Shown here piece after piece: positions 1-64,000 of a DNA stretch of 64,000 nt. The position numbers and the translations under genes were made by a program. The notes beneath the pieces are model-generated. The model was not told the DNA's origin. It saw only the letters and a program-made list of their open reading frames with translations, and did not search any database. Every line of letters starts with the position of its first letter. Within the stretch, counting starts at the first letter, position 1. Origin of the DNA: Glycomyces xiaoerkulensis (GTDB lineage Bacteria > Actinomycetota > Actinomycetes > Mycobacteriales > Micromonosporaceae); the NCBI RefSeq assembly GCF_002798405.1, contig NZ_PGGV01000033.1, positions 124,001 to 188,000 on the forward strand, written 5' to 3'.

Positions 1-11
1 TGTGTAGGGGC

Positions 12-1022
12 TTACCGGCCGTAGGGCGGCTGCCCGGGCTGCCCGCCCTGCTGGTACCCCGGAGGCGGCCCGTAGGCGCCCGGCCGGCCGGGCTGCTGCG
101 GGTGGCCCTGCTGCGGCGGACCCTGCGGCCCGGGGGCGCCGGGGGGCGGGGCCGCGCCTCCGGCCTGCCGCGGCCTCGCCGCGCTGCCCATGATCCAGGC
201 GTGGGCCTCGTGGTCCTTGAAGTAGATGAACGTGGCCCAGGCGTCGGCTCCGACGACCGCGACCAGGAATGCCAGGCTGAGCGCGAGGACGCCGCCGCTG
301 ATCAGCGACATGATGCCGAGCAGGCCGAGCAGGCCGATCAGGCCGAAGCCGCCCTGGATCATCATGAGGATGATCCCGGTCAGTCGCGGTCCCTTGGACG
401 AGAGCATGCCTCGCGGCAGCGTGATGCCGTAGCCGAGGACCGCCAGCGCGAACAGGAGGCCGGGCACGGCCATCACACCGGTCTCGGCGCCGGCGAACGC
501 GATGTTGATGATGACGTTGACCAGGCTCACGCCGCCGGCGATCAGCGCCAGGAGGCCGATCCGCTTGACCCCGGACGGGACCGCTCCGGCCGCGCCGCCG
601 GGCGGCGGGCCGTACGGCGGCTGCGGGGGCGCCTGGCCGCCGCCGGGCTGCTGCCCGTACGGGGGCTGCCCCTGCGGCGGGGGCGGGGAGCCCTGGGCGA
701 GCGGGCCGCCGGGCTGGCCGGGAGGCGGCGGGGCCGAGGGCTGGAAGCCGGTCTGCGAGCCGCCGGATTGGGGCATGACGCTGGTGTCGGCGTGCGCGTT
801 CTGCGGGTTCGCCGGGCCGGTCGGCTGGCCGAGCGGGGAGGGCGGGGGCGGGGGCGCGCCGCCCGGGGCCGCCGGGTTGCCGCCGCCGGTCTTGCGCAGT
901 TTCATCGTCGAATCGATGCCGTCCTGCTGCTGCGGTTCCGGTTCCGACTGTCCGCCGGGCCTGAGTTTGAAGGTGCCGCCGTCGTCGTCTTCCTCGGGCG
1001 GCCGGTTCTCGGGGTGCGTCAT
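12..1022 (-). CDS. Proline-rich membrane protein of unknown function
   Basis: I do not recognise a named family. The 336-residue protein has an acidic N-terminus, a long Pro/Gly/Gln-rich disordered stretch to about residue 150, four hydrophobic segments between about residues 153 and 265, and a second Pro/Gly/Gln-rich tail. This is the layout of many actinobacterial small membrane proteins with disordered cytoplasmic arms. Two short related motifs, TFKLR (about residue 17) and TMKLR (about residue 39), sit in the acidic head and could be phospho-threonine docking sites, which is inference only. It is transcribed in the same direction as the marR gene, 84 bases downstream of it. The gene is real by its composition and codon use, but its function is unknown. 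Confidence 0.75.
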   Translation of the reverse strand: MTHPENRPPEEDDDGGTFKLRPGGQSEPEPQQQDGIDSTMKLRKTGGGNPAAPGGAPPPPPSPLGQPTGPANPQNAHADTSVMPQSGGSQTGFQPSAPPPPGQPGGPLAQGSPPPPQGQPPYGQQPGGGQAPPQPPYGPPPGGAAGAVPSGVKRIGLLALIAGGVSLVNVIINIAFAGAETGVMAVPGLLFALAVLGYGITLPRGMLSSKGPRLTGIILMMIQGGFGLIGLLGLLGIMSLISGGVLALSLAFLVAVVGADAWATFIYFKDHEAHAWIMGSAARPRQAGGAAPPPGAPGPQGPPQQGHPQQPGRPGAYGPPPGYQQGGQPGQPPYGR

Positions 1023-1106
1023 TGCGATCTACTCCAGGGCGGATGCGGTGGTGAATTCTCTCGGTCACACCATACCGAGTTCAATCACATGAAAGGTGCA
1101 CCGCGG

Positions 1107-1538
1107 TCAGTCGAGATGTCTGATCAAGACCGCCTTGTGGGTCGGGCGCGCCGTCTCCCACCGCTCGCGGCCGGCGGGGGTGAGCATGAGGAAGTTCGCG
1201 CGGCGGTCGTACTCGCATTCGTCGCGGGTGACCAGGCCGGCCCGTTCGAGGCGGGTCACCGTGCGCGAGAGGGCGCTCTGGCTGAGGTACATCTCGGCCT
1301 CGAGCTCTTTCATCCTGACCTTGCGGCCCGGGTCGCCGCAGCACTGGCCGGCGAGCGCCTGGAGGACCTCGAACTCGCTGAGCCCCAACCCGTGGCGAGC
1401 CTGGAGTTCGCACTCCAGCGCGGCGGACGTGTCGTGGTACACGCGCAGTGTTTCGGACCACTTGGCGCATACATCCGGTTCGGTGGGCGGCTCCATGACC
1501 TGCATATTACCATGTCCAGTCATTTTATGCACGCTCAT
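1107..1538 (-). CDS. MarR-family transcriptional regulator
   Basis: A 143-residue winged-helix regulator. The MarR recognition-helix region is visible as MYLSQSALSRTVTRLERAGL (about residues 83-102), followed by the wing D-R-R-A-N and LTPAGRERW. A CCG stretch near residue 65 might act as a redox or metal-sensing site, but that is speculation. It is divergent from an MFS exporter only 44 bases away. MarR proteins in this arrangement usually repress the pump and themselves until a ligand binds. The furthest upstream ATG lies inside a candidate operator, so starts at Met6, Met12 or Met15 are also plausible; no strong ribosome binding site decides between them. Confidence 0.88.
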   Translation of the reverse strand: MSVHKMTGHGNMQVMEPPTEPDVCAKWSETLRVYHDTSAALECELQARHGLGLSEFEVLQALAGQCCGDPGRKVRMKELEAEMYLSQSALSRTVTRLERAGLVTRDECEYDRRANFLMLTPAGRERWETARPTHKAVLIRHLD

Positions 1539-1582
1539 TTAATGCGTTGACATCCAATGCACGCACATGTAAGTTTCCCGGC
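1527..1582. promoter_or_regulatory. Divergent marR/MFS promoter with repeated operator-like sites
   Basis: On the plus strand TTGACA (1547-1552) and TAAGTT (1570-1575) are separated by exactly 17 bases, a near-consensus sigma70-type promoter whose start point would fall at the GTG of the MFS gene. Two copies of ATGCACGC[TA]CAT (1527-1538 and 1557-1568) lie 30 bases apart and overlap the MarR start and the spacer of this promoter. They are the natural candidates for the MarR binding sites. Confidence 0.7.
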
Positions 1583-3007
1583 GTGACACTCACGGAAACG
1601 AAACCACCGCATCCCCGACCCACCCCGGCCCGCTGGGGCCCCAAACTCTGGGCGGTCCTGATCGTCTCCGGCCTGGCGCTGTTCCTCGACGCCCTCGACG
1701 TGTCCATGGTGGGCGTGGCGCTGCCGTCGATCGGAGCCGAACTCGACCTCGGCACCGCCAGTCTCCAGTGGATCGTCAACGGCTACATCCTCGGCTACGG
1801 CGGCCTGCTCCTCCTGGGCGGCCGCGCCGCCGACCTGTTCGGCCGGCGCCGCGTCTTCCTGACCGCCCTGGTCGTGTTCGGCCTGGCCTCCCTGCTCGGC
1901 GGCCTGGTCGACGACGGCGGCCTCCTGGTCGCCAGCCGCATCGTCAAGGGCGTGGCCGCCGCGTTCACCGCCCCCGCCGCCCTGTCGATCATCACCACCA
2001 CCTTCAGGCAGGGCCGCGACCGCAACAAGGCGCTGTCGATCTTCACCGTCTTCGGCGCCACCGGCTACGCCTCCGGACTGATCATGTCGGGGCTGCTCAC
2101 CGGCATCGGCTGGCGCCTGACCTTCTTCGCGCCGGTCGCGGTCACCGCCGCCGTCCTCGCCGCCGCCCTCGTCGTGGTGCCCCGCGACCGCGACACCGAG
2201 CGCGGCACCGTCGACTTCGGCGGGGCGGTCCTGCTCACCGGCGGGATGCTCGCCGCCGTCTACACGATCGTCACCGCCCCCGAAACCGGCTTCACCCCCG
2301 CGGTGACCGCCACGCTCGCGGCCGCGGTGGTCCTGCTCGGGGCGTTCCTGATCCTGGAGAACCGGCTCCGCAACCCCCTGGTGCGGCTGGGCATCTTCAG
2401 GATCGGCTCGATCGTGCGCGCCAACCTCGCGGCGATGGCGATCTTCGGCTCCTACATCAGCTTCCAGACGATCGTGTCGCTCTACCTGCAGAACACGCTC
2501 GGATGGGGCCCGCTGCAGATGGCGCTCGCGCTGGCCCCAACCGGTGTCCTCGTCGCCTTCATCTCCCCGTTCGCCGGGCGCTTCATCGACCGGTTCGGCA
2601 CCACCCCGATGATCATCGCCTCGATGTCGTCGTTCGTGCTGGGCTACCTGTGGTTCATCGCCCGGGGCGGCAGCCCGGACCCGGCCTACTTCGCCGACTA
2701 CCTGCCGAGCTTCCTGCTGCTGGGTCTCGGCTTCGCGACCGGGTTCTCCTCGGTCATGGTGCAGGCGACCGAGGGCATCGCCGACGACGAGCAGGGCCTG
2801 GCCTCCGGCCTGGTCCAGACCTCCGGCCAGATCGGCGGCGCGGTCGTCCTGGCGGCCGCCACCGGTCTCATCGGCGCCACCGGCGCCACCGGCATCGCCG
2901 AATACCGGCCGGGCCTGTACCTGGTGATCGGCGTGGCCGCGGTCGGCCTGCTGGCCTCGGCCACGGCCCTCCTCGCCGGGCGACGGCCGCTCGCCCGGGC
3001 CGCGTAA
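1583..3007 (+). CDS. MFS drug exporter, DHA2 (14-TM) family
   Basis: A 474-residue permease resembling EmrB/QacA-type proton-coupled drug exporters. The first helix carries LDALDVSMVGVALPSIG, the family's D1-type motif. The loop after helix 2 carries GGRAADLFGRRR, which is the MFS motif A. Hydrophobic segments continue to the C-terminus at a spacing that fits 14 helices. The start is taken as the GTG at 1583 because the -10 box TAAGTT ends 7 bases before it; an in-frame TTG at 1547 is the T of the -35 box and cannot be translated from this promoter. Control by the divergent MarR protein is likely. The substrate is unknown. Confidence 0.9.
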   Translation: MTLTETKPPHPRPTPARWGPKLWAVLIVSGLALFLDALDVSMVGVALPSIGAELDLGTASLQWIVNGYILGYGGLLLLGGRAADLFGRRRVFLTALVVFGLASLLGGLVDDGGLLVASRIVKGVAAAFTAPAALSIITTTFRQGRDRNKALSIFTVFGATGYASGLIMSGLLTGIGWRLTFFAPVAVTAAVLAAALVVVPRDRDTERGTVDFGGAVLLTGGMLAAVYTIVTAPETGFTPAVTATLAAAVVLLGAFLILENRLRNPLVRLGIFRIGSIVRANLAAMAIFGSYISFQTIVSLYLQNTLGWGPLQMALALAPTGVLVAFISPFAGRFIDRFGTTPMIIASMSSFVLGYLWFIARGGSPDPAYFADYLPSFLLLGLGFATGFSSVMVQATEGIADDEQGLASGLVQTSGQIGGAVVLAAATGLIGATGATGIAEYRPGLYLVIGVAAVGLLASATALLAGRRPLARAA

Positions 3008-3023
3008 CCGGTCCTCCCCCCGA

Positions 3024-3072
3024 GCGGCCGCGCCGGCCGGAGCGGAACCACCGCTACCGCCGGCGCGGCCGC
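3024..3072. terminator. Bidirectional hairpin between convergent genes
   Basis: GCGGCCGCGCCGG (3024-3036) is the exact inverse of 3060-3072, with a 23-base loop. The right arm covers the last codons of the convergent ABC gene. There is no clear T-run, as is common in high-GC actinomycetes. Confidence 0.5.
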
Positions 3073-3869
3073 GCCAGATGCCCGGCGATCTCACCGGAAC
3101 TCGGGCGCGAGCAGTACCGGTCGACGCGGCCGTCGGCGAGCACGGCCGCGGCGTGCGCGCGGGCGGCCGCGTTCGGATCGCGGGTGACCATCACGACCGT
3201 CTGGCCCAGCTCGTCGACCACCTCGCGCAGCAGGTCCAGCACCTCGGCGCCGGTGTCGGGATCGAGCGCCCCGGTGGGCTCGTCGGCGAACACCACCTCG
3301 GGCCGGACCGCCAAGGCGCGGGCGAGCGCGGCCCGCTGCCGCCCTCCGCCCGACAGGTCGCCGGGGCGCTGCTGCAGCACGCGCCCGAGGCCCACCCGCT
3401 CGACCAGGTCGCGCAGCCACCTCCGGTCGGCGGCGCCGCCCGACAACCGCAGCGGCAGCGTGATGTTCTCCTCCACCGTCAGCGACGGCAGCAGGTTGTA
3501 GGCCTCGAAGACGAATCCGATGCGGCCCCGCCGCAGCATGCTCCGCTGCGACTCGTCGAGCCCGGCGATCTCGGTGCCGCCGACGCGGACCTCGCCCGAG
3601 GTGGGGGAGTCGAGCCCGGACGCGCAGTGCAGGAGCGTCGACTTCCCCGATCCGGCCCCGCCCGCCACCGCCAGGAACGAGCCGCGCGAGACGTGGAGCG
3701 AGACTCGGTCGAGCGCGGCGACCGCGCCGTCGTAGACCTTCGTGACCTCGTGCATCACCAGCGCCGCCGGCCGGGTGGTGTCCTCCCGCAGCACCGTCCG
3801 CGGCGCGGGCGGGGCGCGGCGGTCCTGATCGGTCGTGGGGTGTTCCCGTTCGGGGAGCTGCGTTCGCAT
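3054..3869 (-). CDS. ABC transporter ATP-binding protein, LolD/MacB-like
   Basis: A 271-residue single ATPase domain. The Walker A is GGAGSGKST, the signature is LSGGGRQRAALARAL, and the Walker B is VVFADEPTGALD. The form LSGGxRQRxAxARAL with ADEPTGALD is typical of the LolD/MacB/FtsE-like group that drives FtsX-type permeases. I chose the ATG at 3869; the open frame runs on to 4187, but that part is low-complexity and would cross the start of the divergent histidine kinase. No permease gene lies next to it, so its partner must be encoded elsewhere, or this ATPase is an orphan. Residues 1-35 before the domain look disordered. Confidence 0.85.
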   Translation of the reverse strand: MRTQLPEREHPTTDQDRRAPPAPRTVLREDTTRPAALVMHEVTKVYDGAVAALDRVSLHVSRGSFLAVAGGAGSGKSTLLHCASGLDSPTSGEVRVGGTEIAGLDESQRSMLRRGRIGFVFEAYNLLPSLTVEENITLPLRLSGGAADRRWLRDLVERVGLGRVLQQRPGDLSGGGRQRAALARALAVRPEVVFADEPTGALDPDTGAEVLDLLREVVDELGQTVVMVTRDPNAAARAHAAAVLADGRVDRYCSRPSSGEIAGHLARPRRR

Positions 3870-4041
3870 GCTTTGAACGCTATGGAGTCCGGCCTCGCGT
3901 TCCAATGCAGGAGACTGGCGAATCCGAGGTGGGGACAGCGGTAGGGCCGATGGTGCAGTCCGCTGTACCGACGCCCGCGGGCACCGCCGGGTACCGTTCA
4001 CCCAACCGGCCCGAGCCGGGCGTTCAGGGAGGTGGCAGCCG

Positions 4042-5295
4042 ATGGGGGGCGACGAGCCGCGCCGGGGCCTGCTCGCGGGCGCCCTGATCGCCACCCTCTG
4101 GGTCGCCGCCGGCGTCGGCATCGGTGTCCTGGCCCTGATGACCCTGCCGCTCGTCGGCGCCGTCGCCGCCCTGCGATCGATCCGCATCGGCCGGCCCCTC
4201 GTGCGCCCGCTGCTGCAGTGGGTGCGGGTCCTGGCCGACCTCGAACGCCGCCGCCTCGGCAGGCTCGGACACGAGATCGAATCGCCCTACCACGACGAGC
4301 CGCCCGACGGCGAGACCGGCCCGGTCCGGGGCGTGCTCGACGAGCCGACGGTCCGCCGCGACCTGTCCTGGCTGTTCATGCAGGCCACGTTCGGGATCGT
4401 GCTCGGCACGGTCACCGTCCAGTTGCTGTCGAACGGCATCCACGACGCCACGCTGTGGCTCTGGTGGCCCCTGGTCGACGAGTCCGAACGCAGCGTCATC
4501 AACGGCCTGATCGGTCTCGAGACCTGGAGCGGGTCCGTCTTCGGCGTCGTGGTGGGGATCGCCCAGCTCATCCTCTGGCTGCTGTTCGCCCCGCGGCTCC
4601 TGCGGTACCAGTGCCGGCCCGGGGTCAACCTGCTCGGCCCCGACCCCGACATCGACCTCTCGGAGCGGGTCGCCCGGCTTGCAGCGACCCGGGCCGCGGC
4701 GCTGGATGCGCACGCGATCGAGCTGCGCCGGATCGAACGGGCCCTGCACGACGGCGCCCAGAACCGCATCGTCGGCGTCGCGGTGCTGGTCGGTGCCGCC
4801 CGCCGGGAGGTGGAGCGGGACCCCGGCCGCGCCGACGAGATCCTCGCCCGCGCCCAGGACTCGGCCGAGCTGGCCCTGTCCGAACTGCGGGCGGTGGTCC
4901 GGTCGATCCTGCCGCCGGTGCTGGAGAACCGCGGCCTCGAAGGGGCGCTCAGCGCGCTGGCCTCCGAGTGCGCGGTCCCGTGCAGGCTCACCGTGGACGT
5001 GCCGGTGCGCTGTCCGGCGAGTGTGGAGGCGACCGCGTACTTCGTTGTGGCAGAGTCATTGACGAACGTCGCCAAGCACAGCGGGGCGAGCCGCGCCGAG
5101 GTGGGGGTCTCGGTGCGCGGCGACCGCCTGCACGTGGTCGTGACCGACGACGGCCGCGGCGGCGCCGACCCCGCCGGCGGGTCCGGTCTCGCCGGCATCG
5201 GCCGCCGCGTCGAGGCCCACGACGGCGAAGTCGCCGTCGTCAGCCCCGAAGGCGGCCCGACCGAGATCAGAGTGGAGCTGCCATGCGGATCGTGA
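4042..5295 (+). CDS. Two-component sensor histidine kinase (NarL/HisKA_3 type)
   Basis: A 417-residue membrane kinase. Hydrophobic segments at the N-terminus (about residues 10-45) and near residues 112-190 surround a short extracytoplasmic or membrane sensor region. The HisKA_3 box contains ALHDGAQNRIVG with the phospho-accepting His at about 236. The ATP-binding domain shows NVAKHSGA (N box) and DDGRGGAD and GSGLAGIGRRV (G boxes). A GGGAGG ribosome site (4026-4031) supports the ATG at 4042. The gene overlaps the response regulator by 13 bases, so the pair is translationally coupled. The stimulus is unknown. Confidence 0.92.
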   Translation: MGGDEPRRGLLAGALIATLWVAAGVGIGVLALMTLPLVGAVAALRSIRIGRPLVRPLLQWVRVLADLERRRLGRLGHEIESPYHDEPPDGETGPVRGVLDEPTVRRDLSWLFMQATFGIVLGTVTVQLLSNGIHDATLWLWWPLVDESERSVINGLIGLETWSGSVFGVVVGIAQLILWLLFAPRLLRYQCRPGVNLLGPDPDIDLSERVARLAATRAAALDAHAIELRRIERALHDGAQNRIVGVAVLVGAARREVERDPGRADEILARAQDSAELALSELRAVVRSILPPVLENRGLEGALSALASECAVPCRLTVDVPVRCPASVEATAYFVVAESLTNVAKHSGASRAEVGVSVRGDRLHVVVTDDGRGGADPAGGSGLAGIGRRVEAHDGEVAVVSPEGGPTEIRVELPCGS

Positions 5296-5930
5296 TCGCC
5301 GAGGACGACACCCTCCTGCGCGAGGGACTCGGCCTGGTGCTGGGGGGCGAGGGCTTCGAGGTCGCCGCCTCGGTCGACCGGCCCGACGCCCTGCTGGCCG
5401 CGGTCGAGGAGCACCGGCCCGACATCGCCGTGGTCGACGTCCGGATGCCGCCGACCCACACCGACGAGGGCATCAAGGCCGCCGTCGAGGCCCGCCGGCT
5501 CCGTCCCGGACTCGCCGTCCTGGTGCTGTCGGCCTATGTGGAGCAGAGCTTCGCGACCGACCTGCTCGCCGACGGTGCCGACCGGATCGGGTACCTCCTG
5601 AAGGAGCGGGTCGGCCGGGTCGACGCCTTCGTGGAGGCGCTGCGCCGCATCGCCGACGGCGGCACCGCCATCGACCCCGAGGTCGTCGCCCAACTGTTCG
5701 CCCAGAGCCGCCAGGACGATCCGCTCGAACGGCTGACGCCCCGCGAGAGGGAGGTCCTGTCGGTCATGGCCGAGGGCCTGGGCAACGGCGCGATCGCCGA
5801 GCGGCTGTTCATCACCGAGAACGCCGTCCACAAGCACATCCGCAACATCTTCATGAAGCTCGACCTCGCCCCGGACGACCACACCGACCGCCGTGTCGCC
5901 GCCGTCCTCCGCTACCTCGAACGGGCCTGA
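5283..5930 (+). CDS. Response regulator, NarL/LuxR family
   Basis: A 215-residue regulator paired with the kinase just upstream. The receiver domain has the acidic pair EDD (residues 7-9), the phospho-accepting Asp52 in VVDVRMP, and the conserved Lys in YLLKERVG. The C-terminal LuxR-type helix-turn-helix is seen as LTPREREVLSVMAEGLGN followed by IAERLFITENAVHKHIRNIF. Phosphorylation by the upstream kinase would trigger DNA binding. Targets cannot be read from the sequence; the divergent ABC ATPase gene (3054-3869) is a possible one by position only. Confidence 0.93.
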   Translation: MRIVIAEDDTLLREGLGLVLGGEGFEVAASVDRPDALLAAVEEHRPDIAVVDVRMPPTHTDEGIKAAVEARRLRPGLAVLVLSAYVEQSFATDLLADGADRIGYLLKERVGRVDAFVEALRRIADGGTAIDPEVVAQLFAQSRQDDPLERLTPREREVLSVMAEGLGNGAIAERLFITENAVHKHIRNIFMKLDLAPDDHTDRRVAAVLRYLERA

Positions 5931-5985
5931 CCGCCCGGATCGCTGGTCCCGCCCGGAGCGGCCGCCCTATGACAGACTGGTCGGC

Positions 5986-7293
5986 GTGGAGCAACGACCT
6001 GACACGCCGCCGGTCACCGTCCAGTCGGGGCAGCGGGACACCGTGGTGGTCGACCCTGCCGAGCGCGCCCGCCCCGCGCGCCGCCCGGCGACGCTGCTCG
6101 CCTCCGCGGTCGCCACCACGCTGTGGTGCGCGATCGTGGTGTACACCCCGATCCTGGTACTGACCATCCTGGCCTGGTGGCTCACCGGCCGCGAAGGCGC
6201 GGTCTCGTCGGTGGTGGCCGGCGCGGGCGCGGCCTGGATCGCCGGGCACGGCGTCGCCGTCGACATCGGTCGGATCCACTTGACGGTCACCCCGCTGCTG
6301 CTCACGGCCGTCCTCGTCTGGCGCCTGGCCAAGGCCGCCGCCGGCACCACCCGCGCGATCGGCGGCAGGGACGCCGCCGCGGTCCGGGCCGCCGCCGGCT
6401 CCGTCTCCGTGCTCTACATCGGACTCGCAGTGGGGGCGGCGGCGTTCGCCTCCACCGGCCCGTTCCGGATCTCGGTGCTCCAGACCCTCGCCTACGTCGC
6501 GCCCTTCGCGATCGCCGTGACCGCCTACGGCTCCGCCCGCGAAGCCGGAATCCTGCCCTGGGACCGGTACTCGGTGTGGCTGCGGCGCGGCCTGCGGACC
6601 GGCGCGCTCATCGTGACCTCGCTGCTCGCGTTCGGCGCGGCCGCCGCCGGCGTCTCGGTCGCCGTCCGCGGCGCCGCCGTCGCCGACACCCTCGCCGTCT
6701 ACGGCGACGGCGCCTGGGCCGTCGCCCTCCTCAGCCTGCTCTACCTGCCCAACCTCGCGATCTGGGCCGTCGCCTACATCGCCGGCCCCGGATTCGCCGC
6801 CGGCACCGACACCGCCGTCCAGGCCGAACTGGTCGAACTCAACCCGCTGCCGGCCTTCCCGGTGTTCGCCGCCGTGCCGACCGAGCCGCTGCCGGCCGAG
6901 GCCACCATCCTGGTCGGCCTCCCGCTCATGCTCGCCGCCGTGTTCGGCGTCCTGCTCACCTACCGCTCGCCCGACCTGCGCATCCCCCGGGTGACCACCG
7001 CCGCCATCCTCGCCGCGGGCACCGCCGCCGCCCTGCTCGCCGCGCTGGCCTGGGCCTCCGGCGGCGCCGCCGGGTCGGCGCTGCTGTCCCGCATCGGGCC
7101 GGACCCGGTGCCGGTGGCGCTCATCGGCGGCCTCCAGGTCCTCATCGGCCTGGTCGGCGCCGCGCTCGTGGCGCGCCTGTTCGCCGTCCACCGCCGCGCC
7201 GCCGAAGCCGAGCTGGTGCGGCGAGACACGGTGGTCATCCCCGAACCGGCGCCGGGCCGCGACGACGCGTTAGTGTGCAGCGGTGACCGCTAG
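5986..7293 (+). CDS. PerM/DUF6350-type polytopic membrane protein
   Basis: A roughly 435-residue integral membrane protein with about ten hydrophobic segments and a charged C-terminal tail. In actinobacteria the gene directly upstream of purN encodes a DUF6350 protein; the mycobacterial member PerM is linked to cell division and persistence. Both its layout and its position match that family here. I chose the GTG at 5986 because CAGACT ends 7 bases before it (a leaderless-type start). The open frame reaches 5893, but that part overlaps the response regulator and looks like non-coding frame. Its 3' end overlaps purN by 11 bases. Confidence 0.75.
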   Translation: MEQRPDTPPVTVQSGQRDTVVVDPAERARPARRPATLLASAVATTLWCAIVVYTPILVLTILAWWLTGREGAVSSVVAGAGAAWIAGHGVAVDIGRIHLTVTPLLLTAVLVWRLAKAAAGTTRAIGGRDAAAVRAAAGSVSVLYIGLAVGAAAFASTGPFRISVLQTLAYVAPFAIAVTAYGSAREAGILPWDRYSVWLRRGLRTGALIVTSLLAFGAAAAGVSVAVRGAAVADTLAVYGDGAWAVALLSLLYLPNLAIWAVAYIAGPGFAAGTDTAVQAELVELNPLPAFPVFAAVPTEPLPAEATILVGLPLMLAAVFGVLLTYRSPDLRIPRVTTAAILAAGTAAALLAALAWASGGAAGSALLSRIGPDPVPVALIGGLQVLIGLVGAALVARLFAVHRRAAEAELVRRDTVVIPEPAPGRDDALVCSGDR

Positions 7294-7888
7294 ACTCGTC
7301 GTCCTCGTCTCGGGCTCCGGCTCCAATCTGCAGGCCCTCATCGACGCCTCCCGGGACCCCGACTACGGCGCCCGCGTGGTCGCCGTCGGCGCCGACCGCG
7401 GCGGCATCCGGGGCCTCAAGCGCGCCGAGGACGCCGGAGTCCCCGCCTTCACCTGCCGCGTCCGCGACCACCCCGACCGCGACGCCTGGGACGCCGCGCT
7501 CACCGACCTCGTCGCCGCCCACGAACCCGACCTGATCGTCTCGGCCGGCTTCCTCAAACTCTGCGGGCCGCGGTTCCTCGATGCCTTCGGCGGCCGCTAC
7601 ATCAACACCCACAACTCGCTCCTGCCGGCCTTCCCCGGCATGGACGCCCCGGCCGAGGCCCTCGCCGCCGGCGTCAAGGTCGCCGGGGCGACCCTGTTCG
7701 TCTGCGACGCCGGCGTCGACACCGGACCGATCATCGCCCAGACCGCCGTCCCGGTCGAGGACGACGACACCGTCGAGACCCTCACCGAGCGCATCAAGAC
7801 CGCCGAGCGCGCCCAACTGGTCGACGCGGTCGGACGCATGGTGCGCGAAGGCTGGACCGTCGAAGGGCGCCGCGTGCGCCTCGGCTGA
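7283..7888 (+). CDS. purN: Phosphoribosylglycinamide formyltransferase
   Basis: A 201-residue enzyme that formylates GAR using 10-formyl-tetrahydrofolate, the third step of purine synthesis. The N-terminal SGSGSNLQAL is the phosphate-binding loop. The active-site region NTHNSLLPAFPG supplies the conserved Asn and His, and DAGVDTGPIIAQ supplies the catalytic Asp. The length is normal for the family. The GTG start lies 6 bases after TAGTGT (7271-7276), so it may have its own leaderless promoter inside the end of the perM gene. In relatives purH follows directly; here four genes separate the two. Confidence 0.96.
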   Translation: MTARLVVLVSGSGSNLQALIDASRDPDYGARVVAVGADRGGIRGLKRAEDAGVPAFTCRVRDHPDRDAWDAALTDLVAAHEPDLIVSAGFLKLCGPRFLDAFGGRYINTHNSLLPAFPGMDAPAEALAAGVKVAGATLFVCDAGVDTGPIIAQTAVPVEDDDTVETLTERIKTAERAQLVDAVGRMVREGWTVEGRRVRLG

Positions 7889-7893
7889 CCCGC

Positions 7894-8454
7894 ATGCCAC
7901 CGGTCGCCGTCAACACCCTCGAAGCGACGACGCTCGCCGTCTCGGTCGCGCTGCTGCCGCTTGCGATCGGGGCGGCCGGGGCGCTCGCGGCCCGGCGGAT
8001 CCGGAAGGGACACCCTCCGCGGACCGCGCGGCGCGACGCGATCGCCGAAGTCGGCGCGGTCGCCGGGTCGATCCCCCTGCTGTTCCTGGGCCTGACCTCC
8101 CGCGACGGGGCCGTCGCCGTCCAGCTCGTCCCCCTGGTCGACCTGGCCGACCTCTTCGCCTCCGATCCGCGCGTCATCGTCGAGCAGCTCGCCGGCAACC
8201 TCCTCGTGTTCGCCGCCGCCGGGTTCTTCGTGCCGATCCGCTTCCCGATCGGGCTCGGCGCGATCGCGCTCGGGGCGGCGCTCGCCTGCACCGCACTCGA
8301 GGCGCTCCAGTACCTGTTCCTGACCGGCCGGGTCGTCTCGGTCGACGACGCCCTGCTCAACACGCTCGGCGCGGTCCTGGCGGCGCTGGCCTCGCGCCGC
8401 TGGTGGCGGTCACGCCGCCAGGAGCCGGGGATCGCCGACGCGTCCGGTCGGTGA
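7894..8454 (+). CDS. VanZ-like membrane protein
   Basis: A 186-residue protein with about five hydrophobic segments. The VanZ-family pattern is visible: a middle region with E-Q-L-A-G-N-L-L-V-F, then L-E-A-L-Q-Y-L (about residues 145-151), then D-D-A-L-L-N-T-L-G-A near residue 160. VanZ proteins are small membrane proteins, sometimes linked to teicoplanin tolerance, but most members have no assigned role, so no resistance function is claimed. It starts 5 bases after purN and is probably co-transcribed. Its 3' end overlaps the convergent zinc-ribbon gene by 45 bases. Confidence 0.8.
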   Translation: MPPVAVNTLEATTLAVSVALLPLAIGAAGALAARRIRKGHPPRTARRDAIAEVGAVAGSIPLLFLGLTSRDGAVAVQLVPLVDLADLFASDPRVIVEQLAGNLLVFAAAGFFVPIRFPIGLGAIALGAALACTALEALQYLFLTGRVVSVDDALLNTLGAVLAALASRRWWRSRRQEPGIADASGR

Positions 8455-8640
8455 GCCGGCGCAGTCGGCGCATTCGTGCGCGCCGCCTTCGATCCGCCAG
8501 CCCTCGGCCTCGGCCGCCGCGCAGAGCACCCGCCAATTGAAGTAGGAGTCGTCGCCGCAGCGGAACAGCGTTCCGCAGCGGTCGCAGTGAAGTTCGTAGT
8601 CCACGACTCCCAGGTGCGAGCGGTTGATCCGTCTGCTCAA
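8410..8640 (-). CDS. Small zinc-ribbon protein, function unknown
   Basis: A 76-residue protein with two Cys pairs, CDRC (about residues 19-22) and CADC (about residues 57-60), spaced as in a zinc ribbon that binds one metal ion. The rest is polar with no membrane segment. It is not a recognised named family. It lies downstream of hsp20 in the same direction but behind a strong hairpin, so it is probably transcribed separately. Its 3' end overlaps the convergent VanZ-like gene. Confidence 0.6.
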   Translation of the reverse strand: MSRRINRSHLGVVDYELHCDRCGTLFRCGDDSYFNWRVLCAAAEAEGWRIEGGAHECADCAGSPTGRVGDPRLLAA

Positions 8641-8662
8641 CGTGCATCACTCCGATAGGGGG

Positions 8663-8695
8663 CCGTCCGGTGCGTCGGCGGTGCGCACCGGACGG
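8663..8695 (-). terminator. Terminator after hsp20
   Basis: CCGTCCGGTGCG (8663-8674) pairs exactly with 8684-8695 across a 9-base loop. It lies between the end of hsp20 and the zinc-ribbon gene, both on the minus strand. Confidence 0.65.
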
Positions 8696-8725
8696 AGCCG
8701 TTCGCCCCCCTCGTTCCGAGGGGGC

Positions 8726-9142
8726 CTACTGCTCGATCTGCCTGGTGTTGCCGCCGATGAGGACCTTGCGGGGCTTGGCCTCCTCGGCCATGGGGAGCCG
8801 CAGCGTCAGCACCCCGTCGGTGTAGTCGGCCGAGACGTGCTCGGTGTCGAGGTTGTCGCTCAGGAAGATCTGCCGCACGAACGTGCCGGCGGGGCGCTCG
8901 GAGTGGATCACCTCGCGCTCGCCGGCCTCGACGCCGCGGCGCTCGGCCTTGACGGTCAGGACGTTGCGTTCGACTTCGAGGTCGATGTCGCCCTCCTTCA
9001 CCCCGGGAAGGTCGAGCTGGACGGTGAAGTCGTGACCCTCCCGCCAGGCGTCCATCGGCATGGTCGTCTGGGAGTCGGCCCTGCCGAGCATCTGCTGGGC
9101 GAGGCGGTCGATCTCCCGGAACGGGTCGGTGCGCATCAGCAT
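8726..9142 (-). CDS. Small heat-shock protein, Hsp20/alpha-crystallin
   Basis: A 138-residue holdase chaperone that binds unfolding proteins and forms oligomers. The alpha-crystallin domain runs from about residue 35, with VQLDLPGVKEGDIDLEVE and a later GVLTLRLPMAEEAKPRKV; the A-x-x-x-G-V-L-T-L-x-x-P pattern is the family hallmark. The ATG at 9142 is chosen because GGAGGTGA lies just before it; the open frame extends to 9250 but would cross the operator region. It is divergent from an HspR-like MerR gene, the usual regulator of stress chaperones in actinomycetes. Confidence 0.93.
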   Translation of the reverse strand: MLMRTDPFREIDRLAQQMLGRADSQTTMPMDAWREGHDFTVQLDLPGVKEGDIDLEVERNVLTVKAERRGVEAGEREVIHSERPAGTFVRQIFLSDNLDTEHVSADYTDGVLTLRLPMAEEAKPRKVLIGGNTRQIEQ

Positions 9143-9183
9143 TGCAGAGTCACCTCCAGGATGGATCTGTGGTCGCTGCCAAC

Positions 9184-9210
9184 ACCTAATATATATCGTA
9201 TGTTTTAGGT
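9184..9210. promoter_or_regulatory. Inverted-repeat operator between hsp20 and merR
   Basis: ACCTAA (9184-9189) and TTAGGT (9205-9210) form an inverted repeat with a 15-base AT-rich spacer. It stands out from the GC-rich surroundings and sits in the divergent promoter region. The size fits a MerR-type dimer site. It does not resemble the HAIR sequence known for HspR. Confidence 0.6.
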
Positions 9211-9275
9211 TTCGTCTAGCCACAGGATGAGATAAAGTGGTAGTCGACACATTCGATCTCGATGGAGGTGCGCCG

Positions 9276-9596
9276 TTGGAAGCCGATCCGGGCCGCTTCG
9301 ACCGACCGCGCCGCGACCAGGCCGTCTACGGCATCTCGGTCGCGGCCGAGCTGCTGAGCGTCGCCCCGCAGACGCTGCGCGTCTACGAGGCGCGGGGCCT
9401 GGTCGAACCCAGTCGCACCGCCGGCGGCACCCGCCGGTACAGCGACGACGACCTCGACCGGGTCAGGCGGATCGGCGAGCTGCTCGCGGCGGGGCTCAAT
9501 CTCGCCGGCGTCAGGGAGGTCCTCGAGATAGAGCTGGAGAACCGGCGGCTGCGTGCCGAGCTCGACGAGGCTCGCGAGCGGCTCGACCGCCGGTGA
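9276..9596 (+). CDS. HspR-like MerR-family regulator
   Basis: A 106-residue MerR regulator with the N-terminal helix-turn-helix YGISVAAELLSVAPQTLRVY and the wing GGTRRYSDDDL, followed by an L-A-G-V-R-E-V-L-E-I-E-L segment and a short coiled coil. The sequence is close to HspR, which represses chaperone genes; the divergent hsp20 supports the same job. The TTG at 9276 is favoured by GGAGGTG six bases before it; a GTG at 9237 is the alternative. There is no ligand-binding domain, as in HspR. Confidence 0.85.
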   Translation: MEADPGRFDRPRRDQAVYGISVAAELLSVAPQTLRVYEARGLVEPSRTAGGTRRYSDDDLDRVRRIGELLAAGLNLAGVREVLEIELENRRLRAELDEARERLDRR

Positions 9597-9662
9597 GGAG
9601 CGCCCGGTGTCCGGCCTCACCGGGGCGCGCCGCCGCGGCCGGATCCGATCGTGCGGCCGTGT

Positions 9663-9831
9663 TAGCCTCGGCCCGTCGCGACTGGCGCGGACGTCGGCGG
9701 CCGAGGTCTCCCGTGGCACGGACCGGGCAGCTCGTTGTTGAGGGGAGACTCCGAAGGCGTCCAGAGGTGGAGCACCACCGGGGAGCGGCACTGCTGAACC
9801 TGCAACTGCGGTCGAACGCCTGGGCCGCAGT
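9663..9831 (+). ncRNA. ZTP (pfl) riboswitch controlling purH
   Basis: The conserved core is present: CGCGACTGGCG (9677-9687), then GAGGTGGAGCACCACCGGGG and AGCGGC (9764-9789), and the distal subdomain GCGG...CGCCTGGGCCGC (about 9809-9828). GTCGC (9675-9679) pairs with GCGGC, GGTGG pairs with CCACC, and GCGG pairs with CCGC. A TAGCCT -10 box (9663-9668) would start the RNA near 9675. ZTP and ZMP signal folate shortage, and this RNA class sits before purH in many actinobacteria. An extra arm of about 70 bases (9689-9762), closed by GGACG/CGTCC with an inner GTCTCCC/GGGAGAC helix, is inserted in the core. Confidence 0.85.
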
Positions 9832-9861
9832 CATATTCACTGAATCAGGAGCAGTGCAACC

Positions 9862-11400
9862 GTGAGCGAGCAGCCCAAGCCCGTCAAGCGGGCCCTCATT
9901 TCGGTCTTCGACAAGACCGGAGTCGTCGATCTGGCCCGCGACCTCCACGCATCCGGCGCCGAGATCGTCTCCACCGGGTCGACCGCCGCCCGCATCGCCG
10001 AGGCCGGCGTCCCCGTCGTCAAGGTCGAGGAGCTCACCGGCTTCCCCGAGATCCTCGACGACCGCGTCAAGACCCTGCATCCGGCCGTCCACGCCGGCAT
10101 GCTGGCCGACGTGCGCCGGGACTCCCATCGCGAGCAGCTCGCCGAACTCGACATCGAGGCGTTCGACCTGCTGGTCGGCAACCTGTACCCGTTCGCCGAG
10201 ACGGTCGCCTCGGGCGCGGGCTTCGACGACGTCGTCGAGAAGATCGACGTCGGCGGGCCCTCGATGGTGCGCGGCGCCGCCAAGAACCACGCGAACGTGG
10301 CCGTGGTGGTCGACCCGGCCGACTACGACCTGGTCCGCTCCGGCGGCACCACCGCCGCGCAGCGGCTCCGCCTCGCCGCCAAGGCCTTCGCCCACCTGGC
10401 CACCTACGATTCCACGGTCGCCTCCTGGCTCGCCGACCAGGCCGGCGCCGAGGGCCTGCCCGATTTCGTCGCCGCCCCGCTGACCAAGGCCGACGATCTG
10501 CGCTACGGCGAGAACCCGCACCAGGCCGCCGCGGTCTACCGCGATCCGCTGGCACCCGCCGGGCTCGCCCAGGCCGAGCAGCTCCACGGCAAGGCCATGT
10601 CGTTCAACAACTACACCGACGCCGACGCCGCCTGGCGCGCCGCGCACGACTTCACCGGACCGTGCGTGGCGATCATCAAGCACGCCAACCCGTGCGGGAT
10701 CGCCGTCGCCGCCTCGATCGCCGAGGCCCACCGCAAAGCCCACGAATGCGACCCGGTCAGCGCCTTCGGCGGCGTCATCGCCGCCAACGGCCCGATCGAT
10801 ACGGCCGCCGCCGTCCAGATCGCCGACATCTTCACCGAGGTCGTGGTCGCCCCGGCGTTCACCGACGAGGCCGTGGCGATCCTGAGCCGGAAGAAGAACA
10901 TCCGCCTGCTCCGCGCTCCGGAGTGGACGCCGTCGGCCCTGGAGCTCAAGCCGGTCTCCGGCGGGGTGCTCGCCCAGCGGCCCGACCGGATCGACGCCGA
11001 AGGCGACGACCCGGCGCGGTGGACCCTGGCCACCGGCAAGGCCCCCGACGAGCGGACCCTGGCCGACCTCGCCTTCGCCTGGCGCGCGGTGCGTGCGGTG
11101 AAGTCGAACGCGATCCTGCTGGCCCGCGACGGCGCCTCGGTCGGGGTCGGCATGGGCCAGGTCAACCGCGTCGACGCGGCCCGGCTCGCGGTCGAGCGCG
11201 CCGGCGACCGAGCCAAGGGCGCGGTGGCGGCCTCGGACGCGTTCTTCCCCTTCCCCGACGGCCTGGAGCTCCTGACCGGGGCCGGAGTGGGGGCGGTCGT
11301 CCAGCCCGGAGGATCGGTCCGCGACGAACTGGTGGTCAGCGCCGCCGAACAGGCCGGGGTGACGATGTACTTCACCGGCACGAGGCACTTCACGCACTGA
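9862..11400 (+). CDS. purH: Bifunctional AICAR transformylase / IMP cyclohydrolase
   Basis: A 512-residue enzyme for the last two steps of IMP synthesis. The N-terminal MGS-like cyclohydrolase domain (to about residue 150) has [21 protein letters not shown] and [12 protein letters not shown]. The C-terminal transformylase part has [10 protein letters not shown], the catalytic KHANPCG (Lys and His in the active site) and the final PGGSVRDE. The GTG start lies 30 bases after the riboswitch. The length is normal. ZTP or ZMP binding to the leader RNA should switch the gene on when AICAR accumulates. Confidence 0.97.
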
Positions 11401-11422
11401 GCTGACAGTTCGCTGAGAGTAT

Positions 11423-11451
11423 GCCGCCCATGCCCGGTCGGGGTGGGCGGC
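11423..11451 (+). terminator. Hairpin after purH
   Basis: GCCGCCCA (11423-11430) pairs with TGGGCGGC (11444-11451) across 13 bases. It lies 22 bases after the purH stop. Confidence 0.5.
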
Positions 11452-11479
11452 AGGCCCTCATGCACGATAGGTTGGAGCC

Positions 11480-11755
11480 ATGCAGATGCTCTGTCCTAAA
11501 TGTCAGAATTTGATGCGTCAGTACGAGCGCAACGGCGTGGTCGTCGATCAGTGCACCGAGTGCAAGGGCATCTTCCTCGACCGCGGCGAGCTGGAGCACC
11601 TGCTCGAGTTCGAGGCCTCGTTCAGCTCGCGCTCCGCCCCGCCCCCGCCGCCGAGCTACGACCGCGGCCACTACGACGACCGCCGCCGCGACGACCGCTC
11701 CTACAAAAAGAAGAAGCGCCGCGGCATCTTCGAAGAACTCTTCGACTTCGACTGA
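11480..11755 (+). CDS. TFIIB-type zinc-ribbon protein
   Basis: A 91-residue protein with CPKC (residues 5-8) and CTEC (about residues 25-28) around VVVDQ, followed by KGIFLDRGELEHLLE. This is the zf-TFIIB (YjdM/GFLDRGEL-type) domain found in many bacterial small proteins of unknown role. The tail is Asp/Arg/Tyr-rich, then strongly basic (YKKKKRR), suggesting nucleic-acid contact. TAGGTT (11468-11473) ends 6 bases before the ATG, so the mRNA may be leaderless. It is likely a single-gene unit. Confidence 0.8.
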   Translation: MQMLCPKCQNLMRQYERNGVVVDQCTECKGIFLDRGELEHLLEFEASFSSRSAPPPPPSYDRGHYDDRRRDDRSYKKKKRRGIFEELFDFD

Positions 11756-11873
11756 GCCCTACGGCAGAGCGAGTTCGAGCAAGGAACGCCGGATCGAGAG
11801 GCTCCGATTACTCAGGTTCCCGTGCTCATTCGAGCTCGCCCTCCCGTTCCGATCAAGCGATTGGAGCGGAATA

Positions 11874-12098
11874 TCACTCGGCCAAGCCAAGATACCGCTG
11901 GATGGCGAGTATTTCGGCCCTGTCGTCAGGGTCGTTGGCGACCCTGGCGGCGTCTTCCTTGGCCTGCTCCATGAGCTCGTCTCGGTAGGTGTGCAGCACC
12001 GCGTACCTGACGGCTTCACTGCGAGTGCGACCGGTCTCGGTGAGTGCGGAGAGCGCCTTTTCCACGGCCTCGTCGGTGCGTACGTTCAGTCTCGGCAT
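11874..12098 (-). CDS. Ribbon-helix-helix (antitoxin-like) protein
   Basis: A 74-residue protein with an N-terminal beta strand PRLNVRTDEA followed by two helices with T-R-S-E-A-V-R-Y-A-V, the pattern of RHH/CopG DNA-binding proteins such as VapB-type antitoxins. The C-terminal half is acidic and helical, as in antitoxin tails that wrap a toxin. No toxin-like frame is found on either side, so it may be an orphan antitoxin or a stand-alone regulator. Confidence 0.65.
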   Translation of the reverse strand: MPRLNVRTDEAVEKALSALTETGRTRSEAVRYAVLHTYRDELMEQAKEDAARVANDPDDRAEILAIQRYLGLAE

Positions 12099-12128
12099 GA
12101 CATCAGGGTATTGCGAATCGTAGTCGGA

Positions 12129-12731
12129 TCACTTCTCATTGAACGCGAACACGTGGCGCGGCGTCCAGGGCGTGGCGGTGCCGATGGGGTTGTCGGCGGT
12201 GCCGTGGGTGTAGAGGGTGAACGAGTCCACCTCGAACTTGGCTTCGAACTCGGCCAGTTCCCGGAAGGTGCGGTCCAGGGAGTCCTGGCCGACGTCCTGG
12301 GCCACCGTCACGTGCGGGTGGTACGGGAAGCGCTGCTCGCGCTCGATCGGGCCGCCCCTGATGGCGGCCTCCAACTGCTCGCACACCGCGATCCCGTCGA
12401 CCACGGCCACGAACACCACGTCCGTGACCGGCCGGAACGATCCGGTCCCGCGCAGGTGGAGCTGGAAGGGGCGCGTCCGGCCCGCCACCGATGCCAGGTG
12501 GGCCTCCAGCGCGCCGAGGGCGTCCGCGCCGATCTCGGTCGGCCCCAGCAGCGTCAGGTGAGCCGGGATCGCCCCGCCGAGCGGGTCGCCCGAGGCGATC
12601 CGGGCTTTGTCGAGCCGGTCCCGCCACGGCTGCGGCACGGGTATCGCCACGCCGACGGTGACGCTGTGCGCGCCGGCCGTGTCGGTGACGTCCCCCGTGC
12701 CGCCCTCCGAGCGGGGCTGACTTCGGTCCAC
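12129..12731 (-). CDS. 2'-5' RNA ligase-like (2H phosphoesterase) protein
   Basis: A 200-residue member of the 2H phosphoesterase superfamily. Both H-x-T motifs are visible, HLTLLG (first half) and HVTVAQ (second half), spaced about 90 residues apart as expected for the twin-lobe fold. The family cleaves or ligates 2'-5' or cyclic phosphate linkages in RNA; the substrate here is unknown. The start is the GTG at 12731, which shares its first base with the TAG stop of trpS (TAGTG), so translation is coupled to trpS. There is no methionine start further in. Confidence 0.8.
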   Translation of the reverse strand: MDRSQPRSEGGTGDVTDTAGAHSVTVGVAIPVPQPWRDRLDKARIASGDPLGGAIPAHLTLLGPTEIGADALGALEAHLASVAGRTRPFQLHLRGTGSFRPVTDVVFVAVVDGIAVCEQLEAAIRGGPIEREQRFPYHPHVTVAQDVGQDSLDRTFRELAEFEAKFEVDSFTLYTHGTADNPIGTATPWTPRHVFAFNEK

Positions 12732-13747
12732 TACATCGACACCGGGGGATAGAAGCCGACCTTCTTGTACGCCTTGGCGACCGTGCGCGAGGCGACCGAG
12801 CGTGCCTTCTCGGCGCCCTTGGCGAGGATCCGGTCCAGCTCGGCGGTGTCGGCGAGGTACTCCTTGGTGGTCTTCGCGATCGGCTCGAGGGAGTCGGCGA
12901 CGAGGTCGGCGAGGTCGCCCTTGAAGTCCCCGTACCCCTTGCCGTGGTACTCCGACTCGATCTTCTCGACCGGGGTCCCGGTGAGCGCCGAGTAGATCGT
13001 CAGCAGGTTCGACACGCCGGCCTTGCTCTCGGGGTCGTAGCGCACCTCGGACCCCGAGTCGGTCACCGCGCTGCGGATCTTCTTGCGCATCTGGTTCGGC
13101 GTGTCCAGCAGGTACAGGCATCCGCGCGGGCCGGAGGAGGATTTCGACATCTTCTTCTCCGGCTCGGTCAGGTCCTTGATCGTGGCGGTCTCGGAGACGA
13201 TGAACGGCTCGGGCACGTTGAACGTCCGCCCGTAGGCGCCGTTGAAGCGGATCGCCAGGTCGCGGGTCAGCTCCAGGTGCTGCCGCTGGTCCTCGCCGAC
13301 CGGCACCCGGTCGGTCTGGTACAGCAGGATGTCGGCAGCCTGGAGCACGGGGTAGGTGAACAGGCCCACCGTTGTGCGTTCTTGTTTGGCGGACTTGTCC
13401 TTGAACTGGGTCATCCGCGAGGCTTCCCCGAAACCGGTCTCGCAGCCGAGGATCCATTCCAGCATCGGGTGCTCGGGCACCTGGGATTGCACGAACAGCG
13501 TGCTGCGGTCGGGGTCGAGGCCGAGGGCCAGCAGTTGCGCGGCCGAGACGCGGGAGCGTTCCCGAAGCGCCTTCGGCTCGTGCTCGACCGTGATCGCGTG
13601 GAGGTCCACGACGCAGTAGAACGCGTCGGCGGTCTCCTGCAGCGCCACCCACTGCCGCAGCGCGCCCAGATAGTTCCCGAGGTGGAAGGAATCCGAGGTC
13701 GGCTGGATCCCCGACAGGACGCGGGGTCGGCGGTCTGCAGTGGTCAT
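12731..13747 (-). CDS. trpS: Tryptophanyl-tRNA synthetase
   Basis: A 338-residue class Ic synthetase that charges tRNA-Trp. The HIGH-like motif appears as [10 protein letters not shown] (about residues 18-27), the KMSKS loop as KKMSKSSSG, and the specificity region as [23 protein letters not shown]. The length is normal. The start ATG at 13747 begins [17 protein letters not shown]. The open frame continues upstream, but that part crosses the divergent deoR start. It is followed with a one-base overlap by the 2H phosphoesterase gene. Confidence 0.97.
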
Positions 13748-13873
13748 GGATCGATTCTGACATCCGGGCCGAACCGCCGACCACCCGGTATTGCGGACAC
13801 GGCCCCGATGATGTTTAATTGTGTTGGATCTTGAGCACTGTGCTTTTGAATAACCCCGGAGGAGCCGCCAACG

Positions 13874-14713
13874 ATGCTGGCCCAGCAGCGACAGAGTCGC
13901 ATCGCCGAACGAGTGCACCGCATCGGCGCGGTCCGCGTGGCCGAGCTGGTCGAGGAGTTCGGCGTCTCCGACATGACCGTCCGCCGAGACCTCGAGACCC
14001 TGGCCGAACGCGGCCTGGTCGCCAAGGTCCACGGCGGCGCCACCGCCGTCGACTTCGGTTCCACCACCGAGCCCGGCTTCGCGGTCAAGCAGGTGCGGCA
14101 GGAACCCGAGAAAGAGGCCATCGCCGAGACCGCCGCCGGACTGGTCGGACCCGGCCAGGCCGTCGCCCTCTCGGCGGGCACCACCACCTGGACCCTCGCG
14201 CACCGCCTCACCGACGTGGCGGACCTGACCGTGGTCACCAACTCGGTGCCGGTAGCCGACGTGTTCTACCGCGCCGGCCGCGGCGACCAGACCGTCATCC
14301 TCACCGGCGGCGTCCGCACCCCCTCCGACGCCCTGGTCGGACCGTTCGCGGTCGCCTCCCTGGAGAAGGTCAACGTCGACACCGTCTTCCTCGGCGTCCA
14401 CGGCATGTCCGCGCGGGCCGGCTTCACCACGCCCAACCTCCTGGAGGCCGAGACGGTCGCCACGCTCGCGGGCAAGGGCCGCCGCCTGGTCGTGGTCGCC
14501 GACCACACCAAGTGGGACGTCGTCGGCATCGCCACGATCGCCTCCCTCGACGACGCCGACGTCGTCGTCACCGACGCCGACCTGGAGGAGAGCGCCCGCA
14601 AAGCCCTGGCCGAACGGGTCGACCAGGTGCTCCTCGCCCCCGCCGACGCCCCGCCCCGACCACCCGGGAGCGCCGCTCCCGCCTCCAAGAGGACCGAAAA
14701 GGAAACCGAGTGA
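13874..14713 (+). CDS. DeoR/GlpR-family repressor of the gal operon
   Basis: A 279-residue regulator. The N-terminal DeoR helix-turn-helix has [20 protein letters not shown] followed by [12 protein letters not shown]. The C-terminal sugar-phosphate sensing domain shows [14 protein letters not shown] and [12 protein letters not shown]. It is the first gene of a four-gene galactose operon, so it is likely autoregulated and responds to a galactose-pathway phosphate; that ligand is inferred. GGAGGAG (13858-13864) precedes the ATG. The stop overlaps the GTG of galT by 4 bases. Confidence 0.93.
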
Positions 14714-15831
14714 GCCGACCCCACCTGCACCTGGAGACGAGCACCCTGGCCGACGGCCGCAAGCTGCTCTACTTCGACGCCGAACCCGGCGCCGGCCGCG
14801 CCTCGTTCGCCGACAAGCGCGACCTCGGCGACCGCGCCGAAGCCGGGCAGTTGCGCTACGATCCGCTCCGCGACGAATGGGTCGCCGTCTCGGCCGGCCG
14901 CAACGCCCGCCCCCAGCTCCCGGTCGCCTGCCCGCTGTGCCCGAGCGACGGCGAGGAGCTGACCGAGATCCCCGCCCCCGACTACGACGTCGCCGTCTTC
15001 GAGAACCGGTTCCCCAGCTTCGGAGGCGAAACCGACGAGGCCAAGTGGTTCGGCCGGGGCACCCCCGCCGAACCCGGCACCGGCGAACCCGGCCTGGAGA
15101 TCAGCGTCCCGGCCACCGGAAGCTGCGAAGTGGTCGTCTTCTCCTCCCGCCACGACGCCTCCTTCGTGGACCTGCCGCCCGAACGCGTCGAACTGGTGGT
15201 CCGGGCCCTGGCCCAGCGCACCGCCGACCTGTCGGCCCGCGGCGACGTCGCCCAGGTCTTCTGCTTCGAGAACCGCGGCGAGGACATCGGCGTGACCCTC
15301 CACCACCCCCACGGCCAGATCTACGGCTACCCGTACGTCACCCCGCAGACCCGCCGTCACCTCGAGGCCGCCGCCCGCCACCGCCGGACCACCGGCCGCG
15401 ACCTCTTCGGCGACATCCTCGACCTGGAGCGCTCCGGCCCCCGGGTCGTGGCCGCCAACGACCACTGGACCGCGTTCGTGCCCTACGCCGCGCGCTGGCC
15501 GTTCGAGGTCCACCTCTACCCGCACGAGCGGTTCGCCGACCTGGCCGAACTGCCGGACGAGTACGTGTCGGCGTTCGCCCCGCTCTACCTCGAAGTGCTC
15601 CGCCGCTTCGAGAACGCCTTCCCCGAGGGGAGGATGCCGTACATGGCCGGCTGGCACCAGGCCCCGGTGGGCGAGGGCCGCGACCTCGCCCGGCTGCGGC
15701 TCGAGCTGGTCTCCATCCGCCGCGCGGCGGGCAAAGTCAAGTACCTGGCCTCGTCGGAGTCGATCATGGGCGGGTTCGTCAACGACCTCGGCCCCGAGAA
15801 GGCCGCTGAGATCCTGAGGGAAGCGCTGTGA
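14710..15831 (+). CDS. galT: Galactose-1-phosphate uridylyltransferase
   Basis: A 373-residue Leloir enzyme exchanging UMP between UDP-glucose and galactose-1-phosphate. The active-site motif [11 protein letters not shown] contains the nucleophilic His of the HPH triad. CPLC (about residues 76-79) supplies metal-binding cysteines, and NRFPSFGG matches the family N-terminal block. The GTG start overlaps the deoR stop (GTGA), and its own stop overlaps galE in the same way, giving a tightly coupled operon. Confidence 0.96.
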
Positions 15832-16799
15832 AATACCTCGTCACCGGCGGCGCCGGCTACATCGGCTCCATCGTCGCCACCATGCTCCTCGAGGAGGGCC
15901 ACGAAGTGGTCGTCCTCGACGACTGCTCCACCGGCGCGGCCGAGCGCGTCCCCGCCGGGGCCACCTTGGTCCGGGCGCGCGTGCAGGACGCCGGGGAGGT
16001 GCTCGACGGCGGCTTCGACGCGGTGCTGCACTTCGCGGGCCTCATCGCCGCCGGGGAGTCCATGCGGGAGCCCGGCCGCTACTGGGAGGCGAACACGACC
16101 GGCACCTTCTGGCTGCTGGGCGCCATGCGGGCGGCCGGGGTGAAGACCATCGTGTTCTCCTCGACCGCGGCCGTCTACGGCGACCCCACCGCCGTCCCCA
16201 TCCGCGAGGACGCCGTCAAGGACCCCACCTCCACCTACGGCGCCACCAAGCTCGCCGCCGACATGGCCATCCGGTCGGCGGTCACCGCCTACGACCTGGC
16301 CGCCGTCAGTCTGCGCTACTTCAACGTCGTCGGCGCCTACCGGGGCCGCGATGGCGTCTGGCACGGCGAGAACCACGACCCCGAGACCCACATCATCCCC
16401 ATCGCGCTCGAGGCCGCCGCCGGCGAGCGCGACCGGATGGTCCTGTTCGGCGAGGACTACCCCACCCGCGACGGCACCTGCGTGCGCGACTACATCCACG
16501 TCGCCGACCTGGCCGACGCCCACCTGCTCGCCCTGCGGGCCGCCGAGCCCGGCGAGCACCGGATCTTCAACCTCGGCAACGGCAACGGCTTCACCAACCG
16601 GGAGGTCGTCGAGACCGTCAAGCGCGTCACCGGCGTCGACTTCCCGGTCGAGGTCGCCGGCCGCCGCTCCGGCGACCCCGCCGAGCTCGTCGCCTCCTCC
16701 GAGAAGGCCAAGCAGCAACTGGGCTGGAAGCCCAGCCGAGACACCCTCGACCGCATGGTCGCCGACGCCTGGGAGTACCACCGGCATGCCCGAGCCTGA
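15828..16799 (+). CDS. galE: UDP-glucose 4-epimerase
   Basis: A 323-residue short-chain dehydrogenase-like epimerase that interconverts UDP-galactose and UDP-glucose with bound NAD. The Rossmann loop is TGGAGYIGS (residues 6-14), the Ser region is FSSTAAVYG, and the catalytic Tyr-x-x-x-Lys is in STYGATK. RYFNVVGA and RDYIHVADLADAH are further family blocks. The GTG start overlaps galT by 4 bases. It overlaps galK by 14 bases. Confidence 0.96.
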   Translation: MKYLVTGGAGYIGSIVATMLLEEGHEVVVLDDCSTGAAERVPAGATLVRARVQDAGEVLDGGFDAVLHFAGLIAAGESMREPGRYWEANTTGTFWLLGAMRAAGVKTIVFSSTAAVYGDPTAVPIREDAVKDPTSTYGATKLAADMAIRSAVTAYDLAAVSLRYFNVVGAYRGRDGVWHGENHDPETHIIPIALEAAAGERDRMVLFGEDYPTRDGTCVRDYIHVADLADAHLLALRAAEPGEHRIFNLGNGNGFTNREVVETVKRVTGVDFPVEVAGRRSGDPAELVASSEKAKQQLGWKPSRDTLDRMVADAWEYHRHARA

Positions 16800-17928
16800 T
16801 CACCGCGCCCGCACCCTCGGCTCCGAAGCCGAGGCGGCCTTCCGCTCCGAGTTCGGCGCCGCCCCCGCCCTCGCCTGGGCCGCGCCCGGCCGCGTCAACC
16901 TCATCGGGGAGCACACCGACTACAACGACGGCTTCGTGATGCCGTTCGCCCTGCCGTTCTACGCGGTGGCGGCCGCCTCGAAGGCCGACGCCTGGGAGTT
17001 CCACTCCACCTTCGACGGCGGTCGGACCGTCCGCCCCGGCTCGCTCGGCGGCGTCGAGGGCTGGGCGGCCTACCTCGCCGGGGTCGCCTGGGCGCTGAAC
17101 GAGTCCGGCTACGAGGTCGGACCGGCGCGGATCGCGCTCCACTCCGACGTGCCGCAGGGGGCCGGGCTGTCCTCGTCGGCCGCGATCGAGTGCGCGGTCC
17201 TGCTCGCCCTGGCCGGGCTCCACGGCCACGACATCGCCCGGGACGAGGCCGCCCGCATCGCCCGGAAGGCCGAGAACGAGTACGTCGGCGCCCCCACCGG
17301 CATTCTCGACCAGTCCGCCTCGCTGCTGTGCGAGGCCGGCCGGGCGATGTTCATGGACTGCCGGGACCTGTCCCGCGAGCAGGTGCCGTTCCGGCTCGAG
17401 GACGAGGGCCTGACGATGCTGGTGGTCGACACCGACGCCCCGCACCGGCACGCCGACGGCGAGTACGCCTCCCGCCGCGCCGACTGCGAGCGGGCCGCCG
17501 AACTGCTCGGCGTGGCCTCGCTGCGCGAGGCCCCCGACGGGGCCGCGGTCGGCGACGACCGCCTGGACCGGCGCCTGCGGCACGTCGTCGGTGAGAACCG
17601 GCGCGTGGCCGACACCGTCGCGATCCTCAAGGGAGGGGCGGTGGCCGGGATCGGCGAGCTCCTCACCGCCTCGCACGTATCGCTGCGCGACGACTACGAG
17701 GTGTCCTCGGTAGAGCTCGACTCGGCGGTAGACGCCGCGCTCGGGGCCGGGGCCCTCGGCGCCCGCATGACCGGCGGCGGATTCGGCGGTTCGGCGATCG
17801 CCCTGGTCGAGGCCGCCGCGGCCCGCAAGGTCGAGACGGCGGTGGCCGAGGCCGCCGCGGCGCAGGGTCTGCCGGCCCCGCGCGTTTCCGCCGCCCGCCC
17901 CGCGCAAGGCGCCCACCGGGTCCATTGA
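16786..17928 (+). CDS. galK: Galactokinase
   Basis: A 380-residue GHMP kinase that phosphorylates galactose at C1. All three GHMP motifs are present: GRVNLIGEHTDYNDG (about residues 34-48), the ATP loop PQGAGLSSSAA, and GARMTGGGFGGSA near the C-terminus. The ATG at 16786 lies inside the end of galE, so the gene is translated by coupling. It closes the deoR-galT-galE-galK operon, which supplies the complete Leloir pathway apart from the mutarotase. Confidence 0.96.
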   Translation: MPEPDHRARTLGSEAEAAFRSEFGAAPALAWAAPGRVNLIGEHTDYNDGFVMPFALPFYAVAAASKADAWEFHSTFDGGRTVRPGSLGGVEGWAAYLAGVAWALNESGYEVGPARIALHSDVPQGAGLSSSAAIECAVLLALAGLHGHDIARDEAARIARKAENEYVGAPTGILDQSASLLCEAGRAMFMDCRDLSREQVPFRLEDEGLTMLVVDTDAPHRHADGEYASRRADCERAAELLGVASLREAPDGAAVGDDRLDRRLRHVVGENRRVADTVAILKGGAVAGIGELLTASHVSLRDDYEVSSVELDSAVDAALGAGALGARMTGGGFGGSAIALVEAAAARKVETAVAEAAAAQGLPAPRVSAARPAQGAHRVH

Positions 17929-17992
17929 CGCGGCCGAGGCCGGCCCGCCGTCGCGCCGATCGCCGGGTCGGCGTCTCTGCGATACTCCGGGC

Positions 17993-18334
17993 ATGGACTT
18001 CGTGGATCTGCTCCTGCGCTACCTGCACCTGCTCGGCTTCGCCGCCGTTTTCGGCGGCTGGCTCGCCGCCCTGCTCACCAAGCGCCAGAACATCAACCCC
18101 GCAATGCTCTACGGGATCGCGACCCAACTGGCGACCGGCATCGTCCTCTACGGTCTGGCCGGTTCGGACGCGGACCACATGAAGCTGGGGATCAAGTTCC
18201 TGCTGGCGCTGCTGCTGGCGGTGATGATCGCCGTCCCCTGGTGGAAGCGGCGCGATCCGGTCGCGGCCGGCCACTTCTTCGCGATCGGCGGCATGGTGCT
18301 GGTCACCGCGGGCGTGGCCGTCTTCTGGCAGTAG
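17993..18334 (+). CDS. Small four-helix membrane protein, function unknown
   Basis: A 113-residue protein with four predicted membrane segments (about residues 7-26, 41-55, 64-81, 92-111) separated by short basic or acidic loops. No known catalytic motif was recognised. GATACT (17981-17986) ends 6 bases before the ATG, so the message is probably leaderless. It stands alone between the galactose operon and the nucleoside transporter operon. Similar orphan small membrane proteins are common in actinomycetes. Confidence 0.75.
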   Translation: MDFVDLLLRYLHLLGFAAVFGGWLAALLTKRQNINPAMLYGIATQLATGIVLYGLAGSDADHMKLGIKFLLALLLAVMIAVPWWKRRDPVAAGHFFAIGGMVLVTAGVAVFWQ

Positions 18335-18482
18335 ACCGCGGCCGCCGTGGAACACCTGTTCGCGAGTGGTCTCAGTCATAGGATGTTTCGGTAACGAGTT
18401 CGTCAAGGTGGCTGTCAAATCCGCGGCCGACCGGCGATGATTAGGCGCTATGGGAGTACCTGAAATGCCGAAGGAGACCAAG

Positions 18483-19565
18483 ATGGCCGTCAAGCCGTAC
18501 CGATTCGCCCTGGCCGGCGTGGCCGCCACGGGCCTGCTCGCGCTCTCCGCGTGCGGCGAGGCCCCCGAAGAGGAGGAGACGGGCGGGGAGGCCGAAGCCT
18601 CGTTCGAGGCCTGCATGGTCACCGACTCCGGCGGCGTGGACGACAAGTCCTTCAACGAGTCCTCCTGGCAGGGGATGCTGGACGCCGAGAACGAGAACGA
18701 CGACATCGACTCCAGCTACAAGGAGTCCTCGAACGAGTCCGACTACGAGCCGAACCTGCTCTCCTCGGTCGACGACGGCTGCGACTTCATCGTCGGCGTC
18801 GGCGGCCTGATGACCGAGGACGTCAACGCCGTGGCCGAGGACAACCCCGACATCGCATTCGCCACCGTCGACGGCTTCTCCGAGGTGGAGAACGTCTACT
18901 CGGTCCAGTTCGACGCCGCGCAGTCGGCGTTCCTGGCCGGTTACGCCGCCGCCGCCCAGACCGAGAGCGGCTCCGTCGCCACCTGGGGCGGCATGCAGAT
19001 CCCGCCGGTGACGATCTTCATGGACGGCTTCGTCCAGGGCGTGGAGTACCACAACGAGGCCAAGGACACCGACGTCGAGGTCCTCGGCTGGGACGTCGAC
19101 GCCCAGGACGGCTCCTTCACCAACGACTTCGAGGACGCCGCCGGCGGCAAGAGCCTGTCGGAGACCTTCATCTCGCAGGGCGCCGACATCATCTTCCCGG
19201 TGGCCGGACCCGCCGGCGTCGGCGCGGTGACCGCCGCCGACGAGAACGACGACGTCCTGTCCATCTGGGTCGACGTCGACGGCTGCCAGTCCCTCGCCGA
19301 CTACTGCGACACCATCCTCACCAGCGCCGAGAAGAACCTCGCGGTCGCGGTCAGGGACGCCGTGCTGGCGGCCTACGACGGCACCGTCGGCGGCTCCTAC
19401 GTCGGCACCCTCGAGAACGACGGCGTCTCGCTGGCGCCGTTCCACGAGTTCGAGGACGTCGTCTCCGACGAGACCAAGGCCGAACTGGAGGAGATCACGC
19501 AGCGCATCATCGAGGGCGACGAGTCGCTCGGCCTGGAGTCGCCGTCGTCGCCGGCCGCCTCCTAG
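18483..19565 (+). CDS. BMP-family nucleoside-binding lipoprotein
   Basis: A 360-residue extracytoplasmic solute-binding protein. The signal peptide ends in the lipobox LSAC with the lipid-modified Cys at about residue 24. The mature part starts with an acidic linker and then VTDSGGVDDKSFNESSWQG, the hallmark of Bmp/Med proteins that bind nucleosides. Later VQFDAAQSAFLAGYAAA and FPVAGPAGVGAV are also family blocks. AAGGAG (18471-18476) sets the ATG at 18483. It heads an operon with ATPase, two permeases, cytidine deaminase and thymidine phosphorylase, so nucleosides are the likely cargo. Confidence 0.92.
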   Translation: MAVKPYRFALAGVAATGLLALSACGEAPEEEETGGEAEASFEACMVTDSGGVDDKSFNESSWQGMLDAENENDDIDSSYKESSNESDYEPNLLSSVDDGCDFIVGVGGLMTEDVNAVAEDNPDIAFATVDGFSEVENVYSVQFDAAQSAFLAGYAAAAQTESGSVATWGGMQIPPVTIFMDGFVQGVEYHNEAKDTDVEVLGWDVDAQDGSFTNDFEDAAGGKSLSETFISQGADIIFPVAGPAGVGAVTAADENDDVLSIWVDVDGCQSLADYCDTILTSAEKNLAVAVRDAVLAAYDGTVGGSYVGTLENDGVSLAPFHEFEDVVSDETKAELEEITQRIIEGDESLGLESPSSPAAS

Positions 19566-19586
19566 CCGGGTCCCGAAGGAAGCCAA

Positions 19587-21105
<1,519 letters not shown>

Positions 21106-21116
<11 letters not shown>

Positions 21117-22374
21117 GACCGCCGCCGAGCCGCCGGAGGCGCCGCCCGAGCGCCGAGAGCCGTTCATGACCCTGTTCGGGCGGTACCTGATCGAGGCGAA
21201 CTCGGTCATGGTCACGATCTGGTCGCTGCTGCTGGCGTTCGCCATCGGCGCGGTCCTCCTGATCGTCTCCGACGAAGGCGTCCGCGGCACCTGGTCGTAC
21301 TTCTTCGACCGCCCCAGCGACGCCCTCTCGGCCTCCTGGGAGGTCGTCTCCAGCGCCTACTTCGCACTGTTCGAAGGCGCGGTCCTCAACTTCAACACCC
21401 TCGACCGGTTCGCCGCGGGCACCGCCGGATTCGGCGACGTCCTCCGGCCGCTGTCGGAGACGCTCACCTACGCGACCCCGCTGATCTTCACCGGCCTCGC
21501 CGTCGGGCTCGCCTTCCGCGCCGGCCTGTTCAACATCGGCGCCCAGGGGCAGCTGATCATGGGCATGCTCGGAGCCCTCGTCATCGGCTTCGGCATCAGC
21601 GCCCCCGCGATCGTGCACCTCCCGGCCGCCGTGATCGCCGGCGGCCTCGCCGGCGCCGCCTTCGGCGCCGTCCCCGGCGTGCTGAAGGCCACCACCGGCG
21701 CCCACGAGGTGATCTCGTCGATCATGCTCAACAACATCGCCGCCCTGTTCCTGGTGTGGGCCATCGGCACCGGCTTCCTCCACTCCGAGACCCGCTCCGA
21801 ACTGGTCACCAAGCCGGTCGACGACACGGCCGCCCTGCCGCACCTGCTCGGCTTCCTCGGCGGCAGCCTCCGGGTGAACCTGGCGCTCGTCCTCGGGTTC
21901 GCGGCGGCGCTCTTCGTGTGGTGGCTGCTGTCGAAGTCGACCTTCGGCTACCGGATCCGCGCGGTCGGCTTCAACTCGCACGCCTCGGCCACCGCGGGGA
22001 TGAACATCGGCCGCACCTACGCGACCACGATGGGCACCGCCGGAGCGTTCGCCGGCCTCGCCGGCGCCTCGCTCGCCCTCGGCATCAACGCCGGCGGCGT
22101 CACCACCAACACCGCGCTCGAGTACGGCTTCGACGGCATCACCGTCGCCCTGCTCGGCCGCGCCAAACCCGGCGGCATCGTCGCCGCGGCGGTCCTGTTC
22201 GGCGCGCTCAAGGCCGGCGCCCTGTCGGCCCAGCCGGGCGTCCCGGTCGACATCTCGATCCTGCTGCAGGCGATCATCGTGCTGTTCATCGCAGCCCCCG
22301 CCATGGTCAAAGCCATCCTGCGGCTGCGCACGCCCCGCGGCGGCCTGGTCACCCTCGAAGCGAAAGGCTGGTAA
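21106..22374 (+). CDS. Nucleoside ABC transporter permease 1
   Basis: A 422-residue membrane protein of the BPD_transp_2 (RbsC/NupB-like) family with about ten helices. The conserved NIGAQGQLIMG and AFAGLAGA segments match the family. GGAGG (21096-21100) lies 5 bases before the GTG at 21106; the GTG at 21100 is part of that ribosome site. It works with the second permease as a heterodimer channel driven by the double ATPase. Confidence 0.92.
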
Positions 22375-22379
22375 GCGAC

Positions 22380-23669
22380 ATGGCCGTCACCGCGACCGAC
22401 GTCGCCGCCCGCGCGGAGGAGCGCGGCCGGGACCGCCACTTCATCGGCGGCTCGGTCTTCGCCGCGATCGGGGTCCTGCTCGCCCTGGCCGCGTTCTTCG
22501 CGCTCGGCGCCGACCGCACCACCACCTTCAGGCTGGACGTGACCCTGACCGACGCCCGCTGGACGATCCCGACCCGCCCGGCCGTGATCGCCCTGGCCGC
22601 CGTCTGCGCCGCCGCCGGCCTCTGGCTGCTCGGCGGCATCCGGCAGCGGCTGTACAAGATCGCCTCCACCTGCGCGGTGGCCGCGATCGTGCTCGCCCTC
22701 ATCTGCTGGGCCGTCTCCCAGCCGGGCCAGTCCTTCCGCGCCGAGTCCATCCTGGCCGGATCGCTGTTCCTGTCGCTGCCGTTCATCTTCGGGGCGCTCG
22801 CAGGCGTGGTCTGCGAGCGCTCGGGCGTGATCAACATCGGCATCGAGGGCCAGTTCCTCATGGGCGCGTTCGCCGGCGTCTTCGTGGCCAACCTCGCCGA
22901 CAACGTCTACGTCGGACTGCTCGGGGCGATGCTCGCCGGGAGCCTGTCGACGCTCCTGCTGGCGCTGCTGGCCACCCGCTTCCAGGTCAACCAGGTCGTC
23001 GTCGGCGTCATCCTCAACCTGCTCGCCCTGGGTTTCACCGGCTTCATGTACGACCAGCTCAAGACCACCCCCGGCGCCAACACCGCCTACGGGGTGCCGC
23101 AGAACGCCCTCGGCGGGCTCGGCCTGGGCTTCCTGTCCGACATCCCGCTGGCCGGACCCATCCTGTTCGACCAGAACCTGTTCGTCTACATCGGGCTGGC
23201 GATGGTGTTCGTGGTGTGGTTCCTGCTGTTCCGCACCCGCTGGGGCCTGCGGACCCGCTCGGTGGGCGAGCACCCGGCCGCCGCCGACTCGATGGGCGTG
23301 GGCGTCAACCGGCTCCGCTTCTGGAACGTCACCGCCGCCGGCCTCGTCTCCGGCTTCGGCGGCGCGTTCTTCACCATCGCGAACTCGCTGGCGTTCAACA
23401 AGAACATGACCGCCGGGCTCGGCTTCGTCGCGCTCGCGGTCATGATCGTCGGACGCTGGAACCCGATCGGCGTCCTCGCCGGCGCCCTCATCTTCGGTTT
23501 CGCCAGCCAGATGGCCGAGGACCTCGACGCCGCCGGCAACTCGATCATCCCCGGCCCGTTCCTGCAGATGCTGCCCTACGCCGCCACGCTGGTGGTCGTC
23601 GCCGGCCTCATCGGCCGCGCCAAGGCCCCCGCCGCCGACGGCGTGCCCTACAACCCGGGGGACGAGTAG
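22380..23669 (+). CDS. Nucleoside ABC transporter permease 2
   Basis: A 429-residue permease of the same family as its neighbour. It has a longer N-terminus with three extra hydrophobic stretches, then VINIGIEGQFLMGAFAGVF and VVGVILNLLALGFTGF, both typical of NupC/YufQ-type permeases. GRWNPIGVLAGALIFGF is the conserved C-terminal block. The ATG at 22380 is 6 bases after permease 1. Its stop overlaps the cytidine deaminase GTG by one base. Confidence 0.92.
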   Translation: MAVTATDVAARAEERGRDRHFIGGSVFAAIGVLLALAAFFALGADRTTTFRLDVTLTDARWTIPTRPAVIALAAVCAAAGLWLLGGIRQRLYKIASTCAVAAIVLALICWAVSQPGQSFRAESILAGSLFLSLPFIFGALAGVVCERSGVINIGIEGQFLMGAFAGVFVANLADNVYVGLLGAMLAGSLSTLLLALLATRFQVNQVVVGVILNLLALGFTGFMYDQLKTTPGANTAYGVPQNALGGLGLGFLSDIPLAGPILFDQNLFVYIGLAMVFVVWFLLFRTRWGLRTRSVGEHPAAADSMGVGVNRLRFWNVTAAGLVSGFGGAFFTIANSLAFNKNMTAGLGFVALAVMIVGRWNPIGVLAGALIFGFASQMAEDLDAAGNSIIPGPFLQMLPYAATLVVVAGLIGRAKAPAADGVPYNPGDE

Positions 23670-24058
23670 TGGAGGTCGACTGGGAGTCGCTGCGCGCCGA
23701 GGCGGCCCGGATGGTGCGCCGCGCCTACGTGCCCTACTCCCGCTACCCGGTCGGCGCCGCCGGCCTGGTCGACGACGGCCGCACCGTCACCGGCTGCAAC
23801 GTCGAGAACGCCTCCTACGGGCTGACCCTGTGCGCCGAGTGCGGCATGGTCTCCGAGCTCGCCGCCACCGGCGGCGGGCGGCTGGTCGCGGTCGCCTGCG
23901 CCGACCGCGACCTCGCGCCGGTCACCCCCTGCGGCCGCTGCCGCCAACTGCTGTACGAGCACGGCGGCCCCGGCTGCCTCGTGGACGGCGTGCCCGGACC
24001 GTCGGCGCTGGACCGGCTGCTGCCGGACGCGTTCGGGCCCGAGCATCTGGAAGAGTGA
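23669..24058 (+). CDS. cdd: Cytidine deaminase
   Basis: A 129-residue zinc enzyme that deaminates cytidine and deoxycytidine to uridine forms. The YVPYSRYPVGAAG block and NVENASYGLTLCAECG carry the substrate Asn/Glu and the catalytic C-A-E; PCGRCRQ gives the two other zinc cysteines. The expected length is 125-140 residues. The GTG start overlaps the permease stop (TAGTG), so translation is coupled. It prepares imported pyrimidine nucleosides for salvage. Confidence 0.95.
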   Translation: MEVDWESLRAEAARMVRRAYVPYSRYPVGAAGLVDDGRTVTGCNVENASYGLTLCAECGMVSELAATGGGRLVAVACADRDLAPVTPCGRCRQLLYEHGGPGCLVDGVPGPSALDRLLPDAFGPEHLEE

Positions 24059-24065
24059 GGTACTC

Positions 24066-25340
24066 ATGATCACCGCGGTCGACGTCATCCGCGCCAAACG
24101 GGACGGCCTCGAGCTGACCCGCGCCCAGATCGACTGGGTCATCGACGCCTACACCCGCGGCGAGGTCGCCGACGAGCAGATGTCGGCCCTGGCGATGGCG
24201 ATCTTCCTCAACGGCGCCGCGCCGGCCGAGATCGCCGACTGGACCGCCGCGATGATCCGTTCCGGGATCACCCTCGACCTGACGCCGGTCGGCCGCCGGT
24301 GCGTCGACAAGCACTCCACCGGCGGCGTCGGCGACAAGATCACCCTGCCCCTGGCGCCGCTGGTCGCCTCCTTCGACGTGGCCGTGCCGCAGTTGTCGGG
24401 CCGCGGCCTGGGGCACACCGGCGGCACCCTCGACAAGCTCGAATCGATACCCGGCTTCGAAGCGGACCTCGGCGAGACCCGGGTGATCGAGCAGTTGCGG
24501 CAGGTCGGTGCGGTCGTGTGCGCCGCTACCGGCGACCTCGCCCCGGCCGACCGGAAGCTCTACGCCCTCCGCGACGTCACCGCCACCGTCGAGTCGATCC
24601 CGTTGATCGCCTCCTCGATCATGAGCAAGAAGATCGCCGAGGGCGCCGACGCGATCGTGCTCGACGTCAAGGTCGGCTCCGGCGCGTTCATGACCGAGCT
24701 CGACCAGGCGCGCGAGCTGGCCGGGACCATGGTGCGGCTCGGCCGCGACCACGGCGTCGACACCCGGGCGCTGCTGACCGACATGTCCCTGCCGCTGGGA
24801 CGCACCGCCGGCAACGCCCTCGAAGTGCGCGAAGCGATCGAGGTCCTCGAGGGGGGCGGCCCGTCCGACGTGGTCGAACTGACCGTGGCGCTGGCGCACG
24901 AGATGCTCGCCGCCGCCGGCGAACCCGACGCCGACCCCGCCGAGGCGCTGCGCGACGGCCGCGCGATGGACAAGTGGCGCAAGCTCGTCGCCGCCCAGGG
25001 CGGCAGTCCGGATGCGCCGCTCCCGATCGCGCGCGAAACCGAGACGCTTGCCGCCGAAGCCGATGGGTTCGTCACCGGCATGGACGCGTACGCTGTCGGA
25101 GTTGCCGCATGGCGTCTCGGCGCCGGCCGCACCAGGCAGGGCCAGCCGGTGCAGGCAGGGGCCGGCGTCGAGATTCTCAAGACCGTCGGTCAGCAGGTGC
25201 GGGCCGGAGAACCGGTGTTCCGGCTCCACACCGACACGCCCGAGCGATTCACCTCGGCCCGGGAGGCGCTCGACGGCAGGTGGGGGACCGGCGCCGAACC
25301 GCCCGAGCGCGGCCCGATCGTCCTCGACCGCATCGCTTGA
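24066..25340 (+). CDS. deoA: Thymidine phosphorylase
   Basis: A 424-residue enzyme that splits thymidine or deoxyuridine to base and deoxyribose-1-phosphate. The family signature is seen in SGRGLGHTGGTLDKLESIPGF (the phosphate and nucleoside loop; shown here in part), with KHSTGGVGDK before it and LDVKVGSGAFM after it. The C-terminal alpha/beta domain has RLGAGRTRQGQPV. GAGG precedes the ATG. It ends the nucleoside uptake and salvage operon. Confidence 0.95.
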   Translation: MITAVDVIRAKRDGLELTRAQIDWVIDAYTRGEVADEQMSALAMAIFLNGAAPAEIADWTAAMIRSGITLDLTPVGRRCVDKHSTGGVGDKITLPLAPLVASFDVAVPQLSGRGLGHTGGTLDKLESIPGFEADLGETRVIEQLRQVGAVVCAATGDLAPADRKLYALRDVTATVESIPLIASSIMSKKIAEGADAIVLDVKVGSGAFMTELDQARELAGTMVRLGRDHGVDTRALLTDMSLPLGRTAGNALEVREAIEVLEGGGPSDVVELTVALAHEMLAAAGEPDADPAEALRDGRAMDKWRKLVAAQGGSPDAPLPIARETETLAAEADGFVTGMDAYAVGVAAWRLGAGRTRQGQPVQAGAGVEILKTVGQQVRAGEPVFRLHTDTPERFTSAREALDGRWGTGAEPPERGPIVLDRIA

Positions 25341-25358
25341 ACCGCATTCCGCCGGTTC
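25339..25358. terminator. Weak hairpin after deoA
   Basis: GAACCG (25339-25344) pairs with CGGTTC (25353-25358) around the deoA stop and the end of the convergent gene. Only six pairs, so low confidence. Confidence 0.3.
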
Positions 25359-25379
25359 GGGGATCACGGGCGACCGGGT

Positions 25380-26063
25380 TCATTCACGGGACGAGGCGGC
25401 TGCTTCGGGGGGATCGCCGGGAAGGCAGATGCAGGCGATGGGGTACAGCACTTGCGTCTGTCCGCAGGTCCTCCGTGGCTCGACGTCCGGACTCGCCCGG
25501 TCGGGCGACGGCTCCGGTGACGGCGTCCACGGCACCTCCTCCAGGCACGAGCGGACCTCGACGCGGTGGATCGTCGGTGTCGAGATCGTGTCGGATTCGC
25601 TGTTGCGGAGCGTGAACGCGAACTCGGGGTTGCTCAGTTCGGGGTCCTCGATGACCGCGGCGTCCACCGCGACGGTCCGGCCGCCGGCCCCGTTGCCGTA
25701 GGCGATGAATTCGACCGAGGGAGTGGTGGACGAACCGGGCAGGTAGACGCAGTCGTCTTTGGAGCCCAAGTCGCCCCGGATGTCGACGCGCCGGTTGTCG
25801 GCGTAGCCGGTGAAGCCCTCCCATTGGACTTCGCCGGCGGCTTCGGTCCACACGCAGTCGTGGCGCTCGTGCTCGACGGCGAACCGCTCGATCGGGCCGG
25901 TGGTGGGTGGCTCCTCCGCTGGCCCGAGGTCGTCGGCGCCCGCGGGCGCGGCCGACGCGAATGCCATGGCCGCTCCGGCGGCGAGGGCACCGCTGCGGCG
26001 GGCCAGGGCGGCGAATCGTCGTACCAAGGATCGCTCCCGTCTGTTGAGGGCCGAGGTTGACAC
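25380..26063 (-). CDS. Secreted protein of unknown function (paralogue of 26190 gene)
   Basis: A 227-residue exported protein. The N-terminus is basic, then a hydrophobic Ala-rich core and AAPAGADD, a signal peptidase I type site. The mature part has paired cysteines (HDCVW, DDCVYLPG, RSCLEE, RRTCGQ, ACICLPG), likely disulfide-bonded outside the cell. VEFIAYGNG, then a stretch ending in HRVEVRSC, is shared in outline with the next gene. The GTG at 26063 is the longest start; TTG at 26027 with GGGAG just before it is a good alternative and gives a cleaner signal peptide. No enzyme motif is visible. Confidence 0.7.
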   Translation of the reverse strand: MSTSALNRRERSLVRRFAALARRSGALAAGAAMAFASAAPAGADDLGPAEEPPTTGPIERFAVEHERHDCVWTEAAGEVQWEGFTGYADNRRVDIRGDLGSKDDCVYLPGSSTTPSVEFIAYGNGAGGRTVAVDAAVIEDPELSNPEFAFTLRNSESDTISTPTIHRVEVRSCLEEVPWTPSPEPSPDRASPDVEPRRTCGQTQVLYPIACICLPGDPPEAAASSRE

Positions 26064-26189
26064 TGCGTTTCAATATTGACACATTTACATGTGTATGAGA
26101 AGGCTCCCATGCAGAGGAATTCACATGTTCCCCTGTGTCGCAGCGAGTCACACGGCAATGTATGACCAATTTCGACTGATTGGATCCAT

Positions 26190-26729
26190 ATGAGAGGAAC
26201 GAAGTTGCTGCGAACCGCCCTGGCGGCGTCCGCTGGGCTGCTACTCGCGGTCGGTCTGGCCGGACCGGCCTCCGCCGAGCATCAGGAAGCGCCGTCCCAC
26301 GGCTTCTATGTCGACAATCCCGGCAACAACGCCTGCACCCTCTTCTGGTCCGCGGGCGGGGTCCGGTGGATCGACCAGGCCGATCACGATCGGAAGGACG
26401 CGGAAGCCGTCATCGAAGGGCGGAAGGGCATCGAGCAGATCGGCGACATCTGCCTCGACGTCGTGCTCCTGCCCCAGCAGGTGGAGTTCACCGCCTATTC
26501 CGGGGACAGCCCGGTGGACCGCCACACCGAACGCATCGGTGTGGGGACCCCGCCGGAGGACTTCGAATTCACCATGACCAGCGGGCGGTACAACCGCATG
26601 GTGATCACCCACGTGACCGTGCAGGTCTGCCACGTCCGCGATGGATCCGAGCTGCAACCGGACACCGCCTGCGGCGAGCCGCAGACGATCGAACGCTACG
26701 GCGCGGTCCTCGAAGAGGAACGGGCGTGA
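26190..26729 (+). CDS. Secreted protein of unknown function
   Basis: A 179-residue exported protein with a classic signal peptide (MRGTKLLRTALAASAG, then a hydrophobic core and ASAEH). Cysteines in NNACTLFW, DICLDVV, QVCHVRD and TACGEPQ suggest two disulfides. The order VEFTAYSGD, then T-H-V-T-V-Q-V-C, then A-C-G-E-P-Q mirrors VEFIAYGNG, H-R-V-E-V-R-S-C and T-C-G-Q-T-Q in the divergent neighbour, so the two are probably old duplicates. The fold may be a small beta sandwich; the function is unknown. Confidence 0.75.
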   Translation: MRGTKLLRTALAASAGLLLAVGLAGPASAEHQEAPSHGFYVDNPGNNACTLFWSAGGVRWIDQADHDRKDAEAVIEGRKGIEQIGDICLDVVLLPQQVEFTAYSGDSPVDRHTERIGVGTPPEDFEFTMTSGRYNRMVITHVTVQVCHVRDGSELQPDTACGEPQTIERYGAVLEEERA

Positions 26730-26772
26730 GCCCCTGACCGGCCGCCGGTTCCGGACCCCGGCGGCGGGAGGA

Positions 26773-26797
26773 AAGGGGGCCGCGCCGCGGCCCCCTT
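26773..26797. terminator. Bidirectional hairpin
   Basis: AAGGGGGCCGCG (26773-26784) is the exact inverse of 26786-26797. It separates the convergent secreted-protein gene and the subtilase gene, and can act for both. Confidence 0.7.
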
Positions 26798-26813
26798 CGC
26801 TCTCGACCCGTGC

Positions 26814-28055
26814 TCACTCGATGAGGAACTCGGTGTTCAGCAGCAGGTTCGGGCTGCCGTTCGGGTCGCTGACCGCGCCCGCGACCGCGTTCGCCGTCAG
26901 CGCCTCGGACACCTCGGCCGGAGTCGCCTCCGGTTCCGCCTCCAGGTAGAGCGCGGCCGCGCCCGCGACGTGCGGAGCGGCCATGGAGGTGCCGGAGATG
27001 GTGTTCTCGGCCTCGTCGCCCTCGATCCACGCCGAGGTGATGCGCACGCCGGGGGCGAGGAGGTCGACGCATTCGCCCCAGTTGGAGAACGAGGCGGCGG
27101 CGTCGTTGCTCCGCGTGGCGCCCACCGTGATCGCGGTCGGCTCCGAGCCCGGCGAGACGCCGCAGGAGTCCGCCCCCTCGTTGCCGGAGGCGATCGCGAA
27201 GGTCACCCCGGACCCGACCGCTTCGGCCACGACGTCGTTGAGCGCCTGGCTGAAGGTCCCGCCCAGGCTCATGTTCACCACGGCCGGGCCCTCGGCGTCG
27301 TCCACGACCCAGTCGATCCCGGAGATGATGCCCGCGTAGCTGCCCGAGCCGTCGCAGTCCAGGACCCGGACCGGGACCAGGGTGGTCTCCTTGGCGACGC
27401 CGTAGGTCGCCCCGCCCACGGTGCCGGCGACGTGGGTGCCGTGCCCGTGGCAGTCGGAGCCGTCGCCGCCGAAGTCGATCGCGTCGTAGCCGGGCGCGGT
27501 GCGGCCGGTGAACTCGCTGTGGCCCAGGTTGATGCCGGTGTCGAGAATGTACGAGGTCACCCCGGCGCCGGCGTGGGCGTACTCGTAGGAGCCGTCGGGC
27601 GGTGCCGCAGGCTGGTCGAGCCGGTCGAGGCCCCACGAGGGCGGATCGGTCTGCACTTCGGCGATCGAGACGGTGCGGTTCTGCTCGACGTAGGCGACCG
27701 CGTCGTCGGCGGCCAGTTCGGCGGCCTCGGCCGGGCTCATCTCGGCGACGAACCCGTCGAGGACGTCAAGCTCGTCGACCACCTCGACCGCTCCGACGGC
27801 CCCGGAGACGACGCCGTCGACCAGTGAGGCGAGGCCGGCCTCGGCCGGTGCGGCCTCGTCGAGCACCACCAGGTACTCGCCGGCGATGGCGTCGGGGTCG
27901 TCGGCGCCGAGCACGACCGCTTCCGGGTCGGCCGCACCGGTCTGGCCGGCGGTGGCGATCGCGTTGAGTGCGATGAGTGATCCGCCTGCCGTTGCGCTCG
28001 CCACCGCGATCGCGCCGATGCGGCGGAGCCTCCGTTTGCTTCCTGCCCTTGACAT
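26814..28055 (-). CDS. Secreted S8 subtilisin-like serine protease
   Basis: A 413-residue preproprotease. A signal peptide (about residues 1-36) is followed by an inhibitor I9-type propeptide (GEYLVVLDE to AYVEQNRTVSIA). The catalytic triad is Asp172 (LDTGIN), His205 (HGTHVAG) and Ser357 (GTSMAAPH), with the oxyanion Asn292 in ASGNEG. It belongs to the proteinase K-like group by its H-G-T-H and D-C-x-G-x-G pattern. It has no C-terminal add-on domain, unlike its neighbour. A secreted, self-processing endopeptidase is expected. Confidence 0.94.
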   Translation of the reverse strand: MSRAGSKRRLRRIGAIAVASATAGGSLIALNAIATAGQTGAADPEAVVLGADDPDAIAGEYLVVLDEAAPAEAGLASLVDGVVSGAVGAVEVVDELDVLDGFVAEMSPAEAAELAADDAVAYVEQNRTVSIAEVQTDPPSWGLDRLDQPAAPPDGSYEYAHAGAGVTSYILDTGINLGHSEFTGRTAPGYDAIDFGGDGSDCHGHGTHVAGTVGGATYGVAKETTLVPVRVLDCDGSGSYAGIISGIDWVVDDAEGPAVVNMSLGGTFSQALNDVVAEAVGSGVTFAIASGNEGADSCGVSPGSEPTAITVGATRSNDAAASFSNWGECVDLLAPGVRITSAWIEGDEAENTISGTSMAAPHVAGAAALYLEAEPEATPAEVSEALTANAVAGAVSDPNGSPNLLLNTEFLIE

Positions 28056-28362
28056 AACGGGGGGAACTCCTTTGGTTTTCCGCGGCCCCGAGGAAACGAC
28101 CGACGCGGGGTGGCGAGGGGGTCGCCCGGGGAGTCCGATTGGTCCGTTCGGCCCTATTTGAGGGCTCGTCAGGTTCTGAGGCTAGGGCACGGAGTAAAAC
28201 TCGTAAAGGCCCCGAATCAGAAAAATGCGCTATTGATCCGATCGGGAGAAGAAAAGTCTAAAAGCGACGAACATTGCGAAGTCGGGCGATCACACGGCGC
28301 GAGGCCGGAGCGTGCGCTCCGGCCTCGCGGCTGTTCGATCTTCAATTGTGCTGCGGAGGGAA
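28056..28362 (-). promoter_or_regulatory. Gene-free stretch with promoter of the first subtilase
   Basis: This 307-base region holds the terminator of the upstream subtilase (28299-28328) and the leader of the downstream one. TAGCCT on the minus strand near 28180 is a possible -10 box. An AT-rich patch lies at 28192-28275. I see no gene in it. Confidence 0.4.
28299..28328 (-). terminator. Strong terminator hairpin
   Basis: GCGAGGCCGGAGCG (28299-28312) pairs with all 14 bases of 28315-28328. It lies 35 bases after the second subtilase stop. Confidence 0.75.
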
Positions 28363-29919
<1,557 letters not shown>

Positions 29920-30266
29920 AAGGGGGGTACTCCCTTTCGGTTGTCCGGAGCCGATACGGGGACCGAAGGGACGGTTCCGGCTCCGGGGGACCGGTCCGGT
30001 GGAACCGGTCGCTTTCGGGCTTTCACACCGAGGTTAGGGAAATCACAACCAATTGTGAAGAGCCTGGGTGAGGGGTGTAAATCAGTGAATTACTTCCTTG
30101 TTACCAACCGGTAGTTCCCGCAGGGGATTCCGGTACAATGACGCGCCCGCGCGAGAGGTGCATCCTTTGAGGACTCGCAACGCCCGCGACCGTCCCGAAG
30201 GCACCGTCCGGCGCGCGTGGCTCCGATCCCATACCATCGATCTGGACAGCAAGCGATGGGAAACCC
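29920..30266. promoter_or_regulatory. Divergent control region with operator-like palindrome
   Basis: On the minus strand TTCACA (30054-30059) and TAACCT (30031-30036) are 17 bases apart and form the protease promoter. TCACAA-CCAA-TTGTGA (30043-30058) is a perfect palindrome overlapping it and is a candidate repressor site. In the protease 5' leader CCGGAGCCG (29945-29953) pairs with 29978-29986. On the plus strand TACCAT (30232-30237) may be the -10 box of the NACHT gene. There is no gene in the stretch. Confidence 0.55.
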
Positions 30267-33200
30267 ATGACCTCCGAAGCCCCCCGGCGCCGCGACCGGC
30301 TCCGCAAGCTCGTCTCGGGGGGACTGCTCACGCTCGGGCCGTCGGTCCTGCTGATCACCGTCTTCTGGGAGACCCTGCGCGAACGCATCCCCATGAGCCT
30401 CCCGGCCCTCAGCGGATCGGCGCTGCTGCTCATCGCCGTCGGCTTCCTCACCCTCCTCGGTGAGGAGATCGGCCGCCGCTGGGCCAAGCGCGCCGCCGGC
30501 CAACTCGACCCCTACCGGTGGTGGTGGCTGGCCAGGCAGCGCCGCGCCTACATCGCCCAACTGGCCGACCACGCCGCCGAGATCCAGCTCTACGGCGTCG
30601 CCACCCACGGCCCCTACGCCATGCGGCTTCCCGAAGTCCACGTCGCCACCGGCCTGATCCGGCCCCGCCACGGCCTGCCGGACGGCCGCCACACCGGACA
30701 GTCCCTACTCGAGGTGCTGGAGGGGCCCGAACGGCGCGCCTTCGTCATCATCGGCGAACCCGGCGCCGGCAAGACCACCCTGCTGCGCCACACCGCACTC
30801 CACATCTGCCAGAGCCGCCGCCACCAGCGCCGCCACCTGCCGGTCCTTGTCTACCTCCGCGACCACGTCGACACCATCCTCGACGACCCCGGCGGCGTCA
30901 CCGTCGCGACCCTGCTCGAGGAGACCCCCTCGCTGCGCCACCGCGCCATCGCCTCGGGCGTCCGGCAGCGCCTCGAATCCGGCCGCTGCCTCGTCCTGCT
31001 CGACGGACTCGACGAGATGGCCGGCGTCGAGGCCCGCCAGGAGGTCGCCCGCTGGATCAAGGACCAGATGGAGTGCTACCCCGACTGCGACTTCGTGGTC
31101 ACCGCCCGGCGCCAAGGCTACGACAACACCGTCCTGGCCGACCTCGACACCGTGCGCGTGCAGCGGTTCGACTGGCCCCAGATCGAACGCTTCGTCCACC
31201 GCTGGTGCTACTCCGTGCGCTGCCAGGAGACCGAGAGCACCGGCCGCGCCGTCCGCGTCAAGTCCGACAAGGACGCCCGGCGGCTGCTCAAACTCATCGG
31301 CGACAGCCGCGAACTGCGCCACCTGGTGTCGAACCCGCTGCTGCTGATCATGATCTGCAACGTCGACCGCTACCGGGGCCAACTGCCGGCCGGCCGCGCC
31401 GAGCTCTACCGCGAAATGTGCGAGATGCTCATCCACCGCCGACGCCAGCAGAGCGGCGTCCGCAGCCACTTCGACCCCCTCACCGCACGGCAGAAGGTCG
31501 CCCCGCTGCGCGAACTCGCCCTCCGCATGATGGGCGAACGCACCCGCCGCACCGGCACCGCCGAAGCCGTCGCCGTCTTCGCCGGACGCCTCCGCGGCGC
31601 ACCGCGCCGAGTCGACCCCGAAGACTACCTGCGCCAAGCGGTCGAGAACGGCATCCTCGTCGAAGACGGCCACGACACCTACAGCTTCGCGCACGTCACC
31701 CTGCAGGAATACCTCGCCGCCGCCGCACTCCGCGACCTCGGTGACGACGCGTTCCTCGCCAAGCGCATCGACCAGGTCTGGTGGCGCGAGACCATCCTTC
31801 TGTGGGCGGCCGAAGGCGAGGCCGACAGCGTCGTCCACGCCTGCCTCCAGGCCGGCGACGTCGACTCCCTCCTGCTCGCCGAGGAATGCATGAACGTCGC
31901 CGCCGAACTCGACCCCGGCCTGCAGCACCGGCTGAACGCCATCCTCGAAGACCACTCCACCCTGGACTCCAGCGACCGCGCCGTGGTCGACCAGCTCCTG
32001 CTCCGCCGCAACGTCGCCGACACCGTCCCGGTCGGCCCCGAGGCCGACCTCTGCGTCGTCCCCCTGCGCTACGCCGTCTGGACCCGCTTCCTCACCGACC
32101 TGCGCTTCAACGACTGCCTCGATCCGCCCGGCCGCATCCGCAACGGCGAAGCCGCCGCCGGCATGTGGCCCATCTACGTGGACAAATTCCTCAACTGGGC
32201 CAACCACTACGCCGAACCCGGCCACCGCTACCGGCTCCCGGCCGCCGCCGAACTGCACGCCTACTTCGAAGCCGTGCCCACCGAAGCCGTCCCCCACCCG
32301 CTCTGGGTCGAAGCCGAACCCCACCCGCGCCTCTACTGCCCCACCGGCGTCGACAACACCTACACCGCCGACCGGGCCCAGATCATCGCAACGCTCCGGA
32401 CCGACCGGGCCGACACCCACGGGCACCGCCTCCTCGCCCTGGCCGTCCGCGTCGCCATGCACCGCAAAGGCGCCGTCGTAGCCGACCCCATGCAGTTCCG
32501 GGACCTGTTCGACATCGCCCGCGGCATCGACACCGCCCGCCCCATCGACGAGATCCTCGACCGCGCCCTCAGCCAGCTCTTCGCCCGCATCCGCGCCCTC
32601 TCCGGATTCACCGGCTGGCGCCCCCACTTCAACTGGGAACCGCACCTCGCCGACCTCGGCGACAACGAATTCGTCCGCTCCCTGGTCCGCAAGGGGCTCT
32701 TCCCCGAACGGGCGGCCGTCGAAGACCTCCTGGCCGTCCGCGCCCACCTGGTCGCGGTCTCGCTGTGGATCCACGAAGCGGTGCGCAACCCCCAGGCCCG
32801 CCCCAACCTCGAATCGGAGGAACGCTACCTCGACACCGTCGGCGCCGCCGAAGGCGACGCCCCCGTCTACCCAGACGAGGTCGTACCGGCCATCCGCGCC
32901 GCCGCCGAAGCGATCGAGAGCGGACGCGTCACCGACGAGGCGTTCGCGCCCCTCGCCGGCAAGGCCGCCGGGCTCCTGCGCGACTGCGAACGCGCTCTCA
33001 CCCCCATCCTCGACCGGCAGGCCCGCTTCGACGCCGACCGCATCGCCACCGCGCGCCTCGCCCTCAACGCCGCCGCGGCCTTCACCCACCGCCTCCTCGA
33101 CGACCCCGGCGCCACCGACCTCCTGCGCCGGGCCATCACCGGACTCGTCGTCGTCTCCGCCCGCGCCACCGGCGACGACGACACCGGCGAGCACGGCGAC

Positions 33201-33365
33201 GAACTCCTGCTGCTGGTGCGCGAGCCGCTCCCGACCGACGGCGAACCCGAGCGCCCGCCCGCGCACGAGATCGTCGTCCGCCGCCGCGGCCGCATCGCGA
33301 TCGCGCTGGCCCGGCTCGGCTCCTGGTGGCGGCGGCGGTCCCAGGACCGCCGACCGGCGCGTTGA
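30267..33365 (+). CDS. Membrane-anchored NACHT NTPase with FGE-like segment
   Basis: A 1032-residue NTPase. Two hydrophobic segments (about residues 19-35 and 50-65) anchor the N-terminus. The NACHT domain starts near residue 155 with Walker A GEPGAGKTT (163-171), Walker B CLVLLDGLDE (241-250), and an arginine-rich sensor-like VVTARRQGY. After helical NACHT-associated parts, residues about 590-670 resemble a degenerate formylglycine-generating-enzyme (FGE) fold: VVPLRYAVWTRFL, later MWPIYVDKFLNWANHY and GHRYRLPAAAEL. The C-terminal 350 residues are helical and of unknown role. Bacterial NACHT proteins are often antiphage sensors, so a defence role is possible, but this is inference. It is a single gene with no obvious partner. 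Confidence 0.85.
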   Translation: MTSEAPRRRDRLRKLVSGGLLTLGPSVLLITVFWETLRERIPMSLPALSGSALLLIAVGFLTLLGEEIGRRWAKRAAGQLDPYRWWWLARQRRAYIAQLADHAAEIQLYGVATHGPYAMRLPEVHVATGLIRPRHGLPDGRHTGQSLLEVLEGPERRAFVIIGEPGAGKTTLLRHTALHICQSRRHQRRHLPVLVYLRDHVDTILDDPGGVTVATLLEETPSLRHRAIASGVRQRLESGRCLVLLDGLDEMAGVEARQEVARWIKDQMECYPDCDFVVTARRQGYDNTVLADLDTVRVQRFDWPQIERFVHRWCYSVRCQETESTGRAVRVKSDKDARRLLKLIGDSRELRHLVSNPLLLIMICNVDRYRGQLPAGRAELYREMCEMLIHRRRQQSGVRSHFDPLTARQKVAPLRELALRMMGERTRRTGTAEAVAVFAGRLRGAPRRVDPEDYLRQAVENGILVEDGHDTYSFAHVTLQEYLAAAALRDLGDDAFLAKRIDQVWWRETILLWAAEGEADSVVHACLQAGDVDSLLLAEECMNVAAELDPGLQHRLNAILEDHSTLDSSDRAVVDQLLLRRNVADTVPVGPEADLCVVPLRYAVWTRFLTDLRFNDCLDPPGRIRNGEAAAGMWPIYVDKFLNWANHYAEPGHRYRLPAAAELHAYFEAVPTEAVPHPLWVEAEPHPRLYCPTGVDNTYTADRAQIIATLRTDRADTHGHRLLALAVRVAMHRKGAVVADPMQFRDLFDIARGIDTARPIDEILDRALSQLFARIRALSGFTGWRPHFNWEPHLADLGDNEFVRSLVRKGLFPERAAVEDLLAVRAHLVAVSLWIHEAVRNPQARPNLESEERYLDTVGAAEGDAPVYPDEVVPAIRAAAEAIESGRVTDEAFAPLAGKAAGLLRDCERALTPILDRQARFDADRIATARLALNAAAAFTHRLLDDPGATDLLRRAITGLVVVSARATGDDDTGEHGDELLLLVREPLPTDGEPERPPAHEIVVRRRGRIAIALARLGSWWRRRSQDRRPAR

Positions 33366-33372
33366 GCGGACC

Positions 33373-35157
<1,785 letters not shown>

Positions 35158-35306
35158 GTGGGCCAAGGCTACCGGCGCGCTCGGCCGGTCCGCAGGGGCG
35201 CCGAGACCGTTCCCGCGACGCCCTCGCGGCACGAGACGGTACCTGCGCTGAGCTCTGTGAACTCCGGTCCTCCGGTGGTCAACGGTGGAGATGTAAAAGT
35301 GATACA

Positions 35307-35347
35307 TGTCACTATCATTGATGATACTAACATCGATGACAGTGACA
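35307..35347. repeat. 41-bp operator-like palindrome
   Basis: Left arm TGTCACTATCATTGATG (35307-35323) and right arm CATCGATGACAGTGACA (35331-35347) match at 15 of 17 positions, with the 7-base spacer ATACTAA. The length and symmetry fit a tandem or dimeric repressor site such as a TetR-type operator. Confidence 0.75.
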
Positions 35348-35355
35348 TCAATGAT

Positions 35356-35373
35356 ATCGAACTTCGGTTCGAT
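35356..35373 (+). promoter_or_regulatory. Perfect TTCG tetraloop hairpin
   Basis: ATCGAAC (35356-35362), loop TTCG, then GTTCGAT (35367-35373). UUCG is an unusually stable RNA tetraloop; it would lie in the hydrolase leader if transcription starts upstream. Confidence 0.55.
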
Positions 35374-35481
35374 AGACCGCGAGCGTGCGGAGTCCGTCCC
35401 TCGGCCGCCGCCCGCGGCGATGAATTCAACCGCTCCGGCTCGTCTCCATTGGTAAGCAACCCGAGAAACCCAGGAGACACC

Positions 35482-36351
35482 ATGACCGAGCCACAGACGC
35501 ACACCCTGGAAGCACCCGGCGCCGTCCTGCACTACGACGTCCGAACCGGCACCGCCGCCGAGCCCGCCCTGCTGCTGATCGGATCGCCGATGGCCGCCGC
35601 CGGGTTCGGCACTCTGGCCGGTCACTTCACCGACCGCACGGTGGTGACCTACGACCCCCGCGGCTCCGAGCGCAGCGAACGCGCCGACGCCACCGTCGAG
35701 ACCTCGCCCGACGAGCACGCCGACGACCTGCACCGGCTGATCGAGGCGCTCGGCACCGGACCGGTCGACCTCTTCGCCAGCAGCGGCGGGGCGGTCAACG
35801 CCCTCGCCCTGGCGGCCCGCCACCCCGAGCAGGTGCGCACCCTGGTCGCCCACGAACCGCCCGCCGCCCGGGAGGTGCCGGACCACGAGGAGGTCCTCGC
35901 GGTCATGCGGGACATCCGCGAGACCTACCTGCGGTCCGGCTTCGGCCCGGCGATGGCGAAGTTCATCGCCTTCATCTCGCACGAGGGCCCGGTTCCGGCC
36001 GATTTCACGAGCAGGCCCGCACCGGACCCCGCCGACTTCGGACTGCCGACAGAGGACGACGGCTCGCGCGACGACTCGCTGCTCGGGCAGAACCTGATGA
36101 CGTGCAACGCCTACGAGCTCGATTTCGATGCGCTCCGGGCGGCCTCCACCCGCATCGTCGTCGGTGTCGGAGCCGATTCGGGCGAGGAGTTCACCGCCCG
36201 TGCCTCACGGGCCGTGGCCGAGCGGCTGGGGACCGCCGCGGTCGAGTTCCCCGGCGGCCACGCCGGGTTCCTCGGAGGCGAGTACGGCCAGACCGGCGAG
36301 CCGGAGGCGTTCGCCGCCGCCCTGCACAAGGTCCTCGCCGAGCGAGAGTGA
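35482..36351 (+). CDS. Alpha/beta hydrolase
   Basis: A 289-residue cytoplasmic hydrolase. The nucleophile elbow is FASSGGAVNA (about residues 96-105), where Ser in S-S-G-G is the nucleophile; the oxyanion region is LLIGSPMAAAG, and the catalytic His is in FPGGHAGFLGG. The Asp is probably in VVGVGADSG. Substrate unknown. AGGAGA lies before the ATG. The palindromic region just upstream suggests control by an unlinked or trans-acting repressor, since no regulator gene is adjacent. Confidence 0.88.
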   Translation: MTEPQTHTLEAPGAVLHYDVRTGTAAEPALLLIGSPMAAAGFGTLAGHFTDRTVVTYDPRGSERSERADATVETSPDEHADDLHRLIEALGTGPVDLFASSGGAVNALALAARHPEQVRTLVAHEPPAAREVPDHEEVLAVMRDIRETYLRSGFGPAMAKFIAFISHEGPVPADFTSRPAPDPADFGLPTEDDGSRDDSLLGQNLMTCNAYELDFDALRAASTRIVVGVGADSGEEFTARASRAVAERLGTAAVEFPGGHAGFLGGEYGQTGEPEAFAAALHKVLAERE

Positions 36352-36355
36352 ACGG

Positions 36356-36387
36356 GGCGCCGTCCGGCCGCGCGGCCGGACGGCGCC
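36356..36387. terminator. Bidirectional terminator, hydrolase/leuA
   Basis: GGCGCCGTCCGGCCG (36356-36370) is a perfect 15-base inverse of 36373-36387. It lies 4 bases after the hydrolase stop and 7 bases from the convergent leuA stop. Confidence 0.8.
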
Positions 36388-36393
36388 GCCGCA

Positions 36394-38258
<1,865 letters not shown>

Positions 38259-38282
38259 CGCCGTGTCTGGATATTGAGAAGG

Positions 38283-38858
38283 TCAGCCGATCAGCAGCTC
38301 CTCGAGCGGAATGCGCCACCGCGGCCGCAGGTCCGGGGCCGCGACGCTCTCGTCCAGGCGCCCCGGATCCCCGGGCACGCCGATGGCGGCCACCGAAGTC
38401 GGCTTCAGCGCCGCCTGCAGCCCGAACTCCCCGGCGAGGGCCTCGGCGTCGAATCCGGCCATCTGCCGGACCGTCAGCCCCTCGGCGAGGGCCTGGAAGG
38501 TCAGGTGGGCCATGGACTGGCCCAGGTCGTACGCCGCGTGCGAGAGCGAGCCCTTCTCGTTGGACTCGGTCAGGACGGCCACCAGCAGCGCCGAGGCGTG
38601 CTGGGACCACTCGGCGTTGCCCGGATTGAGGCAGTCGAGCACCCGCTTGAAGTCAGGGGTGTCCCGCCTGGCGAGGATGAACCGCCACGGCTGCGTGTTG
38701 CCCGAGCTGGGCGCCCAGCGGGCGGCCTCCAGCAGAGCCGTGAACTGCTCGTCGCTCACTTCGATCCCGGGCTCGAGGGCCCTGGTCGAGTGGCGGCTCG
38801 CCAACAGCGGGTGGATCGGCACGGAGGTCTGGGCGTGCCGGTCGATCGGTCCGTTCAT
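38283..38858 (-). CDS. Nitroreductase-family flavoprotein
   Basis: A 191-residue FMN-dependent oxidoreductase. The N-terminal RHSTRAL is the phosphate-binding Arg-rich motif, ARWAPSSGNTQPWRF is the FMN-contacting signature, and the later LTFQALAEGLTVRQM block matches the family. The C-terminus PRWRIPLEELL is also typical. It may act on nitroaromatics, quinones or a natural substrate; the sequence does not tell which. Two TGGCACC-like sites upstream (38906-38933) may be its operator. Confidence 0.88.
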   Translation of the reverse strand: MNGPIDRHAQTSVPIHPLLASRHSTRALEPGIEVSDEQFTALLEAARWAPSSGNTQPWRFILARRDTPDFKRVLDCLNPGNAEWSQHASALLVAVLTESNEKGSLSHAAYDLGQSMAHLTFQALAEGLTVRQMAGFDAEALAGEFGLQAALKPTSVAAIGVPGDPGRLDESVAAPDLRPRWRIPLEELLIG

Positions 38859-38905
38859 CTGGTATCACCTGAATGGTGTGGTCAGCAGGTCCGCGTCGCG
38901 AACCC

Positions 38906-38933
38906 TGGCACGGTGCCAAACTTCATGGTGCCA
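38906..38933. promoter_or_regulatory. Repeated TGGCACC elements before the nitroreductase gene
   Basis: Palindrome TGGCAC-G-GTGCCA (38906-38918) is followed by TGGTGCCA (38926-38933). Read on the minus strand this gives two TGGCACC copies about 15 bases apart. It is a candidate repressor or activator site about 50 bases before the start codon. Confidence 0.35.
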
Positions 38934-38970
38934 CGCTCAGGCGCGTTTCCGCGTCCTCTTGTCGCCTTCC

Positions 38971-39702
38971 TTACTCTCTGTCAGGCGAATCTGTTGTGAC
39001 TGTTGGGCTTGGTGAAGGTGTGGGAGTTTCCGGCTTTGGCGGCTTTGGGGCCTTGCGGCCCAAAGGATCGCCCTCGACGACCTCCCCCGGCAGTTGCACC
39101 GTCTCGACCGGCGCCTCCGGCTCCCCCTCCAGGGCCAACTCGCCCACGTCCGGACCGGTCACCGACAGGATCGCACCCGCCCGGTCCAGACACCACTCGC
39201 CCGGCGGGAACGGCGTCTCCACCACCACCGTGTTCGGCGTCAGCGTGAAGCAATCACCCTCCCGGGTGACCGAGAACGGCATGTGGCGGTCCAGCAGCAG
39301 CGGCAGCCACTCCACGAACGGCCGCTGCACCTTCGGATCGAACCGCTCCGGTATCCGGCCGGTGATCCCGGCCAGCTTCACGCACTCCTCCTCCGCGCAC
39401 TGGAAGAAACCCCCGGTCGTCCACGCCACCGACACGTCCACCTCGCCGCCGTGGGCCCACCCCGGCACGTCCACCCGCCACGTCCCGTCCTCGGCCGCCC
39501 ACACCGTCACCGTCCCGCCCTCGGACCAGGCGTACTCGGCGGTGAACGTCGTGTCCAGCGCCTTCGTGACCCGCCCGATCATCGCCGCCTGCGCGCTCTC
39601 GCGCCGCGGGGCCGGCTCGGACTCGTCGACCGCCGTCGCCGAACCGCAGCCCGCCAGAATCGTGATCGATACCACTGTGATGATTGCCGATTTCGGTGCC
39701 AC
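38971..39702 (-). CDS. Lipoprotein of unknown function
   Basis: A 243-residue exported protein. The lipobox is LAGC (Cys at about residue 19), giving a diacylglycerol anchor. The body is a beta-rich region with two Cys pairs (FFQCAEEECVK; DCFTLT with EWCLDRAG), and the fold recalls LppX/LprAFG-type or DUF-type actinobacterial lipoproteins, though I cannot assign it. The tail is Pro/Thr/Ser-rich and disordered. It is divergent from lysC and probably transcribed alone. Confidence 0.75.
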   Translation of the reverse strand: MAPKSAIITVVSITILAGCGSATAVDESEPAPRRESAQAAMIGRVTKALDTTFTAEYAWSEGGTVTVWAAEDGTWRVDVPGWAHGGEVDVSVAWTTGGFFQCAEEECVKLAGITGRIPERFDPKVQRPFVEWLPLLLDRHMPFSVTREGDCFTLTPNTVVVETPFPPGEWCLDRAGAILSVTGPDVGELALEGEPEAPVETVQLPGEVVEGDPLGRKAPKPPKPETPTPSPSPTVTTDSPDRE

Positions 39703-39833
39703 AGCGCGATTCTGCGTCTCTCGAAGCGGTATGACCTGGCGCCACGCCGGTGACCGCCGCTAGGGTTGTGTGGCCGTCGCTTACCGGCGAGGGCCGACAG
39801 CACCCGAGAAAACAGAGACATGAGGTGAATCCC

Positions 39834-41099
39834 GTGGCGCTGGTCGTGCAAAAGTACGGCGGATCATCGGTCGAGAACCCCGAACGCGTCAAGCGCGTGG
39901 CCGAGCGGATCGTCGCCACCCGAAAGCGCGGCGACGACGTCGTGGTCGTCGTCTCCGCGATGGGCGACACCACCGATGACCTGCTTGACATGGCCGGCCA
40001 GGTCTCACCGCTCCCCGAGCCCCGCGAGCTCGACATGCTGCTCACCTCCGGCGAGCGCATCTCCATGGCCCTGCTCGCGATGGCCATCAACAACCTCGGC
40101 TTCCAGGCCCGGTCCTTCACCGGCTCCCAGGCGGGCATGCTCACCACCGCCTCCCACGGCGAGGCCCGCATCATCGACGTCACCCCCGGACGCATCCGCT
40201 CCTCGCTCGACGAGGGCTACATCACCATCGTGGCCGGATTCCAGGGCGTCAGCCAGGACACCAAGGACATCACCACGCTCGGCCGCGGCGGCTCCGACAC
40301 GACCGCCGTCGCGCTGGCCGCCGCCCTCCGAGCCGACGTCTGCGAGATCTACTCGGACGTCGACGGCGTCTACACCGCCGACCCGCGCATCGTCCCCAAC
40401 GCGAAGCGCCTGGAGAAGATCACCTTCGAAGAGATGCTGGAGATGGCCGCCTCCGGCGCCAAGATCCTGCATCTGCGCAGCGTGGAGTACGCCCGCCGCT
40501 ACGGCATCCCGCTGCATGTCCGCTCGTCGTACTCGCACAAGACCGGCACCATGGTGTCGGGTTACATGGAGGAGCTGCCCGTGGAGCAAGCACTCATCAG
40601 CGGCGTCGCGCACGACCGCTCCGAAGCCAAGATCACCGTCACGCGCGTACCCGACAAGCCGGGCGCGGCCGCGTCGATCTTCAAGGTGATCGCCGACGCC
40701 GAGATCGACATCGACATGATCGTCCAGAACGTCTCGACCACCGGCAACGGCCACACCGACATCTCCTTCACGCTCCCGAAGGACGTCGGCCCGCAGGCCA
40801 CCGAGGCGCTCAAGAAGAACCAGGAGCTGATCGGGTTCGACAAGCTCATCTTCGACGAGCACGTCGGCAAGATCTCGCTGGTCGGGGCCGGGATGCGCTC
40901 GCACCCGGGCGTGACGGCGAACTTCTGCCAGGCGCTGGCCGACTCCGGGGTCAACATCGAGATCATCTCGACCTCCGAGATCCGCATCTCGGTGGTCTGC
41001 CGCGACACCGAACTGGACGACGCGGTGCGCGCGGTCCACGACCAGTTCGAGCTCGGCGGCGCTGAAGAGGCCGTCGTCTACGCGGGAACGGGGCGATAG
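39834..41099 (+). CDS. lysC: Aspartate kinase
   Basis: A 421-residue enzyme that phosphorylates aspartate, the entry to lysine, threonine and methionine synthesis. The kinase part has [17 protein letters not shown] at the start and [16 protein letters not shown] as the ATP/aspartate motif. Two ACT domains follow from about residue 265, where feedback lysine and threonine bind. The GTG at 39834 has GAGGTGA before it. A second start inside the gene (40581) may yield the regulatory beta subunit. asd follows 2 bases later, forming an operon. Confidence 0.96.
40568..40583 (+). promoter_or_regulatory. Internal ribosome site for a lysC beta subunit
   Basis: GGAGGAG (40568-40574) is followed after 6 bases by an in-frame GTG (40581-40583), codon 250 of lysC. 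Translation from it would give a 172-residue protein with both ACT domains. Corynebacterial and Bacillus lysC genes make such a beta subunit from an in-frame start at the equivalent place. Confidence 0.7.
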
Positions 41100-41101
41100 A
41101 C

Positions 41102-42169
41102 ATGAGCCGCAAACTCACCGTAGCCATCGTCGGCGCCACCGGCGTCGTCGGTTCGATCATGTGCCGCCTGCTGGCCGCCGAGCGCGAGAAGTGGGGCGAG
41201 ATCCGCCTGCTGGCCTCGCCCCGCTCGGCCGGCAAGACCCTGTACGTGGGGGACGAGGCGGTCACCGTCCAGGCCATCAGCGCCGAGGCGTTCGAAGGGG
41301 TCGACATCGCCCACTTCGACCTGCCCGACGACGTCAGCGCCGAATGGGTCCCGGTCGCCACCGAGAAGGGCGCGGTCGTGGTCGACAAGTCCGCGACCTT
41401 CCGCATGGACCCCGAGGTCCCGCTGGTGTGCCCCGAGGCCAACCCCGACGATGCGCACACCCGGCCCAAGGGTGTCATCGCCAACGCCAACTGCACCACG
41501 CTCGCGCTCATCCCGACCCTCGCCGCGCTGGACGGGGCGTTCGGCCTGCGGTCGATGAGCGTCTCCTCCTACCAGGCCGCCTCCGGCTCCGGCAAGGAGG
41601 GCCTGGAGTCCCTCTACGCCCAGATCGACAAGTCCGCCGGCGTGGAGCGGATCGGCACCGAACCCGGCGACGTCCGCGCCGTCCTCGGCGAGGAGTACGA
41701 CGCCCCCTTCGGGGCTCCGCTGGCGCTCAACGTCGTCCCGAAGGTCGGCGGCTGGCGCGACGGCGGCTGGACCTCCGAGGAGCTGAAGGTCCGCAACGAG
41801 TCCCGCAAGATCCTCGGCCTGCCCGACCTCAAGGTCGCCTCGACGTGCGTGCGCGTGCCGGTGGCCGTGGGCCACTCGCAGGCCGTCCACGCCACCTTCG
41901 AGCGCGAGGTCTCGGTCGCCGAGGCGCACCGGGCGCTCCGGGACGCGCCGGGCGTCGATCTGGTCGACGACCCGGAGAACATGGAGTTCCCGATGCCGAT
42001 CGACGGGGTCGGCAAGCCCGGCACCCAGGCCGGGCGCGTCCGCCGGTCGATCGACTTCCCGAACTCCCTGGAGTTCTTCGTCGTCGGCGACAACCTCATG
42101 AAGGGCGCCGCCCTCAACTCCATGCAGGTGGCCGACCTGGTCCGCCGGGAACTCGAAGCCAAGCAGTAG
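41102..42169 (+). CDS. asd: Aspartate-semialdehyde dehydrogenase
   Basis: A 355-residue NADPH enzyme that makes aspartate semialdehyde from aspartyl phosphate. The Rossmann loop GATGVVGS starts at residue 10. The catalytic Cys lies in NANCTTLALIP (about residues 137-147), and the substrate-binding segment SSYQAASGSGKEG follows. VRVPVAVGHSQ carries the active-site His. The start ATG is 2 bases after the lysC stop. Together with lysC it forms the conserved actinobacterial ask-asd unit. Confidence 0.96.
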   Translation: MSRKLTVAIVGATGVVGSIMCRLLAAEREKWGEIRLLASPRSAGKTLYVGDEAVTVQAISAEAFEGVDIAHFDLPDDVSAEWVPVATEKGAVVVDKSATFRMDPEVPLVCPEANPDDAHTRPKGVIANANCTTLALIPTLAALDGAFGLRSMSVSSYQAASGSGKEGLESLYAQIDKSAGVERIGTEPGDVRAVLGEEYDAPFGAPLALNVVPKVGGWRDGGWTSEELKVRNESRKILGLPDLKVASTCVRVPVAVGHSQAVHATFEREVSVAEAHRALRDAPGVDLVDDPENMEFPMPIDGVGKPGTQAGRVRRSIDFPNSLEFFVVGDNLMKGAALNSMQVADLVRRELEAKQ

Positions 42170-42186
42170 ATCCTGCAAAGGATCCG

Positions 42187-42212
42187 CGGCCCGGGACTCG
42201 CGTCCCGGGCCG
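42187..42212 (+). terminator. Terminator after asd
   Basis: CGGCCCGGGAC (42187-42197), loop TCGC, GTCCCGGGCCG (42202-42212), followed by TTCGTCGT. It is nearly the same as the hairpin at 42581-42610. Confidence 0.75.
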
Positions 42213-42268
42213 TTCGTCGTCCGGTGCGCAAGCGGTGTCGGAATCCCGACAAATGACACGCGGTCGCG

Positions 42269-42568
42269 TTGCGGGAGAACCTGTGTCGGCCCGAATACCT
42301 TGAGCGCATGCCGTACAAGTACCCGTCGCAGATGCGCCTGACGGGCCGCGAGGAGGGCCGCGAGGAGGGCCGAGAAGCTGGCCGCGAAGAGGGCCGCCTG
42401 CAAGGCATGGTCTACGTGCTGCTGTTGGTAGTCGATAGCCGCGGCATCGAGCTGAGCCAGGCCGACCGCGAGCGGATCGCCTCCTGCAGCGATCCCGAGC
42501 TCCTGTGCTCCTGGCTTGAACGCGCCGTCACCGCCGACGACGCCGAAACGCTGTTCAGGCCGGTATAA
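42269..42568 (+). pseudogene. C-terminal remnant of an Rpn/PD-(D/E)XK transposase-like protein
   Basis: The 99-codon frame matches only the tail of Rpn-type recombination-promoting nucleases: a repeated Arg-Glu-Glu-Gly coiled stretch (REEGREEGREAGREEGR, encoded by 12-base tandem units about 42347-42400), then LLLVVDSRGIELSQADRERI and W-L-E-R-A-V-T-A-D-D-A-E-T-L-F. The nuclease core of about 200 residues that should precede it is missing; upstream sequence is intergenic. A start at 42308 or 42269 would still leave only a fragment. It is a probable decayed gene, perhaps still translated as a small protein. Confidence 0.6.
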
Positions 42569-42580
42569 CCGACCGAACGC

Positions 42581-42610
42581 AGCGGCCCGGGACGCGAGTC
42601 CCGGGCCGCT
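42581..42610. terminator. Terminator hairpin, near-copy of the one after asd
   Basis: AGCGGCCCGGGAC (42581-42593), loop GCGA, GTCCCGGGCCGCT (42598-42610): a perfect 13-base stem followed on the plus strand by TTCATCTG. It serves the fragment upstream and the convergent ABC-2 operon. Confidence 0.75.
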
Positions 42611-42638
42611 TTCATCTGTGCTGCGGGCGCACCGGTGG

Positions 42639-43424
42639 TCAGGCGTCGCGCCGCTTGAACAGGGTCCATGCGGCGCTGATGATCAGCGCGGCGAAGATCG
42701 CGAAGACGGCTCCGCCGCCCCAGCGGCTGAACAGGTCGAAGTCCGGTGCCCCGGGGCCCATGTCCGCCGGCCCCACCGCCATGAGCTGCGCCCCGGCGGT
42801 GAACGGCAGGAACTTCACCACCGGCACCAGCCAGTCCATGGCGGGGATGAAGGCGAGTCCCATGATCACCGATTCGATGATCAGCGGCATCAGGAAGATC
42901 ACGACCAGCGCCGAGGGCACGCCGCGGAACAGCAGGCCCAGCCCGAGGCCGGTCATCGCGTAGATCAGCGTGTACACCAGGTACCCGAGCAGCGCCTCGT
43001 CGAGCGGGCTCTCGAACAGCCCGGGCGCCTCGCCCCAGAACGCCAGCACCACGCCGACGTTGATCAGCATCGACACGACCGTCACCACCACAGTGGTCGT
43101 GGCGACGACGAGGATCTTCGCCGCGATGAGCCGCGACCGCTGCGGGAGGGCGGTGAGCGTGGGCTGGATCGTGCCGTGCCGGTACTCGTGGCCGGTGGCG
43201 AAGATCCCGATGATGGCCAGGAACACCGCCAGGAACGGGATGCCGAAGGAGGCGCCGCCGTTGATCGCCACGGACAGGATCTCGTTGCCCAGCGGCTCGT
43301 CGCGGGCCGCGAAACCGAGGATGACGGCGATCCCCGCCGCGCAGAGCAGGCCGATGCCGATCAGCCAGTAGGTCGAACGCAGCGTCCTCAGCCGCGTCCA
43401 TTCGAATCGCAGAGCGTCAAGCAT
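42639..43424 (-). CDS. ABC-2 type transporter permease
   Basis: A 261-residue membrane protein with six hydrophobic segments typical of ABC-2 exporters such as those handling bacitracin-like peptides. The block GHEYRHGTIQPTLTALPQRSR after the second helix is characteristic of the family's coupling region (the E-Y-R-x-G-T motif; shown in part). The ATG at 43424 overlaps the upstream ATPase by 8 bases; a GTG at 43436 is the alternative. It forms the channel for the adjacent ATPase. The substrate is unknown. Confidence 0.88.
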   Translation of the reverse strand: MLDALRFEWTRLRTLRSTYWLIGIGLLCAAGIAVILGFAARDEPLGNEILSVAINGGASFGIPFLAVFLAIIGIFATGHEYRHGTIQPTLTALPQRSRLIAAKILVVATTTVVVTVVSMLINVGVVLAFWGEAPGLFESPLDEALLGYLVYTLIYAMTGLGLGLLFRGVPSALVVIFLMPLIIESVIMGLAFIPAMDWLVPVVKFLPFTAGAQLMAVGPADMGPGAPDFDLFSRWGGGAVFAIFAALIISAAWTLFKRRDA

Positions 43425-44364
43425 GGTCGGCACCACCGGGCTTCTGGGTCGCGGACGTGGGCGGTTCGGTCGCGACGAACTCCTCGGAGGCGCCGGTCGC
43501 GGACATGAACGCCTCTTCGAGGGAGGCGCTGCGGCGGGACAGTTCGGCCAGCTCGATCCCTTCGGTGAACGCCAGGTGCCCCACCGCGTCGATCTCCATG
43601 CCGGAGATCACCAGCTCGCCTTCGGAGCCCTTGACGACGGTCGCGCCCTTGACTTCGAGGCGCTCGGCGAACTCGGTGGCGGAAGGACTGCGGACGACGA
43701 CCGTCGACTGGGTGAACTCGCGCACGAACTGGTCGACGTCGCCGTTGTAGAGCATCGAGCCCTTCCCGATGACCACCAGCTCGTCGGCCATCAACTGCAT
43801 CTCCGACAGCAGATGGCTGGAGACGAAGATGGTGCGGCCCTCGTCGGCGAGCTTCTTGAGCAGGTCTCGCATCCAGTGGATGCCGTGCGGGTCGAGGCCG
43901 TTGGTCGGCTCGTCGAGCATCAGGATCTTCGGGTCGCCCAGCAGCGCCTGCGCCAGGCCGAGCCGCTGCGCCATGCCCAGCGAGTAGCCCTTCGGCTTCT
44001 TCCGTTTCACCGGCCCGAGCCCGACGAGCTCCATGACCTCGTCGATCCGGGCGTCGGAGACGCCGTTCGCCGAGCCGAGCAGTTTCAGGTGATTGCGGGC
44101 GTTGCGGGTGGGGTGGAACGGCTTGGCCTCGAGCAGCGTGCCGACCCGGTTCATGGGCCGGCGGATCGAGCTGAACCGTTCACCGTCGAACAGCGTCTCG
44201 CCCTCGCCGTGGTCGAGGCCGAGCATGAGCCTCATGGTCGTGGACTTCCCGGAGCCGTTGGGCCCCAGGAAGCCGGTCACCACACCGGGGCGGACCTCGA
44301 ACGAGAGATTGTCCACCGCAACGGTATTCCTGTACCTTTTGTACAGGTCTTTCGCGGTTATCAT
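43417..44364 (-). CDS. ABC-2 exporter ATP-binding protein
   Basis: A 315-residue ATPase of the CcmA/DrrA-like type. The Walker A is GPNGSGKST, the signature is YSLGMAQRLGLAQAL, the Walker B is ILMLDEPTNGLDP, and the switch His is in VSSHLLSE. The degenerate YSLGMAQR signature is common in bacteriocin/lantibiotic-immunity type exporters. The ATG at 44364 is chosen because GGGAA precedes it; the frame continues to 44400. It pairs with the permease through an 8-base overlap. Confidence 0.92.
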   Translation of the reverse strand: MITAKDLYKRYRNTVAVDNLSFEVRPGVVTGFLGPNGSGKSTTMRLMLGLDHGEGETLFDGERFSSIRRPMNRVGTLLEAKPFHPTRNARNHLKLLGSANGVSDARIDEVMELVGLGPVKRKKPKGYSLGMAQRLGLAQALLGDPKILMLDEPTNGLDPHGIHWMRDLLKKLADEGRTIFVSSHLLSEMQLMADELVVIGKGSMLYNGDVDQFVREFTQSTVVVRSPSATEFAERLEVKGATVVKGSEGELVISGMEIDAVGHLAFTEGIELAELSRRSASLEEAFMSATGASEEFVATEPPTSATQKPGGADHA

Positions 44365-44632
44365 CGGGTTCCCTTTCCATTGCGGACGTAACTGCCGCAC
44401 ATGACCCCCACACTAGGCCGATCACGCCCTCCGCGCGTCCCTGCTGGGGCCGATTTCGCGCTCCTTCGGCGGTAGGAGGCGACGGCCGCGGTAGTACCCG
44501 GGTACCACCCGCCACCGGCTGGACCGATTCGCGTCCGGGTGTTCACGGGAGGTTCAGTTCCCGCTCGAATCGGCGTCCACTCCCTCCGGTCGACTGGGCC
44601 CGTCCCCGCCCGACCCCAGCAGAGGAACCGCC

Positions 44633-46402
44633 TTGCGCAAACGCTTGTTCATACCCGCACTGGCCGTCGGACTGACGGCCGCCGCCTTCCCGACCGCGTT
44701 CGCCGACGCCCAGGACGGCGCCGGTCCCGCGATCGAACTGACCGCCCTCGGCTCCTACGCGAACGGCTCCTTCGACGCCTCCGCCGCCGAGATCGTCGCC
44801 TACGACGCCGGCACCCGGCGGCTGTTCGTGGTCAACGCCGAGGCCGGCGTCGTCGACGTCCTCGACGCCTCCGACCCGGCCCACCCGGAGAAGCTCTTCG
44901 AGATCGACGCCTCGGCCGCGGTCGAGGAGACCGGCTGGACGGTCAACTCCGTCGCGGTCCACGACGGCCTGGTCGCCGTCGCCGCCGAACCCCCGGTCAA
45001 GACCGACACCGGCCGGGCGATCCTCTTCACCGCCGACGGCGAACCGGTCGACCACGTCCCCGCCGGCGCCCTCCCCGACTCCGTCGCCTTCACCCCCGGA
45101 GGCGGCCACCTCCTGGTCGCGGGCGAAGGCGAACCCGCCGACGACTACTCGGCCGACCCGCCCGGGACCGTCACCGTCGTCGACACGGCCGACTTCACCG
45201 CCGCGACCGCGGACTTCACCGCCTGGGACGGCACCGGCGCGCCCGACGGGGTCCGCGTCTTCGGCCCCGAAGGCACCCTCGAGACCGACGACGCCGTCTC
45301 GACCAACCTCGAACCCGAGTACATCGTCGCCGCCGACGAGCACACCGCCTACGTCACCCTCCAGGAGAACAACGCGATCGCCGTGCTCGACGTCGACGCC
45401 GCCGAGATCACCGCGATCCACCCCCTCGGCGTCAAGGACCACCTGCTCGAAGGCAACGAACTCGACGCCTCCAACCGCGACGACGCGATCGACATCGCCC
45501 CCTGGCCCGTCTACGGCTACTACCTGCCCGACGGCTTCGACCTCCACACCGCCGGCGGAGAGACCTACCTGGTCACCGCCAACGAAGGCGACGCCCGCGA
45601 CTGGGACGCCTACTCCGAGGAGGCCCGCGTGGCCGACCTCGAACTGTGCGCCGACGCCGACCGCTTCGCCGGAATGGACCTCGCCGAACTCCAGGCCGAG
45701 GAGCACCTCGGCCGCCTCAAGGTCACCACCAGCGCCGGACTGACCGAATCCGGCTGCTACGACGAGCTGTACTCCTACGGCGGCCGCTCGTTCTCCATCT
45801 GGACCGCCGACGGCGAACTCGTCTTCGACTCCGGCTCCGACTTCGAGCGGATCATCGCCGAGACCCACCCCGACCACTTCAACGCCGACAACGACGAGAA
45901 CGAGTTCGACTCCCGGTCCGACGACAAGGGCCCCGAACCCGAGGACGTCGCCGTCGGCGCCGTCGGCGACCGCACCTACGCCTTCATCGGCCTCGAACGC
46001 CAGGGCGGGATCATGATCTACGACATCACCGACCCGGCCTCGGCCTCCTTCGTCGACTACGGCACCGAACGCGACTTCGCCGTCGAGCCCGGCGAAGGCG
46101 ACGCCGGGGACCTGGCCCCCGAGAGCATCGTGTTCATCGACGGCGACCGGTCCCCGACCGGCCGTCCCATGCTCGCGGTCGGCAACGAGGTCTCCGGCAC
46201 CACCACCCTGTTCGACATCACCGGCGGGGAGCCCGGCGACGCCGGCGGCGAGGAAGGCGGCGAGTCGGCCGACCCCGGCACCGGCGCGCTGCCCGACACC
46301 GGCAGCACCGCGACCGGGCTCCTGGCGGGCGCCGCGGGCGCGCTGGCGCTGGCCGGCGGCGTCCTGCTGCTGGCCCGCCGCCGGGGCCGTGCCGACGCCT
46401 GA
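44633..46402 (+). CDS. Choice-of-anchor I family surface protein with LPDTG sorting signal
   Basis: A 589-residue secreted protein. The signal peptide (MRKRLFIPALAVGLTAAAF, cut near FADAQD) is followed by a beta-propeller of the choice-of-anchor I type with repeated V-x-V-D and G-D-A-R-D-W-D and N-E-G-D-A segments (VTANEGDARDWDAY is the hallmark). The C-terminus has LPDTG, a hydrophobic helix and RRRGRADA, a sortase cell-wall sorting signal. The start is TTG at 44633 with AGAGGA before it. Function on the surface is unknown. Confidence 0.88.
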   Translation: MRKRLFIPALAVGLTAAAFPTAFADAQDGAGPAIELTALGSYANGSFDASAAEIVAYDAGTRRLFVVNAEAGVVDVLDASDPAHPEKLFEIDASAAVEETGWTVNSVAVHDGLVAVAAEPPVKTDTGRAILFTADGEPVDHVPAGALPDSVAFTPGGGHLLVAGEGEPADDYSADPPGTVTVVDTADFTAATADFTAWDGTGAPDGVRVFGPEGTLETDDAVSTNLEPEYIVAADEHTAYVTLQENNAIAVLDVDAAEITAIHPLGVKDHLLEGNELDASNRDDAIDIAPWPVYGYYLPDGFDLHTAGGETYLVTANEGDARDWDAYSEEARVADLELCADADRFAGMDLAELQAEEHLGRLKVTTSAGLTESGCYDELYSYGGRSFSIWTADGELVFDSGSDFERIIAETHPDHFNADNDENEFDSRSDDKGPEPEDVAVGAVGDRTYAFIGLERQGGIMIYDITDPASASFVDYGTERDFAVEPGEGDAGDLAPESIVFIDGDRSPTGRPMLAVGNEVSGTTTLFDITGGEPGDAGGEEGGESADPGTGALPDTGSTATGLLAGAAGALALAGGVLLLARRRGRADA

Positions 46403-46423
46403 CCAGGCACGCGACACGGACCC

Positions 46424-46453
46424 ACGGCCCGGGGCCGCCAGGCCCCGGGCCGT
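46424..46453 (+). terminator. Terminator overlapping the cysS promoter
   Basis: ACGGCCCGGGGCC (46424-46436), loop GCCA, GGCCCCGGGCCGT (46441-46453). The last base of the stem touches the -10 box TAGACT (46454-46459) of cysS. Confidence 0.7.
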
Positions 46454-46469
46454 TAGACTTGACCGGGTG
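46454..46469 (+). promoter_or_regulatory. Leaderless-type cysS promoter
   Basis: TAGACT (46454-46459) ends 7 bases before the GTG at 46467, so the start of transcription and of translation should coincide. Confidence 0.55.
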
Positions 46470-47864
46470 AGCCTGCGACTGTACGACACCGGCACCCGAT
46501 CCGTCCGCGACTTCCGGCCCCGGAAGACCGGGGAGGTAGGCGTGTACCTGTGCGGGCTCACCGTCCAGGGCCCGCCCCACATCGGCCACCTGCGCTCCGG
46601 GGTCTCCTACGACGTGCTCGTCCGCTGGCTGCGCCACCGCGGCCACCGCGTCACCTACGTCCGCAACCTCACCGACATCGACGACAAGATCCTGGTCCGC
46701 GGCGCCGAGCAGAGCCGCCCGTGGTGGGCCATCGCCTACGAGAACGAGCGCATCCTCGCGGCCGACTACGCCGCCCTCGGGGTCGAGCAGCCCACCTACG
46801 AGCCGCGCGCCACCGGGCACGTCACCCAGATGATCGACCTCATCTCCGAGCTGGTCGACCGCGGCCACGCCTACGTCACCGACGCGGGCGACGTGTGGTT
46901 CTCGGTGGCCTCCTGGCCCGACTACGGCGCGCTGTCCCACCGCAAGCCCGAGGACATGCGCTCCAGCCCCGATGCCGGAGACAAGCGCGACCCCCGCGAC
47001 TTCGGCCTCTGGAAGGCCCACAAGCCCGGCGAGCCGGACGACGCCGCCTGGTCCTCCCCGTGGGGGCCCGGCCGCCCCGGTTGGCACATCGAATGCTCGG
47101 CCATGGCCCGCCGGTACCTCGGCGACGGGTTCGACATCCACGGCGGCGGCACCGACATCATGTTCCCGCACCACGAGAACGAGCTCGCCCAGTCCGGCGC
47201 CGCCGGCCTGGGGTTCGCGGACTTCTGGGTCCACAACGGCATGCTCAACCTCTCGGGCACCAAGATGAGCAAGTCGCTGGGCAACACCCTCAGCGTCGGC
47301 GCCCTGGGGGAGAAGGGCTACCGCCCGGTCGACATCCGCTACTACCTGGTGTCGGTGCACTACCGCTCCGCGGTCGACTTCTCCGAGTCCGCCCTCGGCG
47401 AGGCCCAGAGCGCCTGGGACCGGCTGTCGAACTTCGTCCACCGCGCCAAGGAGTCCCTCGGCCTCGAGGCCACCATCGGCGGTATGGCCTGCTCCGAGTT
47501 CGTGAACGCGATGGACGACGACCTCAACACGCCCGCCGCGGTGGCCGCGATCCACGACATGGCCCGCGAGGGCAACGCCGCTCTCGACGCGGGCCGGGAC
47601 ACCGCCGCGGCCAACATCGCCGGCGGGGTGCGAGCTATGCTCGATCAGCTCGGGCTCGACCCGCTCGACCCGCACTGGGACGAGCCGGCCGAGTCCCGGC
47701 TCACCGGCGTGGTCGACTCCCTGGTCGAGATCGCGCTCGAACAGCGGGAAGCGGCTCGCGGCCGCAAGGACTACGCCGCCGCCGACCGCATCCGCGATGA
47801 ACTGGCCCGTGCCGGCGTGACCGTGAAGGACACCCCTCGCGGACCGGTGTGGACCGTCGACTAG
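46467..47864 (+). CDS. cysS: Cysteinyl-tRNA synthetase
   Basis: A 465-residue class Ia synthetase. YLCGLTVQGPPHIGHLRSG carries the first zinc Cys and the HIGH motif; WHIECSAMA gives the second zinc Cys, FPHHENELAQS the His/Glu zinc ligands, and KMSKSLGN the KMSKS loop. A C-terminal DALR-like and small anticodon part follows. The length and the full C-terminus favour CysS over the shorter mycothiol ligase MshC. rlmB follows 22 bases later, the conserved cysS-rlmB pair. Confidence 0.93.
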   Translation: MSLRLYDTGTRSVRDFRPRKTGEVGVYLCGLTVQGPPHIGHLRSGVSYDVLVRWLRHRGHRVTYVRNLTDIDDKILVRGAEQSRPWWAIAYENERILAADYAALGVEQPTYEPRATGHVTQMIDLISELVDRGHAYVTDAGDVWFSVASWPDYGALSHRKPEDMRSSPDAGDKRDPRDFGLWKAHKPGEPDDAAWSSPWGPGRPGWHIECSAMARRYLGDGFDIHGGGTDIMFPHHENELAQSGAAGLGFADFWVHNGMLNLSGTKMSKSLGNTLSVGALGEKGYRPVDIRYYLVSVHYRSAVDFSESALGEAQSAWDRLSNFVHRAKESLGLEATIGGMACSEFVNAMDDDLNTPAAVAAIHDMAREGNAALDAGRDTAAANIAGGVRAMLDQLGLDPLDPHWDEPAESRLTGVVDSLVEIALEQREAARGRKDYAAADRIRDELARAGVTVKDTPRGPVWTVD

Positions 47865-47886
47865 ATCCCCGGGGGGACTGAAACCC

Positions 47887-48897
47887 ATGAGCAGCAAGGG
47901 CGGCCATCCGAACCGCCGCAAGACCGCCAAGCCCGGCTCCAAGAAGGGCACGGGCGGGCAGAAGAAGGGCCTGGCCGGGAAGGGCCGCACCCTCAAGGCC
48001 GAGGACCGGCCCTGGCACAAGGCCTACACCGGCGAGGACAAGCCCCGCAAGACCAAGTGGAAGCAGGACAAGGAGCGCGCCAAGGCCGAAGCCGAGGGCA
48101 GGCCCGCCGCCGGCCGCGTCGGCAAGCCGCGGCAAGGGCGCGGGCGCGAGCGCGACGAGGGGCCCGAGCTCATCCTCGGACGCAACCCCGTGCTCGAAGC
48201 GCTCCGCGCCAAGGTGCCGTCCACGGCGCTGTACGTGGCCTACGGCACCGACCTGGACGACCGCGTCTCCGAATCGGTCCGCCTGGCCGACAACCGCGAC
48301 CTCCCGGTCAAGGAACTGTCCCGCCGCGACCTCGACCGCCGCACGGCCGGAGCCCACCACCAGGGGATCGGCCTGGAAGTCGAGCCGTACCGGTACGCCG
48401 GGCTCGATTCGGTCCTGGAAACCGCGAAGACCTCCGGCACCGCGCCGCTCCTGATCGCCCTCGACGGCGTCACCGACCCGCGCAACCTCGGCGCGATCAT
48501 CCGGTCCACCGCCGCCTTCGGCGGCCACGGCCTGATCATCCCCTCCCGCCGCGCCGCCAGCGTCACCGCCGTGGCCTGGCGGACCTCCGCCGGCGCCGCG
48601 GCGCGGCTGCCGGTCGCCAAGGTCGTCAACCTCGCCAGGACCGTCAAGACCTGCCAGGACGCCAGGTACATGACCGTCGCGCTCGACGCCGGAGGCGACG
48701 GCGACGTCTACGACATGCAGGCGGCCGCCGACCCCCTCCTCATCGTCGTCGGCGACGAGGGCAAGGGCGTCTCCCGCCTGGTCGCCGAGACCTGCGACTT
48801 CCGGGTCGGGATCCCCATCGCCTCCGAGGTCGAGTCGCTCAACGCCTCGGTCGCCGCGTCGGTCGCCCTGGCCGAGGTCCAGCGGCAGCGCCGCTAG
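47887..48897 (+). CDS. rlmB: 23S rRNA 2'-O-ribose methyltransferase, RlmB/TrmH family
   Basis: A 336-residue SPOUT methyltransferase. A long Lys/Gly/Arg-rich disordered N-terminus (about residues 1-90) helps RNA binding and is typical of actinobacteria. The substrate-binding domain starts with LILGRNPVLEAL. The SPOUT knot is shown by ALDGVTDPRNLGAIIRSTAA (motif 1), IVVGDEGKGVS (motif 2) and IPIASEVESLNASVAASVAL (motif 3). It likely methylates G2251 of 23S rRNA. It probably shares the cysS transcript. Confidence 0.92.
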   Translation: MSSKGGHPNRRKTAKPGSKKGTGGQKKGLAGKGRTLKAEDRPWHKAYTGEDKPRKTKWKQDKERAKAEAEGRPAAGRVGKPRQGRGRERDEGPELILGRNPVLEALRAKVPSTALYVAYGTDLDDRVSESVRLADNRDLPVKELSRRDLDRRTAGAHHQGIGLEVEPYRYAGLDSVLETAKTSGTAPLLIALDGVTDPRNLGAIIRSTAAFGGHGLIIPSRRAASVTAVAWRTSAGAAARLPVAKVVNLARTVKTCQDARYMTVALDAGGDGDVYDMQAAADPLLIVVGDEGKGVSRLVAETCDFRVGIPIASEVESLNASVAASVALAEVQRQRR

Positions 48898-48958
48898 ACG
48901 GCACCCGATAACCTGAGCTCGAACCCGCCCTCCTCAAGTCCCTGGAGCTGCACCTGCC

Positions 48959-51517
48959 ATGCCGGCCGAATACCTCCTGAGCGTCGACCTCGGCACCTCG
49001 CACACGGTCGCGGTGGTCGTCTGGCCCGACGGGAGGACCCGCCCGCTGCTGTTCGACGGCTCACCCGTCATGCCCTCGGCGGTGTTCCTCGACGAAGCCG
49101 GAACCATCCACGTAGGACGCGATGCCGTCCGGCTGGGCCCGACCGCGCCCGAGCGGTTCGAGCCGAACCCGAAGCAGCGCGTCGGCGACGGCACCCTGCT
49201 GCTCGGCGACCGCGAGATCCCGGTGACCAGCGCGTTCGCCGCGATCCTGACACGCGTGGCGCAGCAGGCCGTCGAAGCGATCGGCGGGCTGCCGAACACC
49301 GTGCTGACCTGCCCGGCCGCCTGGGGGGAGCAGCGCCGCGCCGCCCTGCACGACGCCGCCGCGAAGGCCGGGTACGCCCCGGTCCAGATCGTCACCGAGC
49401 CGGTGGCCGCCGCCCACTACTACACCGGGCGCCTGTCCCACCCGATCGACCCCGGCCAGGCCCTGGCGGTGTTCGACTTCGGCGGCGGCACCCTCGACGT
49501 GGCCGTGGTCGAACGGCGCGGCGACGGCTCGTTCGGGATGCTCGCCGACGGCGGCCTGTCCGACCTCGGCGGCCTCGACTTCGACGCCGCCCTGGTCGCC
49601 CACATCGGTGAGACGGTCAAGCAGCGCGACCCCGAGCTGTGGAAGCGGCTCGAACAGCCGGCGACCGCCACCGACATGCGCGACCGGCGCACCCTGTGGG
49701 ACGACGTGCGCGGCGCCAAGGAGATGCTGTCGCGGTCCTCGGTCGCCCCGGTGACCGTCCCCGGCCTGGAGCAGGCCCTGCACCTCACTCGCGGCGAACT
49801 CGACCAGTTGGCCCGGCCGCTGCTGTCGCGCGCGGTCGGCGAGACTCAGCGCGTGATCGGGCTGACCGGCCGCAGCCCCGACCAGTTGACCGGGCTGTTC
49901 CTGGTCGGCGGGTCGAGCCGGATGCCGCTGGTGTCGAAGGTCCTGCACGAGCAGCTCGGCTTCGCCCCGACGGTGCTGGAGCAGCCCGAACTGCCGGTCA
50001 GCGAGGGCGCGGCCGTGGCCGTCTCCGGTCCGGCGCCGGTGACGCCGCCGCCGAGCATGTCCCCGCCGCAGCCGCAGCCGCAGAGCCCCCAGACCGGTGC
50101 CTACCAGCCGGGGAGCCTGCCGCCGCAGACCCCCACGCCCGACGCCACCGTGGGCCTGCCGCTCCCCGGCGGCGGGCCGAAACGGCCGAGGAGGCGCGGC
50201 AAGATCATCGCCATCGCCGCCGCGGTGGCCGCGGTGGCGATCGCGGCGCCGCTGGCCTGGATGTACTTCACCGACCCCTACAAGCAGCGTGACTTCATCG
50301 ACCTCACCGAGGTCGCCGATCCGATCCCGTACGCCGTCGAGGAAGACCGGGGGGACTTCTACCGGGTCCGTGTCACCGACGACCGGACCCTGTTCGCCTA
50401 CACCGTCGGCAGCGGCGACGAGGAGGAGCTGCACCTGCAGGCGGTCCGGAACGAGACCGGCGAAGCGCTCTGGGACGAGGAGAAGGTGATCTTCGGTGAA
50501 GGCTGGGATTCCGTCTACGCCGAGGACGGCATTATCGCCCTCAATCAGGAGACCGACAACGACTACAACTGGTTCTTCCTCGACTGGGACGACGGCGAGA
50601 CGCTCGAGATCCACCGAGCGGCCTCGGGCGGGGCGCAGAGCACCGGCGGTGACTATCTCATCTCGGCGTGGGAAGGCGGGTCGTCGATCGATGTCTACAA
50701 CGCCGAGGGCGGACGCGTCGCCGACTGGGATTTCGGTGAGCAGACCATCACGGAGTGGAGCGTGGTCGAGACGTCCGAGGTCCTGGTGAACGGCCAGCAG
50801 CCGATCAACGGCGACGGTCGGATCTGGGCGGTGACCGATGACGGCGTCGTCCACATCCTCGACATCGATTCCGGCGAGGAGCTCATCTCCGAACAGGTCG
50901 AGCGCGCCGAGGACGAATACTTCGCATACGACGGCGTCCTGTACGTCGCCAGTCCCAACGAGACCGGATACCGGCTGCTGACCTACGAGATCGGGGACGA
51001 CGAGCTGTCCGCGGCCGGTTCGGTCCGGGTCCGCGACGGCGACGTCTCACCGGCTTGGATCGAGCCGTGCGGCGAGGGCCGGGTCTGCGTCAACGAGGAG
51101 ATCGCCGGCTCCGACCGGTCCACCTTCCGGGTCTACGACGCCAGCGGGGACGATTGGGCCCATGAGTTCGACGAAGGCGAATACTGGGGCGTGACGGCGG
51201 TGGGCGACCGGCTGATGGTCCGGCAGTACGAGGGCGAGGACCTCCGCACCCAGGTCTACGACAAGGACTTCGAGCCGGTCGGCGAGAGCAAGGTGGAGTA
51301 CTTCCGCGACATAGACGGCGGCAGCGCCCTTTCCTGGCCGACGTGGGACGGGTACGGCTCGCTGAACGAGGACCAGGTGGTCGGCCTCGGAGTCCGGGAC
51401 GGCAGCCGGACCCTGTTGAGGGACGCCCTGGCTATGTACTACTGCCAGCCTTCGGACACGTACCTGGCCTGCTTCGTGGAAGAGGGCATGCAGGTCTTCA
51501 GGTTCCGCGAGGGCTGA
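48959..51517 (+). CDS. Hsp70-like ATPase fused to an extracytoplasmic propeller
   Basis: An 852-residue membrane protein. Residues 1-360 are an Hsp70/actin-like ATPase with SVDLGTSHTVAVVVW (phosphate 1), FDFGGGTLDVAVV (phosphate 2) and FLVGGSSRMPLV (adenosine). A Pro/Gln linker (about 363-405) and a basic patch lead to one transmembrane helix (about 417-436). Residues 440-852 lie outside and form repeated beta strands with acidic Trp/Asp-rich segments, suggesting a PQQ-like propeller. There is no Hsp70 substrate-binding domain, so the ATPase probably signals or gates rather than folds proteins. Confidence 0.85.
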   Translation: MPAEYLLSVDLGTSHTVAVVVWPDGRTRPLLFDGSPVMPSAVFLDEAGTIHVGRDAVRLGPTAPERFEPNPKQRVGDGTLLLGDREIPVTSAFAAILTRVAQQAVEAIGGLPNTVLTCPAAWGEQRRAALHDAAAKAGYAPVQIVTEPVAAAHYYTGRLSHPIDPGQALAVFDFGGGTLDVAVVERRGDGSFGMLADGGLSDLGGLDFDAALVAHIGETVKQRDPELWKRLEQPATATDMRDRRTLWDDVRGAKEMLSRSSVAPVTVPGLEQALHLTRGELDQLARPLLSRAVGETQRVIGLTGRSPDQLTGLFLVGGSSRMPLVSKVLHEQLGFAPTVLEQPELPVSEGAAVAVSGPAPVTPPPSMSPPQPQPQSPQTGAYQPGSLPPQTPTPDATVGLPLPGGGPKRPRRRGKIIAIAAAVAAVAIAAPLAWMYFTDPYKQRDFIDLTEVADPIPYAVEEDRGDFYRVRVTDDRTLFAYTVGSGDEEELHLQAVRNETGEALWDEEKVIFGEGWDSVYAEDGIIALNQETDNDYNWFFLDWDDGETLEIHRAASGGAQSTGGDYLISAWEGGSSIDVYNAEGGRVADWDFGEQTITEWSVVETSEVLVNGQQPINGDGRIWAVTDDGVVHILDIDSGEELISEQVERAEDEYFAYDGVLYVASPNETGYRLLTYEIGDDELSAAGSVRVRDGDVSPAWIEPCGEGRVCVNEEIAGSDRSTFRVYDASGDDWAHEFDEGEYWGVTAVGDRLMVRQYEGEDLRTQVYDKDFEPVGESKVEYFRDIDGGSALSWPTWDGYGSLNEDQVVGLGVRDGSRTLLRDALAMYYCQPSDTYLACFVEEGMQVFRFREG

Positions 51518-51560
51518 CCACAGCGAACATCGCAGGGGTCGGCCCGAGTCCGGACGATAT

Positions 51561-51614
51561 CCACAATGACCATACACAATATTGCGCCATAAATATTGTG
51601 TGTCGATATTGTGG
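51561..51614. repeat. Nested 54-bp palindrome before the DUF5753 regulator
   Basis: Outer arms CCACAAT (51561-51567) and ATTGTGG (51608-51614), and inner arms ACACAATATT (51574-51583) and AATATTGTGT (51592-51601), share exactly the same centre (51587.5). It is AT-rich and ends about 80 bases before the regulator ATG; a self-controlling operator is likely. Confidence 0.7.
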
Positions 51615-51696
51615 AAAGGGCGCCGACTCTGCATGAGTCGCAACGTGAGATGATCCATTACCATCGGTTGTTCATTCCGAGTGACGGGAGGACTCG

Positions 51697-52497
51697 ATGG
51701 GGATCTCGAGTGCCGCTGAGTGGTTCCTGCCAGTCGAGCTGATGGCCATCCGCATTGAGAGCGGACGATCGCAGCGCTGGATCGCCAACGCGATCGGCAA
51801 GCACACCAACACCGTTGGGTACTGGGAGCGGCGCGAACGCCTCCCCGATGCGGCCAACGTGGTCGCGATCTGCCGCAAGCTCGGCGTCGACGCGGAGCGG
51901 ACGTTCTTCCTGGAACACGTTGCGGAACAACTCAACACATCCGGGATCGTGTCGGATCTCCACCAGCGAAACATCTTCATAGTGGAGCGCGCCGAGCAAT
52001 ACTACGGCGTGCTAATCAAGGTATTGACAAGGTATATCCCAGGTCTGCTCCAGATCGAGGACTATCACATGGGGCTGCTCCCTGATCCCATGGGCGACCC
52101 GACACCGAAGATCGCCCACTGGAAGCGCAAGGAGCGGCGGATTGCGGCCTGGGAGGCGCGAACGAATGCCCGGTCGACCTTCATCATCGATGCCTCAGCC
52201 ATCGCCGATCTGGATCGACTCCCTTCGAGAAGCCGTGATAAGCAGATTCAACGGCTCAAGGAGATCGACGCGCGACCGAATTGTGAGGTGCAGGTCATGC
52301 AGGGACCACCACTCACACCGCACGGATTCGAGCTCTTCCTGCCTGGAGGTGCTCCAAACGCCGGGCCGTCGTTCGTCTACGTTGAGTCGCTCGACCAGAG
52401 CCGCCACATCGAGGATGCTGAGAGCCTCGCCCTGTATCATCGGGTAGTCGACGACCTCACCCCGCGTGTGACACCGATCGGAGTATTCCTCGAATGA
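51697..52497 (+). CDS. XRE-type regulator with DUF5753 (Scr1-like)
   Basis: A 266-residue protein. The N-terminal helix-turn-helix has GRSQRWIANAIGKHTNTVGYWERRERLPD (the start of an XRE domain; shown in part). The DUF5753 domain follows: VLTRYIPGLLQIEDYHMGLL, then R-L-K-E-I-D-A-R-P-N-C-E-V-Q-V and F-L-P-G-G-A at the end. Scr1-type proteins are the anti-toxin-like partners of DUF397 proteins in actinomycetes, acting on morphology. The gene is coupled by ATGA to the DUF397 gene. AT content is higher here than in neighbours. Confidence 0.9.
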   Translation: MGISSAAEWFLPVELMAIRIESGRSQRWIANAIGKHTNTVGYWERRERLPDAANVVAICRKLGVDAERTFFLEHVAEQLNTSGIVSDLHQRNIFIVERAEQYYGVLIKVLTRYIPGLLQIEDYHMGLLPDPMGDPTPKIAHWKRKERRIAAWEARTNARSTFIIDASAIADLDRLPSRSRDKQIQRLKEIDARPNCEVQVMQGPPLTPHGFELFLPGGAPNAGPSFVYVESLDQSRHIEDAESLALYHRVVDDLTPRVTPIGVFLE

Positions 52498-52742
52498 CCG
52501 CGTTCACCAGTTGGCGGAAGAGCGCCCGAAGCAGCGACACAGCCCAGAGCAACTGCGTCGAGTGCCGACAAAGCTGGCGAAAGAGCTCCAGAAGCAGCAG
52601 CACTGCCCAGAGCGATTGCGTCGAAGCCCGGCCCCGCGCCACCGGCTTCCAGGTCCGTGACTCCAAGCTCGGGCACGACTCCCCGGTCTTCGACCTCGCC
52701 GCCGGAGACTTCACCGCCTTCCTCGACGCCGCGCAGCGGTAA
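52494..52742 (+). CDS. DUF397 protein with duplicated N-terminal motif
   Basis: An 82-residue DUF397 protein, the usual small partner of a DUF5753 regulator. The family motif S-W-R-K-S-x-x-S occurs twice: SWRKSARSSDTAQSNCVEC and SWRKSSRSSSTAQSDCVEA, encoded by 52509-52565 and 52572-52628, a tandem copy of 19 codons with a two-codon spacer. The C-terminal VRDSKLGHDSPVFDLAAGD and W/F-x-x-F-L-D-A are normal. The start ATG overlaps the regulator stop. Most DUF397 proteins have the motif once. Confidence 0.9.
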   Translation: MTAFTSWRKSARSSDTAQSNCVECRQSWRKSSRSSSTAQSDCVEARPRATGFQVRDSKLGHDSPVFDLAAGDFTAFLDAAQR

Positions 52743-52915
52743 CTCCGCTCGGGTCCGATACCCGAAGCGGCTTCGGCCGCTGAGGCGTTGCGCCGATGGA
52801 AGGGTTGGCCTTACCCAGTAGACGGCGGTCAGCATGACTGCGCGTGCGGCCTCGTATTCCGCAGAATTGCGGTAGCCGTCCCTTGTCGGGACGCACCGTC
52901 AGTTCAGGAGGGAAC
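52743..52915 (+). promoter_or_regulatory. Leader region of the M20 amidohydrolase
   Basis: A 173-base intergenic stretch. AGGAGGGAAC (52907-52915) is a strong ribosome site before the ATG at 52916. I see no clear -10 box or hairpin. Confidence 0.4.
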
Positions 52916-54217
52916 ATGAGCCGACCGAACGGAAATCACCCCATCACCCGCCGAGCCATGCTCGGCGGCGCCGCAGCAGCGGGCGTCGTGGCCGCTTCGC
53001 AGACACCCGTATACGCAGCCGGACCACGAGGAAGACGCCCCTTGGATCAGGAACTGATCGACGACACCGCCTCCTCGCTCGAAGAGGACCTGATCGCGCT
53101 GCGCCGCGACATCCACGCCCACCCCGAAGGACCGGGGAACGAAAGCCGCACCGCCGCCGCGGTGGCGGAACTGCTGGACGAGGCCGACCTCACCGTGACC
53201 ACGGGAGTCGGGGGCCACGGCGTCGTCGGCGTCCTCGAAGGCGAGTGCCCCGGCCGCACGGTGGCCTACCGGGCGGACATGGACGCCGTTCCCGTGGCCG
53301 GCCAGATCGGGGGCGGTGACGCCCCGGCTCACCTGTGCGGGCACGACCTGCACACCACCGTGGGCGTCGGCGTCGCGCAGACCCTGGCGCAGTTGCGGGG
53401 GCGGCTTCGCGGCACGGTCGCCTTCCTCTTCCAACCGGCCGAGGAGACCCTGACCGGCGCCCGAGCAATGATCGACGACGGCGTCCTCGACCAGACGACT
53501 CCTGATGAAATCCATGCGCTGCACTGCGGACCGTTCCCGGTCGGGGAGTTCGCGGTCACGCCGGGGACCGGGCTGCCGGGACAGGACCGCGGCGTGCTCA
53601 CCGTCACCGGCGCCGACGCGGTCGAACGTGCCGAGCAACTCGCCGCCGAGGTCCGCGCGCTCGCCACGGTACTGCCGCCGCAGACGCCCGAGGACCTGGA
53701 GCAACTCGTCGCGGATCTCCAGACCCCGGACAGTCCACTGAGCCGTTTCGTGTTCCTGCAGGCTCGGGTCGGCGGCACCGACACCGCGGAACGGGCCGAA
53801 GTCGAAGTCTCCTACCGGTGTTGGCCCGAGGAGCGGTACGGCGACATCCGGGAGGAGATAGGCCGGATCGCGTCCTCCCACGGCGAAGTGCAGGTGAGCT
53901 TCCCACCAGAGCCGTTCCCGGCCATGATCTGCCCCGAGAAGGACGGCCGCGCGGTCGAGCGCCACCTGCGACGCGCCATCGGCCGTGACTCGGCGACGGT
54001 GCTGCACGCAGCAGTCCCGTTCAGCGGCGAGGACTTCGCGCTGTTCCTGGACCGGCTGCCCGGTTCCTTCACCTATCTCGGCGTCCGCGCTCCGGAGGCC
54101 GAGGTCGCCACCAGCTACCCGCACTTCGGGGGCTTCGACCCCGACGAGCGGGCCATCGGCTTCGGTGTGCGCGCGATGGCGGGGTGGCTCGCCGAGCGCG
54201 CCCGGCGCGGCCGGTAG
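52916..54217 (+). CDS. Secreted M20-family amidohydrolase (Tat substrate)
   Basis: A 433-residue metallohydrolase. The N-terminus has the Tat motif T-R-R-A-M-L then GGAAAAGVVAASQ, so it is exported folded. The M20 metal sites appear as YRADMDAVPV (the Asp of motif 1), LCGHDLHTTVGVGVA (His/Asp bridging), FQPAEETLTGA (Glu general base and ligand) and the last His in SYPHFGGFDPDE. The family hydrolyses N-acyl amino acids, hippurate-like amides or peptidoglycan-linked amides; the substrate is unknown. The start ATG has a near-perfect ribosome site. Confidence 0.9.
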   Translation: MSRPNGNHPITRRAMLGGAAAAGVVAASQTPVYAAGPRGRRPLDQELIDDTASSLEEDLIALRRDIHAHPEGPGNESRTAAAVAELLDEADLTVTTGVGGHGVVGVLEGECPGRTVAYRADMDAVPVAGQIGGGDAPAHLCGHDLHTTVGVGVAQTLAQLRGRLRGTVAFLFQPAEETLTGARAMIDDGVLDQTTPDEIHALHCGPFPVGEFAVTPGTGLPGQDRGVLTVTGADAVERAEQLAAEVRALATVLPPQTPEDLEQLVADLQTPDSPLSRFVFLQARVGGTDTAERAEVEVSYRCWPEERYGDIREEIGRIASSHGEVQVSFPPEPFPAMICPEKDGRAVERHLRRAIGRDSATVLHAAVPFSGEDFALFLDRLPGSFTYLGVRAPEAEVATSYPHFGGFDPDERAIGFGVRAMAGWLAERARRGR

Positions 54218-54289
54218 CCGGTCGGGGATCGGGTCGGACGGGGAAGTCGAGTACAATCGGGTCGGCCCGCAAGGTCATGGGGCCGACCT

Positions 54290-54362
54290 GCCGCTGTAGC
54301 TCAATTGGCAGAGCATCAACCTTGTAAGTTGAGGGTTAGGGGTTCGAGTCCCCTCGGCGGCT
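54290..54362 (+). tRNA. tRNA-Thr(TGT)
   Basis: The 73-base cloverleaf has acceptor GCCGCTG (54290-54296) pairing with CGGCGGC (54355-54361), with one G-T pair. The D stem is GCTC/GAGC, the anticodon stem TCAAC/GTTGA, the loop CTTGTAA with anticodon TGT (54323-54325), and the T stem AGGGG/CCCCT with TTCGAGT. The CCA end is not encoded. It decodes ACA threonine codons. TACAAT (54252-54257) may be its -10 box. Confidence 0.95.
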
Positions 54363-54416
54363 CCGCAACCCCCAACCCCCTGCCCGCTCACTCGTCGGGC
54401 GTGCTCCTCTTCCTCG

Positions 54417-55940
54417 CTAGTACGGCCCGACCATGCCCGGCAGCCGCCGGGGCGGCTCGGACGGGCTGCGCCCGAAGTTCGGAAAGTCGAGGTTCGGGCA
54501 GCTCAGGCCCTCGGCGGGGATCGTCCGCTCCAGGAAGTAGGCGTTTACCGCCTCGTCGACGCACTGTGAGTAGCCGTGCCCGTAGATCGTGTGCCAGTAG
54601 CCTTCGTACGTGACCAGGTGCCCGCCGGTCTGCTCGGCGGCGGACCGGGTCCACTCGTAGACGGTGGCGAAATCGTGCCGGTTCCCGATCAACACCAGCG
54701 GCGGTGCCTGGTCGGCATCGACTTCGCCGCGCGGGTTGGCGTGTTCGATGCCCGAACCGATGCAGGCGATGGCGTTCTCGATGTAAGGCGTCCACTCGAC
54801 GTTCGGGTATTGTTCGGCGAGTTTGCCGGTGAGCGCTTCGAACTCGTCGTAGTCGGCGATGTCGAAGCCCCAGTCCTGGCACCACATCGGGTAGTACGGG
54901 TACTCGACAGTCGCGTCCTCCGGCAACGGCGATGCGCCGTCGAGCGGTTCGCCGTCGCGCAGTGCGGCCAGGCGTTCGGCGAGGCCCGGCCAGGACTGCG
55001 GGAAGTTCACGTCGAAGATGCGGACCGTGAGCTCGTAGAAGTCGAGCGGTGCGCCGGTGTACGGGTCGGTCAGCTCGCCGGCGCGCGCGGCGGCCTTGAG
55101 GTCGGCGTAGACCTCGGCGACGTCATCGCCGTGGAGGGTGCAACGCGGTGCCCCTTCGCACCATTCGGCGAAGGCCAGGAAGTTCTCCTCCACCGGTGCG
55201 GTCTCGGTCGCCATGAAATCGTAGGTGGACCGCAGGCTGTGGTCCATGTTGCCGTCGAGGACCATCGTGCGGATCTGGTGCGGGTAGGTCTCGGCGTACT
55301 GCTGGCCCATGAGGGTCCCGTAGGAGTAGCCGAGGTAATTGAGCTTGCCGTCGCCGAGGGCGCGGCGGATGCGTTCCATGTCCTCGACGGTGTGCTGGTT
55401 GTCGACGTGGTCGAACAGCGGCCCGGTGCGCTTGCGGCATTCGGCGGCGAGGTCGGCGTTGGCCGCTTCGAGCTGCTCGAACTCCTCCGGGCTCGTCGGG
55501 ACCCCGATGGCGACGACCGCTCCGAGTGCGTCCGCGCCGCAGTCGACGCGGCTGCTGGTGTTGACGCCGCGCGGGTCGAAGCCGACGATGTCGAACCGTT
55601 CGGCGACCGCAGGAGGCAGCGGGTTGACCTGCCGCACGGAGGCGACTCCGGAACCGCCCGGACCGCCGGGGTCCATCAGGATCGAGCCCATCCTGCGGCT
55701 CGGGTCGGCCGCCTGGCGGCGGGCGAGGCCGATCTCGATCGTCTGACCGCGTGGTGCGGTGTAGTCGAGCGGGACGTTGATGGTGGCGCACTCGACCGTC
55801 TCGTCTTCAGGTCCGGGGCACGACCCCCAGTCGATGCTGTCGGTGTTCGATGACTCGGCTTGGGCGGGCGTGGCGGCCAGCGCGGTCGTCATCATCGCAG
55901 CCGAGGCGGCCGCGATCAGGCGCAGAGCGGATTCTTTCAC
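54417..55940 (-). CDS. Secreted alpha/beta hydrolase with TAP-like C-terminal domain
   Basis: A roughly 507-residue exported hydrolase. A signal peptide (VKESALRLIAAASAAMMTTA, cut near AQAES) precedes an alpha/beta fold: LMDPGGPGGSG is the oxyanion region, YLGYSYGTLMG holds the nucleophilic Ser, and the TAP-like C-terminal domain has LVLIGNRHDFATVYEW and the final His in YEGYWHTIYGHGYS. Streptomyces SlpD/E and tripeptidyl aminopeptidases have this layout. The GTG at 55940 follows AAGGAT; the longer frame to 55973 lacks a ribosome site. Confidence 0.9.
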   Translation of the reverse strand: MKESALRLIAAASAAMMTTALAATPAQAESSNTDSIDWGSCPGPEDETVECATINVPLDYTAPRGQTIEIGLARRQAADPSRRMGSILMDPGGPGGSGVASVRQVNPLPPAVAERFDIVGFDPRGVNTSSRVDCGADALGAVVAIGVPTSPEEFEQLEAANADLAAECRKRTGPLFDHVDNQHTVEDMERIRRALGDGKLNYLGYSYGTLMGQQYAETYPHQIRTMVLDGNMDHSLRSTYDFMATETAPVEENFLAFAEWCEGAPRCTLHGDDVAEVYADLKAAARAGELTDPYTGAPLDFYELTVRIFDVNFPQSWPGLAERLAALRDGEPLDGASPLPEDATVEYPYYPMWCQDWGFDIADYDEFEALTGKLAEQYPNVEWTPYIENAIACIGSGIEHANPRGEVDADQAPPLVLIGNRHDFATVYEWTRSAAEQTGGHLVTYEGYWHTIYGHGYSQCVDEAVNAYFLERTIPAEGLSCPNLDFPNFGRSPSEPPRRLPGMVGPY

Positions 55941-55973
55941 CGGTATCCTTCCCGTTGGCGGCGATCGGATCAT

Positions 55974-56056
55974 TCACGTCAATGGTCCGATGTATCGCTT
56001 CCATCCGGAATGGTACGAAAAGTACCGATACCATGAGCCAGTTTCGCCCGTTTTGA
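55974..56056. other. Trailer side of the CRISPR array and hydrolase promoter
   Basis: This 83-base AT-richer stretch separates the hydrolase gene from the last repeat. GGTAC-GAAAA-GTACC (56012-56026) is a short hairpin that might end the precursor crRNA. Nothing else stands out. Confidence 0.4.
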
Positions 56057-57121
56057 AGACCATCCCCGCCTGCGCGGGGAGCACATGCCCACGGCGATGC
56101 AGCGCGCCGCCTACCAGGGATCATCCCCGCCTGCGCGGGGAGCACCCGCCGAAACGTCCACGGATAGGGGTACGGGTGGGATCATCCCCGCCTGCGCGGG
56201 GAGCACGGCCTGGAGGCCACCGACTACGGCGCCTCCTGGGGATCATCCCCGCCTGCGCGGGGAGCACTTGGGCATCAAGAACCCGATGGTGGTGTTCGAC
56301 GGATCATCCCCGCCTGCGCGGGGAGCACCCGCCATGGGAGCGGGCCTTGCGATGCTGGTAGGGATCATCCCCGCCTGCGCGGGGAGCACTTTGGGAGCAT
56401 CATCGATTCGGGCATCCGCTCGGGATCATCCCCGCCTGCGCGGGGAGCACCTCTCCAACATCGGCGACCTCGGCCCCGAGAGCGGATCATCCCCGCCTGC
56501 GCGGGGAGCACGCGGTCGCATCGGCGTTGACCACGAACTCCCCGGGATCATCCCCGCCTGCGCGGGGAGCACTGGGTGCGGGTGTGTCCGGCCGCGGTGG
56601 CGGTGGGATCATCCCCGCCTGCGCGGGGAGCACATCAGGCCCCTGGTCATGTCGTCGAGCGTTGGGGGATCATCCCCGCCTGCGCGGGGAGCACAAGTGC
56701 CTGTTCCGGGGGCCGCTCCTGCACCGGGGATCATCCCCGCCTGCGCGGGGAGCACGTCGTGCGGCATGCTCGTCGCCCGGCCGATTCGGGATCATCCCCG
56801 CCTGCGCGGGGAGCACCGCGCAGGCCAGACCCACCGCTGAGGACGACGGGGATCATCCCCGCCTGCGCGGGGAGCACCGGGAGAGTATGCCCTAATGGCC
56901 CTATGGATTGGGATCATCCCCGCCTGCGCGGGGAGCACTCCCAGTACACACCTGGCATGAATAGGCAGATAGGATCATCCCCGCCTGCGCGGGGAGCACG
57001 CGCTCCAGATGGCCGCGTACGCCAATGCCGAGGGATCATCCCCGCCTGCGCGGGGAGCACTGATAATACAATGTGGCATAATCCTTGTACCGGGGATCAT
57101 CCCCGCCTGCGCGGGGAGCAC
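56057..57121 (-). CRISPR. Type I-E CRISPR array, 18 repeats and 17 spacers
   Basis: Repeats begin at 56057, 56118 and every 61 bases to 57094. On the crRNA (minus) strand the 28-base unit starts GTGCTCCCCGCGC and ends GGGGATGATCC, with an internal CCCCGC/GCGGGG hairpin, typical of type I-E. Counting the next base (C in 14 of 17 junctions) gives 29-base repeats and 32-base spacers. All internal repeats are identical; the leftmost (56057-56084) has two changes at its far end, marking the trailer side. The array is read right to left from the leader beside cas2. Confidence 0.97.
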
Positions 57122-57183
57122 ACTTGCTGACCTGCTGGTATGTAGCCTAGCACCTCATTCTGGATTCACTTTGAACCGTCCAT
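57122..57183 (-). promoter_or_regulatory. CRISPR leader
   Basis: The 62 bases between cas2 and the first repeat are AT-richer than the surroundings. On the minus strand GCTAGGCTACAT (about 57140-57151) contains a TAGGCT-type -10 box. New spacers should be inserted at its inner edge. Confidence 0.65.
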
Positions 57184-57537
57184 CTATAAAGGACTCCTCC
57201 GGCCGAACCGTCGTCGCTTCGATGCGTTGCTCCACCCCGGCTGCCGCTTGGCGGTGCTCTTCTTCTCCGCAGGCCGCTTGATGAGCGTCAGCCCGTCGAG
57301 ATCTACGGTCTCCCAATGATGGTCGTGTACCTCGAAACTCAAACCTTGCTCGCCTCTCGATGAATAGACGAGCAGCGCACGCCCTGGCCCGGCGAGTTCT
57401 TGAACCTTGTCCCACAGCCGCACCCGCACTCGCTTGCTCACCTTCCCGACGAACACCCCCGCCGAGATCTCCAGCAGCCATTGCGTCAGATGGCCCCGCA
57501 GGCTCACCGGACAAGCGGTCAGGACGATAACCGTCAT
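57184..57537 (-). CDS. cas2: CRISPR-associated Cas2, type I-E
   Basis: A 117-residue Cas2e that works with Cas1 as the spacer integrase scaffold. The sequence TVIVLTACPVSLRGHLTQWL and E-I-S-A-G-V-F-V-G-K-V-S-K-R-V-R is diagnostic for the E. coli-type Cas2e, which starts with M-x-M-x-V-V-V-x-E-x-x-P in relatives. The C-terminal 25 residues are a basic extension (AEKKSTAKRQPG). The ATG overlaps the cas1 stop by one base (TGATG). A longer frame overlapping here in another frame is a shadow. Confidence 0.95.
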   Translation of the reverse strand: MTVIVLTACPVSLRGHLTQWLLEISAGVFVGKVSKRVRVRLWDKVQELAGPGRALLVYSSRGEQGLSFEVHDHHWETVDLDGLTLIKRPAEKKSTAKRQPGWSNASKRRRFGRRSPL

Positions 57538-58523
57538 CAGAAGTCCACCTCGAACTCACCGTCGTCATCGGCCGGATCACCGTGGTTCACCCCTCCGACG
57601 ACGTCCTTGTCGTATTCGTCCCACAGGTAGACGATGTTCGACTCGAGCCAACCCTCGTCGTCATAGGACTGCGCCTGCGTGTCCTCATCGAGCAGGAGCA
57701 TCCGGATGTCGGACACGCACCGCCCCAGCAGCTTTCCGTCCGCCATCGCATTCCGGACCGCCCGCCTCGCCTCACCGGCGATATCGGTCGGCCCGCCCGC
57801 CACCACGTCGAAGGCGATCGGAATCGTCACCTCCGCCTTGTAGAGGTCGGCGACGTCGTGGACGAACGCCCGCGCGTGACCGGTATGCACGAAACCGAGC
57901 GACGGCGACGCACCCAGCGCCACGATCACGGCGTGGACCACCCCGTACAGGCACGAATGCGCCACCGACAACGCCTGATTGATAGGCGTCCCGCTTTCGA
58001 AATCCTCGCTGTCGTAGTTCCTGGTCGACCACGCCACGCCGGTCCGATCCGAATGCACCCGGTAGCAGCGCCGGACTCTCGCGCCCTCACGCCCCCGCAA
58101 CTGCTGCATCGACAGCTCCGAAACGTCCTCGCCCGGGAAGCGCATCTGATACATCTTCCGCGCCACCGCCAGCCGCGAGGCCCGATTCGAGACGAGTCGC
58201 GCCTGCGCCTCGATCACCCGGCTCGACTCCGCCAGCGAACGCCCGTGCGCGTAGTACCGCACCCCGCGCTCGCCCACCCACACCGCAGTGGACCCGCTGG
58301 AAGCCAGCGTCATCATCGCCGCGTGAGTGACTCGAGTTCCCGGACCCATGAGCAGCGCCCCGAGCGTCGCCGCCGGGATATGGATCGTGCCGGACTCGTC
58401 GGTCGCCGTGATCGCGTTGCTGTCGCGATGCACGACGCACCGCTCCACGTAGACGAACGTCAGCCGGTCCTGGGCTCGCACCAGCTCCGGCAGCTTCGGC
58501 GGCGGGACTCCTGCCATCGGCAC
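57537..58523 (-). CDS. cas1: CRISPR-associated Cas1, type I-E
   Basis: A 328-residue integrase that inserts spacers. The catalytic Glu is in LRGREGARVRR, the metal His in FVHTGHARAFVHDVADLYK, and the HSCLYGVVHAVIVALGASPS segment is typical of Cas1e (shown in part). The N-terminal beta domain has TFVYVERCVVHRDSNA. Start GTG/ATG choices at 58523 and 58514 differ by three residues. It lies 4 bases after cas6e and one base overlaps cas2. Confidence 0.96.
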   Translation of the reverse strand: MPMAGVPPPKLPELVRAQDRLTFVYVERCVVHRDSNAITATDESGTIHIPAATLGALLMGPGTRVTHAAMMTLASSGSTAVWVGERGVRYYAHGRSLAESSRVIEAQARLVSNRASRLAVARKMYQMRFPGEDVSELSMQQLRGREGARVRRCYRVHSDRTGVAWSTRNYDSEDFESGTPINQALSVAHSCLYGVVHAVIVALGASPSLGFVHTGHARAFVHDVADLYKAEVTIPIAFDVVAGGPTDIAGEARRAVRNAMADGKLLGRCVSDIRMLLLDEDTQAQSYDDEGWLESNIVYLWDEYDKDVVGGVNHGDPADDDGEFEVDF

Positions 58524-58527
58524 GGCC

Positions 58528-59205
58528 CTACCCCGCCGGTGCGAGCGTCATCAGCCCGCAGCCGTACGCCTTGGCCCGGCCGATGCCGGAGACGAGTGCG
58601 CCGCGCAGCGACTCCGGATCTTCGACCTCGAGCACCCCCTCGTACGTCGCGAACTGCAACGTGACCGGCTTCGGACTCCCCGAACGGTGGAACCTCCGCT
58701 GCTCGCGCCGCCGCAGCGCCAGGTTCGGCTCTCCCGACGAACCGGTCGGGACGGTGAAACCGAACCGCTCGGCCCGGTGCAGCAGCCAGTCGACCTGCTG
58801 GCCCGCGGTGACGTGCCCGAAATGCTGCGTGGGCGACCCTTCCTTCTTGTGGTTGCGTCCGCTCCGGGTCGGGTTGGCCGTCAGCCGGAACGCCCAGCGC
58901 TGGCCCGCCCCCAACCGCTTCAGCAGCGTGTCGTACCGACGCGACTCCCAGCCGCCGGACCGGGTCGGCCAGCCGGCCTGCTCGACCAGGTGCGTGAGGT
59001 CCGGCTCCTCGGCGCTGAGCACATACAGCAGGGCATCGTGCCTGGACTCGAAGTCCAAGCGCCACAGCGTGCGACCGCCTTCCGGCGAGGCCGCGGCCTC
59101 ACTGGGGAAGCCGTGGAGCACCGCTGCGTGCATGGCCTGCGGCGACCCGAGCAGCTTCCCGGCGCCTCGGCGCGCGGTGTTGAGCCGCATCCTCGTCAAA
59201 TACAT
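58528..59205 (-). CDS. cas6e: CRISPR RNA endonuclease Cas6e
   Basis: A 225-residue processing enzyme (CasE/Cse3) that cuts each repeat at the base of its hairpin. The start MYLTRMRLNTARRG and the C-terminal G-I-G-R-A-K-A-Y-G-C-G-L-M-T-L (the Gly-rich RAMP loop) are diagnostic. The N-terminal HAAVLHGFP carries the usual catalytic His region. The ATG at 59205 is used; the longer frame to 59451 overlaps cas5 and is not coding. Two bases separate it from the cas5 stop. Confidence 0.95.
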   Translation of the reverse strand: MYLTRMRLNTARRGAGKLLGSPQAMHAAVLHGFPSEAAASPEGGRTLWRLDFESRHDALLYVLSAEEPDLTHLVEQAGWPTRSGGWESRRYDTLLKRLGAGQRWAFRLTANPTRSGRNHKKEGSPTQHFGHVTAGQQVDWLLHRAERFGFTVPTGSSGEPNLALRRREQRRFHRSGSPKPVTLQFATYEGVLEVEDPESLRGALVSGIGRAKAYGCGLMTLAPAG

Positions 59206-59207
59206 CG

Positions 59208-59915
59208 CTACCCCTCCAGCGCCGCGAACGGATCGTGCTCGAGATCGGAACTTCTGGACGAGTCGGGGTTCGGCATCTCCAGCCGCTCCTCGATGACCTT
59301 GCGCCACTCGTACTCCCGACGCTCCGGATCGAAGCTCACCGGGGCGTCCCGAACCACCTCGTCGGCGGTCTCGTCCGGTTCGGCGTCCCTGACGATCCGC
59401 AGCCCCACCGTCGGCCCCATGCTCCGCCTCCAGGCGGGCGAGGCCAGCCACGATTCACGGTCGTGCAGGACTTCCCGCAGCGGCGAGTCGGTGACCGCCT
59501 TGAGCACCGGCCGCGACGGCGGGCACGAACGGCGCCCCAGGTACGGGATGAAATGCGGGCGCCTCATCGCCTCCGCCAGGCCCTCGATGATTCCGGCGGG
59601 TCCCTCGACCGCGGCGAGGAAGGCCGCGTCGGACAGGAAGTACCGCTCGGACTGCCGCGAGCCCTGCCCGGCCGAGTCCAGGCCGCGCGCGGTCTGGTAC
59701 TCCCGCAGCACCCGGCCCGGCTGGTCGGCGCGGGTCCCGAACCGCAGCCGCAGCAGTTCGGCGAGCGGATCGGTCCGCCGCAGGCCGCGGGCCGCGGCCA
59801 GCATGCCCAGTACGCCGCTCTTGGAGGGGAGCCGGTCGGTGCCGCGCCGCATGAACCGGCTCCCGGTCCCCCACGATTGCAGCGGCCCGGCCAGATGCAT
59901 GACCAGCGTCGTCAT
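59208..59915 (-). CDS. cas5e: Cascade subunit Cas5e
   Basis: A 235-residue RAMP protein that holds the 5' handle of the crRNA in Cascade. The start TTLVMHLAGPLQSWGTGSRF is the family hallmark, then P-S-K-S-G-V-L-G-M-L-A-A-A-R-G. The YLGRRSCPPSRP segment is also conserved in Cas5e. The ATG overlaps the cas7 stop (ATGA). The length is normal for the family. Confidence 0.95.
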   Translation of the reverse strand: MTTLVMHLAGPLQSWGTGSRFMRRGTDRLPSKSGVLGMLAAARGLRRTDPLAELLRLRFGTRADQPGRVLREYQTARGLDSAGQGSRQSERYFLSDAAFLAAVEGPAGIIEGLAEAMRRPHFIPYLGRRSCPPSRPVLKAVTDSPLREVLHDRESWLASPAWRRSMGPTVGLRIVRDAEPDETADEVVRDAPVSFDPERREYEWRKVIEERLEMPNPDSSRSSDLEHDPFAALEG

Positions 59916-61018
59916 GACCGACCGACCCGCTCGGAGACCAGCTCGCCGACGCCGGAGACCAGCTCGTCGAGCGAGACCGACTCGGCCAGCTCCGCCAGAC
60001 GCATGGTGCGCTCGCCCACGCACACGCTCCAAGCGGCGACGGGCGTGGTGCCGAAGGCGCCGTCGACCGCCTCGGCTTGGGCGGCCAGCATCCGCACCGC
60101 CGATTCGAGGCGGCCGTCCTTCTCGTCGGCCGGGGACTCGAAGGCGCCGACGAGGTTGACCGGCTGCGTGTCGCGGACGGTCAGCAGCACCGCGTCCGGC
60201 AGGGTCCGGTTGGCGAAAGTGTTCTGCTTCCCGCTGGGCATGCTGGTCACGAACGCCCGCACGGCCGTCTCGACGGCGCGGCCGGTGGCGTCGGCGCCGC
60301 CCAGCATCTCGCCGAGCCGGTCGGCGTCGATCGTGGCGTACCGGTAGAGCGTGGACGAATTGAACTCGACGGTGCCGATCATCGCCGCACCGGTCTCGTC
60401 GTCCTCCTCCTTGCGGTCGTCGACGGCGGTGAAGTAATCGAACTCCGGCTCGACGGCGTGGACGCTGATGGCGTGGGCGACCTGGCAGCAGGCGTCGATG
60501 TTGACGTCGGGCGCGTCGGCGATCATGCGGCCGAACAGCGCGATGTCGATCGAGTGGTCGTTGTTGACGATCTCCTTGGCGGCCTTGCCGGCGAGCTTCT
60601 GGCCGCTGTTCTCGGCCTCGATGGCGGCCTCGGCCAACCGGTCGTACTGCCGGTTGGACAGGAAGACGAGGTACTCCGATTCCTCCTTGGCGTCCTTCTT
60701 GGGCGCCTTGACCTTGAGGCCGGCCGCCTCCAGCGCCTTCTTGGCGACGGCCTCGGCCCGGTCGGACAGACCGGGATCGAGCGAGGCGATGCGCTCCTCG
60801 AGGACCTCGAGGATCTGCTTGGTGCGCAGGCCGAGATCGCTCTGGTCGAGCTGGGCGCGGAAGGCGACGCGCATGGCGCGCTTCCACGCCTGGCTGGAGA
60901 CGCGGGCGCGGCGCACTCCGCCGTAGTAGGCGGTCTTGGGGGAGCCGGTGTCGTCCCGGTTCAGGTTCGACGGAGGCACCGTCTGGAGAACGTGGACGTC
61001 GATGAGAGTGCGGTTCAT
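59912..61018 (-). CDS. cas7e: Cascade backbone subunit Cas7e
   Basis: A 368-residue RAMP protein that polymerises along the spacer part of the crRNA. The start VHVLQTVPPSNLNRDDTGSPKTA and VRRARVSSQAWKRAMR are diagnostic Cas7e blocks (the first shown in part is longer than the motif). GRMIADAPDVNIDAC and FVTSMPSGKQNTFANRT are the other conserved stretches. The ATG overlaps the cse2 stop (ATGA). Confidence 0.96.
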   Translation of the reverse strand: MNRTLIDVHVLQTVPPSNLNRDDTGSPKTAYYGGVRRARVSSQAWKRAMRVAFRAQLDQSDLGLRTKQILEVLEERIASLDPGLSDRAEAVAKKALEAAGLKVKAPKKDAKEESEYLVFLSNRQYDRLAEAAIEAENSGQKLAGKAAKEIVNNDHSIDIALFGRMIADAPDVNIDACCQVAHAISVHAVEPEFDYFTAVDDRKEEDDETGAAMIGTVEFNSSTLYRYATIDADRLGEMLGGADATGRAVETAVRAFVTSMPSGKQNTFANRTLPDAVLLTVRDTQPVNLVGAFESPADEKDGRLESAVRMLAAQAEAVDGAFGTTPVAAWSVCVGERTMRLAELAESVSLDELVSGVGELVSERVGRS

Positions 61019-61653
61019 TGCTGCTCCAGGGAGTCGGGCTTGTCGTGGTCGGTGCGGTCGTCGGTGCGCCAGTAGTCGCGGCCCCAGACGCCGCGCAGTC
61101 TTTGCGGTCCGCCGGGGCCGAGGAAGATCATGAGGTCGTCGGCGAAGCGGCCGTAGTCCATGCCGATGCCGCCGCCGCGGAGCTGAGCCACCAGACCCCG
61201 GGTGTGGTGCCGCAGCTCCGGGAAGCTCGCCGCGGTACCGGCCGCCGCGAAGCGGCGCCTGACCGCCTCCGTCGACGGGCTGCGCGCCGCCAGCAGGGCC
61301 ACGGCCGTCGCGAACGACGGCCCGTCGACGTGCATGGGGTCCTCGAATCGGGACTGCTGGTGGAGCGCGTACAGCGAGACTGCGGCGCTGACGGCGAGCT
61401 CGGCGCGGGTCGGCTCGTCGCCGTAGGTCGGCCCGAGCAGGCCCGGCGGCAGCTCCCGCACCCCGCTGAGGGCGAACTGGACGCCCGGCTCGGCGTTGAC
61501 CTCCCGTCTCAGCTTCGCGAGCGAGGCGACCGCCGCGGGCTCGCGGCGTCGGTAGCGGCGCTGCAGGTCGGCGACCTGCCCGGCCACGAAGTCGCCGAGC
61601 GCTCGGCGGCGTCGATGCGGGGTCCTCCGGGGTTCGGTACCAGTTTCAGTCAC
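61015..61653 (-). CDS. cse2: Cascade small subunit Cse2 (CasB)
   Basis: A 212-residue mostly helical protein that lines the Cascade belly and binds DNA. It is basic at the N-terminus (RRTPHRRRRAL), as expected for a DNA-binding subunit. The FADDLMIFLGPGGPQRLRGVWGRDYWR tail matches actinobacterial CasB (shown in part). It overlaps cse1 by 8 bases. Its position between cse1 and cas7 also identifies it. Confidence 0.93.
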   Translation of the reverse strand: MTETGTEPRRTPHRRRRALGDFVAGQVADLQRRYRRREPAAVASLAKLRREVNAEPGVQFALSGVRELPPGLLGPTYGDEPTRAELAVSAAVSLYALHQQSRFEDPMHVDGPSFATAVALLAARSPSTEAVRRRFAAAGTAASFPELRHHTRGLVAQLRGGGIGMDYGRFADDLMIFLGPGGPQRLRGVWGRDYWRTDDRTDHDKPDSLEQQ

Positions 61654-63322
61654 TCGAGGGCTCCTCTGCTGAACTGTCGGTCGGGGGTTCGCTGCGGGGC
61701 GACGCCAGCGGCAGCGCCTTCCGCAGCTTGGTCCGGAAGTTCCGTTCGGCGAGCGGGGCGGCGAGGAAGTATCCGTTCGACTCCCGGCCGACCCATGCGA
61801 CCGGACCCGCCTGCTCGGCCAGCTCGGCGCCGGTGCGCAGCATGCGAGCGCGGACGTCCTGCTGCCAGGCGCGGCGGGCGGCCTCGATGTCGGTGTCGGC
61901 CTTCAGCAGCGCGAGCCAAGTGCGGAAGCGGCCGTCGAGTTCGCCGTAGGCGGCGTCGGCGGCCTTGGCGCGGGCCGAGTCGACGCCGTCGCTGCCGCCC
62001 GCCGCCCGGGCGAGGTCGGCCGCCAGCGCGGTGAGCGCCCGGACCGCCGCCTCGGCGTCGGCGACGGCGTCGCGGACGGCGGCGGCCAGGTCGGGCCGGT
62101 CGTGGTCGAACACGGCCGCGGCCATGGTCAGCCCGTCGTCGACCAGGTCCTCGATCACCGATTCGTTGCTGATGTAGTGGCCGCCGAGCGCCCGTGCTTC
62201 GACTGTGCGGTCGGCGGGGATCATGCCGCGCTCGGTGAGGTGGCCGACCCACTCCATGACGCCGGGGGTGAGGGCGTCGCCGCCGGTGGCCGAGCGTCCG
62301 GCGGTGCCGGGCAGCATCGAGGCCAGTCCGCGCCAGAGGTTGCGGCGCGGGTCGTGCGCCTTGGGCAGGTAGACCAGCGGCTGCTTGAGCCGCTTCTCTT
62401 GGGGTCGGCTGCGTCTCCAGGCGGTGAAGGGCTCGATCAGGTGGAGGTTGGCGCCGGGCAGCTTGTCGCCTTGGCAGACCAGGGCGCCGGTGACCGACTG
62501 CTTGTCGAAGTGGAGCCGGACGCGGCGGGACTGCCAGGTGTACAGGTCGAGCGGTCCGAGTGGCCTGCCGCTGGGCCATTCGCCGTCGACGCCGGGACGT
62601 TGTTCGATCGTCGGCGTCTGCGGCGGGCGCTCCCAGAGGGGCAGGTCGTCCTCGTCGAATCGCGCGTAGGGCACGTCGAAGGCGATCAGGTTGAGCAGCA
62701 GTGTCTCCCGCAGGTCGTCGCCGCGGGCGTATACGCCGCCGTAGCGGCCGCAGTATCCGGGTCCGATGGGGTAACCTTTGCCGCCCTTGACGCGGGGGTC
62801 CGCCTTCGCGCCCGACTTGATGCCGGCAGGGTCGAACGTCTGGCAGTGCACGAGCCAGCGGGCGGCTTCGGCGAAGCCGATGCGGTCGGTCGAGTCCGCC
62901 TCGCGCATGCGGAAGTAGGGGTTGCCGACCGGGAGGTCGGCGATGAACCCGGCGAGGCTCGTCCTGCCGCTGCCGGCCGGTTCGAGGTCGCCGACCTGGT
63001 AGAAGGGCGTCTCGGGGTGGAGCAGGTCGAAGCGGTGGCGCCAGTGGTCGAGGTAGTCGGCGAGGTCGTCGATCGGGAGCCGGTCGTCCCGCCACAGGCG
63101 CCGCCATTCCAGATCGTTCTCGGGGCCGTCGATCGAGCAGTGCAGGACGGCCAGGAGCAGCCGCAGGACGGCGAGTTCCTGTGTGGGTACGTCGCCGGTG
63201 AGTCGTGCGATGGAGCCGGATTCGGTGAACAGCTCCAGCATCGACACCTCGGCGGTGGTGCCGTCGTGCCGCTGCACCAGGATCCAGGGTCGGTCGATGA
63301 GGTCGAATCGGGGTGGACTCAT
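61646..63322 (-). CDS. cse1: Cascade large subunit Cse1 (CasA)
   Basis: A 558-residue subunit that recognises the PAM and recruits Cas3. The N-terminal FDLIDRPWILVQRHDG is diagnostic, and further blocks such as ADYLDHWRHRFDLLHPETPF and YTWQSRRVRLHFD match CasA of actinobacteria. The zinc site seen in some Cse1 proteins is not obvious. The ATG overlaps the cas3 stop (ATGA). The length is normal for the family. Confidence 0.95.
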   Translation of the reverse strand: MSPPRFDLIDRPWILVQRHDGTTAEVSMLELFTESGSIARLTGDVPTQELAVLRLLLAVLHCSIDGPENDLEWRRLWRDDRLPIDDLADYLDHWRHRFDLLHPETPFYQVGDLEPAGSGRTSLAGFIADLPVGNPYFRMREADSTDRIGFAEAARWLVHCQTFDPAGIKSGAKADPRVKGGKGYPIGPGYCGRYGGVYARGDDLRETLLLNLIAFDVPYARFDEDDLPLWERPPQTPTIEQRPGVDGEWPSGRPLGPLDLYTWQSRRVRLHFDKQSVTGALVCQGDKLPGANLHLIEPFTAWRRSRPQEKRLKQPLVYLPKAHDPRRNLWRGLASMLPGTAGRSATGGDALTPGVMEWVGHLTERGMIPADRTVEARALGGHYISNESVIEDLVDDGLTMAAAVFDHDRPDLAAAVRDAVADAEAAVRALTALAADLARAAGGSDGVDSARAKAADAAYGELDGRFRTWLALLKADTDIEAARRAWQQDVRARMLRTGAELAEQAGPVAWVGRESNGYFLAAPLAERNFRTKLRKALPLASPRSEPPTDSSAEEPSSD

Positions 63323-64000
63323 GGGAGTCGGGTTGCCTCCAAGCCGTCGCGGTGGTCGTAGTGGAGCTCGAATCCGGCCAGGCGGGTTCGCCCGGTGTGG
63401 TCGAAGTCGAGCAGCAGTTCGCCTTTGAGCAGGTAGACCTGTTCCCAGGCGGGGTAGTCGTGCCGGGCCTCGAGTTCGGCTATGGCCGCGTCGACCGGGA
63501 CGCCGCGGGGCAGCGCGAGTGTGCAGGAGGCGAGGGTCCGCGCCAGCGCCGGTTCCGGAGCCGTGTCGGTCGGGATCTCCAACCCGCCGCCGGTTTCGAG
63601 CCAGGGCGGGGTGATGAGGCGTTTTCCGTCGCGGACGGCCACCAGCACTTCGAGGGTCTCGGTGGAGTCGTCGCGGACGTGGGCGCGTCCGGAAGGGCTG
63701 TCTTCGTCGTGCTTGTCGCTGCCGGTGGCCTGGGCGTGGAGCCAGCCGAGGAGTGGGGTGCCAGGGGAGGCGGGGCGGTCGAGCTGGAAGATCTCGGCCC
63801 GGCTCGCCTTGGAAGACATGGCGGCCTCGTGGTCGAGTTCGGCCCGGTTCATCGTCTCGTGCCACTCGACCGGCCCGTCCGGGCGCCCGCCGTAGGCGGC
63901 TTGGACGAGCGGGGCGATGTCGTCGGGGACGGTCACGGGCCGGTCCGATTCGAGCCGGTCCCACAGGACGGCCGCCGACCGGAGCAGGGGATGCTCGCCG
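63319..64000 (-). CDS. cas3: Cas3 helicase-nuclease, C-terminal part (runs off the window)
   Basis: Only the C-terminal 226 codons are inside. The frame is open to the window edge and reads ...LLRSAAVLWDRLESDRPVTVP then DDIAPLVQAAYGG, the usual region after the helicase domains of Cas3. The HD nuclease and helicase domains lie beyond base 64000. The cas operon therefore begins upstream of this window. Cas3 degrades target DNA once recruited by Cse1. Confidence 0.9.
   Translation of the reverse strand, partial: GEHPLLRSAAVLWDRLESDRPVTVPDDIAPLVQAAYGGRPDGPVEWHETMNRAELDHEAAMSSKASRAEIFQLDRPASPGTPLLGWLHAQATGSDKHDEDSPSGRAHVRDDSTETLEVLVAVRDGKRLITPPWLETGGGLEIPTDTAPEPALARTLASCTLALPRGVPVDAAIAELEARHDYPAWEQVYLLKGELLLDFDHTGRTRLAGFELHYDHRDGLEATRLP

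Follow-up and report, generated by a model that had tools for sequence, protein, structure and literature searches.

The window, a 64,000-nucleotide stretch of a Glycomyces xiaoerkulensis contig, contains at positions 30267-33365 of its forward strand, on which all features described below lie, an intact open reading frame that starts with ATG and has no internal stops. It encodes a 1032-amino-acid membrane-anchored NACHT NTPase with a half-FGE segment. The host of the gene is a soil actinobacterium. The first-pass annotation had described a single gene joining two N-terminal membrane helices, a full NACHT domain and a worn FGE-like stretch, and as an observation this was confirmed as a whole. 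The protein is probably a membrane-anchored molecular switch, kin of the NLR sensors that serve immunity in animals and plants.

The membrane helices correspond to hydrophobic segments by Kyte-Doolittle analysis, giving putative transmembrane helix 1 at residues 15-33 (30309-30365, score 1.94) and helix 2 at residues 47-65 (30405-30461, score 2.11). Basic flanks mark the cytoplasmic side of a membrane protein, and because residues 1-14 ahead of helix 1 and the stretch 66-100 behind helix 2 are basic, both ends of the hairpin are predicted to be cytoplasmic. In the family, a selected set of 25 matches whose own alignment extends beyond approximately residue 600, two hydrophobic segments occur within the first 150 amino acids of 22 members, one in two members and none in one. 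Truncated, split or duplicate loci (L046, L053, L064, L065, L068-L070, L072 and L079-L081) were left out of the alignment, and further matches in genomes G339 and G355 lie outside the locus set. Two such N-terminal segments were found in none of 38 other NACHT relatives, a comparison from which 16 loci were left out. The two-helix hairpin is a trait of this family. Its sequence identity across the family is 0.21 (276 pairs), and only residues 691-850 are lower, at 0.18. Behind the hairpin, a linker (residues 73-150, 30483-30716) carries ahead of Walker A a strand of the family's VYVDVxL type, here EVHVATGL, as seen in the alignment of 25.

The NACHT NTPase core (residues 159-313, 30741-31205) matches Pfam PF05729 above the family cut-off (E = 2.2e-10). 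Walker A at 163-171 (GEPGAGKTT, G163-T171) and Walker B at 241-250 (CLVLLDGLDE) lie where they had been placed at first pass, so that the G.PG.GKT-type Walker A and the DGLDE Walker B of the NACHT clade of STAND NTPases are both present, and G163, G166, G168, K169, D246, G247 and D249 show no variation in the 25 aligned relatives. The same alignment has P357, L358, L359, L360, F474, H476 and Y482 invariant in the following part (residues 321-500, 31227-31766), which contains the NPLLL and FAHVTLQEYLAA motifs and which we take to be the helical and winged-helix domains. H476, located in FAHVTLQEYLAA, is the conserved His that NACHT-clade proteins carry after the NTPase core, in the winged-helix part. 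Mean pairwise identity of the core among orthologues is 0.72. PADLOC gave partial P-loop matches only for the protein (best E = 1.1e-4), and no known effector domain was reported in it by Pfam, PADLOC or NCBIfam.

The FGE-like stretch covers residues 590-690 (32034-32336), with the elements PV..Y..F, G.W......F..W, YRLP..EL and W, and was recovered by HHalign, by a reciprocal HMM test and by a profile search of PDB sequences (7spq_A, E = 2.2e-4). Family columns 570-720 aligned with 24 true FGE domains at an HHalign score of 36.2 and a probability of 68% (E = 4.8e-5, computed for one template), and the P-V..Y..F, F..W and YRLP..E elements line up in it. The probability was 78% for columns 590-690, 45% for 500-700 and 27% for 560-1003. 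As controls, the best of 60 column shuffles scored 16.9 and the reversed alignment 12.8, and six other windows of the same family scored 11.9-16.9 against FGE. Columns 700-1003 had no match to FGE (score 7.1), and the protein lacks the catalytic second half of that fold. The active-site cysteines of FGE are located in the second half of the fold. By these profile comparisons, the segment at about 590-690 shares homology with the FGE/FGS fold, and only with its N-terminal half.

Single-sequence Pfam searches do not recover this half. A Pfam search of the protein (P0001) at E<=10, in which HMMER filters drop most matches above about 0.1, gave no FGE match, and the segment is therefore overlooked by routine annotation. 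For FGS (PF03781), likewise, the N-terminal half was found by profile comparison, with no Pfam match and no second half. The structure prediction suggested at first pass was run with AlphaFold2, using five sequences only, on residues 560-1003 (mean pLDDT 57.7) and 570-695 (mean pLDDT 53.4); L147, a relative on a viral contig, was excluded because it aligned poorly to the short segment. Confidence is low in both models, which speak neither for nor against the fold, and Foldseek with either found no match at E<=0.001, so that the FGE assignment rests on sequence rather than structure.

An alternative reading is that the gene is decaying or that its likeness to FGE arose by chance. This would fit the two poor models, as well as the fact that FGE does not rank in the top 25 of the 63 Pfam families with matches in the 25 members, the failure of an HMM built from the 24 FGEs to draw any of these members, and the failure of the half-FGE HMM to find 11 of the 24 FGEs, the complete FGE of a plasmid protein (P0003) and the FGE of L026. 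We nevertheless regard this reading as highly improbable, and it is largely contradicted by the sequence results. Besides the HHalign margin over shuffles, the half-FGE HMM at E<=10 draws its own family and otherwise only L147, L149 and 13 FGEs; of 91 shuffled decoys it draws not one. Seven residues (P599, G632, W644, R656, L657, E662 and W680) are near-invariant in the 25 relatives, and the mean pairwise identity of the segment among orthologues equals that of the NTPase core (0.72). Its dN/dS, a ratio used here only for region-to-region comparison since dS is compressed by high GC3, is 0.08-0.30; among seven regions the segment ranks lowest in three orthologue pairs and third lowest in the fourth. 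Given the near-invariant residues and these low ratios, the half-FGE is not decaying, and the description of it as worn does not hold. Rather, the segment appears by its sequence to be a real but truncated copy of a domain found in other bacterial immune-type proteins.

The variable part of the protein lies further downstream. Residues 691-1003 (32337-33275) have the lowest identity among orthologues (0.53 and 0.52 for the two halves) and, in all four pairs, a higher dN/dS than any other large domain. They are predicted to be mostly helical in the low-confidence AlphaFold2 model, and their end is conserved family-wide (type GLxxxExRxxG....LLxRE). In every region and pair dN/dS is below 1; purifying selection acts on the gene. 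A basic tail (residues 1004-1032, 33276-33362) is aligned in six Glycomyces orthologues, whereas most other family members stop before it and L003 has a short different one. Because it is the variable part, 691-1003 is a better sensor candidate than the half-FGE, to which the first-pass annotation had assigned that role. Direct ligand binding by FGS domains was proposed for STAND-FGS systems, including DGR-diversified versions, in the part of PMC8195603 available to us, and here too the segment is C-terminal to the NTPase. Still, we consider a sensor at this position quite improbable, as only half the fold is present and it is tightly constrained, while a sensor in an arms race should vary. 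In addition, no reverse transcriptase was found on the gene's contig (C27), the genome's RVT_1 matches being on C26 and C7 only. A DGR need not lie at its target locus to act on it.

In the genus, the gene sits between subtilase and ABC-F genes at five of 21 sites examined, and it is absent from the other 16. The scanned neighbours are subtilases, ABC-F, leuA and other ordinary genes, PADLOC matches of the flanking genes are to broad domains, and the locus is not a defence island. In line with the absence of an adjacent partner reported at first pass, all-against-all comparison of predicted neighbours in 19 neighbourhoods, with genes called by a simple GC3 rule that missed two low-GC members, found no adjacent family recurring beyond groups of close relatives. 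Families present in three to eight of the 19 loci (ABC ATPases, subtilases and three smaller families) do not adjoin the NACHT gene outside the Glycomyces site. The subtilases and ABC-F were rejected as partners, since they sit together without the NACHT gene at the 16 sites. The upstream neighbours scanned, seven in number, are ordinary genes and for the most part unlike one another, namely a PriA-type protein, two GH114, an oxidoreductase, a methyltransferase, GrpB and an HTH protein (under its cut-off). At L098, L101 and L102 the NACHT gene is immediately preceded on its own strand by another gene, 16 bases away or less, or overlapping; this gene is PriA-type in one and GH114 in two (one genus), and was rejected as a partner. 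Since no gene family recurs and the upstream neighbours are ordinary, the effector is probably in the NACHT protein itself.

The same STAND switch might alternatively use the hairpin as an anchor only, sensing a membrane event such as phage DNA entry or envelope damage and signalling to an unlinked effector. The low conservation of the hairpin, among the least conserved parts of the family, is what an anchor would be expected to show, and its charge pattern is simple. We consider this somewhat unlikely, given that no partner recurs in the 19 neighbourhoods and that two helices are kept in most members where one would suffice for anchoring.

Relatives with the same layout were found in Glycomyces, its GTDB family, two other actinobacterial families and one viral contig. 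Within the genus, orthologues are present in six of 22 genomes, including its own. Searches with the whole protein gave no phage match at E<=1e-5 and 54 plasmid records, all below 60% identity and with coverage short of 80%; with just the arm plus half-FGE piece, no plasmid matched at E<=1. The arm plus half-FGE alignment found at least three of 396 genomes in the phylum, its own counted and the other two matching in the FGE part only, in a search that scored at most seven candidates per genome and likely misses some. The last 421 amino acids found four of 298 genomes in the order, again with its own counted.

On the ABC-F tree, presence and absence of the NACHT gene force at least three gains or losses. 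Its presence is not clustered beyond chance (160 of 500 shuffles were as low), which fits movement but equally repeated loss. Between G655 and G664 the NACHT proteins share 84% identity at an ABC-F identity of 86%, whereas three other pairs with ABC-F identities of 85-86% have NACHT identities of 69-74%, which suggests a transfer of this gene. Transposase genes lie near two members with lower GC3, namely L002, from the same genome as the window, and L044, from the Glycomyces genome G305. The window copy itself has a host-like GC3 of 0.93, and is therefore a long-term resident. A chromosomal gene with host-like GC3 and ordinary neighbours, in a group where some related genomes have several NACHT matches each, could also encode a STAND-type regulator that serves signalling or development in multicellular actinobacteria and plays no part in immunity. 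This is unlikely in our view: the orthologue is present in no more than six of the 22 Glycomyces genomes and was gained or lost repeatedly, a truncated family gene of 322 amino acids (L053) exists in another genome, and the consulted part of PMC8195603 links NACHT-FGS proteins to conflict systems.

Taken together, we propose that the gene encodes a single-gene, NLR-related STAND switch that is tethered to the membrane and damages it upon assembly, a reading to which we would give an even chance and in which we infer the trigger, oligomerization, damage and antiphage role; the first pass, too, had presented the defence role as inferred. The gene most likely acts as a stand-alone alarm, probably against phages. 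The protein would be attached to the membrane on its cytoplasmic side and would rest as an ADP-bound NACHT monomer kept closed by its C-terminal part. Residues 691-1003 would bind the trigger, most likely a product of a phage or other invader or a sign of cell damage, while the conserved half-FGE, between the NACHT core and this region, may serve for structural coupling or for interaction and would have no enzyme activity. Once the trigger is bound, nucleotide exchange and ring-like oligomerization might follow, which would cluster the two-helix hairpins in the membrane and depolarize or permeabilize it, and growth or infection would halt. The data in support are the invariant NTPase motifs, the family hairpin, the half-FGE homology, purifying selection, presence and absence at one site and the lack of a recurrent partner. 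Further points in its favour are the absence of a known effector domain from the library matches, the gains or losses on the ABC-F tree, the suggested transfer, the two members close to transposase genes, the peak of dN/dS in 691-1003 among the large domains and the antiphage precedents among bacterial NACHT proteins.

Several observations weigh against this proposal. The locus has ordinary neighbours and is not in a defence island, PADLOC gives partial P-loop matches only, the EruA score (see below) is far under its cut-off, the window copy has host-like GC3 and the presence label is unclustered on the ABC-F tree. Moreover, the effectors of the characterized STAND proteins named in the accessible part of PMC10907252 are nuclease domains, and the hairpin could be a mere anchor. 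A bolder version, which we hold only tentatively, is that of a distinct membrane NLR-like family with its centre in Glycomyces and the GTDB family of that genus. Here the truncated FGE would have been re-used as a rigid coupler between the NTPase and a rapidly evolving C-terminal sensor, rather than as a sensor, and the NACHT ring would assemble a pore from two-helix hairpins. Such a protein would be a bacterial analogue, in one polypeptide, of the plant resistosome that forms pores. NACHT-FGE proteins have so far been proposed as immune sensors from domain architecture. The present family is a compact single-gene case in which two ideas, the FGE-type fold as ligand binder and as a conserved hinge beside the real sensor, can be told apart, and it could reveal whether an NLR-like protein can kill by means of hairpins of its own, with no enzyme domain involved.

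Some bacterial NACHT proteins have been proven to act as antiphage switches (sections of PMC12169576 and PMC13092281). Among them, bNACHT25 has a comparable tripartite layout with NACHT in the centre, but with an N-terminal nuclease and an NCH1 C-terminus instead of the putative hairpin and half-FGE (section of PMC12169576). EruA (NCBIfam NF058535), a name not found in the portion of the literature searched, is weakly similar, at 47.7 bits against a family cut-off of 1000, with the best stretch at residues 346-500 of our protein. Among Thiohalocapsa PB-PSB1 DGR targets, NACHT or other STAND proteins carry a CLec/FGE-fold part, and for some of the CLec/FGE targets export to the periplasm is predicted; their CLec domain is diversified (extract of PMC10907252), whereas in our protein the half-FGE is the most constrained part in three of four pairs. 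According to the same extract, CLec domains joined to STAND proteins lacked experimental characterization.

The combination of domains is not unprecedented, contrary to the first-pass interpretation, of which a membrane NACHT with an FGE-like part and no partner stands, and the worn state and sensor placement do not. STAND/NACHT-FGS fusions have been published (parts of PMC8195603 and PMC10907252), and our own searches brought up NACHT proteins whose FGE domain is complete or almost so. These include an Alisedimentitalea plasmid protein (WP_343211472.1; L190, P0003), which has one hydrophobic N-terminal segment as read by eye and a NACHT score just below the Pfam cut-off (26.2 of 26.7), and the viral-contig protein L149. 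Both join NACHT and FGE in one gene but differ from our protein in a C-terminal FGE with both halves (PF03781, E = 8.8e-39 and 2.3e-47), and L149 also in a calcineurin-like N-terminus. In the accessible part of PMC8195603, NTPase-FGS fusions are described as counter-invader systems widespread in several bacterial and archaeal lineages. Our protein resembles these in combining a NACHT/STAND NTPase with a part that profile comparison relates to the FGE/FGS fold. It differs in having a membrane hairpin where they have EAD, TIR, calcineurin, caspase or trypsin modules; no N-terminal EAD or other effector named in that part was found via Pfam, PADLOC or NCBIfam, libraries that may lack some EADs. 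It also has only the N-terminal FGS half, followed by a further region of about 310 residues. Because NACHT-FGS fusions are already known, we describe the protein as a new variant of them, in which the membrane hairpin, the half FGS and the extra C-terminal region are what is new.

P0001, the protein under study, is encoded by an uninterrupted open reading frame of 1032 amino acids (positions 30267-33365, + strand; source assembly G000, 4.37 Mb in 40 contigs). It carries two N-terminal hydrophobic segments (residues 15-33 and 47-65), with six K/R in residues 1-14 and eight in residues 66-100, and since basic residues flank both outer sides, a hairpin with a cytoplasmic NACHT domain would be the simplest arrangement. 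The NACHT domain scored above the Pfam cut-off (E = 2.2e-10, residues 159-313), which, together with the predicted membrane segments, bears out the first-pass annotation of a full NACHT domain behind two N-terminal membrane helices. Walker A, Walker B, NPLLL and FAHxTxQEY motifs are present, and G163, G166, G168, K169, D246, G247, D249 and H476, plus others, are invariant in all 25 aligned relatives. Nucleotide exchange is part of the NACHT/STAND switch, and based on its motifs P0001 very probably acts as such a STAND switch.

The four named relatives of P0001 among genome contigs were Glycomyces in every case, and 23 of the 25 aligned family members belong to the same GTDB family as the window's genome, the exceptions (L003 and L004) coming from two other families of the same class. 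Two N-terminal hydrophobic segments were found in 22 of the 25 members and in none of 38 other NACHT relatives (one segment in 12, none in 26), counts that describe rather than test without bias, because the family was picked for long alignments.

Behind the NACHT domain, an FGE-like stretch had been proposed. FGE was absent from the Pfam matches of P0001 at E ≤ 10, and from the 25 commonest of the 63 Pfam families matched by the 25 relatives. When family columns 570-720 were compared by HHalign with 24 true FGE domains from the window's genome and its relatives, the score was 36.2 (single-template E 4.8e-5, probability 68%), while 60 column shuffles reached at most 16.9, the reversed profile 12.8 and six other family windows 11.9 to 16.9. 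Columns 590-690 gave a probability of 78% (single-template E 1.7e-5), which drops with longer windows (45% for 500-700, 27% for 560-1003). Further, the top match of the family profile among PDB sequences was 7spq_A (E = 2.2e-4, positions 591-679), named "Serine/threonine kinase ToxD", whose aligned residues look like an FGE-type fold and carry the same three elements as the segment; a literature search for this chain found no paper. At the profile level, the FGE likeness of the segment is clear.

In the converse test, an HMM of the segment was run on 91 proteins or domains plus a shuffled copy of each (182 entries). At E ≤ 10 it recovered all 25 of its own members; the only further matches were the relative L147 (E 0.0012), the viral contig locus L149 and 13 of the 24 FGEs, with no decoys. 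Several points speak against FGE homology: the FGE matches were individually weak, with E 0.47-8.9 at Z = 177635; the segment HMM failed at the same threshold on the other 11 FGEs and on the FGE domains of P0003, an Alisedimentitalea plasmid protein, and of L026, which belongs to the 38 comparison NACHTs; and the FGE HMM matched none of the 25 members. The proposed stretch holds as a profile likeness above controls, but it covers FGE's first half only. By HHalign the catalytic half is absent, and from what is generally known of FGE an enzyme role is therefore unlikely.

The same annotation had called the fold worn, which its conservation contradicts. Seven residues of the segment, P599, G632, W644, R656, L657, E662 and W680, are conserved in at least 90% of the 25 members, and identity among six orthologues is 0.72 in both the segment and the NACHT core, compared with 0.53 in residues 691-850 and 0.52 in 851-1003. 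In four orthologue pairs, dN/dS was 0.08, 0.25, 0.30 and 0.29 for the segment, 0.18, 0.36, 0.21 and 0.32 for NACHT and the helical part, and 0.26, 0.61, 0.55 and 0.51 for 691-1003; the short linker reaches 0.61 and 0.81 in two pairs, above 691-1003, and values for the hairpin vary (0.12-0.51). By these measures the half-FGE is not decaying. The low identity and high dN/dS of 691-1003, beside a conserved segment, suggest that the sensor likely lies within 691-1003 and that the half-FGE may be read as a coupling or structural module.

L147 (IMG/VR contig 3300003272_000012; 43% GC at the locus) shows the family layout: its N-terminal segments look hydrophobic by eye, and NACHT (E = 2.9e-14) and the half-FGE follow. 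Directly behind the half-FGE, a repeat of period 12 and multiples (L147:7040-7652) encodes a run of some 200 residues made up of [R/L/G/S][A/D] dipeptides, and in-frame slippage there could diversify the candidate sensor. Three NACHT proteins have FGE over the Pfam cut-off: L149 (E = 2.3e-47), with a calcineurin-like N-terminus, P0003 (E = 8.8e-39), whose NACHT score of 26.2 is slightly below the cut-off of 26.7, and L026 (E = 4e-37), whose FGE match begins at profile position 88. L192, on Nostoc sp. ATCC 53789 plasmid pNsp_c, encodes a NACHT protein whose N-terminal segments look hydrophobic by eye; a BrxA family gene is one gene off, with a BREX system's brxL after it. In L142 and its kin from several Glycomyces genomes, the FGE-type part belongs to longer open frames of 688-958 aa, in which another domain precedes it, and in L134, L135, L145 and L146 a further gene, presumably CoA-transferase-like, adjoins the FGE-type frame.

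Counting the window's own, NACHT orthologues occur in 6 of the 22 genomes examined in the genus (54-74% identity for the others). The ABC-F gene was matched in 21 genomes, all but G665 at the threshold used; in five of them the NACHT gene sits between ABC-F and a subtilase gene, and in 16 it is missing from that place. The gap measures 309-499 bases at 15 of these 16, and 1659 bases in G656, with a TnpB-like gene (L090:5709-6968; OrfB_IS605 E = 1.5e-27); as it holds a NACHT gene elsewhere in Glycomyces, the gap takes insertions of different kinds. G657 carries NACHT at another place and none in the gap. On the ABC-F tree, NACHT presence requires four changes, at least three of them forced by well-supported branches, and clusters no more than by chance (160 of 500 shuffles equally low); G664 has the gene and G607 does not, although their ABC-F are 97% identical. 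The NACHT gene is thus accessory: it has been gained and lost, or else has travelled together with its flanks. GC3 of the window copy is 0.93, host-like, compared with 0.75 for L002 (same genome) and 0.74 for L044 (G305), two copies found near an integrase-type and an IS4/5-type transposase gene. A family member in G342 (L053) is cut to 322 aa and stops within the NACHT domain, which points to breakage as a further way in which such genes disappear.

In agreement with the earlier statement that no partner gene is adjacent, no neighbour family recurs beside the NACHT gene across 19 neighbourhoods beyond groups of close relatives, and the seven upstream neighbours that were scanned fall into six kinds of ordinary protein. 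One to three tandem subtilase (S8) genes lie by ABC-F here (26814-29919) and at the same site in other Glycomyces, their number varying by genome; an ARAGORN tRNA-Arg (27350-27431, - strand) within the subtilase gene 26814-28055 is probably a false positive.

It is established for the class (PMC12169576, PMC13092281) that NACHT and other STAND proteins couple recognition with assembly and with the action of an effector, and that several of those from bacteria block phages. For P0001, we slightly favour an antiphage role. In the complete model, residues 691-1003 would bind a trigger, the half-FGE would couple this binding, and the hairpins would cluster and damage the membrane, a scheme that we consider evenly balanced between right and wrong.

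A 2021 paper (PMC8195603) described FGS-STAND fusions, and one from 2024 (PMC10907252) CLec-STAND proteins as targets of retroelements; the membrane-hairpin form with a half-FGE was not found in a search limited to open-licence papers. Therefore, the FGS-STAND fusion is already known, and what would be new is the hairpin with the half-FGE: the fusions of PMC8195603 bear varied N-terminal effectors, whereas the P0001 family combines a membrane hairpin with half an FGE.
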